DNA from: Microthrixaceae bacterium
GTDB lineage: Bacteria; Actinomycetota; Acidimicrobiia; Acidimicrobiales; Acidimicrobilacustridaceae
Direction of reading: 5' to 3'
Assembly (NCBI GenBank): GCA_947449015.1
Contig: CANFQA010000024.1
Coordinates: forward strand, 1 to 36,585
DNA: 36,585 nucleotides
The translations under genes and the position numbers were made by a program. Each line of letters starts with the position of its first letter. The first letter of the stretch is position 1. Under the pieces are notes generated by a model. It saw only the letters and a program-made list of their open reading frames with translations, did no database searches and was not told the DNA's origin. Shown here in pieces: positions 1 through 36,585 of the stretch.

Positions 1-1782
1 AAGCACGGTCGATTCGGCAAGTGGCTGGAGGGCAATATCGACTGGGCGCTGTCACGCGACCGCTACTGGGGCACGCCCCTTCCGATCTGGCGATGTGACG
101 CTTCCGGCCACGAACACTGCATTGGTTCGGTCGCAGAGCTCTCCGAACTCACTGGCAAGGACCTCACCGAACTTGATCTCCACCGGCCCTATGTCGATGA
201 CATCACCTTCGACTGCGTGGTCGAGGGGTGTGCCGGCACTTCCAGTCGTGTTGCTCCCGTGCTTGACGCATGGTTCGACTCGGGTTCGATGCCGTCAGCT
301 CAGCAGCATTACCCGTTCGAGAATGCTGAACGCTTTGAGCGTTCGTTCCCCGCTGACTTCATTTGCGAAGCAATCGATCAAACCCGCGGCTGGTTCTACT
401 CGCTGCTTGCAGTCAACTCCTTGGTGTTCGGATCCACGCCGTATCGAAATGTGGTCTGCCTGGCGCTCATCGTCGATGAGAACGGACAGAAGATGTCCAA
501 GTCCCGGGGCAATGTCATTGCCCCGTTCGACATCTTCGACACGCTGGGCGCAGATGCGTTGCGCTGGTACTTCTTCTCCTCCGGACAGCCCTGGACTCCC
601 CGACGGGTCTTCCCTGACGGAATCCGTGAGGCCACCCGTCAGACCCTTCTCACCTTGTGGAACGTGCATTCATTCTTCGCCACCTATGCCGACCTCGACG
701 GTTGGCAACCCGGCGAGAGCGTCGAGGTCGCCACGCACGTGCTCGATCGATGGATTCTTTCCGAACTCGACGACACCATCGATGCGGTCACCGGTGCGCT
801 GGAATCGTTCGACGCACTTGGTGGCGCCTCACGAATTGCCCGCTTCGTCGATGACCTCTCCAATTGGTACGTCCGCCGCAGCCGTCCTCGATTCTGGAAG
901 TCAAGCGATGCACGAGCGCACGCCACGCTCCACGAATGTCTCGTCACCGTGGCGAAGCTTCTTGCGCCGTTCTGCCCGTTCATTGCCGAGGAGATCCACT
1001 CCACGCTTACGAACGAACGTTCGGTGCATCTGACTGACTGGCCTGTCTCCCAATCTCGGCATGACACCAACCTGTCCGAACAGATGGCAGCAGCGCGTCG
1101 TTTGGTGGCACTCGGTCGATCCGCTCGCACCGACGCGAAGGTCAAGGTTCGCCAGCCGTTGTCACGGGCATTGCTCCTGCATGCGGGAATCACTCTCGAT
1201 GAGGACATTGATGCTGAGATCCGCAGTGAACTCAATGTTCGCTCCCTCGAACGCCTCGACACGCTTTCGGGTCTTCTGCGCTGGAATGTGATTCCGAACT
1301 TCCGTGCACTTGGCCCCCGACTCGGTCAGAAGGTCAACGAGGTCAAGGCCGCGCTCGCCGAGGCCGACGGTTCGCTGCTTCAGGCGCAGTTGGAGACCGA
1401 AGGATTCATCACTGTTGCCGGCGAGCGACTCGATGCCACTGAGGTTGAGGTGCGCGCCGAGCGCCACGAGTCGCTGGCTCTGGTCGAAGACGGCGGATGG
1501 GCAGTCGCCCTGGACCTTGAACTCGACGACGATCTACGAGCGGAGGGAACTGCTCGAGAGTTGATCCGGGCCCTCAACGACACTCGCAAGAGCGCCGGTT
1601 TCGAGATTGCTGATCGGATCACCGTTCGCATTGATGCCGATGAGCGCCTTCAATCGGTCATCGACGCACACCGGGACTCCATCGCCGCAGAGGTCCTGGC
1701 ACGTGAGATCACCTTCGGGCCTGGGGACCTAACAATCGAACTTGATGGCGCCGCCGTATCGGTGACGCTCAGCCGGGCCTAA
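1..1782 (+). CDS. ileS: Isoleucyl-tRNA synthetase, type 2, C-terminal part (5' end outside window)
   Basis: Charges tRNA-Ile with isoleucine in the cytoplasm. The reading frame is open from base 1, so the N-terminal part with the HIGH motif lies upstream. About 593 residues are visible. Near the start is DWALSRDRYWGTPLPIW, typical of the eukaryote-like (type 2, Thermus-like) IleRS rather than the SRQR type 1 form. The KMSKS loop is intact at 490-504. The anticodon-binding helical domain follows (around ILSELDDTIDAV to NWYVRRSRPRFW), then the C-terminal extension with NVIPNFRALGPRLGQ found in long type-2 enzymes. The gene ends in TAA at 1780-1782, overlapping the stop of the convergent divIVA gene. 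Identification is secure; the type assignment comes from motifs. Confidence 0.97.
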   Translation, partial: KHGRFGKWLEGNIDWALSRDRYWGTPLPIWRCDASGHEHCIGSVAELSELTGKDLTELDLHRPYVDDITFDCVVEGCAGTSSRVAPVLDAWFDSGSMPSAQQHYPFENAERFERSFPADFICEAIDQTRGWFYSLLAVNSLVFGSTPYRNVVCLALIVDENGQKMSKSRGNVIAPFDIFDTLGADALRWYFFSSGQPWTPRRVFPDGIREATRQTLLTLWNVHSFFATYADLDGWQPGESVEVATHVLDRWILSELDDTIDAVTGALESFDALGGASRIARFVDDLSNWYVRRSRPRFWKSSDARAHATLHECLVTVAKLLAPFCPFIAEEIHSTLTNERSVHLTDWPVSQSRHDTNLSEQMAAARRLVALGRSARTDAKVKVRQPLSRALLLHAGITLDEDIDAEIRSELNVRSLERLDTLSGLLRWNVIPNFRALGPRLGQKVNEVKAALAEADGSLLQAQLETEGFITVAGERLDATEVEVRAERHESLALVEDGGWAVALDLELDDDLRAEGTARELIRALNDTRKSAGFEIADRITVRIDADERLQSVIDAHRDSIAAEVLAREITFGPGDLTIELDGAAVSVTLSRA

Positions 1783-2681
1783 CGCCCGAAACGATCGTCG
1801 TCTTCGAAGTCGGCGTCAAAGAATTTGCGCATCGCTTCGTCCGCGTCGTCGTCGGTTGCGCCAAAGAGTCGCGCATCCTCGTCGTCGTCTGCATCCACAT
1901 CGAAAATCTTGGCTCCGGTTGCACCACCAGCAGCCGCATCAGAGGTGGATTCGGCAATGTCATCGCGGGTGACCAACGTTGATTCGACCACCGGTGTGGC
2001 CATCGTCGGGAAGTCGCTGGATGGAACAACTGGTTCGTCGAACTGCTCATCGCCACCGATTGCTTCGTTATCCGCTGCGTCACTTTCGGGCAGCGGAGCA
2101 ACTCGCAGCGCCCGCGGGTCGTCAAGCACAGCCTGGATACGTGACACATCGGCAGATAACGACGCTCGCTGCTCAGCAAGGAACGCCTCAAGCGCTACTG
2201 CGTCGGCTTGGAGGTTGCGCCGACGGGCGTCGAGGTCGCCGATCGATGCCTCAGCGGTGGCCTGCGCGTCACGGACGATGTTCGAAGCCTCCGACTCGGC
2301 CTCACTTACCAACTTGGCTGCCGAGGTTCGCGCATCATTAACGACTGCGTCTGCGGTTCGCTGGGCCATCGCAAGCACCGAGGCGGCCTGTTCGGCCTCG
2401 ACCTCAGGACTGACCGAGGATGCCGCACCAACAGTTCCCGACTCGAGCTCGGTGATCCGGGCCTGAAGGGATGCCTGAGTACGTTCAGCATCGGCAGCGC
2501 GGCGTTCGGCCGCCTCTGCCACTGCGTTTGCCTGACGGAGACGGTCCTGCATCTGCCCCACAGCGCCGCTGAGACGCTCGAGGAACGCATCAACCTCTGT
2601 GGGGTCATATCCCTTGCGAGCGACCTTGAACTGGATATCGGTCAGCAGCTGCGGCGTGGGCTGTGCGTTGGTGTCGTCCAT
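1779..2681 (-). CDS. DivIVA-family polar/septal coiled-coil protein
   Basis: Cytoplasmic scaffold of the DivIVA/Wag31 family, which marks curved membrane at poles and septa and guides wall growth in Actinobacteria. The protein has 300 residues from the ATG at 2681. The N-terminal DivIVA box (about residues 12-40, IQFKVARKGYDPTEVDAFL) is clear. Long Ala/Glu/Arg-rich coiled coils (about 40-90 and 110-190) follow, then a strongly acidic tail ending FEDDDRFGR. The open frame continues upstream to 2759, but the family alignment begins at MDDTNAQ, and a TACCAT box sits 6 nt before this ATG. It is last in the dcw run, 84 bp after yggT, so it probably has its own promoter. Whether it is the essential Wag31 orthologue cannot be told from sequence alone. 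Confidence 0.9.
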   Translation of the reverse strand: MDDTNAQPTPQLLTDIQFKVARKGYDPTEVDAFLERLSGAVGQMQDRLRQANAVAEAAERRAADAERTQASLQARITELESGTVGAASSVSPEVEAEQAASVLAMAQRTADAVVNDARTSAAKLVSEAESEASNIVRDAQATAEASIGDLDARRRNLQADAVALEAFLAEQRASLSADVSRIQAVLDDPRALRVAPLPESDAADNEAIGGDEQFDEPVVPSSDFPTMATPVVESTLVTRDDIAESTSDAAAGGATGAKIFDVDADDDEDARLFGATDDDADEAMRKFFDADFEDDDRFGR

Positions 2682-2687
2682 GGGGCG

Positions 2688-2693
2688 ATGGTA
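2688..2693 (-). promoter_or_regulatory. Putative -10 box (leaderless start) of divIVA
   Basis: TACCAT on the - strand, followed by exactly 6 nt and then the ATG of divIVA. Transcription would start at or next to the start codon. No clear -35 hexamer is visible. Confidence 0.5.
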
Positions 2694-2765
2694 CCCGCCA
2701 CGCCCCTGCCAATCTGCGCTCTCCGGAATGGACCGAAAAGACCGTACAGAGGAACCCACACTGGA

Positions 2766-3023
2766 TCAGGTGGGTAGAACTCCGTTCAGGACTTCGATTG
2801 CCAAAAACACGATGAGCGGCGAAAGGTCCAGACCCATCCCGCCCATCCGCACCGGCGGGAGCATGGACCGGATGGGCCCAAGCACAGGTTCAGTCACCCG
2901 GAACAGTGCAAGACGAATGGTCTCAAGCGCGCCCGGTCCGCTCGGCGGGAACCAACTGAGCACGATGCGCCCCAACAGCGCGAAGAGAAAAAGGTTCAGC
3001 AAGAAATGAATGAGTGCCCACAT
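2766..3023 (-). CDS. YggT family membrane protein
   Basis: Small integral membrane protein of 85 residues. Helix 1 is about residues 3-24 (FLLNLFLFALLGRIVLSWF) and a C-terminal hydrophobic helix is about 66-84 (LSPLIVFLAIEVL). Between them lies the typical YggT loop with RVTEPVLGPIRSMLPP. YggT proteins sit next to sepF in Gram-positive dcw clusters and are linked to membrane or osmotic homeostasis and division; the biochemical role is not defined. It starts 12 nt after the sepF stop, so it is probably cotranscribed with sepF and yggS. Confidence 0.92.
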   Translation of the reverse strand: MWALIHFLLNLFLFALLGRIVLSWFPPSGPGALETIRLALFRVTEPVLGPIRSMLPPVRMGGMGLDLSPLIVFLAIEVLNGVLPT

Positions 3024-3035
3024 CGCGGTGAAGTG

Positions 3036-3602
3036 TCAGTCCCCGAGGAGTTCGCTCACCAGACGACGACGCTCGTCGGCCGGCACTTCGACACCAACTG
3101 GTGACAGCAGGAAAAGACCATTACCAATCTTCTCCATGTCACCACCGATGCCGTAACACATGCCGCTGAGGAAATCGATGAGACGACGTGAAAGTTCACG
3201 ATCCGCCTGTCCCATGTCGACAGCAACTGCCTGTCCAGCTTTGAACTTGTCTGCGACTTCCTGGACCATGCCGAAGTTCGTCGGAATGACAACGTGGGCT
3301 CGCGCGTTGCTTCGCTGGGGCACGGCGCGTACTCGCGGCTTCGAGGGATCCTCGCCGGTAATCGGAACCGGACGCACCGAGGTTCCCTCAACCGGGTCAG
3401 GCGGGGTCGAGTAGATGGGCGCCTGTGCAGCTGGACGCGGCGTCGGAGTCGCTGGGGTGGGGCGGACCGCTGCCGGTCGGTTCACGGGTGCCATCGGCTC
3501 GACACCTCGGTCACCAAGGTCACCCTGTGCGGCGTAATCGTCGTACTCCTCATCAGGTCCGAGTCCGAGATAGACCATTGCTCGTCGCCACGCTGTCGTC
3601 AT
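3036..3602 (-). CDS. sepF: Cell division protein SepF
   Basis: Membrane anchor of the Z ring. In Actinobacteria, which lack FtsA, SepF tethers FtsZ filaments to the membrane. The protein has 188 residues. The N-terminus (MTTAWRRAMVYLGLG) looks like the amphipathic membrane-targeting helix. A Pro-rich linker (about 20-90) follows, then the conserved SepF domain (about 100-180) with RAHVVIPTNFGMVQEV, AVAVDMG and DFLSGMCYGIGGDMEKI. A GGAGG ribosome-binding site lies 5-6 nt before the ATG. The 93-bp gap to yggS upstream is the second-largest break in the downstream half of the cluster. Confidence 0.96.
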   Translation of the reverse strand: MTTAWRRAMVYLGLGPDEEYDDYAAQGDLGDRGVEPMAPVNRPAAVRPTPATPTPRPAAQAPIYSTPPDPVEGTSVRPVPITGEDPSKPRVRAVPQRSNARAHVVIPTNFGMVQEVADKFKAGQAVAVDMGQADRELSRRLIDFLSGMCYGIGGDMEKIGNGLFLLSPVGVEVPADERRRLVSELLGD

Positions 3603-3695
3603 GAGATCCTCCGTACATCGATCGGCAGAAGGGCCGACCGTTCGTTGTCCGGCAGCAAGGGTAGTTGCTCCGCAGCGGCCTGTCCCCCGCTGGGT

Positions 3696-4361
3696 TCAGC
3701 GGATCGGGCGGGGCCCGAACAGCGCACTGCCAACCCGGATCATGGTGGACCCTTCCTGCAGGGCAACCTCGAGATCGTCACTCATACCGATCGAGCGGTG
3801 AATGAGCCCGAGAGAGTCGGCAAGTGCGACCAGCGCACGGAAGCCCGGCCGAGACTGCTCGGGTGACCCCTCGATGCCAACACCCATGAGGCCCTCAACC
3901 AGCAAACCCGCCGATCGGGCGTGGTCGACAAGCGACGGGACCTCCTCGAGCGGGGCTCCACCCTTCTGGGGCTCCCCGGAGAGATTGGCTTGGAGAAACA
4001 CATGTGCCCCAGGTGCGCGTTTGGCGATCTCATCGATGAGTTCGACTCGATCCACGCTCTGCCAGACATCGACAGCGGGCACCAAGGAACGGACCTTGTT
4101 TCTCTGGAGTCGGCCGAGAAAATGCCACTCTGGACGCGTCTCAGAGTCCAAGGCGGCCACTTTGGCAATCATCTCCTGCGCATAGTTCTCGCCAACTGTG
4201 GTGATGCCGCATTGCAGCGCGGCGGACACGGCGTCGATGTCGAATCCTTTGGTCACCGCGACGATGGTGAGGTCGCGTACCGAATCCACCCGGTCGATTC
4301 GAGCACGGAGGTCATCAAGGCGACGCGCAACCTCAGCAGGGTCAATCGGAATCGACGTCAT
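3696..4361 (-). CDS. yggS: YggS/PROSC-family pyridoxal phosphate homeostasis protein
   Basis: Cytoplasmic PLP-binding TIM-barrel protein (fold type III, monomeric) that buffers free pyridoxal 5'-phosphate; no catalytic reaction is established for the family. The protein has 221 residues, close to the family norm. The PLP lysine lies in LTIVAVTKGFD (about residue 38). Other family blocks are GENYAQEM, WHFLGRLQRNKV (from the IG.LQ.NK block), and MGVG near the C-terminus with SMGMSDD-like GMSDDLEVAL. Its start overlaps the pgeF stop by 4 nt, so translation is probably coupled. This gene is a regular dcw neighbour between ftsZ and sepF in Gram-positive bacteria. Confidence 0.95.
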   Translation of the reverse strand: MTSIPIDPAEVARRLDDLRARIDRVDSVRDLTIVAVTKGFDIDAVSAALQCGITTVGENYAQEMIAKVAALDSETRPEWHFLGRLQRNKVRSLVPAVDVWQSVDRVELIDEIAKRAPGAHVFLQANLSGEPQKGGAPLEEVPSLVDHARSAGLLVEGLMGVGIEGSPEQSRPGFRALVALADSLGLIHRSIGMSDDLEVALQEGSTMIRVGSALFGPRPIR

Positions 4362-5050
4362 GGCTCAATCCAGATCACCAGCGCCTGCCGTGCGGTCTCG
4401 CTCCGTGCCCGATGCGACCAGAACCTTGTCTCCTCGCATGCTGTGCACCAAGACGCAGTTCCGGCGAGAGTGACACCACTGCGATCAAGGTCGAGACGGA
4501 CAGCTTCGGCAATATCAAGCGCTGGTGCTCCGGCCGCAGTCGTGGCGATCACCCGCGAATCGAAGCGCGCAGCCATCGCCGCGAGGTCCTCGGCTCCGAA
4601 CTCGTAACACTCGGGTCCAATATGCGGTCCCAGATACGCGTCGATTGATGACGCTCCAAGTGTTCGCATCTCGGTCACCGTCGAGGCGATGACGCCGAGA
4701 TGCAGCCCCCTCCAACCGGCGTGCGCCACACCGATCACCCCTTCAGGGGACCACAATGCGACCGTTGCGCAGTCGGCGCTGTGTGCAGCGATGGCAACGT
4801 CGGAGCGAGCGGTCACGATGGCATCAACGCGAGCACCACAGACGTCTTCAATGGACTGTCCGGGCTCGAGCACACTGACATCGGCTCCGTGGACCTGCGT
4901 CGACCAGATCCACGGACGATTGATGATGGATCGACGCCGTCTGTCGAGTTCCTCCGGCGCTCCTGTCACGGCGAGATTTCCGTCGACGCGCTCGGAGACA
5001 TACACCCTGACGCGACGATCCGCCCCAACAGGGGCGGACCAAGTGCTCAT
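4358..5050 (-). CDS. pgeF: Multicopper-oxidase-like 'laccase domain' protein PgeF/YfiH family
   Basis: Member of the YfiH/PgeF (DUF152) family. Some members hydrolyse misincorporated L-Ser from peptidoglycan precursors; others act on purine nucleosides. The metal-site residues typical of the family are present: QVHG (His, about residue 54), SADCATV (Cys, about 93-99), HAGWRGLHLG and GPHIGPECYEFG. Length is 230 residues, slightly short for the family. It lies 20 nt after ftsZ and overlaps yggS by 4 nt. Its place in a wall and division operon favours the PgeF role, removing L-Ser at position 1 of UDP-MurNAc-peptide; the sequence alone does not prove the substrate. Confidence 0.9.
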   Translation of the reverse strand: MSTWSAPVGADRRVRVYVSERVDGNLAVTGAPEELDRRRRSIINRPWIWSTQVHGADVSVLEPGQSIEDVCGARVDAIVTARSDVAIAAHSADCATVALWSPEGVIGVAHAGWRGLHLGVIASTVTEMRTLGASSIDAYLGPHIGPECYEFGAEDLAAMAARFDSRVIATTAAGAPALDIAEAVRLDLDRSGVTLAGTASWCTACEETRFWSHRARSETARQALVIWIEP

Positions 5051-5070
5051 CGGGCGGTGACCCGAATCGA

Positions 5071-6147
5071 CTATTTCAGGAACGACGGGACGTCGAAGTC
5101 GTCATCGCCCGAGTCATCGGTGTCGGCGTCGCCGAACACATCGCGCACACCCTCGTTGCCCGCTGAGCGAGCACGTCCGGTGGACTTGGGGTCACCATCC
5201 CAGCGATCAAAACCAGCAGCGATGACGGTGACTCGAACCTCATCACCCATGCTGTCGTCGATCACGGTGCCAAAGATGATGTTGGCATCGGCATGGGCAA
5301 CGCCGTGAATGATCTCAGCGGCTTCATTGACCTCGAAGAGGCCCAGATCGCTGCCACCGGCAATGGTGAGCAGAATGCCACGAGCACCCTCAATGGAGGC
5401 CTCAAGCAGCGGCGACGAAATGGCGGCACGGGCAGCGGAGAGTGCACGGCCCTCGCCCGAGCCGTAGCCAATACCCATGAGCGCAGAACCAGCATCGCTC
5501 ATGATCATCTTGACGTCTGCGAAGTCGGTATTGATGAGACCCGGGGTGGTGATGAGGTCAGTGATGCCTTGCACGCCCTGGAGCAGCACCTCATCGGCCA
5601 TCTTGAATGCGTTCAGCACCGAGGTCTTGTCATTGGAGACGGTGAGAAGTCGATCGTTCGGAATGACGATCAGCGTGTCGACCTTCTCTTTGAGGGTCTT
5701 AATGCCAGTCTCAGCCTGTGTGGAGCGACGCTTGCCTTCGAAGGCGAAGGGTCGGGTAACCACACCAATGGTGAGCGCACCAAGCCCCTTGGCGATCTGC
5801 GCGATAACGGGAGCTGCGCCCGTTCCTGTTCCGCCACCCTTGCCAGCAGTGATGAAGACCATGTCGGCACCCTTGAGTGCCTCTTCGATCTCTTCGCTAT
5901 GCGATTCGGCGGCTGCCTTGCCGATCTCGGGATCGGAACCGGCGCCGAGACCACGGGTGATCTCACGGCCAATGTCGAGTTTGACGTCGGCGTCGCTCAT
6001 CAACAGAGCCTGCGCGTCGGTGTTGACTGCGATGAACTCGACGCCTTTCAGGCCGGCATCGATCATCCGGTTGACGGCATTGACGCCACCGCCGCCGACA
6101 CCGACGACCTTGATTACCGCGAGGTAGTTCTGCGGACTGCCAGCCAT
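5071..6147 (-). CDS. ftsZ: Cell division GTPase FtsZ
   Basis: Bacterial tubulin that polymerises into the Z ring at midcell. The protein has 358 residues. The N-terminal nucleotide-binding region includes [15 protein letters not shown], and the tubulin signature GGGTGTG lies at about residues 104-110. The T7-loop block follows with [13 protein letters not shown]. After a short acidic linker the conserved tail [10 protein letters not shown] is intact; this is the site that binds SepF and other partners. A strong AGGAG ribosome-binding site precedes the ATG. The 88-bp gap after ftsQ breaks the overlapping upstream series, so ftsZ may also have its own promoter, as in other Actinobacteria; I could not pick a convincing one. 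Confidence 0.98.
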
Positions 6148-6235
6148 GGAGGCTCTCCTTCAGAGTGGAGTGTTCGAAACTGAGACGGTGCTGCGGAACG
6201 TGTCCAATGCACGTGACGATGAGGTTACCCCACCG

Positions 6236-7012
6236 CTACCCACAGATCGGGGTCCTCGTGACGACAGGGGTGTCTGGGGTGATGACTCGGATAGTGCAGA
6301 GGTCGCGCTGGTCGACCTGACCCATGACGGTGACGAGAGCCGCGACCTTCTCCGGCAGCGCAGTTGCGGGCCCGAATTCAACGGTTCCTTGGGGTCGAAG
6401 AAGCAGCTGGAGGCGTCCATCCTCGGCTCCTACCACTGCGGTGACCCTGGAGCGCACCCCGGCCGGGAGCAACCCGGCCAGATCAAGTGCATCAGAGGAG
6501 ATACCCCGGATCTCGGGAAACACTGAATCATCGGCCGCGGCCGGTCCAAGCAGTTCGCCCGAGCCATCGACCAACTGCACAGCACCATCACTGTCGATCA
6601 CGCGACCAACGGGAGTGCGCTCAACCACCGTGATGCGGACATCTCCGCTCCAGCTTCGTTCGACCTGCGCCGAACGAATCCAAGGCTCCTGTTCGAGCCG
6701 GTGAGCGACAGCACCGGTATCCACGCTCAGCAGGGGCTCCCCCACCGTGACCCCAGACGACGCCGTTACCTCATCGACGGTGAGCCGGGAGGTGCCGCTT
6801 ACCCGGACCTGGTCAACATCAAAGAGCGCAGTTCGCGACAACAGCCACAGAGAACCAATGACTGCAAGGAGAGAACCAACGACGATGACGACGCGCAGCC
6901 GGCGACGGTTCCGATCACTACGCACCGATTCGCGGCGCGCAGCGATGCGGGGATCCACGGCGGGTTCCTCCGCGCGATTCTGTGCCCGCCGCTCAAGCAG
7001 ACGAGTGTTCAT
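6236..7012 (-). CDS. ftsQ: Cell division protein FtsQ (DivIB family)
   Basis: Bitopic division protein that joins FtsL and the septal synthase FtsW-FtsI to the ring. The protein has 258 residues. A basic cytoplasmic N-terminus of about 40 residues leads to one membrane helix (about 41-59, VVIVVGSLLAVIGSLWLLS). The extracytoplasmic POTRA domain follows (about 64-132, FDVDQVRVSGTSRLTVDEV), then the FtsQ beta domain ending TRTPICG. The start ATG overlaps the murB stop by 4 nt. It is the last member of the overlapping gene chain. Confidence 0.93.
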   Translation of the reverse strand: MNTRLLERRAQNRAEEPAVDPRIAARRESVRSDRNRRRLRVVIVVGSLLAVIGSLWLLSRTALFDVDQVRVSGTSRLTVDEVTASSGVTVGEPLLSVDTGAVAHRLEQEPWIRSAQVERSWSGDVRITVVERTPVGRVIDSDGAVQLVDGSGELLGPAAADDSVFPEIRGISSDALDLAGLLPAGVRSRVTAVVGAEDGRLQLLLRPQGTVEFGPATALPEKVAALVTVMGQVDQRDLCTIRVITPDTPVVTRTPICG

Positions 7013-7962
7013 ACAGTTGCCCCGGCTGCCGAGGCGACCTCTGGAGCGAATCCGATCAGATGGGTCTCGGCATGAAGGTCAACTCCGAATGTCTCAAGCA
7101 CGCGGGATCGAATCTCAGCCATAAGCGCCGCAACATCATCAGCACTTCCAGCGGGATCCGCCTGGATGAAATTGGCATGTTTGAGCGAAACCTCAGCGGT
7201 GCCGATTCGGAAACCTTTGAGCCCGGCCCGATCAATGAGACTCCCTGCGCTGTCGCCAGCCGGATTGGTGAATACAGAGCCAGCATTGGCTCCACCGGGC
7301 TGGTTCTCACGACGCCAGCGAACGATTTCGGTGAGTTGCGCGTCACCGGTGTCGACCGGGCCGGACGCAAGACCGATCCGGCACTCCACCACAACCTGCT
7401 CAGCTCGCAGCGCACTTCGACGATAACCGAAGGCGAGTTGGGTGGGGTCCATCTCGGAATCTTCCCCGCTGCGGAGGTCGACGACGCGGACCCCAAGCAC
7501 CGATGCCGACATATCTGATCCATGTCCGCCAGCATTCATACGCACCGCGCCGCCGACAGTTCCCGGTACGCCGACGGCCCATTCGAACCCGGCGAGTCCT
7601 GCGGCAACGCTTCGTCGGGCTGCAACCGGAAGCAGCGCGGCACCCCCGGCCTGCAGGACCGAACCCTCAACAGCAACAGATGCGAACGATTCACCGAGTT
7701 GCACGGCAACGCCACCGAACCCCGCGTCAGCAATCAGGAGATTGGACCCACGACCGAGAACCAGAAGTTCGATGTCGGGCGAACCGACTGCTGCCATGGC
7801 GCTGCCGACCCGGCGGAGATCATCGGGTGACTCGGCGGTGACAAGGATTGAGGCCTGCCCGCCAACGCGGTACGTGGTCAGCGCTCCCAGCGGTGCATCA
7901 ACGACGGCGCTTGATCCAAGCTCGTCAACGAGGCGAGCGATGACGGCATCGAGGGTCCCCAT
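7009..7962 (-). CDS. murB: UDP-N-acetylenolpyruvoylglucosamine reductase MurB
   Basis: NADPH-dependent flavoenzyme that reduces UDP-GlcNAc-enolpyruvate to UDP-MurNAc, the second committed step of peptidoglycan synthesis. The protein has 317 residues. FAD-domain motifs visible are TYRVGGQA, LGRGSNLLIAD and NAGGHGSDM. The substrate domain holds GYRRSAL, the catalytic-serine block NAGSVFTNP, and the C-terminal LHAETHLIGF carrying the conserved Glu. Its ATG shares one base with the murC stop (TGATG), and its stop overlaps the ftsQ start. The murC-murB-ftsQ order is common in Actinobacteria and Firmicutes. Confidence 0.96.
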   Translation of the reverse strand: MGTLDAVIARLVDELGSSAVVDAPLGALTTYRVGGQASILVTAESPDDLRRVGSAMAAVGSPDIELLVLGRGSNLLIADAGFGGVAVQLGESFASVAVEGSVLQAGGAALLPVAARRSVAAGLAGFEWAVGVPGTVGGAVRMNAGGHGSDMSASVLGVRVVDLRSGEDSEMDPTQLAFGYRRSALRAEQVVVECRIGLASGPVDTGDAQLTEIVRWRRENQPGGANAGSVFTNPAGDSAGSLIDRAGLKGFRIGTAEVSLKHANFIQADPAGSADDVAALMAEIRSRVLETFGVDLHAETHLIGFAPEVASAAGATV

Positions 7963-9353
7963 CAGGAGTCGTTCCCCTCGTCGAGAACGGCGATGACTTC
8001 GGCGGCAAGTCGGGTGATGTCACCAGCACCGATACTCAAACAGATATCACCCGAGCGCAGATGCTGCGCGAGGTGAGCCGCCAGAGCTTCCCGTTCGGGG
8101 ACGTAGGTGACCGACTGGTCGTGATGCGCACCAACAACTGCGTCGACGATGAGCTGTCCAGTGACCCCAGGACGCGGTGGTTCTGCGGCCGCATACACAT
8201 CGGTGAGGATCAGTTCATCAGCGCCAATGAAGGCGTCAGCGAACTCGGGCCATAACGATTCAGTTCGGCTGTATCGATGCGGCTGGAATACCGCCACCAC
8301 TCGATCCCAACCGCCGTCGTGGGCTGCGGCAACGGCTGCGGCAATCTCAGTCGGAAGATGAGCAAAGTCGTCGACGAACGTGATGCCGTTGCGCTCACCG
8401 CGGAACTGAAACCGGCGGGAGACACCTGCGAACGAAGCGATCGCTGCGATCGCCGCGCTTCGATCGAACCCGAGCTCGCTGACGAGGGCGAGCGCAGCTG
8501 TGGCGTTGCGGATGTTGTGAATTCCAGGCACCGGCAGCTGGACCGTTCCCTGATCATCCCCATCGACCACAAGCGTGAAACTCGCTCCACTGCGCGAACT
8601 TCGGGGATCGACAATGCGATAGTCGGCACGCTCGTCAGTTCCGTAGGTTCTGGCACCAAGTTCGCCGCCCAACGCTCCGGCTACGGGATCATCGATGCAG
8701 ACCACACACGGACCCGCGCTCGAGGACATGAATCGGGCGAAGGCGCCGTGGAGGTTCTCGACCGACCCGTGGTACTCGAGGTGATCCGGTTCGATATTGG
8801 TGACGACGATGGCGCCGCATGGGATGGAGAAACCAGATCCATCGCTCTCGTCGGCTTCGACAACGAACCACCCGCCATCGTGCCAAGCCGCACCAAGACC
8901 ACGGTCGACCAAATCGCCACCGATGACATAGGAAGGTTGATCACCAAGTTCGCGCAGGATGTGGGTGATCATGGCCGAGGTTGTGGTCTTGCCATGAGTG
9001 CCGGCAACACCGACCGTGGGTTTTGTCGCCGCCATTGCAGCAAGCAGCGCGGAACGATGCAGAACTGGAATGGACCGGCGCGATGCTGCGACCAGCTCGA
9101 CATTGTCGAGCGGGACAGCGGTGGAATACGCCACAACATCGGTTTCGTCCGGAATGTTCTCCGACCCCTGCCCGACAATCACCCGCACGCCAGCGGCACG
9201 CACTTGATCAAGAATCGCCAGGTCCAAATGGTCGGTACCAGAGACCCGATGTCCCATTGCGGCAAGCGCACCTGCGATCGGGGCCATCCCGACTCCTCCG
9301 ACACCGACGATATGAATGGTTCGCGGTGTGGTCAGGTCAAGGATCTCAGTCAC
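7962..9353 (-). CDS. murC: UDP-N-acetylmuramate--L-alanine ligase MurC
   Basis: ATP-dependent ligase adding L-Ala to UDP-MurNAc. The protein has 463 residues, normal for MurC. An N-terminal Rossmann motif HIVGVGGVGMAPIA is followed by the P-loop AGTHGKTTTSAMI, the YHGSVENL block in the central domain, and the C-terminal ligase domain with FQPHRYSRT, which is diagnostic for MurC over the other Mur ligases. The GTG start lies inside the end of murG (8-nt overlap, GTGACTGA), so translation is probably coupled. Confidence 0.96.
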   Translation of the reverse strand: MTEILDLTTPRTIHIVGVGGVGMAPIAGALAAMGHRVSGTDHLDLAILDQVRAAGVRVIVGQGSENIPDETDVVAYSTAVPLDNVELVAASRRSIPVLHRSALLAAMAATKPTVGVAGTHGKTTTSAMITHILRELGDQPSYVIGGDLVDRGLGAAWHDGGWFVVEADESDGSGFSIPCGAIVVTNIEPDHLEYHGSVENLHGAFARFMSSSAGPCVVCIDDPVAGALGGELGARTYGTDERADYRIVDPRSSRSGASFTLVVDGDDQGTVQLPVPGIHNIRNATAALALVSELGFDRSAAIAAIASFAGVSRRFQFRGERNGITFVDDFAHLPTEIAAAVAAAHDGGWDRVVAVFQPHRYSRTESLWPEFADAFIGADELILTDVYAAAEPPRPGVTGQLIVDAVVGAHHDQSVTYVPEREALAAHLAQHLRSGDICLSIGAGDITRLAAEVIAVLDEGNDS

Positions 9354-10479
9354 GAGCGGCTGCCGTCATGAGCGTGGCAACACGTGTGGCCGAATCGGGA
9401 TGAGCCATCGACCGGGAGGCCAGTTCCATTGTGCGCAAGGTCGTTGGCGAATCCAGCAGTGCGCGAAGTTCGCGCACCAATCGGGGTCCATCGAGTTCGC
9501 CATCCGGGATCACCACAGCAGCGCCAGCAGCCACCAACGCCGCAGCATTGGCACTCTGATGATCACGCGGGGCACCAGGAAGCGGCACAAGCACCCCCGG
9601 GAGCCCGACCTCGGTGAGCTCAGCAACCGTGGTGCCACCCGCTCGCCCGATCAGCAGATCAGCAGCGGCAAACACCAGGTCCATCCGGTCCTCGTACTCG
9701 ACCACCCGGTAGAGCAGACCATCAGTGGTGAGCTCGATCGGCGGTTCACGCATCGACTCCCAATCGCGACGACCAACAACATGGCGAATGGCGAGGTCAC
9801 CTCGATCAGCAAGCGACACGAGCGCCTCTCGCACCGCGGTGTTCACCCGCCGTGCCCCCAAGGATCCGGACACAACGGCAATCAGGGTGCGATCGAGCGG
9901 AACGCCAAGCTCAGCGCGAGCACTGTCGCGATCGCGTCTGCGATCCACCGCAAGTACATCGGCTCGCACCGGATTGCCGGTAACCACCGACCGGGGAAGA
10001 TCAGTTCCGGGGAACGCCACGGCGCACACTTTGGCGAATCGTCCAGCAAGACGATTCACCGCTCCGGCAACAGCGTTCTGCTCGGCAACAACCATTGGGA
10101 CACGCCAGATGACAGCGGCAACCACACAGGCCACGCTGGCGTAGCCGCCGACGATCAGCACGACCGAAGGCCGACGTCGACGAACCAGCAGCACTCCCGA
10201 CACGATGGCGCGCAGCAGACCGAACACTGCGGCGATGTTGTCGATCGTGAGACGACGCTGGATTCCTCGGCCGGGCAGTGCCGTAAGCGAGAACCCGGAT
10301 TCGGGGACAAGTCGTGTCTCGATGCCCCGTTGACTACCAACGAAATGAATCGTGGAGGGATCGTGCCCACCATCGACGAGCGCTCGCGCCACCGCAAGCC
10401 CCGGCAGAAGGTGGCCAGCGGTCCCACCCCCAGCAATGAGAGCGAAGGTCGGGGGTCGGCCAGTCCTGCGGCCCGCCAT
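9346..10479 (-). CDS. murG: Lipid II synthase MurG (GT28 glycosyltransferase)
   Basis: Peripheral membrane GT-B glycosyltransferase that adds GlcNAc from UDP-GlcNAc to lipid I, giving lipid II on the inner face of the membrane. The protein has 377 residues. G-loop 1 is AGGGTAGHLLPGLAVA near the N-terminus. The UDP-GlcNAc site contains GRAGGTTVAELTEVGLPGV, matching the family SRAGA.T..E block, followed by VPLPGAPRDHQSANA. The start shares one base with the ftsW stop. Note the conserved H in DHQ.NA. No anomalies seen. Confidence 0.96.
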   Translation of the reverse strand: MAGRRTGRPPTFALIAGGGTAGHLLPGLAVARALVDGGHDPSTIHFVGSQRGIETRLVPESGFSLTALPGRGIQRRLTIDNIAAVFGLLRAIVSGVLLVRRRRPSVVLIVGGYASVACVVAAVIWRVPMVVAEQNAVAGAVNRLAGRFAKVCAVAFPGTDLPRSVVTGNPVRADVLAVDRRRDRDSARAELGVPLDRTLIAVVSGSLGARRVNTAVREALVSLADRGDLAIRHVVGRRDWESMREPPIELTTDGLLYRVVEYEDRMDLVFAAADLLIGRAGGTTVAELTEVGLPGVLVPLPGAPRDHQSANAAALVAAGAAVVIPDGELDGPRLVRELRALLDSPTTLRTMELASRSMAHPDSATRVATLMTAAARD

Positions 10480-11642
10480 CAGGAGTCCCTATTGGCAACG
10501 CGAAGCAGGATCCCGACACCAGCCATGGTGAAGATGAGCGAGGATCCACCCGCCGAGACGAACGGGAGCGGCACACCGGTGATGGGCAGTGCCCCCACGA
10601 CGGCGCCAATGTTGACGAACGCCTGAAGAACGATCCATGTCGTGATTCCAACCGCGAGAAGCATCCCGAACCGATCGGTCGCTCGCATTGCGGTGCGAAT
10701 CCCGAAGTACCCGAGACCGAGCAGTAGCGCCACCACCATCACGCAACCGATGAGTCCAAGTTCCTCTCCGACAATTGCAAAGATGAAATCGGTATCGGCT
10801 TCGGGGAGGAACCACCACTTGACGCGGCTTCCGCCGAGACCGACGCCGCGCAGACCGCCAGTGGCAATACCGATTCGACTCTGTATCGACTGGAGTCCGA
10901 TCCCTGACGGATCGTTCCACGGGTCGGTATAGGAAACCAGTCGTCGCATGCGCCACGGGACCGCGAATGCGAATAACGCAGCTGCGCCGACAAACAATGC
11001 GGTGATTGACGCGAGCGGGCGCCATGTCACGCCTCCCACGAACATCATGACCAGAAGGATCGAGGCCAGAACCATGGTGGTTCCCAAGTTCGGTTCAGCC
11101 ATCAGCAGCAGCGCGAAGACTCCAAACACCGCCATGACCGGCAGCAAGACCTGCTGCCAGTCATGCACCCGGTTGGCCCGACGGGTGAGCAAATCTGCGG
11201 CGAACACAATCATCACGAGCTTGGCGATCTCGGAGGGCTGGATCCGCACCCAGCTGTACCCGAACCAGCGGCGGGCACCATTGACCGAGATGCCGATAAC
11301 AGGCAACAGCGGCAGGACCATGAGCGCCATCGTCGCGACCACTGCCCTGTTGATATGACGCGACAGCAGGCTGAGGTCGATTCGCTGGACGACCCATAGT
11401 GCGACCATGGCCATCATGAACCAACCAGATTGGCGAATCACCTCGTACCAACTGTTGCCGTGTTCGTAGAGCGCGGTGACCGACGAGGCCGAAAGCACCA
11501 TCAGCAGACCGAACAGGCCCAACACCATGACGATGCCAAAAATCGCGTAGTACTCCGTGGTGCGCGTCCGACCTGGTGCGCGCGAGGTGAGAAGCCGGCC
11601 GAGCACTGCGCGGCGTGTTCGCACAGGAGCGACAACGGCCAT
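10479..11642 (-). CDS. ftsW: SEDS-family septal peptidoglycan polymerase FtsW
   Basis: Polytopic membrane glycosyltransferase that polymerises lipid II at the septum with its partner transpeptidase FtsI. The protein has 387 residues with about 10 hydrophobic segments. SEDS blocks seen are GARRWFGYSWVRIQPSEIAK, AEPNLGTTMV, IFAIVGEELGLIG and the C-terminal GVPLPFVSAGGSS. The N-terminal 30 residues are basic and cytoplasmic. It lies between murD and murG with one-base TGATG overlaps on both sides. FtsW rather than RodA is chosen from its place in the dcw cluster with ftsI. Confidence 0.95.
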   Translation of the reverse strand: MAVVAPVRTRRAVLGRLLTSRAPGRTRTTEYYAIFGIVMVLGLFGLLMVLSASSVTALYEHGNSWYEVIRQSGWFMMAMVALWVVQRIDLSLLSRHINRAVVATMALMVLPLLPVIGISVNGARRWFGYSWVRIQPSEIAKLVMIVFAADLLTRRANRVHDWQQVLLPVMAVFGVFALLLMAEPNLGTTMVLASILLVMMFVGGVTWRPLASITALFVGAAALFAFAVPWRMRRLVSYTDPWNDPSGIGLQSIQSRIGIATGGLRGVGLGGSRVKWWFLPEADTDFIFAIVGEELGLIGCVMVVALLLGLGYFGIRTAMRATDRFGMLLAVGITTWIVLQAFVNIGAVVGALPITGVPLPFVSAGGSSLIFTMAGVGILLRVANRDS

Positions 11643-13027
11643 CAGTTCGCCCTCTCACGAGCAATCAGGGACTGCACCGATGCTGCGAAAGCATCTCCGC
11701 GTTCGCTGTAGGAACTAAACCAGTCGAACGACGCGCATCCGGGTGACAACAGCACAGCATCACCGGGTCGGGCCACATCAAACGCAGCCCGCACAGCATC
11801 GTCCATCGACGTATCGATGGTCACGACCTCGCATCGACCGGAAAACGCAGAGGCAAGTTCCGGGCCCGACTCTCCAATTGCGATGAGGGCCCGCACTGGG
11901 GGTACGGCCTCAGCGATGACGGAGAGATCGAGACCCTTATTTCGTCCACCGGCAATGAGAACCACGGACTCAAAACCAGCAACCGCTGCAAGCGCAGCAT
12001 GAGGTGTTGTTGCTTTGGAATCGTCGAACCAGCGCACTCCCGCGTGCTCCGCAACGAACTGCACCCGATGCGGCAAACCCTCGAACTCGCGCAGAACACG
12101 ACGAACTGCATCAGTGTCGGCACCAATAGCGAGAGCGGCCATCGCCGCCGCGAGGGCATTCGCGATGTCGTGGGGAAGTGATCGGCGCAGTTCATCGACT
12201 CGGACCAGCCTCGTGCCATCGGGAAGTCTCAGTTCTCCATCCGCAACGGTGGCATCAGCGCCAGAACCCTCTGGACCGAATGTCAGAGTGCGCACATCGG
12301 GGTTTCTATTCGCCAGAACAACGGCATCCTGTGCGTTGGCGATGGCAAGACCAATCTCCGGATCAAGATCCGACCAGATACGCGACTTGGCCCACTCATA
12401 GTGGGCCAAGCTGCCGTGGGCATCAAGGTGATCCGGCGCGAAGTTCAGCCAGACCGCAACACGAGGACGGAATCGCTGCGAGTGCCCGAGCCGGAACGAC
12501 GAGGCTTCCACCACGAATACGTCAATCTCGGACTGCTCAATAGCGAGGACAAGTGGTGTCTCAGTATTCCCGCAGGCCACCGCGCGCAGACCTGACTCGT
12601 TCAACATTGCAGTGACCATGGTGGTCACCGTTGTCTTGCCATCAGTTCCGGTGATTGCGACGATCGGACGGCCATCCCAGGCGGCTGCAAGATCGAACTC
12701 GGACAACACCGGAACGCCAGCGGCTCGGGCAGCTTCGAAGACCGGATGGTGTGCCGGGATACCCGGGCTGGGCAAAACGGCATCGAGATCTTCGAGGCGG
12801 TTCCGAAGGAGTTCGATATCCGGATTTTCGAGCAGTTCCACGGCTATCGATGCTGCCTCAGCGCGCATCGATGCTGAGGGATGGTCATCAGTGGCGAGAA
12901 CAGAAATGCCATGCGCACGAAGGGAAGCGGCGACCGCCCGACCAGTGACTGCAAAGCCGACCACCATCGCGGATCCCACCGAGGCGAGCTCGAATGCTCC
13001 TGCAGCGCCTCCATGCTCGTCGGTCAC
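11642..13027 (-). CDS. murD: UDP-N-acetylmuramoyl-L-alanine--D-glutamate ligase MurD
   Basis: Cytoplasmic ATP-dependent ligase adding D-Glu to UDP-MurNAc-L-Ala. The protein has 461 residues from the GTG at 13027. The N-terminal domain contains MVVGFAVTGRAVAASL. The P-loop is ITGTDGKTTVTTM, followed by NFAPDHLDAHGS and FDDSKATTPHA (the DSKATN-like MurD signature), then GGRNKGLDLS and LSPGCASFDWFSSYSERGD (the SPACASFD.F..Y..RG block). The frame is open to 13138, but GTG at 13027 overlaps the mraY stop as GTGA, as at other junctions, and gives a normal MurD length. Confidence 0.95.
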   Translation of the reverse strand: MTDEHGGAAGAFELASVGSAMVVGFAVTGRAVAASLRAHGISVLATDDHPSASMRAEAASIAVELLENPDIELLRNRLEDLDAVLPSPGIPAHHPVFEAARAAGVPVLSEFDLAAAWDGRPIVAITGTDGKTTVTTMVTAMLNESGLRAVACGNTETPLVLAIEQSEIDVFVVEASSFRLGHSQRFRPRVAVWLNFAPDHLDAHGSLAHYEWAKSRIWSDLDPEIGLAIANAQDAVVLANRNPDVRTLTFGPEGSGADATVADGELRLPDGTRLVRVDELRRSLPHDIANALAAAMAALAIGADTDAVRRVLREFEGLPHRVQFVAEHAGVRWFDDSKATTPHAALAAVAGFESVVLIAGGRNKGLDLSVIAEAVPPVRALIAIGESGPELASAFSGRCEVVTIDTSMDDAVRAAFDVARPGDAVLLSPGCASFDWFSSYSERGDAFAASVQSLIARERAN

Positions 13028-14058
13028 GGAATGACACCGGGAAGACTGAGGAAGTCTGCGTAATAGAGCCCCAGCGCGACTGCGGTGAAGATGCCACCAA
13101 TGATCCAGAATCGGATGATCACCGTGGTTTCTGGCCATCCCTTCAGCTCAAAGTGATGATGCAGCGGTGCCATGCGGAAGATCCGTCGGCCGAAGATCCG
13201 GAAACTTCCCACCTGCAGGATCACCGAAACGGTCTCCATAACGAACACACCACCGATAAGCGGAAGTAACAACACGGTGTTTGTACTAAGGGCCATTGCC
13301 GCCAAACCAGCGCCGATGGCAAGCGATCCGGTATCGCCCATGAAAATCCTTGCGGGCGCTGCGTTCCACCAGAGGAACCCGGCACACGCAGTCATCATTG
13401 CAACCGCGACGACTGCAGTATCGAGAAAACTCTCATCGCTATAAATAGCCGTGTGTCGGAATCCCCAGAACGCGATCACGACATAGGCAGCGAAGGCAAG
13501 GATCGAGGTGCCGGCGGCGAGCCCGTCAAGACCGTCGGTGAGATTCACCGCATTCGTTGTGGCATAGAAGATGACAATCGCGAAGATGACCCAGCCCACC
13601 CGTCCAAGTTCGATGCCAGGAGTATCGAACCGAGTGAACGACAGTGTTGTCTTCACGTTGGTGAATACGAGCATCGACACCGCGAAGCCAGCAGCAACGG
13701 CAATCAGTCCAAGTGTCTTCGCACGCTTGTTCAGACCCAGATTGCGTTCTCGGAAGACCTTGATTCCGTCGTCGAGTAACCCGACCGCACCAGCAAGAAC
13801 AATGGCGCTCACGCAGAGCAGACCGCGTCGGGTGTAACTCGCATCGAAGAGTCCGCTGATGAGCCAGCCAGCTACTGCGGCAGCCACGATTGCGACACCT
13901 CCCATCGTCGGGGTTCCAGCTTTGGTGAGGTGGCCCGCGGGTCCGTCTTCCCGAATGGGCTGACCAATTCGACGGCGAAGGAGCACGCCAATAAGAAGCC
14001 ATGTGCCGACCAACGACACAAGCAGCGCGACGCCGCCAGCAAGCAGGAGGCGGATCAT
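13024..14058 (-). CDS. mraY: Phospho-N-acetylmuramoyl-pentapeptide transferase MraY
   Basis: Integral membrane enzyme moving phospho-MurNAc-pentapeptide from UDP to undecaprenyl phosphate, forming lipid I. The protein has 344 residues with about ten hydrophobic helices. Family motifs visible are GTPTMGG near the N-terminus, TTNAVNLTDGLDGLA with catalytic acidic residues, RIFMGDTGSLAIG, and the histidine motif APLHHHFELKGWPETTV. The start overlaps murE by 4 nt. In most dcw clusters murF lies directly before mraY; here murE does. Confidence 0.96.
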   Translation of the reverse strand: MIRLLLAGGVALLVSLVGTWLLIGVLLRRRIGQPIREDGPAGHLTKAGTPTMGGVAIVAAAVAGWLISGLFDASYTRRGLLCVSAIVLAGAVGLLDDGIKVFRERNLGLNKRAKTLGLIAVAAGFAVSMLVFTNVKTTLSFTRFDTPGIELGRVGWVIFAIVIFYATTNAVNLTDGLDGLAAGTSILAFAAYVVIAFWGFRHTAIYSDESFLDTAVVAVAMMTACAGFLWWNAAPARIFMGDTGSLAIGAGLAAMALSTNTVLLLPLIGGVFVMETVSVILQVGSFRIFGRRIFRMAPLHHHFELKGWPETTVIIRFWIIGGIFTAVALGLYYADFLSLPGVIP

Positions 14059-15503
14059 TGATCGATTCCCATCTCGGCGTGGACCTCCTCGACAACGGCT
14101 CTGTCGTCAAACGCAGCAACAGTTTCGCCGATGGTGAGGGTGGTCTCGTGCCCTTTGCCAGCCACGACCACAATGTCGCCGACAGCGGCCAGTCGAAGTG
14201 CCTGAGCGATGGCCGCTCGCCGATCCGGTTCAGTCAGCACACGCTTTGCGCGCCTGGGTTGTGCACGCTCGGTCCCAGCCATGATCTGACTGATAATCGT
14301 GTCGGTCGGCTCAGATCGCGAGTTGTCCGAGGTGAGGATCACGATGTCTGCGCGCTCGGCAGCGACAGTTCCCATCGGTGCACGTTTCGTCGCATCACGG
14401 TCTCCTCCGCAACCGAACACGACGATCACGCGACCTCCGTCATCAGACACAGCCTTATCTGCAGCCTGCAGCACCTGCTCCAGCCCGTCGGGGGTGTGGG
14501 CAAAGTCAACCACGACGGCGTACTCGGCTTCGATGCGCACGCGCTCGAATCTCCCGGGGACCACGAGTGGTGCGGAAAGTCCAGCGACAATCGTGTCCTC
14601 GTCGATTCCGAGTGCGAGCGCGGCGTGCGCTGCAGCAAGTGCGTTGCTGACATTGAAGGAGCCGGCAAGGCCGAGTGACACAGGTCGATCGCGCCACGTG
14701 AAGGTGGAGCCATCCACTCCCCCACCAAGATCAGTCGCTTCCTCGATCGTGTAGTGATCTGTTGGGATTGATCCAGCGTCTGCGAGGAGACGGCCGTACG
14801 GACTGTCAAGATTCACCACGGCGAGGTCACTGAATTCGGGTCGGAACAACATCGCTTTGGTTTCGAAGTACTGCTCCATCGAGCCGTGGAAATCAAGATG
14901 GTCACGACTGAGGTTGGTGAACACCGCCACGTTGAAGCGTGTTGCGTCCACGCGATGCAACGCCAGCGCATGGGAGGACACCTCCATGACAACAGTGTCG
15001 ACGCCATCAGCACTCCACGCGGCGAGCTGGCGCTGGAGATCTGGCGATTCCGGAGTCGTGCGGACTCCCGTCAGAGTCCCGAGGACCTCCACGCGCCGGC
15101 CGGCGGCTTTCAGCACGTTGGCAAGAAGCTGCGTGGTCGTTGTCTTACCGTTCGTCCCGGTGATCCCGATAACGGTCAACCGCTTCGAGGGATGTCCGAA
15201 GAAAGTGGCCGCCACCGCTGCCAGGGCCGCACGAACATCGGATACGACAAGTTGAGGAACATCGATGTCGACACGATGGTCGACGAGCAGCGCGACCGCT
15301 CCTGCAGCCACGGCCTGAGCGGAAAAATCATGTCCATCGGCGAACTCACCGCGTATGCAGCAGAACAACGCCCCTGGAGTGACCCGGCGCGAGTCAAGGA
15401 CCACATCGGCGATGACGGGATCCGTTCCGCGCTCGTCTCCGACAAATTCGATGACGGCTTCGGTGATGGATTCGACCAGAGAATGCAGCTGCACGGCGGT
15501 CAC
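14055..15503 (-). CDS. murE: UDP-MurNAc-tripeptide synthetase MurE (probably meso-DAP adding)
   Basis: ATP-dependent ligase adding the third stem-peptide residue to UDP-MurNAc-L-Ala-D-Glu. The protein has 482 residues. N-terminal domain block DSRRVTPGALFCCIRG is followed by the P-loop GITGTNGKTTTTQLL, then EVSSHALALHRVD, LSRDHLDFHGSMEQYF and FAHTPDGLEQVL. The amino-acid specificity motif reads DNSR (14316-14327) where DAP enzymes usually have DNPR. The key Arg is kept, which favours meso-diaminopimelate over lysine. It overlaps ftsI and mraY by 4 nt each. Confidence 0.95.
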   Translation of the reverse strand: MTAVQLHSLVESITEAVIEFVGDERGTDPVIADVVLDSRRVTPGALFCCIRGEFADGHDFSAQAVAAGAVALLVDHRVDIDVPQLVVSDVRAALAAVAATFFGHPSKRLTVIGITGTNGKTTTTQLLANVLKAAGRRVEVLGTLTGVRTTPESPDLQRQLAAWSADGVDTVVMEVSSHALALHRVDATRFNVAVFTNLSRDHLDFHGSMEQYFETKAMLFRPEFSDLAVVNLDSPYGRLLADAGSIPTDHYTIEEATDLGGGVDGSTFTWRDRPVSLGLAGSFNVSNALAAAHAALALGIDEDTIVAGLSAPLVVPGRFERVRIEAEYAVVVDFAHTPDGLEQVLQAADKAVSDDGGRVIVVFGCGGDRDATKRAPMGTVAAERADIVILTSDNSRSEPTDTIISQIMAGTERAQPRRAKRVLTEPDRRAAIAQALRLAAVGDIVVVAGKGHETTLTIGETVAAFDDRAVVEEVHAEMGIDQ

Positions 15504-17932
15504 CTCGTGGAGACCGAGCGCTGGAGGATTGTCGTGTTCGGCACGCTCGCTCCAGCGTTCAGGGGACCTGCAACCTGCTGTGCTCCCGTGGTGACGGCCC
15601 TCACGCGATCACCAAAGATCAACTGGGTCGACATCGTCGAACGCGCCATTGATGCTGCGTCGACCGGCGCCCCTGCACGAGAAGCATCGGTGGCTGCTGG
15701 TGAGATCCCGAGACGACGAAGCGCAAACGCTCCGAGTTTCGAGAACACAGGCGCCGCGGTCGCCCCACCGGTGTAATCACCAACGCTGGGCTCATCGATC
15801 ATCACGTACACCGACAATGCCGGCTGTTCCGCAGGCACAAAGCCCACGAAGGTCGACTGGTATCGGGTAATTCCGTACTTGTCGGTGTAACCGCCACCGG
15901 GTTGGGGCTTGCGAGCGGTTCCGGTCTTTCCAGCGGCGAGGTATCCGTCGATCGCGGCCAGACGACCCGTTCCGTCAGAGACGACATTGCGCAGCATGAT
16001 GTTCATCGTGTCGGCAGTCGACGCTGAAACCACTCGGTGGGTGGACCCAATCTCAGTCGGATGCTCCGACCCCGATGCATCAATTGTTGATTGCACGAGA
16101 CGAGGTGGGACGTAGATCCCTCTGTTGGCGATGGTGTTGTACGCCAGAAGAAGCTGCAGCGGCGTCACCGCGATGCCTTGGCCGATAGCGATCGATGGCA
16201 ATGACGTTCCGGAGTACTTCGACGCCGCCAGCACCGAGCCTGAGGCTTCGTTGGGGAAGTTCAACGCCGTGCTTTCACCGAATCCGAACGACCGCTGCAG
16301 GCCTGCGAGCGCATCTTTGCCCAGACCCTGCGCGATCTTGATGGTCCCGATATTCGAGGAGTTGGTCAGGATGTCAGTGACACTCCAGTCGACAGTTCCG
16401 CGACCTTCGGCCTCACCGAATACTGCGTCGTGCACCTTGAGAGTCGGGGGGAGGTTGAACACCGTCGAGGGTGAAACCTGCCCGCGGTCGACTGCCCCCG
16501 CAATGGTGATCATCTTCATCACCGAACCGGGTTCGTACTGCGTCGTGACTGCGAGGTTGTTGCTGGACACCACCGGATTACCGGTCGTCGGGTCAGTGAC
16601 CACGTTGGCCATTGCCAGGATCTCGCCAGTCGACGGGATCGTGACAATCGCCACGCCACCCTTCGCCTTGGTGAGTGACACCTGGTCGGCAAGGAGGCGT
16701 TCGGCTTCGAATTGAATCGACCGATCAAGGGTGAGTTTGAGGTCATCACCTTTCACCGCCGGCGTGAGGGTCCGTTGGCCAACTGCGATGGTGTTCCCCT
16801 TCGGATCACGCTCAAGCGAAAGAAGGCCGGGCTTCCCGGTCAGCACATTCGCATACTGCGACTCAATACCGGAGATTCCGTCATTGTCGACATTCACCGA
16901 ACCAAGCAGTGATCGTGCCGAAAGTCCGGCCGGGAAGTAGCGCTGCTTCTCATCAAGAAACGCAACCCCGCTCAGCGGATGGTCTGTGGCGCGGAGTTCC
17001 TTCACCTTGGCCTCAAGCTGATCGACGACGTCGGTCGACACCTGCCGAGAGAGGTAGGCGAAGCGATTCTTCATCATCATCTTCGCCTGAACCTCGGAAA
17101 CGTCAAGCCCGAGGATCGGCGCAACGATCGCGGCTTCCGCCGCGGGATCCGTGATCAGTTTTGGATCAACGAACACTGATTTCGCCGGCCGGGAGATGGC
17201 CAACTCTGTGCCGTTGCGATCCACGATCGAGCCGCGATCGGCAGCAAGGACCTGGGAGCGTTCCCGCTGGGAGGCGCCATAGGCGATGTACTTCTGCGGC
17301 TCAACCATCTGAATGTCGACCACATACCCGATGATGATCAGAAAAAGCAGGATGAAGACTCCAAGCACGATCAGGAGCCGTCGCGACTGATTCACCGGCG
17401 GTGCATCGGTGAATCGAACACGCCGGGCGGCATTGCGAACCCGCAGTTGGTGAACCTGACGTCCGACACTCTGTCCAAGGGTCTCGCTACCGTGCTCGCC
17501 AGCAGATATCGAGGGACCTGTTCGCCGAGCACTCCCGGCGGCTCGATCAAAGCGAAGAGTTGTCGGCTTGGGGAGAACTCTGGCCGAGGGCCTGGGCGAG
17601 GGCCTGGGCGAGGGTGTGCGCCCCGGCGGCGGAATCAGCCCCGGCGTCGGACCCGGCGTCGGACCCGGAGTCAGACCCGGCGTCGGACCCGATGTCCGTG
17701 CCGAAATGGGACGCACCCGACCCGAGGGTGGTGCCGGCCGCGATTGGCGTTGCGGTCGCTGCGAAGCTGGCGTTGTTCCCCGTCCAGTCGATCGAGGTTG
17801 AGGCCGTGTCGAGATCTTGGTGACGTGCTTTTGTCCATCGCGCCGCCCAGTGTCGGTGCGGGTATGAGGCATGAACTCAGGGGTGTTCCACGGAGCGGTC
17901 GGCGAGGCGGGCGCACCCGGCGGTGGGTTCAC
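15500..17932 (-). CDS. ftsI: Septal transpeptidase FtsI (class B PBP) with long Pro/Thr-rich cytoplasmic extension
   Basis: D,D-transpeptidase crosslinking septal peptidoglycan. The protein has 810 residues, about 200 longer than typical FtsI. The first 184 residues are Arg/Pro/Thr-rich and include a degenerate GPTP-type tetrapeptide repeat (about residues 78-120). One membrane helix follows (about 185-207, LLIVLGVFILLFLIIIGYVV). The pedestal domain starts at RGSIVDRNGTELA. The transpeptidase motifs are SVMK (Ser470), SSN (525-527) and KTG (669-671). No PASTA domains are present. The ATG start overlaps the ftsL stop (ATGA), so the extension is likely translated. The extension may act in partner binding in the cytoplasm; that is inference. 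Confidence 0.95.
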   Translation of the reverse strand: MNPPPGAPASPTAPWNTPEFMPHTRTDTGRRDGQKHVTKISTRPQPRSTGRGTTPASQRPQRQSRPAPPSGRVRPISARTSGPTPGLTPGPTPGPTPGLIPPPGRTPSPRPSPRPSARVLPKPTTLRFDRAAGSARRTGPSISAGEHGSETLGQSVGRQVHQLRVRNAARRVRFTDAPPVNQSRRLLIVLGVFILLFLIIIGYVVDIQMVEPQKYIAYGASQRERSQVLAADRGSIVDRNGTELAISRPAKSVFVDPKLITDPAAEAAIVAPILGLDVSEVQAKMMMKNRFAYLSRQVSTDVVDQLEAKVKELRATDHPLSGVAFLDEKQRYFPAGLSARSLLGSVNVDNDGISGIESQYANVLTGKPGLLSLERDPKGNTIAVGQRTLTPAVKGDDLKLTLDRSIQFEAERLLADQVSLTKAKGGVAIVTIPSTGEILAMANVVTDPTTGNPVVSSNNLAVTTQYEPGSVMKMITIAGAVDRGQVSPSTVFNLPPTLKVHDAVFGEAEGRGTVDWSVTDILTNSSNIGTIKIAQGLGKDALAGLQRSFGFGESTALNFPNEASGSVLAASKYSGTSLPSIAIGQGIAVTPLQLLLAYNTIANRGIYVPPRLVQSTIDASGSEHPTEIGSTHRVVSASTADTMNIMLRNVVSDGTGRLAAIDGYLAAGKTGTARKPQPGGGYTDKYGITRYQSTFVGFVPAEQPALSVYVMIDEPSVGDYTGGATAAPVFSKLGAFALRRLGISPAATDASRAGAPVDAASMARSTMSTQLIFGDRVRAVTTGAQQVAGPLNAGASVPNTTILQRSVSTR
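17640..17699. repeat. 12-bp tandem repeat inside ftsI
   Basis: Five consecutive 12-bp units beginning CCCGGCGTCGGA on the + strand. Units 1, 2 and 4 are identical; units 3 and 5 diverge. They encode the GPTP/GLTP-like residues of the FtsI N-terminal extension on the - strand. A neighbouring stretch at about 17586-17616 repeats GAGGGCCTGGGC. Units keep the frame, so copy number changes would alter linker length without a frameshift. Confidence 0.85.
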
Positions 17933-18342
17933 CGAGTCGCCGCCGTGGCCGCAGGAATCTCGGCCGCACGCTGATCATCGTCGGCACGCGGTTCCAGATA
18001 GACCGGTGTCGGCGCAGGCACCATTCCAAGGAGCGCCGCCGCATCACTGGTGACGCGCACCGGACTCTGCAACTGAGCGATCTGCGCATTGAGGTCCTGC
18101 GCGTTGTGCTGCTCAGTAGCGATCTGGCGGTTCAGTGAATCGAGATTGCGCTGCTGGCCAATGATCATTGTGTAGGAGGCGAGCATGATGAACATCACGA
18201 TGAACACGCCCAACCCGGTGAGGACACCGGCGCGAACACTGGCGCGTCGACGCTGTTCGGCGACAACGGAGAGATCGACCTTCGGCGCACGTGTTGGCGC
18301 ACGACTGCCGTCGTGGAGGAATGGGGAAATGCGGGCGGTCAT
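17929..18342 (-). CDS. ftsL: FtsL-like bitopic septum protein
   Basis: Small division protein expected to pair with FtsQ (and FtsB/DivIC) and activate FtsW-FtsI. The protein has 137 residues. A cytoplasmic N-terminus of about 38 residues leads to one membrane helix (about 39-61, GVLTGLGVFIVMFIMLASYTM). A predicted coiled coil follows (about 64-95, LDSLNRQIATEQHNAQDLNA), then a short C-terminal Pro-rich tail. FtsL sequences are poorly conserved, so the call rests on size, topology and place between rsmH and ftsI. Both ends overlap neighbours by 4 nt. Confidence 0.85.
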   Translation of the reverse strand: MTARISPFLHDGSRAPTRAPKVDLSVVAEQRRRASVRAGVLTGLGVFIVMFIMLASYTMIIGQQRNLDSLNRQIATEQHNAQDLNAQIAQLQSPVRVTSDAAALLGMVPAPTPVYLEPRADDDQRAAEIPAATAATR

Positions 18343-19304
18343 GACTGAGCCTTCGGCGTCCGCCGGCGAGCGACTCGCAACCGAGCACTCTCAGAGCGCC
18401 GGTTGTGTTCCAACTCATCAGTCGTTGGGGTCCTCCCGCCGCGGCGGATGAGTTCAACCTGATTGATTGCACCACAGACACAGGGCAGACCCGTAGGACA
18501 GGTGCATCCACCGGTCTCGGCGTCACGAAGCACCTGCTTGACGATCCGATCCTCACCCGAGTGATACGAGAGCACCGCGACCCGACCGTCGATTTCGAGC
18601 AGATCGATGGCATCGCGCAAAGCAAGCGGCAGCACCTCGAGTTCTGCATTCACCTCAATGCGAATGGCTTGGAATGTCCGCTTGGCGGGATGCCCGCCTC
18701 GACGACGGGCGGGCGCAGGAATGGCGTCGCGCACCAGCTCCGCAAGCTGTCCGGTGGTCAGGATGGGACGAGCGGCGATGATCGCCCTGGCAATGCGGCC
18801 GGCGAATCGTTCGTCGCCGTTGTCCCGCAGGACACGCACCAGCTCCTGCTCGTCATAGTCATTCGCCACGATGGCCGCCGACAGCGACTGCGAGGGGTCC
18901 ATGCGCATATCGAGCGGCGCATCGAGGCGATAGCTGAAGCCGCGCGCAGCGCGGTCCAGTTGGGGGGAACTGACGCCGAGGTCAAACAGCACCCCGACGA
19001 TGGGTGAATTGGCCGGCAATTTCTCGGCCACAACCTGGGCAATTGCATCGAACCGGGCACGAACAGTGAGTGCCCGATCCCCAAAGCGAGCCAGACGTTG
19101 GGTCGCAACAGACAGCGCATCGGGATCCTGATCGATGCCGAGCACCCGCAGGTGAGGAAACGCTTCGAGGAGAAGGGTCGAGTGACCTGCCCCGCCAAGC
19201 GTGGCATCGATAATCCAGCCTGCTGGCACTGGTGCGAACGCCTCCACGATCTCTCGCGCCATCACCGGTTGGTGGACGAAATCGTTCTCGGGGGATCGGT
19301 CCAT
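18339..19304 (-). CDS. rsmH: 16S rRNA m4C1402 methyltransferase RsmH (MraW)
   Basis: SAM-dependent N4-methylation of C1402 in 16S rRNA at the ribosomal P site. From the ATG at 19304 the protein has 321 residues, normal for the family. It begins with the typical FVHQPVMAREIVEAF, then the SAM motif DATLGGAGHS (33-42). LFDLGVSSPQLDRAARGFS, ARRRGGHPAKRTFQAIRIEVN and AVLSYHSGEDRIVK are all RsmH signatures. A C-terminal Cys cluster (CTCPTGLPCVCG) is common in this family. The frame is open to an ATG at 19553, which would add 83 residues not found in most RsmH proteins; that stretch contains nested inverted repeats instead. Mycobacterial annotations show a similar uncertainty. Start confidence is moderate. 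Confidence 0.95.
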   Translation of the reverse strand: MDRSPENDFVHQPVMAREIVEAFAPVPAGWIIDATLGGAGHSTLLLEAFPHLRVLGIDQDPDALSVATQRLARFGDRALTVRARFDAIAQVVAEKLPANSPIVGVLFDLGVSSPQLDRAARGFSYRLDAPLDMRMDPSQSLSAAIVANDYDEQELVRVLRDNGDERFAGRIARAIIAARPILTTGQLAELVRDAIPAPARRRGGHPAKRTFQAIRIEVNAELEVLPLALRDAIDLLEIDGRVAVLSYHSGEDRIVKQVLRDAETGGCTCPTGLPCVCGAINQVELIRRGGRTPTTDELEHNRRSESARLRVARRRTPKAQS

Positions 19305-19563
19305 GACGCAGGTCTTCACCGTTCGTGGTGATCGCAGGGAATGGGTCCGCTCATGAGCGGCCCCTCGGAACACGGTCGCCCGCCGGGATTTCTCCCCGGC
19401 TGGGCTCGACGGTAAGCGGGCGGAGTAGGGGCCTTCCATCGTGTGTTCCGAGAGGCTGCACAGGAGCGGACCTCGGGTCGGTGCGACCGAACCTCGGCGG
19501 GTGAGACGGTCCTTTCGTGGGGTCAGGTTCGGGGTAGGAGTTGGAGCGGTCATGACATCGGGG
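19305..19563 (-). promoter_or_regulatory. Structured leader between mraZ and rsmH
   Basis: This 259-bp stretch between the mraZ stop and the preferred rsmH start contains nested inverted repeats. An outer 10-bp perfect pair is CTCGGAACAC (19364-19373) with GTGTTCCGAG (19443-19452), extended by GGCCCC (19359-19364) against GGGGCC (19428-19433) in an alternative pairing. Inside, GCCGGG and CCCGGC (about 19382-19400) form a strong hairpin with a 7-nt loop, lengthened by GCCC/GGGC with one bulge. Its position matches the actinobacterial mraW RNA motif upstream of mraW genes, but I cannot test a covariance model. It could instead encode an RsmH N-terminal extension. Confidence 0.5.
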
Positions 19564-19983
19564 TCACAGCCCGAGGGCGGTCACCGCTTGGATGAGTGAG
19601 TCATCGGCGAGAGCGGACTGGTCGGTCCAGCGACCGGTCTCCCAAATCTCGATCCGGTCAATGGCGCCGATCACCACGGACTCGCGCCCGAGACCGGCAA
19701 ACTCACGAAGACGCTGGGGAATGGTGATTCGGCCCTGGGAATCGGGCCGGACCTCGTGGGCATTGGCGGCGAAGGCGCGCAGCGCTCCCTGGGGTACCTC
19801 ACCATTGCGGATTCGCTGGGTGAGACGGTCCGCGGCATCGGCGAACCCCTGCTCGGTCCAAAGCCCCAGGCAGCGATCCCACTGAGAAAGGAATCCACGG
19901 TCGGCTAGCTGGGCGCGGAAGGTCGAAGGGAGGACAACTCGCCCCTTGTCGTCGAGCGAATGCTCAAACGTCCCCACGAACAT
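19564..19983 (-). CDS. mraZ: Transcriptional regulator MraZ
   Basis: First gene of the dcw cluster. MraZ is an AbrB-fold DNA-binding protein with two tandem SpoVT/AbrB-like repeats that forms a ring and binds direct repeats in its own promoter. The protein has 139 residues, as usual. Each half carries the DxxxR signature: DDKGRVVLPSTFR (about 11-23) and DSQGRITIPQRLR (about 81-93). The start codon follows a leader of about 40 nt. The promoter upstream holds two pairs of GTGGG boxes spaced 5 nt apart, so autoregulation is likely. Confidence 0.97.
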   Translation of the reverse strand: MFVGTFEHSLDDKGRVVLPSTFRAQLADRGFLSQWDRCLGLWTEQGFADAADRLTQRIRNGEVPQGALRAFAANAHEVRPDSQGRITIPQRLREFAGLGRESVVIGAIDRIEIWETGRWTDQSALADDSLIQAVTALGL

Positions 19984-20007
19984 GACTGCCTAACCTTCCA
20001 CCGGCCC

Positions 20008-20059
20008 CCCACGGAGCCCCACTGCGCTGCACCATAGACCCACTTTCCCCCACCGTCAA
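20008..20059 (-). promoter_or_regulatory. dcw promoter with MraZ-type GTGGG operator boxes
   Basis: On the - strand there is TTGACG (20054-20059), a 17-nt spacer and TATGGT (20031-20036), a good housekeeping-type promoter. GTGGG occurs at 20049-20053, 20039-20043, 20018-20022 and 20008-20012. Both pairs have exactly 5 nt between boxes, so units repeat every 10 bp. A degenerate GTGGA is at 19997-20001. One pair lies in the -35/-10 spacer, the other at or just after the expected transcription start. This matches the known MraZ target of GTGGG-like direct repeats with 5-nt spacers. Binding would block transcription initiation. Confidence 0.75.
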
Positions 20060-20166
20060 CCATTGGTCTCCCCTGCAGTTGCCCCCGTCCCAGGTGCCCA
20101 CGGTTGCCGCACTTGCCCTCATGGCGATCCGGGGTCGATTGACCCTCAACCAGCGCAGCGCCGACC

Positions 20167-20172
20167 TACGAT
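20167..20172 (+). promoter_or_regulatory. Putative -10 box (leaderless start) of the VOC gene
   Basis: TACGAT followed by 6 nt and the GTG start at 20179. No ribosome-binding site is needed if the transcript starts at the GTG. Confidence 0.5.
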
Positions 20173-20178
20173 CCGCCG

Positions 20179-20703
20179 GTGCCGTTCCATCACCTCGCGC
20201 TCGTTACCAACGACCTCACTGCTACCCATAACTTCTATACCGAGGCGATGGGCTTCACCCTTGCGAAAGTCGTCATCGGACCCACGGAGAACCCCGACGG
20301 ATGGGCCCGACACGTCTTTTACGACACTGGCGATGGGCTCATGGCGTTCTGGGAGCTTCACGACGAGTCACTACCCAGTGTTGACGCCGCGATCTCGACC
20401 GGGATTGGTCTCCCAGCATGGGTGAACCACCTCGCGTTCCGGGCTGGTGCTGACGGGCTTGCTCCCCACCTCCAGCGCTGGCTGGATTTCGGACTCGAAG
20501 TTGTCGAACTCGACCACGAGTTCTGTGTCTCGCTGTACGCCACCGACCCGAACGGCATTCTCGTCGAATGGTGCTGCGATAGCCGCCCTCTCGACGCAGC
20601 GGATCGTGCAGAGGCTGCATTGCTGCTGTCGGACCCTGCGCCTCGCCTTGATCCGCTTCCCTCGGTCACCCTCCACAACGCCGCGCACGGACTTTTACCC
20701 TGA
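20179..20703 (+). CDS. VOC-family (glyoxalase/dioxygenase fold) protein
   Basis: Metal-dependent protein of the vicinal oxygen chelate superfamily; the substrate is unknown. The protein has 174 residues built from two beta-alpha-beta-beta-beta modules. Likely metal ligands are His in FHHLALV (about residue 4-5), Glu in FWELHD (about 58), His in WVNHLAF (about 83) and Glu in ILVEWCC (about 129), the usual H-E-H-E pattern. The DPNGILVEW block is typical of glyoxalase/bleomycin-resistance-type members. A 40-residue C-terminal tail lies outside the fold. GTG start supported by the TACGAT box 6 nt upstream. It is divergent from mraZ. Confidence 0.88.
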   Translation: MPFHHLALVTNDLTATHNFYTEAMGFTLAKVVIGPTENPDGWARHVFYDTGDGLMAFWELHDESLPSVDAAISTGIGLPAWVNHLAFRAGADGLAPHLQRWLDFGLEVVELDHEFCVSLYATDPNGILVEWCCDSRPLDAADRAEAALLLSDPAPRLDPLPSVTLHNAAHGLLP

Positions 20704-20758
20704 CGCCGCAGCGCCGAGCCGAGTCGTCAAAGAGCGCGACCCCTTGATCCCGCAACCG

Positions 20759-20764
20759 TAGAAT
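20759..20764 (+). promoter_or_regulatory. Putative -10 box (leaderless start) of the Rid-family gene
   Basis: TAGAAT followed by 7 nt and ATG at 20772. This spacing argues for that ATG over the in-frame GTG at 20766, which lies only one base after the box. Confidence 0.5.
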
Positions 20765-20771
20765 CGTGGCT

Positions 20772-21158
20772 ATGTCACAGCGTCAGAACATCTCGTCAGG
20801 ATCACCGTTCGAACCAGTCCTCGGATACTGCCGAGCAGTGCGGATCGGGAACACAATCTCGGTCTCAGGTACCGGACCTGCACGCGCCGATGGCACGGTC
20901 GATCCCGAGGCCGAGGCTCAGGCGACCCGCAGCCTCGAGATCATCACTGCCGCATTGGCCGAGGCAGGCGCCACACCCGCTGACGTTGTGCGCACACGCG
21001 TGTATCTCACTGATGCCGCTGACTTCGATGCCGTTGCCCGTGCCCATGGCGCTGTGTTCAGCGACATTCGGCCCGCCAACACCACTGTGGTCGTCGCCGC
21101 GCTACTGAACCCGCAGTGGAAGGTGGAGATCGAGGCAGACGCGATCCTCGATCTCTGA
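20772..21158 (+). CDS. RidA/YjgF/UK114-superfamily protein (not RidA proper)
   Basis: Small chorismate-mutase-like trimeric protein of 128 residues. Family features are YCRAVRIGNTISVSGTGP near the N-terminus, VVRTRVYLTDAADFDAVA in the middle, and WKVEIEADAIL at the C-terminus. The true RidA enamine/imine deaminases have an essential Arg in a PARS-type motif. Here the aligned residues are PANTT (AAC codon at 21078-21080), so the key Arg is missing. This points to another Rid subfamily with unknown activity. Its stop codon lies inside a hairpin shared with the convergent ligase-like gene. Confidence 0.9.
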   Translation: MSQRQNISSGSPFEPVLGYCRAVRIGNTISVSGTGPARADGTVDPEAEAQATRSLEIITAALAEAGATPADVVRTRVYLTDAADFDAVARAHGAVFSDIRPANTTVVVAALLNPQWKVEIEADAILDL

Positions 21159-21178
21159 TCGGAATCGCTCGCCGATCA
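21156..21178. terminator. Candidate bidirectional terminator hairpin
   Basis: TGATCGG (21156-21162) pairs perfectly with CCGATCA (21172-21178) around a 9-nt loop. It sits exactly between two convergent stop codons. There is no U-tract on either strand, so intrinsic termination is uncertain. Confidence 0.4.
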
Positions 21179-21179
21179 A

Positions 21180-21845
21180 TCAGATCCGCTCAAGCTCGAA
21201 AACAAACGCGTCAAGAAGTTCATCAGCACCGACATCACCAAGCGGTGAAACCAGCGGTTCCTGATGTGAGTCGCCGACGCGGTCCAACCCTGGTCGCAGT
21301 AGGCGTTGCTGGAGCGACCAATCCCAGCCCAACAGAGCAACGCTCTGAAACCGAGCGGCGGTTCGTACGCGGCGCTGGGAGATCCCGACGGCTTTATCGC
21401 CACACAGCACTTCACCGGGTCCGAGGCCTGCGAAGCAGACAACCGATGCCAGCGGGTTCGCCTGCATCGGACCATCGTGCACCGTTGGCGCGCATTGGCT
21501 GACGCGTTCGATCGCGTTCGCCCAGAGTTGACCCAACCAGCGCGGCGCAACCGAAACGTCATCGGTCCAGAGCCGATCGGTGGCGGGGAGTACGACATCG
21601 ATCCACAGCGAGGATCCGGGCTGGAGCAGAACCGCTCCCCCACCGCTGCGTCGATGGAACACGTCGACTCCCACCTCGGAGGCAAGGTTCAGGTCGACAT
21701 CTTCGATGGGTTGGGTCGAACCGAGTGCCAGCGCGGGCGAATCCACGTCGAACACCCAAACCGTCGGTTCGACAACTTCGTCAATGTCTCGTGCATGGAA
21801 CGCGCGGGCACTTCCCCGATGACGTTCGATCTGCCAGCGGCTCAC
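21180..21845 (-). CDS. Lipoate/octanoate-protein ligase or transferase family (BPL/LPL catalytic domain)
   Basis: Protein of the biotin/lipoate ligase A-B fold, expected to attach lipoate or octanoate to carrier domains of 2-oxoacid dehydrogenases or GcvH. The protein has 221 residues. The ligand-binding block FHRRSGGGAVLL (about 63-74) is diagnostic. The conserved lysine loop appears as CGDKAVGISQRRVR (about 146-159). The GW..SLQ region and C-terminal part are less conserved, and no LplA accessory domain is present. No lipA or lipB lies nearby, so ligase versus octanoyltransferase cannot be decided. GTG start supported by a TAGCCT box 6 nt upstream. Confidence 0.82.
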   Translation of the reverse strand: MSRWQIERHRGSARAFHARDIDEVVEPTVWVFDVDSPALALGSTQPIEDVDLNLASEVGVDVFHRRSGGGAVLLQPGSSLWIDVVLPATDRLWTDDVSVAPRWLGQLWANAIERVSQCAPTVHDGPMQANPLASVVCFAGLGPGEVLCGDKAVGISQRRVRTAARFQSVALLGWDWSLQQRLLRPGLDRVGDSHQEPLVSPLGDVGADELLDAFVFELERI

Positions 21846-21851
21846 CTCGGA

Positions 21852-21857
21852 AGGCTA
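21852..21857 (-). promoter_or_regulatory. Putative -10 box (leaderless start) of the lipoate ligase-like gene
   Basis: TAGCCT on the - strand, 6 nt before the GTG at 21845. It faces away from the divergent -10 box of the SDR gene 30 bp further on, so the two upstream regions overlap. Confidence 0.45.
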
Positions 21858-21887
21858 ACGCTCACACGCGTCCACCAGCCCAACCGA

Positions 21888-21893
21888 TACGTT
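21888..21893 (+). promoter_or_regulatory. Putative -10 box (leaderless start) of the SDR gene
   Basis: TACGTT followed by 6 nt and the ATG at 21900. Supports that ATG over the long upstream in-frame extension. Confidence 0.45.
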
Positions 21894-21899
21894 CGGGCC

Positions 21900-22736
21900 A
21901 TGACCAACCATGTGCAGGACCGAGTCATCCTCGTCACCGGAGCTGGCGGCGGGTTCGGACGCCAGATCTGCCTGATCGCCGCCTCGCGCGGTGCAAAAGT
22001 CGTTGCGGGCGATATTGATCCATCCGCACTCGATGAGACAGTTGCTCTCATCGTCGACAACGGGGGCGACGCAGTGGGTCGCCTCACCGATGTGCGGTAT
22101 GCACGCGAGATGGATGAACTCGTCGCATTCGGGGTTGCTACCTACGGGCAAATCGATGTGCTGGTGAACAACGCGGGCACCATGCCTCTGGCATTCTTCG
22201 CCGACCACGCCAAAGCCCGCGAGGCATGGGAGCGATGTATCGACATCAATTTCAAAGGTGTCCTCAACGGCATCACCGCGGTCCATGATCAGATGATCGA
22301 ACAAGGCCGCGGCCAGGTCATCAACATCTCCTCTATTTACGGAAATGTCGCAACAGTCGGTGCCGGTGTGTACACCGCAACAAAAGCGGCGGTGAACGTC
22401 TTATCCGACACGTTGCGCACCGAATCACAGGGACGTATCAAAGTCACCAATGTGAAGCCCACCGGCGTACCCGGCACAGGGCTTGGCGACAGCATGATCA
22501 ACGGTGCCGGCATCGCCGGCATCCTTGGACAGAACTTTGGCGACTACGTGGACACCATCGGCGCGGCCATGGCTGGTGAGCTCCCCGAATCTCAGACCGA
22601 TCCCGACAGCATCGGCTACTGGGCAATCACACCCGAGGAACTTGCCGCAGCCGTTGTGCATGTCATCGATCAGCCCTGGGGTATTTCGATCAGTGACATC
22701 ACCGTGCGAGCCTCAGGAGATCGCTTTCTGTTTTGA
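21900..22736 (+). CDS. Short-chain dehydrogenase/reductase (SDR), classical type
   Basis: NAD(P)-dependent oxidoreductase with a Rossmann fold; the substrate is unknown. The protein has 278 residues from the ATG at 21900. The cofactor motif is LVTGAGGGFG (TGxxxGxG) near the N-terminus, with an Asp in VVAGDID that suggests NAD preference. Structural NNAG and catalytic Ser (INISSIYG), Tyr and Lys (YTATK) are all present. The reading frame runs far upstream, antisense to the ligase-like gene, but that part lacks SDR similarity. It appears to be monocistronic. Confidence 0.93.
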   Translation: MTNHVQDRVILVTGAGGGFGRQICLIAASRGAKVVAGDIDPSALDETVALIVDNGGDAVGRLTDVRYAREMDELVAFGVATYGQIDVLVNNAGTMPLAFFADHAKAREAWERCIDINFKGVLNGITAVHDQMIEQGRGQVINISSIYGNVATVGAGVYTATKAAVNVLSDTLRTESQGRIKVTNVKPTGVPGTGLGDSMINGAGIAGILGQNFGDYVDTIGAAMAGELPESQTDPDSIGYWAITPEELAAAVVHVIDQPWGISISDITVRASGDRFLF

Positions 22737-22753
22737 AACTACGAGGGAACTGC

Positions 22754-23041
22754 TCAAGATCCTGAGGTGACCTCGGGCCATGCTCGACACCAGTGCAGGT
22801 AGGTGATGAGGTCCTTGGGCTGCGGATCGGCTCCATCACCGCCATAGGCGGTGATCAGTCGGAACTGCAGATAGGCGGGATCCGGCAGCGGAAGGAATGG
22901 AGGACGCCTCCACCAGTGCCGTGGCGCTAAGCGGCCGATCTGACGGATCGCCGTGACCCACAGCGATGGATGGCGCAGCACCGCCGCTGTGGCGCCGAAC
23001 ATCCAACCCCATGAACTCGACCGATTGCCGGGTGCACTCAT
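22754..23041 (-). CDS. Small uncharacterised protein coupled to the ROK kinase gene
   Basis: I do not recognise this protein of 95 residues. It is rich in Trp, Arg and Pro. A weakly hydrophobic segment (about 11-36) is followed by HWWRRPPFLPLPDPAYLQFR and a C-terminal DLITYLHWCRAWP. The composition looks cytoplasmic or peripheral. Its ATG overlaps the stop of the upstream ROK kinase gene by 4 nt, which supports real translation. It is the last gene of the DUF3040-ROK kinase run. Confidence 0.7.
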   Translation of the reverse strand: MSAPGNRSSSWGWMFGATAAVLRHPSLWVTAIRQIGRLAPRHWWRRPPFLPLPDPAYLQFRLITAYGGDGADPQPKDLITYLHWCRAWPEVTSGS

Positions 23042-23940
23042 GCCGGTGACCCTAGTGACCCAACAGAGCGGAACCCGACTGCGGCTGCACCGATAAGCGG
23101 CCCGTCAGAACCCAGATGTGCCGGGATGATCCGGGCACCACGTGCGAACTCAATGCGCGATCGGGCGGTGAGTTCCTTCTGGGCGGCGGCAAAGAACCGG
23201 TCACCGAAGCCAAGCGCCACCGAGCCCGCCACCGTGATGAGTTCGAGGTCGAGCAAGTTGGCCACCGATGCCGCCGCTCGACCCACCAACGTTCCGGTGC
23301 GGACGATGACCTCGTCTGATGCTTCATTCGCAGAGGCTCCGGTGATGGCGGCAATAGCCGTGCCCGAGGCTTCGGCCTCGAGGCAACCTCGCGCACCGCA
23401 GCCGCAGAGGCGACCTTCTGGAACGACGCAAATATGGCCGACATGTCCGGCATTGCCCTGCGCTCCATCGAGCAGACGACCATTGAGAACGATGCCGCCA
23501 CCCACGCCAGTGGACACGACCATCGCCATATGGTCCTCGCACCCGCGAGCGGCACCCAGCCACCCTTCGGCCAGCGCAAGCGCCTTGGCGTCGTTGTCGA
23601 CTGCTGTCGCTAAACCGGTGTGCTTGGTGAGCAGTTCGCCGAGTGCGAAGTTGCGCCAGCCACCGATGTTGATCGGCGAAATGGTTACACCGCCGCGGGC
23701 CATTGGACCTCCCGTGCCCACCCCGCAAGCCACGAGCGATTGGCCGGAGTCCCGGTGTTCAACCAGGACCTGGTCGATCAGCGCAGTAAGCGTGCCGAAT
23801 AATTCAGAACCATCGGCTCCCGCGGGTGTGGCGCATCGAGCGCGAGAACAAATTTCGCCATCGGACGTGACAATTCCAACCTCAAATTTGGTGCCACCGA
23901 TATCGACCGCCAGGACCGCAGTGGGGCTGATCCCACCCAC
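23038..23940 (-). CDS. ROK-family sugar kinase (glucokinase-like)
   Basis: Cytoplasmic kinase of the ROK family, probably phosphorylating glucose or a related hexose with ATP. The protein has 300 residues. The phosphate motif AVDIGGTKFEVG is at the N-terminus. The catalytic Asp lies in AVDNDAKALALAE, and VSTGVGGGIV follows. The sugar and zinc region reads GNAGHVGHI followed by CGCGARGCLEAEASG, the ROK signature with its Cys cluster. There is no helix-turn-helix domain, so it is an enzyme and not a NagC-type repressor. It starts 7 nt after the DUF3040 gene. Confidence 0.92.
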   Translation of the reverse strand: MGGISPTAVLAVDIGGTKFEVGIVTSDGEICSRARCATPAGADGSELFGTLTALIDQVLVEHRDSGQSLVACGVGTGGPMARGGVTISPINIGGWRNFALGELLTKHTGLATAVDNDAKALALAEGWLGAARGCEDHMAMVVSTGVGGGIVLNGRLLDGAQGNAGHVGHICVVPEGRLCGCGARGCLEAEASGTAIAAITGASANEASDEVIVRTGTLVGRAAASVANLLDLELITVAGSVALGFGDRFFAAAQKELTARSRIEFARGARIIPAHLGSDGPLIGAAAVGFRSVGSLGSPA

Positions 23941-23947
23941 CGGTGAC

Positions 23948-24328
23948 TCAGTCGTCCTCTGGACGGCGGAGCCGATCCTTGAACTTGGAGCCGGTGTTTC
24001 CGATGGCGTCGCGCAGACCAGCTGCTCGCATCGACTGCGTCATCTGCTGCATACCTGCACGACCAATACGTCGGGCATTGCGCTCAACTGCCAACGCTGA
24101 CACCAGCATGATGAGGAATCCACCGAAGGCCAAAAGGAACGAGGTGCCGAGCGTGAAGATGAGCACCGCGAGGCCAACCACAAATCCGAGCAGCGACCAA
24201 CGCAGACCACGCGAGGAATGGGTGTAGACGGTGGTATCGGCGATATCGCGAGCCAAGCCGGGATCGGACTGATACAGCTGATGCTCAATCTCGCTGAGAA
24301 TCCGCTGTTCGTCTTCAGAGAGTGGCAT
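23948..24328 (-). CDS. DUF3040 membrane protein
   Basis: Small actinobacterial membrane protein of unknown function, 126 residues from the ATG at 24328. It opens with the hallmark MPLSEDEQRILSEIEHQLY. Two adjacent membrane helices (about 44-64 and 65-85) are followed by a basic C-terminus. A GGAGG ribosome-binding site lies 8 nt before this ATG, which decides against the longer frame from 24358. A plausible promoter is TTGTCC (24408-24413), 17 nt, GAGAAT (24385-24390). It heads a run with the ROK kinase and the small unknown protein. Confidence 0.9.
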   Translation of the reverse strand: MPLSEDEQRILSEIEHQLYQSDPGLARDIADTTVYTHSSRGLRWSLLGFVVGLAVLIFTLGTSFLLAFGGFLIMLVSALAVERNARRIGRAGMQQMTQSMRAAGLRDAIGNTGSKFKDRLRRPEDD

Positions 24329-24384
24329 GCACTGCACCTCCATCCGTTCCCCACACACATCCCCGGAGCATCCGAGGGGTCCAC

Positions 24385-24413
24385 ATTCTCACACGGAACG
24401 CCGATCCGGACAA
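24385..24413 (-). promoter_or_regulatory. Candidate promoter of the DUF3040-ROK run
   Basis: On the - strand TTGTCC, a 17-nt spacer and GAGAAT, with a TG one base before the -10 box. It lies in the 130-bp gap between dinB and the DUF3040 gene. Unlike the leaderless genes, this gene has a real leader and a strong ribosome-binding site. Confidence 0.4.
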
Positions 24414-24458
24414 CGCGAAGCACCGATGCACTCCATGCGGGTGACCGAATACCGCGAT

Positions 24459-25757
24459 TCAGGTCGGTGGATCAGTTTGGTCCGGCCCCCACTGCTGCTG
24501 CCCAGGCACCTTGGGCCGCGGACCCCCGGAACCGGCGACGGTTGCCGGGCCGATCGCCGCCGAACCGAACTTCTCGCGAATCTCATCGATGGTCCGGCTG
24601 GCGACCTCCCACCCCGGCCCCTCGGTTGCGTCATCGAGGGTGAGTTGGCGCGATCCGAGCGGTGAGAGGCCACTGACCGAGACGCCAAGAAGGCGCACGC
24701 CCGGACTCGGATCAACCTGTGCAAGAAGCGACCGCGCGCATGCAAGTAGCGCGGGGGCATCGTCGACACCAACTTCGAGCGTGTGTGAGCGCGTGATGGT
24801 GTGGAAATCGCCGAACTTCACCTTGAGCTGAACGGTTCGGCCGACAACTCCTCCAGCACGAAGACGTGACGCGACCGCATCGCAGAACGCCACCAGTTCG
24901 CCTTCGAGGGTCTCGCGTCGATGATGGTCGCGAGCAAAGGTTTCCTCATGACCGATGGAACGGACCTGCCGTTCAGAGTCAACGGCGCGCTCGTCGCGAC
25001 CATTGGCAAGATCGTGAAGATGACGCCCCTGGCTGCGGCCGAGTGCCGCCATGAGATTCTCGACCGGGAGATCGGCAAGGTCACCGACGGTCAGAACGCC
25101 GAGGCGCGAAAGGCGCGCCAACGTGGCAGGACCTACTCCCCAAAGGGCCTGTACCGGTAGCGGACGAAGGAATGCGATGGTGTTGGCGGGTTCAACGACC
25201 ACGACACCTGAACCGAATACCGGACCTTCAACGGATGCCTTCGGCTTGGCGGCCTCCGAGGCCAACTTGGCGATGAACTTGGTTCCGGCGACGCCGACCG
25301 AACAGGTGAGGCCGGTTCGCTCGAGCACTCGCTCACGGAGCAGCGCGGCGACCTCAGCTGCCGGCCCGAGCCGCCGCTGTGCCCCGGCCACATCCAGGAA
25401 CGCCTCATCGAGTGAGAGTGGTTCGACCAGCGGTGTGAACTCACGAAACACCGCCATCACCTCGGCGCTCAGTTCCGAATAGCGCCAGTGGCGACCCGGG
25501 AGAAATACCGCATGCGGACAGAGGCGACGAGCCATCGCCGATGACATCGCCGAATGCACTCCATGCGCACGAGCTTCATAGGAGGCAGCGGCCACGACCC
25601 CTCGGTCGCCGGATGCACCCACGACAACGGGAACTCCGCGCAGTTCAGGACGTTCGAGTAACTCAACCGAGACGAAAAATGCATCCATGTCGACGTGCAG
25701 GATCGTGGCTTCCGGGCGTTCGAAGGGACGCAGTTGCGTGATTGACCGGTCGGTCAC
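24459..25757 (-). CDS. dinB: DNA polymerase IV (Y-family, DinB)
   Basis: Low-fidelity translesion DNA polymerase. The protein has 432 residues from the GTG at 25757. The palm motif ILHVDMDAFFVSVE carries the first catalytic Asp, and SLDEAFLDV the Asp/Glu pair. The block CSVGVAGTKFIAKLASEAAKP and the thumb helix-hairpin-helix (LWGVGPATLARLSRLGVLTVGDLA) are typical. The little-finger domain occupies roughly 250-370. The C-terminal tail is Gly/Pro-rich with no obvious QL.LF-type beta-clamp motif at the very end. The GTG overlaps the Nudix stop as GTGA, so the longer frame from 25829 is not needed. Confidence 0.95.
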   Translation of the reverse strand: MTDRSITQLRPFERPEATILHVDMDAFFVSVELLERPELRGVPVVVGASGDRGVVAAASYEARAHGVHSAMSSAMARRLCPHAVFLPGRHWRYSELSAEVMAVFREFTPLVEPLSLDEAFLDVAGAQRRLGPAAEVAALLRERVLERTGLTCSVGVAGTKFIAKLASEAAKPKASVEGPVFGSGVVVVEPANTIAFLRPLPVQALWGVGPATLARLSRLGVLTVGDLADLPVENLMAALGRSQGRHLHDLANGRDERAVDSERQVRSIGHEETFARDHHRRETLEGELVAFCDAVASRLRAGGVVGRTVQLKVKFGDFHTITRSHTLEVGVDDAPALLACARSLLAQVDPSPGVRLLGVSVSGLSPLGSRQLTLDDATEGPGWEVASRTIDEIREKFGSAAIGPATVAGSGGPRPKVPGQQQWGPDQTDPPT

Positions 25758-26239
25758 TCGCGCACGACCGTGAGTTCCGATCCGTACTCGCCATCGACTC
25801 GATAGCGGTAGTGCCGGCTGCCCGGCCATCGTTGCGCCAGCCAGTCGGTGACGGGCTCAACGACCCAGCGAGCCCCACCAGAAAGATGCTCTCCACATGT
25901 CTCGGGGTGAACCCACAACGCATCGTCGACGACACCATCTGGATCATCAACAATGAGTTCGCCCGACCATTCCCGAGCAACACGAGCTTCGACGCGCAGG
26001 TTCCAGCCCATATCGGGAGCACTGGCGGTGATCTCATACACAACCTCAGACCAGGCAGTCACTGTCAGACCTGTCTCCTCAAGCACCTCGCGGGTGAGGC
26101 CGTCGATTACTGACTCGCCAGGGTCGATCACACCACCGGGAGGGCTCCAATCGAATGAGCCATCACGACGTCGATTGCGCACAAGCAATACACCGTGGGG
26201 ACCCTCGATTACGGCGCCACCGACGACCCAGTCACGCAT
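25754..26239 (-). CDS. Nudix hydrolase
   Basis: Hydrolase of nucleoside diphosphates linked to another moiety; the substrate is unknown. The protein has 161 residues. The Nudix box is complete: GGVIDPGESVIDGLTREV followed by LEETGL, matching GX5EX7REUXEEXGU. The fold covers about residues 5-130. GGAG lies 8 nt before the ATG at 26239 and only 2 nt before the in-frame TTG at 26245, so the ATG is preferred. It sits 14 bp after the glycosyltransferase gene and is coupled to dinB. A role in sanitising damaged nucleotides beside a translesion polymerase is tempting but unproven. Confidence 0.92.
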   Translation of the reverse strand: MRDWVVGGAVIEGPHGVLLVRNRRRDGSFDWSPPGGVIDPGESVIDGLTREVLEETGLTVTAWSEVVYEITASAPDMGWNLRVEARVAREWSGELIVDDPDGVVDDALWVHPETCGEHLSGGARWVVEPVTDWLAQRWPGSRHYRYRVDGEYGSELTVVRE

Positions 26240-26253
26240 GGTCAATGCTCCGG

Positions 26254-27009
26254 TCAGGATGAGGCTGTCGCCGAGAGCGCATTGCGATGACCGCGACGTA
26301 GAAGGCGATCACGCAGTGCCCACCAGGTAACAAGTCCGAGCGCTTCGAACACGATCCGACTGGACATCTTCGAGGTACCGCGCTGCCGGTCGCTAAAGCG
26401 GATGGGTACTTCGACGATGCGTCCGCCACGCAGAGCAACGTTGTAGGCCATCTCGATCTGGAATCCGTAGCCATCGGCTGTGACCGAGCCGAGATCAATG
26501 CGGGAAAGTATGGGCGCTGCGTAGCAACGGAACCCCGCAGTCGCGTCGCGTACCTGCAGTCCGAGGACGAATCCGGCGTACCGATTACCTCCACGAGAAA
26601 GCCACTCTCGGTGCTTGGGCCAGTTCGGAATGGAACCTCCCGGCACATAGCGAGAGCCAATGGCCAGGTCCGCACCGTTGGACACTGCAGCAATCAGTTC
26701 GGGGAGCGCGGCGGGATCGTGCTGGAGATCGGAGTCCATCTCAATGAGCGCCTCGAACCCATTGGTCAGGCCATAGGCGAAACCAGCTCGATAGGCCGAT
26801 CCCAGCCCGGACTTGCCCGCTCGACGGAGCACCGTCAGTTGCCCACCATTGTCAGCAGCCCATGATTCAGCGAGATCCGCGGTGCCATCGGGGCTTCCAT
26901 CATCAACGACGAGGACTTCTGCGGCTGGAACCGCCGCCCGGATGCGCTCAAGCACCTCGAAGATATTTTCGGCCTCGTTGTACGTCGGCAAGATGACCAG
27001 GGTTCTCAC
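26254..27009 (-). CDS. Polyprenol-phosphate glycosyltransferase (DPM1/Ppm1-like, GT2)
   Basis: Family 2 glycosyltransferase, probably making polyprenyl-phosphate mannose (or glucose) from the GDP/UDP sugar as donor for extracytoplasmic glycosylation. The protein has 251 residues from the GTG at 27009, the size of a single soluble DPM domain. Motifs are LVILPTYNEAENI, VVDDGSPDGTADLAE, the DxD-like MDSDLQHDP, and the DPM1 hallmark block from VTADGYGFQIEM to VEVPIRFSDRQRGTSKMS. No C-terminal membrane domain is present. A TACAGT box 7 nt before this GTG supports the start over the open frame reaching 27096. Confidence 0.92.
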   Translation of the reverse strand: MRTLVILPTYNEAENIFEVLERIRAAVPAAEVLVVDDGSPDGTADLAESWAADNGGQLTVLRRAGKSGLGSAYRAGFAYGLTNGFEALIEMDSDLQHDPAALPELIAAVSNGADLAIGSRYVPGGSIPNWPKHREWLSRGGNRYAGFVLGLQVRDATAGFRCYAAPILSRIDLGSVTADGYGFQIEMAYNVALRGGRIVEVPIRFSDRQRGTSKMSSRIVFEALGLVTWWALRDRLLRRGHRNALSATASS

Positions 27010-27016
27010 CTCGCCA

Positions 27017-27022
27017 ACTGTA
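27017..27022 (-). promoter_or_regulatory. Putative -10 box (leaderless start) of the glycosyltransferase gene
   Basis: TACAGT on the - strand, 7 nt before the GTG at 27009. Divergent from the next -10 box, with 43 bp between them. Confidence 0.5.
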
Positions 27023-27065
27023 GGACCACAGCCACCCACCGACGCGCACGTCGCTGCGCACCCCG

Positions 27066-27071
27066 TACGAT
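27066..27071 (+). promoter_or_regulatory. Putative -10 box (leaderless start) of the small membrane protein gene
   Basis: TACGAT followed by 6 nt and GTG at 27078; the same hexamer and spacing as in front of the VOC gene. Confidence 0.5.
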
Positions 27072-27077
27072 GCCAAC

Positions 27078-27434
27078 GTGACTGAGACTCCGACATCCCC
27101 CGAATCCGGTTCAGCTCTCCCCTCGGTCGGCGCCCGGGTCATTGCGTTCGCCGCAATCACCATCGCCGGCATTTCCGGTGGATTCATCGGATACGCATTC
27201 GTAGACCTGCAGACAACCGGTGATGCGTCACTGGCCACCGCAATCGGCGCGTTCCTCGGGGCAATCATCGCGGCGATTGGCACCGCTGTTGTCGTCGTCC
27301 TCACGCTGCGAGCCATGGGCGAATGGCGCACGATCAAGCAGCAAGACCCTGAGGCCGAAGACCGTCGCTTCCCCAAGGGTGGCGCCGCAGGGGCAACACG
27401 AGCTGTACGCCGACCCAACCAACGCGTGCGGTGA
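27078..27434 (+). CDS. Small two-helix membrane protein, unknown function
   Basis: Not recognised as a named family. The protein has 118 residues. A Pro/Ser/Thr-rich N-terminus is followed by two hydrophobic helices (about 20-43, FAAITIAGISGGFIGYAFV, and about 52-77, IGAFLGAIIAAIGTAVVVVL) containing GxxxG-like glycines. The C-terminal 40 residues are charged and cytoplasmic. Its TGA lies 1 nt before the start of the phosphatase gene, so the two are probably cotranscribed. Confidence 0.8.
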   Translation: MTETPTSPESGSALPSVGARVIAFAAITIAGISGGFIGYAFVDLQTTGDASLATAIGAFLGAIIAAIGTAVVVVLTLRAMGEWRTIKQQDPEAEDRRFPKGGAAGATRAVRRPNQRVR

Positions 27435-27435
27435 G

Positions 27436-28254
27436 ATGGCCGACGCGGAGCTGACAGAGCTGACTGGACTGACTGGACTGCTCGAACTCGCGGTTGATAT
27501 TTCTCACTCGGCCGCGAGCATTCTCACCGACGGACTCACCCGAGTTCGCACCAATGTCGAAACCAAGACCACCGGCACCGACATGGTCACCGAGATGGAC
27601 CGGGCCAGCGAGCGGCTCATTGTCGATCGCATCCTTGCGGCCCGCCCCGAAGACGGGATCCTCGGCGAGGAGGGCACGGATCGTCCCGGGAGCAGCGGTG
27701 TGCGTTGGATCGTCGATCCGATCGACGGAACAACGAACTACTTCTATGGTCACCCTGGATTCTCCGTGTCGATCGCCGCGGAGATCAACGGCGAAATCTG
27801 CGTTGGCGTTGTGAATGATCCGCTTCACGCCGAGGTGTTCACTGCAGTTCGCGGGCACGGAGCGCACCGCAATGGTCTCCCCATCGCAGTCTCGGCTGAG
27901 ACTCGCCTCTCTCATGCGCTCATTGCCACTGGCTTTTCCTACGAACCCGAGCGTCGTCGCCGGCAGGCCACGGTGCTCACCGAGCTGCTGCCACAGGTTC
28001 GCGACATTCGGCGAATGGGGGCAGCGTCGGTCGATCTCTGTTCGGTCGCGTGTGGCAGGGTCGACGCCTACTACGAGCGCGGGCTCCAGCCTTGGGACCA
28101 CGCAGCTGGAGCACTCATTGCCCGCGAGGCAGGAGCCCAGGTCGGGGATCTGTCCGGCAATGACCCGCACTTCGAGTTCTGCCTCGCCGCTCCGCCCGCC
28201 CTGTTCACACAACTCAGCCCGATCCTCAGCGAGCTCGGCGCCGTCGACGCCTGA
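27436..28254 (+). CDS. Inositol monophosphatase family protein
   Basis: Mg-dependent, Li-sensitive-type phosphatase; candidate substrates are inositol-1-phosphate, histidinol phosphate (HisN) or related sugar phosphates. The protein has 272 residues, normal length. Metal-site motifs are GEEG (Glu), WIVDPIDGTTNYFYG (DPIDGT) and the C-terminal QPWDHAAGALIAREAG (WD..AG). The start ATG at 27436 fits the family and follows the upstream stop. The N-terminal codons include a 9-bp tandem repeat (LTGLTGL), and the stop codon lies inside the first unit of a 24-bp tandem repeat. Substrate cannot be fixed from sequence. Confidence 0.93.
   Translation: MADAELTELTGLTGLLELAVDISHSAASILTDGLTRVRTNVETKTTGTDMVTEMDRASERLIVDRILAARPEDGILGEEGTDRPGSSGVRWIVDPIDGTTNYFYGHPGFSVSIAAEINGEICVGVVNDPLHAEVFTAVRGHGAHRNGLPIAVSAETRLSHALIATGFSYEPERRRRQATVLTELLPQVRDIRRMGAASVDLCSVACGRVDAYYERGLQPWDHAAGALIAREAGAQVGDLSGNDPHFEFCLAAPPALFTQLSPILSELGAVDA
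27460..27480. repeat. 9-bp tandem repeat in the phosphatase 5' coding end
   Basis: CTGACTGGA repeated 2.3 times, encoding the Leu-Thr-Gly series near residue 10. Copies are identical and in frame. Confidence 0.8.
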
Positions 28255-28335
28255 GTCGCAATCTGAAAAGACGCCTGAGTCGCAATCTGAAAAGACGCCT
28301 GAGTCGCAATCTGAAAAGACGCCTGAGTCGCAATC
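28246..28335. repeat. 24-bp perfect tandem repeat at the phosphatase 3' end
   Basis: 3.75 perfect copies of a 24-bp unit that begins GACGCCTGAGTCGCAATC and ends TGAAAA, at 28246-28269, 28270-28293, 28294-28317 and 28318-28335 (partial). The phosphatase stop TGA is in unit 1. Each full unit gives two in-frame stops in that frame, while the other two + frames stay open. The rest of the 184-bp gap to the response regulator gene holds the hairpin at 28351-28371 and no other recognisable element. Confidence 0.95.
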
Positions 28336-28350
28336 GGCCTGACATGCGGA

Positions 28351-28371
28351 CATTCGCGCTGACCGCGAATG
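28351..28371. other. Perfect 8-bp inverted repeat upstream of the response regulator gene
   Basis: CATTCGCG, a 5-nt loop, and CGCGAATG. A further CGCGAA lies at 28379-28384, 15 bp from the one at 28364-28369. This could be an operator for the response regulator or a terminator of the phosphatase unit. There is no U-tract. Confidence 0.5.
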
Positions 28372-28438
28372 ACACGCTCGCGAAATCACCCCAGATTGAC
28401 CACCAACTGCGGCTCCCATCGGGGATGATGGGACCGTT

Positions 28439-29119
28439 ATGGGCACACGCATCCTCACCGTTGAAGACGACGAACGCATCCGCACCGCCGTGCGTATGGC
28501 CCTTGAAGATGAGGGGTGGGTGGTCGAAGAGGCCGACACCGGCGAAGAAGCGCTGCAGGCCTTCACCCGACAGCCATCTGACGTGGTGCTTATCGACATC
28601 ATGCTTCCGGGCATCGACGGCTTCGACGTGTGCCGATCTATCCGCCGCGTCAGCGATGTCCCGATCGTCATGGTGACCGCCCGCGCCGATACCCACGATG
28701 TTGTGGCGGGGCTCGAGGCCGGTGCCGATGATTACCTCACCAAGCCGTTCGCCCCGAAGGAACTCTCCGCTCGCATCCGGGCCCTGCTGCGTCGTGCCCG
28801 TCCAACCGAGGTTGGGGTCACCCACCTGCGCGTGGGCGACCTCGAAATCATCCCCGATGAGGGCGTCGTTCTGCGCGAGGGCGTCGAGCTTCACCTCACC
28901 AAGACTGAGTTCCGACTCCTTGTCGAACTGGCATCCTCACCGGGCCGCATCTTCAGCCGAGAGAGCCTCCTCGAGAAGATCTGGAGCTACGACTACTTCG
29001 GCGACGGCCGCCTCGTGGATGTCCACGTCCGCCGCCTCCGCATGAAGGTCGAGCGCGATCCGGCCAACCCGCGCCACGTCATCACGGTGCGCGGGCTCGG
29101 ATACAAACTGCAACCGTGA
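28439..29119 (+). CDS. OmpR/PhoB-type response regulator
   Basis: DNA-binding response regulator of a two-component system. The protein has 226 residues. The receiver domain (1-120) has the acidic pocket EDD (9-11), phospho-acceptor Asp53 in LIDIMLPG, Thr80 and Lys102 (TKPF). The winged-helix effector domain (about 128-225) ends with VDVHVRRLRMKVE and VRGLGYKL, typical of the OmpR family. It overlaps the sensor kinase gene by 4 nt (GTGA). The regulon is unknown; the inverted repeat upstream is a candidate autoregulatory site. Confidence 0.95.
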   Translation: MGTRILTVEDDERIRTAVRMALEDEGWVVEEADTGEEALQAFTRQPSDVVLIDIMLPGIDGFDVCRSIRRVSDVPIVMVTARADTHDVVAGLEAGADDYLTKPFAPKELSARIRALLRRARPTEVGVTHLRVGDLEIIPDEGVVLREGVELHLTKTEFRLLVELASSPGRIFSRESLLEKIWSYDYFGDGRLVDVHVRRLRMKVERDPANPRHVITVRGLGYKLQP

Positions 29120-30627
29120 GCGCCGTCGGCCCGGAGATCCGACCAGTCCAGGCCCGCACCCGGCCACGACGACGTGCTCGGATCATTGCCCCTGTCCGCC
29201 GCCGGTTCGGACTGCGAACCCGACTCACACTCACCTTCGGCCTTGGCGCCGCAGCACTGTCGGCCGTTTTGTCGCTGGTCACGTTCGGACTCACTCGGGA
29301 GAATCTCACAAGCCAACGTGAGCGCAGCGCAGTTGACCGCGCCGCCATTGACGCTGCCCGTCTCTCACCACAACTGCCCGAGAGCCCAACCGACCTCGAG
29401 ATCGAACAGTTCCTGCGTGAGTTGCCTCTCACCGATGGAACAGCCGCCGCCATCTCCTATGCCGACAGGTGGTTCACCACCGACGACATCAATTTCTCCA
29501 GTTCCGCGGTTACTGATTCCGTGCAGCAATCGGTCAGTGGCGGCGATGCCATCAAGATCAACGCAAATGTTGGCGGAACACAGTCGCTTGTCCTCGGCGT
29601 TCCTGTGCCGGCACTGCCCGCCGAGTACTACGAAGCTGTTCCGCTCTCAGATCTGCAGCGCACCCTCGATCGTTTGGGCCTCACGCTCGTTCTCGCCTCG
29701 ATCCTGACCACGCTTGGCGGTGGACTCGTCGGCTACTGGGCCAGCCGTCGCGTGTTCGCTCCCCTGCTTGACGTAGGCACCGCCGCTGAAGCCATCGCCG
29801 GTGGTCGCCTCGACACTCGACTTCCGGTCGGTGGTGACACCGATCTCGATCTCATTGCCAATCCATTCAACGAAATGGCACAAGCGCTCGAGGACCGGAT
29901 CGAGCGCGATGCTCGCTTCGCTTCCGAGGTCAGCCATGAGCTGCGTTCACCGCTCATGACCATTGCGGCGACCGTTGAAGTACTCGAGAACACTCGAGAG
30001 GAACTACCTGAGCGAGCCCAGACCGCTCTGACACTTTTGGCTGCTGACGTTGACCGACTCCAGCAACTCGTCGAAGACCTTCTTGAGATCTCGCGTTTCG
30101 ATGTGGGGGCGATCAAACTCCACCTCGAGGACGTGCGCGCCGCCGAGATGGTCATCCAGGCGGTTCGATTCCTTGGCGGCGGCGGCGTCCCGGTTCGCTT
30201 CGAGCCAGAGATCGGCGAGGTCACCGTTCGCGTCGACAAACGTCGGTTCGGTCGCGTGATCGCCAACCTGCTCGACAATGCCGAGCGTTATGCCGGTGGC
30301 GCCACCGCAATCACCATCGAGCGGGTCAATGATCGACTCCGCATCTCGGTCGAGGACCGCGGAAACGGCGTGCCCTTCGAAGAGCGCGACATCATCTTTG
30401 ATCGATTCTCACGAGGCGCCGAAGGCGGGAACCGATCCAATGACAGCGGGGTCGGTCTCGGCCTCGCACTCGTCGACGAACACGTGCGACTCCACGGTGG
30501 TTCTGTGTGGGTGGACGATCGCTTCGACGGTGAGATCGGCGCGCGATTCGTGGTCGAACTACCGATGGTGGAACAACCCGTTGACACAGCCTCGGAGCCA
30601 ATCACCGAAGCCATTCCGATTACCTGA
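29116..30627 (+). CDS. Sensor histidine kinase (HAMP-HisKA-HATPase)
   Basis: Membrane sensor kinase partner of the upstream regulator. The protein has 503 residues, GTG start. An Arg-rich N-terminus leads to helix 1 (about 37-59). An extracytoplasmic region of about 125 residues follows, then helix 2 (about 187-208) and a HAMP domain (about 209-260). The H-box is FASEVSHELRSPL with His274. The ATPase domain has the N-box ANLLDNAERY, G1 DRGNGVPFEERD, and G2 GVGLGLALV. The extracytoplasmic domain is acidic and without a named sensor fold that I recognise, so the stimulus is unknown. Confidence 0.95.
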   Translation: MSAVGPEIRPVQARTRPRRRARIIAPVRRRFGLRTRLTLTFGLGAAALSAVLSLVTFGLTRENLTSQRERSAVDRAAIDAARLSPQLPESPTDLEIEQFLRELPLTDGTAAAISYADRWFTTDDINFSSSAVTDSVQQSVSGGDAIKINANVGGTQSLVLGVPVPALPAEYYEAVPLSDLQRTLDRLGLTLVLASILTTLGGGLVGYWASRRVFAPLLDVGTAAEAIAGGRLDTRLPVGGDTDLDLIANPFNEMAQALEDRIERDARFASEVSHELRSPLMTIAATVEVLENTREELPERAQTALTLLAADVDRLQQLVEDLLEISRFDVGAIKLHLEDVRAAEMVIQAVRFLGGGGVPVRFEPEIGEVTVRVDKRRFGRVIANLLDNAERYAGGATAITIERVNDRLRISVEDRGNGVPFEERDIIFDRFSRGAEGGNRSNDSGVGLGLALVDEHVRLHGGSVWVDDRFDGEIGARFVVELPMVEQPVDTASEPITEAIPIT

Positions 30628-30650
30628 TCAAAGCTGCTCGATACGGGCGG

Positions 30651-31886
30651 TCAGATCGGAAGGTTCCCGGTTGCTGCCCGAGTGGAACCGTGATCGCGGT
30701 AGGCCGAGATCGTCCGCTGGGCAATGCGCATCTGATGAATCTCATCGGCACCATCAGCGAAGCGAGCCCATCTGGCCTGCTGGTACATATGCGCAAGAGG
30801 CGTGTCGGTTGAATATCCGAGTGCTCCATGCACCTGAATCGAGCGATCGATGATCCGGTTGAGGGAATTGGCCACGAAATGCTTGGCCATCGAGACCTCT
30901 GCGGTGAAGTCCTCGCCCCGATCGATCTTGTAGGCGGCGTGAAGAACCATGAGCTTGCACTGGTAGAGCTCCATGGCGGAATCCGCAATCAGCCACTGAA
31001 CGCCCTGCTTCTCGGCGAGGATCGAACCGTGGGAGAACCGGGACAGGGATCGGTCGACCATCATGTCGAGCGCCACCTCTGCCTGGGCAATCCAACGCAT
31101 GCAATGGGCGAGTCGGGCCGGACCAAGTCGGTACTGACCTAGACGATGACCCTGTCCGCGACCGCCAAGCATGTTGGACTCGGGAATGCGGAGGTCCTCG
31201 ATGCGGATTTCTGAATGACCGGTCGAACCGTGCATCGTCTCGATCTGACGAACTTCGGTCCAACCTTCTGAGGGGATGTCGACGATGAACGCGGTGTTGG
31301 CGGCCTGCGGGAGATCGGGATCATCCTCTGTGCGAGCAACGAGAATGGCAAAGTTCGCGCGATGCGCATTGGAGATGAACCACTTATGCCCGTTGGCGAT
31401 CCATTCCTCACCATCCTGCTCAGCATGGGTACGGATGAGAGTGGGATCCGAACCGGCGACCTCAGGCTCGGTCATTGCAAAACATGACCATGCGCGTCCT
31501 TCGCACAGCGGCCGCAGATACTTCTCCTTCTGCTCGTCAGTGCCCCAATGCAAAAGGGTGTGCATATTGCCCTCATCGGGAGCCTGACAATTCAGAACCC
31601 ATGGCCCAAGGCGGGTGCGTCCTGATTCGGCCTGCACCATGGCCAACTCAACATGGCCCAATCCCATGCCGCCCCACTCGACGGGCATATGCGGCAACCA
31701 GAGTCCAAGTTCCTGTGCCTGTCGTCGCAGTTCGATGAGTTCGCCCACATAGGCACGACGATCGGTCTCGGCCACCTTGTCGGCTTCGAGGCGCGCTTCA
31801 GTGGGGGTCACCACCTCAGCAATGAAGGATCGGACCTTCGCTCGGATCTGTTCGAGTTCGGGTGACAGGCTGAAGTCGATCGACAT
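30651..31886 (-). CDS. Acyl-CoA dehydrogenase (ACAD10/11-like)
   Basis: FAD enzyme oxidising an acyl-CoA to the 2-enoyl-CoA, passing electrons to ETF. The protein has 411 residues from the ATG at 31886. Motifs are MPVEWGGMGLG, CFAMTEPEVAGSDPT (FAD/substrate loop), ANGHKWFISNA, and IQVHGALGYSTDTPLAHMYQ. The catalytic-base region reads ADGADEIHQM, with Asp where medium-chain enzymes have the Tyr-Glu-Gly Glu; this is the form found in the ACAD11-like group. The longer frame upstream is antisense to glpK and is not used. Divergent from glpK over 52 bp. Confidence 0.94.
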   Translation of the reverse strand: MSIDFSLSPELEQIRAKVRSFIAEVVTPTEARLEADKVAETDRRAYVGELIELRRQAQELGLWLPHMPVEWGGMGLGHVELAMVQAESGRTRLGPWVLNCQAPDEGNMHTLLHWGTDEQKEKYLRPLCEGRAWSCFAMTEPEVAGSDPTLIRTHAEQDGEEWIANGHKWFISNAHRANFAILVARTEDDPDLPQAANTAFIVDIPSEGWTEVRQIETMHGSTGHSEIRIEDLRIPESNMLGGRGQGHRLGQYRLGPARLAHCMRWIAQAEVALDMMVDRSLSRFSHGSILAEKQGVQWLIADSAMELYQCKLMVLHAAYKIDRGEDFTAEVSMAKHFVANSLNRIIDRSIQVHGALGYSTDTPLAHMYQQARWARFADGADEIHQMRIAQRTISAYRDHGSTRAATGNLPI

Positions 31887-31892
31887 GGGCTC

Positions 31893-31898
31893 AGTCTG
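31893..31898 (-). promoter_or_regulatory. Possible -10 box of the acyl-CoA dehydrogenase gene
   Basis: CAGACT on the - strand, 6 nt before the ATG. It matches the leaderless pattern except for the first T, so support is weaker than for the others. Confidence 0.3.
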
Positions 31899-31924
31899 CC
31901 CCACAGCGACCACCGCAGGGGCCG

Positions 31925-31930
31925 TAGTCT
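31925..31930 (+). promoter_or_regulatory. Putative -10 box of glpK
   Basis: TAGTCT followed by 8 nt and the ATG at 31939. It would give a leader of about one base. The two divergent -10 boxes here are only 26 bp apart, so both promoters must share DNA. Confidence 0.4.
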
Positions 31931-31938
31931 GCGATTCC

Positions 31939-33435
31939 ATGTCCGTCGTGATCGCCCTTGATGCCGGTACCACCGGCGTACGAGTCATCGCCTTTAGCCA
32001 TTCGGGTCTACCGGTGGCCAGTTCGTATCGCGAGTTCACGCAGTACTTCCCCGAGCCCGGATGGGTTGAGCACGACGCCAATGAAATCTGGGATGCATTC
32101 CTCATCGTCATGGAGGAAGTTGCTGAACAGCTGCGCGTCGCCGGCGAAACCATCGCCGCGATCGGTATTACCGATCAACGCGAGACCGTTGTGGTCTGGG
32201 ATCGTTCAACGAGTCGACCATTGCACCGAGCCATTGTGTGGCAGGACCGCCGCACCGCGGCACGCTGTGAGCAGCTTGAGAGCACTGGAGCCCTCGAGCT
32301 TGTGCGATCGCGCACAGGACTCGTTTTAGACCCGTACTTCTCTGGCACCAAACTGGAATGGCTCTTTACCGAAGCTGGAGTCCGCAGCGATCCCGAGGTT
32401 GCCGTCGGCACAATCGACTCCTGGTTGGTCTGGAAACTCACCGATGGCGCAGCGCACGTCACCGACCCGAGCAACGCCTCGCGCACGATGTTGTTCGACA
32501 TCATCGACGGAGCGTGGTCGGCTGCGTTATGCGACCTGCTGCATGTCCCGATGCATGTCCTGCCCGAAGTTCGCCCATCGAGCGGGCGTCTCGGGGTAAC
32601 CACCGACTCGTGCCCACTCGGAGCTGGTATTGCGATCAGCGGAATTGCTGGCGATCAACAGGCTGCCCTGTTCGGGCAGACCTGCTTCCAGGCCGGCATG
32701 GCGAAGAACACCTACGGCACCGGGTCGTTCGTGCTGATGAACGTGGGCACCTCGTGTCCCAGCCCCGCAGATGGGCTTCTCACCACCATTGCGTGGTCAT
32801 TGACCAATGACGCCGGCGAGATCGAGACCACCTATGCCTACGAGGGAGCGATCTTCGTGACCGGCGCCGCAGTGCAGTGGCTCCGCGACGAACTGCAGAT
32901 CATCGATGCGGCACCGACAATCTCTGAGCTCGCGCAAAGCGTTCCTGATAGCGACGGCGTTGTGATCGTGCCTGCCTTCACTGGTCTCGGAAGCCCGTGG
33001 TGGGACCCCTACGCGCGAGGCGCAGTACTCGGAATCACCCGCGGAACAACAAGGGCACATCTGGCCAGAGCCACCCTCGATGCGATGGCATTGCAAACCC
33101 GCGATGTCGCCGAGGCCATGTCTGCCTCGGCAGGACATGGCCTCGAAGAACTCCGCGCCGATGGCGGCGCCGCCACCGATCTGGTCCTGCAATTGCAGGC
33201 AGATCAGCTCGGCGTACGCGTCCTTCGCCCAGCAGTCAGCGAAACCACCGCACTCGGCGCCGCCTATCTCGCTGGACTCGCCGAGGGATTCTGGTCCTCA
33301 CTGGAGGAGATCTCAGAGAACTGGTGCATCGACGCCACGTTCACGCCACAGGGCGACCGTGCGTTACTCGATGCCGCACATACACAGTGGCGACGTGCGG
33401 TCGAACGCTCGCTCGACTGGGCACGACCGACCTAG
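31939..33435 (+). CDS. glpK: Glycerol kinase
   Basis: FGGY-family kinase converting glycerol and ATP to glycerol-3-phosphate. The protein has 498 residues from the ATG at 31939, the usual size. Motifs are ALDAGTTGVR (ATP phosphate site), ITDQRETVVVWDRST and IVWQDRRTA, which mark GlpK among FGGY kinases, YGTGSFVLMN, and GLGSPWWDPYARGAVLG. No glpF or glpD is adjacent, so glycerol import and oxidation must be encoded elsewhere. Confidence 0.95.
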   Translation: MSVVIALDAGTTGVRVIAFSHSGLPVASSYREFTQYFPEPGWVEHDANEIWDAFLIVMEEVAEQLRVAGETIAAIGITDQRETVVVWDRSTSRPLHRAIVWQDRRTAARCEQLESTGALELVRSRTGLVLDPYFSGTKLEWLFTEAGVRSDPEVAVGTIDSWLVWKLTDGAAHVTDPSNASRTMLFDIIDGAWSAALCDLLHVPMHVLPEVRPSSGRLGVTTDSCPLGAGIAISGIAGDQQAALFGQTCFQAGMAKNTYGTGSFVLMNVGTSCPSPADGLLTTIAWSLTNDAGEIETTYAYEGAIFVTGAAVQWLRDELQIIDAAPTISELAQSVPDSDGVVIVPAFTGLGSPWWDPYARGAVLGITRGTTRAHLARATLDAMALQTRDVAEAMSASAGHGLEELRADGGAATDLVLQLQADQLGVRVLRPAVSETTALGAAYLAGLAEGFWSSLEEISENWCIDATFTPQGDRALLDAAHTQWRRAVERSLDWARPT

Positions 33436-33457
33436 CTCGTCTGTCGTCGACGCTCCC

Positions 33458-34147
33458 TTACCAACCCGTCGAGGGATGGGCGCTTCGCGATTCGATGATC
33501 CTCATATCGCGAAACCTGGCATCAACGATCCGCGCCAGCGCCGCGGCTTGCCTCCGCTCGCGGGCCCGGAATGCCTCACCATGGCGTCCCATAACCAGTG
33601 CATACCCAGCAACCGGGAGTGGCGCCCACACCACATCGGACGGACCAGTGTCGCCATCAGCCACTCGTGCCGAGCTCTGAGAGCCGGCAACGAACGCCGC
33701 CAGCCAGGCCGCAGACGGAGCGTCGCCTGCTGAGGTCACAAGCTCATCGGTTCTGAGATCAACCACCGCTCCCCAAACGGCGCCGACGGCGCGCACGGCA
33801 TGGGTGCACAATTCAACAACGGCATCTGCCGCGCTGGGAGCGCCAACGAGCATCGCTGCAGTCTCAAGCGCGTCAAGACGAGGGTCTCGCAGGGTGAGCG
33901 TTGCCAGGCGAATGCTCTCGACGTCGACACCGTCGACCTGATGGATCTCTGCCACCAAGAGATCAACGAGTGCTGGGTCGTCGCCCGGGAGTTCGACCAC
34001 GAGTTCGTCAATGACGCGCCCGGCGCCGCGTTCAAGGATGTCGATACCAGCAACGTCGCCGCCGACAGCGCCGATCCGGCTGGCCAATGCACCAAGAGCT
34101 CCAGGGCGATCGGGCATCCACACACGAAGGATGTAGGTAGTCGTCAT
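33458..34147 (-). CDS. ACT-domain protein with GAF-like C-terminal part
   Basis: Protein of 229 residues. The N-terminal ACT domain (about 5-75) starts with TYILRVWMPDRPGALGALASRIGAVGGDVAGIDI, split here by its GxLG amino-acid-binding turn. The C-terminal part (about 95-215) resembles a degenerate GAF-type sensor module (VWGAVVDLRTDELVTSAG), although that is only a composition and pattern call. No catalytic domain is present, so a regulatory role in amino-acid metabolism is likely. It lies 75 bp after the alaC-like gene and has its own TAGCGT box 7 nt before the ATG. Confidence 0.8.
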   Translation of the reverse strand: MTTTYILRVWMPDRPGALGALASRIGAVGGDVAGIDILERGAGRVIDELVVELPGDDPALVDLLVAEIHQVDGVDVESIRLATLTLRDPRLDALETAAMLVGAPSAADAVVELCTHAVRAVGAVWGAVVDLRTDELVTSAGDAPSAAWLAAFVAGSQSSARVADGDTGPSDVVWAPLPVAGYALVMGRHGEAFRARERRQAAALARIVDARFRDMRIIESRSAHPSTGW

Positions 34148-34154
34148 GGAAACG

Positions 34155-34160
34155 ACGCTA
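34155..34160 (-). promoter_or_regulatory. Putative -10 box (leaderless start) of the ACT-domain gene
   Basis: TAGCGT on the - strand, 7 nt before the ATG at 34147. No ribosome-binding site is visible. Confidence 0.5.
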
Positions 34161-34222
34161 CGAGCGCCCCATGAACAGGGTGTTTCCAGCCGGCGACAGT
34201 GGGAAGAACCCGATGTGTCGCC

Positions 34223-35404
34223 TCAGCGAGGCTCGAGACGGGTCAGCGCCCGTCGGAGATTGCGGATGGCCTGCTGGGTGCGCTGCTCGTTCTCAATAAG
34301 AGCGAACCGCACGAACCGGTCTCCACCGGGGCCGAAGCCGACACCGGGCGACACCGCCACGTGGGCTTCCTTGACCAGCATGGATGCGAAGTCGATTGAA
34401 CCCATCTCGCTGTAGGCCTCGGGGATTGGCGCCCAGACGAACATGGTGCCCTTCGGTGGTTCGATATCCCACCCGATGCGCTGAAGCCCACCGCAGAGCG
34501 AATCGCGCCGTGTCTGGTAGATCTCGTTGACTTCCAGTGGGAAGTCCGCGGCCTCGTTGAGCGTGACGGTGGCGGCGATCTGAATGGGCTGGAACGTGCC
34601 GTAGTCCAGATAACTCTTGAGCTTCGCCAGCGCAGCAATGACATCAGCGCGACCAAGCATGAAGGCCACACGCCAACCGGCCATAGAGAACGACTTGGTC
34701 ATCGAGTACAACTCGACTGCGACCTCTTTGGCTCCTTCAGCCTGAAGGATGGAGGGCGGTCGGTACCCGTCAAACCCAAGGTCGGCGTACGCGTTGTCGT
34801 GCACGATGACGACATCACGCTCACGAGCGAAGTCGACGACCTTTTGCATGAACTCCAGATCGACACAGGTCGTGGTGGGGTTATGCGGGAAGGACATCAC
34901 GATGACGCGGGGCTTGGGCCAGGAGTACTCCCAGGCTTCACGCAGGTTGTCGAAAAAGTCGGTGCCGGTACCAAGCGGCACCTCGCGGATATCGGCACCA
35001 GCGAACAGGGGCCCGTAGATGTGGATCGGATAGGACGGAGAGGGCACGAGCGCCGCATCGCCGGGCTGAAGCAGGGTCCACATGAGATGCGAGAACCCCT
35101 CCTTCGCTCCAATGGTGTTGATGACCTCGGTGTCGGGATCAAGGTCCACGTCGAAGCGATGCTTGTAGTACCCGGCGATGGCCTCCCGCAGCTTCGGGAT
35201 ACCTCGGCTCGCGGAGTAGCGATGATTGCGAGTGTTATGTGCCGCCTCGGAGAGCTTCTCCACCGCGATGTCCGGAGATGGGAGATCAGGGTTGCCGAAC
35301 CCGAGGTCAATGACATCCTCACCAGCTCGACGAGCCTCGACCTTCAGGCCATCGATGATGGTGAAGACGTACGGGGGCAACGAGGTGATCCGGCGAAACT
35401 CCAT
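34223..35404 (-). CDS. alaC: PLP-dependent aminotransferase, AlaC-like (glutamate-pyruvate transaminase)
   Basis: Fold-type I class I/II aminotransferase. The protein has 393 residues from the ATG at 35404. It closely follows the E. coli AlaC pattern over its length: [49 protein letters not shown]-like [16 protein letters not shown], and [16 protein letters not shown]. The PLP-lysine motif is [12 protein letters not shown]. Likely reaction is alanine synthesis from pyruvate and glutamate. The symbol rests on recalled similarity, and related enzymes accept other amino acids. TACCGT sits 6 nt before the ATG, supporting this start. Confidence 0.9.
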
Positions 35405-35410
35405 CGGACC

Positions 35411-35416
35411 ACGGTA
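35411..35416 (-). promoter_or_regulatory. Putative -10 box (leaderless start) of the alaC-like gene
   Basis: TACCGT on the - strand, 6 nt before the ATG at 35404, inside the 37-bp gap after the ROK kinase gene. Confidence 0.45.
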
Positions 35417-35441
35417 CCGGCTGGCCAACTGGCCTCCGACA

Positions 35442-36413
35442 TCATTCCCGTCGCAATGGCTCGATCGCCAGCAATGCCGCTCCGATAGCGCCGGCATCGG
35501 GCCCGAGTTGCGCCAACATCACCGGAGTCGAACGATGCGATCCAGCCCCGAGCACCTCAGCCGGAAGCAGTTGGCGCACCCGATCGAAGTAATGGCGAGC
35601 ATGTGCGGTGAGGCCACCGCCGACGATGACAACATCAGGATCAAGGATGTTCATCAGATTCCCGATTCCGACAGCCACCCAACCGGCAAAGCGGTCGAAA
35701 ATCTCGAGTGCCTCAGCATCTCCAGCATCGGCGGCGGCGGTGACATGGGCCCCGACGATGGCATCCGCGTCGCCTCCCGCCAGTTCGAGAATCAGTCCAG
35801 CCTGACCCTGAAGCGCCGCCTCACGGGCCAACCATGCAAGTCCAGCTCCTGACGCGTAGCGCTCCCAACACCCGCTGCGACCGCAGGGACACTGCACACC
35901 GTCAGCGGCGACGACCATATGGCCGGGCTCTCCGGCGAAGCCGTTTGCTCCCACCCGGAGCTCACCTCCGACCATCACCGCGCCACCGATGCCGGTACCC
36001 AGTGCCACGAACACCGCATCGGAGGCACCCACTCCCGAACCGACCCGCGACTCGGCCCATAACGCGCAGTTGGCATCGTTTTCGATCATCACCGTCGATC
36101 CAACATGTTCCTCGAGACGGGACCGGACCGGCTGATCGATGGCACACAGCAGATTGGGTGCACCCCGCAACACACCGCTGCGGTCAACCACGCCGGGCAG
36201 ACCAAGACCGATCGGCCCGGACTGATGTCCAGTAGCGCTGACCTCGGCACGAAGTTGATCGATGGTCGAAGCGAGGACGTCCACCAGTGTCTCAACATCG
36301 CCCGGCGTTGCTGCTCGTCGCAGGGCAACCGGTTGATCAGGAAATGCAGGATCGATCGCGACCCCGAGCACCTTGGTACCGCCGACATCAATCCCGAGGA
36401 GAAGTTCGGTCAC
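35442..36413 (-). CDS. ROK-family sugar kinase (glucokinase-like), second copy
   Basis: Second ROK kinase of the window, 323 residues, GTG start. Motifs are [17 protein letters not shown] at the N-terminus, [12 protein letters not shown] with the catalytic Asp, [20 protein letters not shown], and the zinc motif [15 protein letters not shown]. The last reads CxCGxxGCxE, the classical ROK form. [14 protein letters not shown] follows near the C-terminus. It resembles actinobacterial glucokinases more closely than the first ROK gene. A TAGGGT box lies 6 nt before the GTG. Confidence 0.93.
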
Positions 36414-36419
36414 ACCGAG

Positions 36420-36425
36420 ACCCTA
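36420..36425 (-). promoter_or_regulatory. Putative -10 box (leaderless start) of the second ROK kinase gene
   Basis: TAGGGT on the - strand followed by 6 nt and GTG at 36413. Confidence 0.5.
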
Positions 36426-36465
36426 GTGATCACCCAGTCGTCAGCAGAACGATCCGGTCGTGTGC

Positions 36466-36585
36466 TCAGTAGCGCAGCAGGGCGCCAACACCACCGAGCA
36501 CATCGAGATCAGCGTTGCCCACGCACACCTCAACCGCACAGCCAGTACGCAGGGCAATGTCGACCAGTTCGTGGATGACGTCATC
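36466..36585 (-). CDS. C-terminal fragment, possibly an eRF1/Vms1-like (baeRF) protein
   Basis: An open frame enters from the right edge and ends at TGA (36466-36468), giving the last 39 residues of a protein. The visible part includes DDVIHELVDIALRTG and ends GGVGALLRY. A closing GG-AALLRY-type motif after a V.ELV..A stretch resembles bacterial archaeo-eukaryotic release-factor-like proteins. The fragment is too short for certainty, and it could be another family. Confidence 0.5.
   Translation of the reverse strand, partial: DDVIHELVDIALRTGCAVEVCVGNADLDVLGGVGALLRY

Follow-up and report, generated by a model that had tools for sequence, protein, structure and literature searches.

Translational operators such as ribosomal-protein leaders hide the ribosome-binding site. 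Closest in position to the RNA described here is the mraW RNA motif (Rfam RF01746), which is listed for Actinomycetales as probably an RNA, probably cis-regulatory and ambiguous as a riboswitch (PMC2864571). In C. glutamicum, the start site given for cg2377 (2,266,932) falls within this motif (2,267,021-2,266,916), towards its 3' side (PMC3890552), and in C. diphtheriae the motif is noted upstream of a start site (PMC5784534). A second relevant system comes from B. subtilis, for which a preprint reports that mRNAs with their start region in a stem-loop need MraW-modified ribosomes for efficient translation, and that a stabilised stem cut expression both with and without MraW (PMC13317604).

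We analysed a folded RNA in the gap that separates mraZ from rsmH, two neighbouring genes that head a cell-wall gene cluster; it is on the minus strand, which is the sense strand of rsmH. The window, by which we mean the whole 36,585-nt stretch of DNA that was analysed, has the following features at this locus:

19564-19983, minus strand: mraZ (ORF list, Pfam)
18339-19553, minus strand: rsmH (mraW) open frame (ORF, Pfam), with an extended start at ATG 19553 and a downstream start at ATG 19304
19344-19474, minus strand: the whole RNA element, 131 nt (match to covariance models R1 and R2)
19443-19472, minus strand: outer stem, 5' arm (arm complementarity and fold)
19344-19373, minus strand: outer stem, 3' arm (arm complementarity and fold)
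19407-19441, minus strand: hairpin A, present in long and short forms (predicted fold, alignments)
19417-19427, minus strand: apical loop of hairpin A, UACUCCGCCCG (76-sequence alignment, 140-locus pattern search)
19378-19405, minus strand: hairpin B, with the top GGGGAGAAAUCCC, absent from the short forms of other orders (fold, alignments)
19361-19366, minus strand: GAGGGG, a Shine-Dalgarno-like run within the 3' arm (sequence)
19316-19354, minus strand: an AUG in the 3' arm (19352-19354) and its 12-codon ORF (sequence)

The mraZ gene ends at 19564, and the first base of ATG 19553 is the 11th after its stop. The rsmH frame is open back to this ATG, as the earlier note on this DNA had stated, giving an ORF of 404 aa. 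RsmH homology begins after ATG 19304; the Pfam MraW match starts at residue 92 and ATG 19304 is residue 84, consistent with the boundary proposed in that note. Behind rsmH the window continues with a dcw-type series (transpeptidase, Mur ligases, and MraY-, FtsW- and MurG-like proteins) in closely packed or overlapping frames.

The two arms of the outer stem are 30 nt each and 87% complementary (19344-19373 with 19443-19472). A perfect 10-bp inverted pair that had been pointed out before (19364-19373 with 19443-19452) is indeed present and forms their inner part. The fold predicted from the sequence runs from this long stem into a three-way junction that carries hairpin A, with its large loop, and hairpin B. 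The minus strand of 19344-19472 folded at -83.1 kcal/mol, compared with -52.0 +/- 4.0 kcal/mol for 200 dinucleotide shuffles, none of which was as stable (z -7.7); the broader span 19304-19566 gave a z of -5.5. The earlier observation is therefore right, and understated. Its GC hairpin is real (19378-19405), but the second hairpin (19407-19441), which carries the most conserved part, had not been singled out, and the boundaries 19359-19452 were too narrow for an element that covers 19344-19474. Terminator-like sites, defined as a GC hairpin with a U tract, were absent from 19200-20150, and the reading as a transcription attenuator or intrinsic terminator was rejected.

We assessed how far the element is conserved, beginning with the genus. 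RsmH was present in 19 of its 21 genomes, and the mraZ-rsmH gap could be taken from 19 loci; L019, which is without an intergenic region, was excluded. The core of the element was almost invariant, while the flanks varied in sequence and length. Within these varying flanks, most genus sequences, L004 being an exception, share ACGAAAGGACC (19508-19518 in the window) in the segment from the mraZ stop to the element. Model R1, built from 11 genus sequences, had hits in 123 of 198 genomes from the order and at 29 of 80 named rsmH loci, with scores of 49-156 bits on the rsmH strand versus 25-44 bits on the opposite strand. Beyond the 29, none of the 80 loci had a sense-strand match at E<0.001; three loci whose RsmH is 58-60% identical to that of the window (L057, L059, L061) had no match at this threshold with either R1 or the later model R2. 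Five matched records (L036, L037, L049, L052, L053) are titled Bifidobacterium breve or Acidobacteria, and their rsmH and RNA element are those of Acidimicrobiia; they are probably mislabelled MAG records.

Of 296 sampled genomes from the class Acidimicrobiia, 244 were matched by model R2, built from the 100 sequences of alignment A3, and 52 lacked a match. In a phylum sample R2 matched 15 of 296 genomes, all 15 within the class (27 class members, assigned from row order), and none of the 269 sampled phylum members outside it. Searches of more than 40 genomes (the 149-, 198- and 296-genome sets) ran under stricter filters, at which weak matches are lost. Twelve fetched hits (L211-L222) were excluded from A3, and R2 recovers these too; the 12 weakest hits of the order (E 7.5e-9 to 1.6e-4) lie outside both A3 and the locus counts given below. 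Those counts refer to 140 loci, comprising the 100 A3 hits and 40 chosen loci: 39 class members from outside the order, about half of them with a short form of the element, and genome G317. All 140 have rsmH downstream of the element and 139 have mraZ upstream, the sole exception (L153) being cut by a contig end. A class family with genomes of 0.6-1.1 Mb (f108) gave only weak matches (E about 7e-4 to 1e-6), and these small genomes may carry a reduced form.

Compensatory change provided the main test of the structure. Double changes were seen in only 4 of 45 pairs when the genus was taken by itself, so the structural case rests on the wider sets. In A3 (97 distinct rows), 93.0% of cells were paired and 44 of 45 pairs had changed on both sides, a very strong answer to the earlier note's call for a covariation test in relatives. 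The covariation score was 0.501; shuffling gave 0.222, with none of 500 shuffles reaching the observed value, and slid partners gave no more than 0.126. Since A3 had been fitted to a model, we repeated the count after aligning 76 nonredundant long-form sequences with MAFFT, without reference to structure, and scoring them against the window's own fold. Here 85.6% of cells were paired versus 71.5% when shuffled (highest of 200 shuffles, 72.6%), with 571 double-change cells versus 192 (highest, 231) and only 35-47% pairing for slid partners. By helix, pairing was 90% in the outer stem, 87% in hairpin A and 73% in hairpin B. Every one of 89 nonredundant members, 13 short forms among them, folded with z < -3 (median -6.8; 40 shuffles each). 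Taken together, a real RNA family in the class is strongly supported. It is absent from Rfam 15, and no description of it was recognised in the extracts of open-access papers among the matches listed; the element adds a well-supported family that Rfam 15 lacks.

The element has two forms. Of the 140 loci, 120 carry the long form (124-143 nt) and 20 the short one (99-105 nt), proportions that were set by the choice of loci. Short forms belong to other orders within the class and are without hairpin B, being one long helix with a cap that is mainly hairpin A; hairpin B is also strongly altered in three members of the order (L236, L239, L240). The features that are constant across the forms are the long stem and the hairpin A loop. 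Each of the eight letters of the loop core CUCCGCCC is 97-100% conserved in the 76 nonredundant sequences. A pattern search anywhere within the element found CUCCGCCC at 133 of the 140 loci, CUCCACCC at four, CUCCGCCU at one, and none of these at two.

The earlier note had observed that the rsmH frame runs through this region and might be called coding. From the mraZ stop through the element, the rsmH frame was open at 74 of 139 loci, compared with 33 and 37 for the other two frames; through the element alone the figures were 109 of 140 versus 73 and 92, and a stop in or after the element closed the rsmH frame at 40 of 140. The frame was open in all 19 genus loci extracted. The pattern is tighter in the window's own family, represented by the 11 genus sequences plus L117 and L130. 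In 13 of 13 sequences there is an ATG whose first base is 8-18 nt past the mraZ stop and which stays in phase with rsmH across the element. Six distinct distances separate this ATG from the element (55, 61, 64, 67, 79 and 91 nt), always 1 modulo 3, and four separate the element from the RsmH core (57, 60, 63 and 66 nt), always 0 modulo 3. Because the frame is kept across so many length changes, the stretch may really be translated there, and passage of ribosomes across the element is quite plausible in this family.

The synonymous/nonsynonymous comparison that the earlier note had proposed gave an answer with two sides: the own family keeps the frame, yet we saw no amino-acid constraint on the element in the rsmH frame, among either 9 or 11 genus sequences. 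Nonsynonymous to synonymous codon differences in the element were 392:129 in the rsmH frame and 364:208 and 541:17 in the other frames (11 sequences); with 9 genus sequences the ratio was 271:93 in the element versus 418:573 in the first 50 core codons. Judged by these ratios, a peptide made from the element would be under no visible selection. Codon middle positions made up only 3 of the 29 variable columns of the element (9 genus sequences), with no other sign of protein constraint.

We then examined where translation of rsmH could begin. Family labels in these tallies and in those of the open frames were assigned by hand from the order and class search tables, and relatedness is handled by the family tally alone. 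At 85 of 140 loci the final 23 nt of the element contain an AUG, often in the form CGGGGGGCUGnnnAUG or CGAGGGGCUGnnnAUG. Of these 85 AUGs, 54 share the rsmH frame, and 22 and 9 fall in the remaining two; when each family is scored by its majority, 28 of 43 families place the AUG in the rsmH frame (binomial p 2e-5 against 1/3). At 53 of 140 loci, representing 27 of 61 families, there is no rsmH-frame ATG, GTG or TTG between the element and the RsmH core, which leaves only the arm or a site upstream for initiation. A G-rich, Shine-Dalgarno-like run precedes the arm start at every one of the 53 (41 ATG, 12 GTG). The location of rsmH start signals inside a conserved fold in many lineages suggests post-transcriptional control of rsmH output.

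A start codon together with a Shine-Dalgarno-like run within the helix is thus a property of 27 of 61 families, and the window's own family is not among them. A start codon further downstream is available at 86 of 140 loci, from 37 families that include the window's, and one locus has no start. The nearest rsmH start in the window, ATG 19304, lies 39 nt past the element; the arm therefore leaves that start uncovered. The arm AUG of the window opens an out-of-frame ORF of 12 codons that ends just before ATG 19304, and the AUG at the same arm position in other families is in the rsmH frame. Coupling of rsmH to this short ORF was considered and rejected, as the genus does not keep it. The RsmH N-termini annotated in Acidimicrobiia may be incorrect, or their coding sequence may overlap with a structured RNA.

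We infer from sequence, with roughly an even chance of being right, that the element is a class-wide, cis-acting mRNA leader that controls translation of rsmH and is opened mainly by read-through from mraZ. The long helix would form once its 3' arm has been transcribed. In many families this arm holds the Shine-Dalgarno-like run and the rsmH start, and independent initiation would be blocked. Ribosomes finishing mraZ could restart within a few nucleotides, presumably at the in-frame ATG, and by reading the rsmH frame through the element would open the helix. Melting by ribosomes halted at the mraZ stop was rejected as a general mechanism: the stop lies a median of 57 nt from the element, and within 15 nt at only 18 of 139 loci. 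Opening would need read-through, given this distance. The almost invariant apical loop could serve as the docking site of a trans-acting factor, for which RsmH is a candidate, and control might extend to the wall and division genes behind rsmH.

Several observations bear on the two parts of this mechanism. Occlusion alone would need no invariant loop, and read-through opening sits uneasily with the 40 of 140 loci at which the rsmH frame is closed and with the lack of amino-acid constraint. The effect of stem stabilisation in the B. subtilis preprint means that a helix of this stability might just stay closed, and that it would need some active opener. RsmH, or ribosomes methylated by RsmH, are candidates both for opening the helix and for binding the loop; if the MraW dependence seen in B. 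subtilis holds here, the rsmH mRNA could require the enzyme that it encodes. The B. subtilis cmpA and isp stem-loops are similar in that a stem covers the initiation region and translation is tied to RsmH. They differ in belonging to other genes rather than to the leader of rsmH itself, no conserved loop is mentioned in the parts of the preprint that concern them, and the RsmH dependence is a B. subtilis finding (PMC13317604). The element also recalls ribosomal-protein leaders, with start signals in a helix and a loop that possibly resembles an rRNA target, the latter a likeness that is only suggestive.

A leader that controls rsmH could also be a divergent relative of the mraW RNA, with the same ancestor and the same job; this kinship is compatible with other mechanisms, and we regard it as possible, if tentative. 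The earlier note had taken the location to fit the mraW RNA motif, and a structured RNA does occupy that position; the identity with RF01746 did not stand. Scanning with the Rfam model, as the note had advised, gave no match in the window at the gathering score and none within 18900-20400 even at E<=10, and the model found nothing at E<=10 in 40 class loci. RF01746 matched 9 of 149 phylum genomes but none of the 13 class members among them (assigned from row order). Conversely, when R2 was run on 8 RF01746 loci, the motif went unmatched on the sense strand up to E 10. With the covariance models failing in both directions, identity with the Rfam motif is rejected, and we do not file the element under RF01746.

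Nevertheless, the two RNAs share a position and a plan. Both occupy the mraZ-rsmH gap, on the strand of these genes, and both have a long imperfect stem and a conserved, C-rich apical loop that contains ACU (ACUUCCCC in the mraW RNA, ACUCCGCCC in this element). The mraW loop was ACUUCCCC at 8 of 9 RF01746 loci and ACCUUCCCC at the ninth (L025), or seven versus one among the eight with rsmH. Predicted folds of the mraW RNA have one hairpin on a long stem at 8 of 9 loci, with a second small one in L026, whereas this element has a conserved three-way junction; its short form in other orders is a single main hairpin, as in the mraW RNA. The mraW RNA almost touches the mraZ stop (-4 to 18 nt at the 8 RF01746 loci with rsmH), and the candidate rsmH starts found at these 8 loci lie beyond it, which counts against kinship, as does the failure of the models to recognise each other. 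Frames through the mraW RNA were open at 7 of 8 loci for rsmH and at 4 and 7 for the others; with such similar values, openness there is uninformative. Among the genomes sampled, no class was seen to contain both RNAs, and the 8 mraW hits that have rsmH beside them sit at the same spot. This likeness in place and plan suggests either a common origin or a common demand. One locus, L029 (G069), had a sub-threshold match to the mraW motif (28.4 bits), and the sequence fetched around it gave no hit to the rsmH core.

Alternatively, the element could act in mRNA processing or stability, with a cut of the RNase III type separating the mraZ mRNA from the rsmH unit and freeing the start where this lies in the arm. 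The long, nearly perfect helices of the members that were folded would suit such an enzyme, and the C. glutamicum start site inside the mraW motif could reflect a cut end as well as a promoter (PMC3890552). However, an enzyme that reads helix length should need no invariant 8-nt apical loop, and we consider processing unlikely.

A bolder reading takes the leader as a homeostat for ribosome methylation. The stable helix would hide the initiation region of rsmH and the loop would imitate the 16S target. RsmH, whether by binding the loop or by way of methylated ribosomes, would in this manner set its own synthesis and also how strongly the wall and division operon is expressed. We hold this combined reading to be unlikely. 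Its narrower version is direct autogenous control, in which the loop imitates the 16S decoding site methylated by RsmH and excess RsmH binds it and keeps the helix shut; this we consider improbable, and mimicry of 16S by the loop is itself a bold possibility raised by sequence comparison.

The comparison with 16S is as follows. Among 10-letter windows, the best 16S match of the loop sequence ACUCCGCCCG was ACACCGCCCG, the RsmH target, in 3 of 3 16S genes, with identities of 9/10 in L223 and L224 and 8/10 in L225. We take ACACCGCCCG to be 16S positions 1396-1405 (E. coli numbering), containing C1402, the base methylated by RsmH. The loop is nearly invariant and precedes the gene of the very enzyme concerned. 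Genome G317, whose 16S has A at position 1405, has the element loop UAUACCGCCCAC, which shares ACCGCCCA with its own 16S. Against mimicry, loop shuffles reached 9/10 against the target region in 534 of 20,000 trials (p about 0.03), five other listed 10-letter matches between element and 16S were also 9/10, and over all 15 loop letters other 16S sites scored equal or higher. Four loci have CUCCACCC instead of CUCCGCCC. RsmH is also reported to need 30S subunits rather than free 16S, as far as the cited passage goes, and this requirement counts against binding to a leader loop (PMC5053481).

Agreement of the loop with 16S position 1405 was mixed. Covariation with this position had looked promising in family f101, with G317 concordant, and was not upheld in G241 and G270, which were discordant, with CCGCCCA in the element and CCGCCCG in the 16S (taking the 16S contigs of these MAGs as theirs). 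G1405A is rare, being found in 2 of 44 genomes that matched the 16S pattern (G317 and G287) and in none of 395 class genomes in a wider search, many of which possibly lack a 16S sequence. The second of these genomes of the order, G287, gave no element hit. In the 16S of G317 (L225), G1405A is paired with a matching C1496U (GAAGUUGUAAC).

It is very improbable that the stretch is merely the N-terminal part of a longer RsmH, with repeats that arose by chance: the open frame at 19 of 19 genus loci, the phase kept in 13 of 13 family sequences and the few middle-position changes (3 of 29 variable columns) would fit, but the compensatory changes in both the A3 and the MAFFT alignments refute coding as the sole explanation, and the stops at 40 of 140 loci, the lack of amino-acid constraint and the sense-strand bias of the model scores also stand against it. 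In the window's own family the stretch is possibly used as both RNA and code.

Upstream of mraZ, the window carries four GTGGG repeats within 20007-20053 (minus-strand starts at 20053, 20043, 20022 and 20012), which overlap a promoter-like site at 20059-20031. These repeats look like an MraZ operator.
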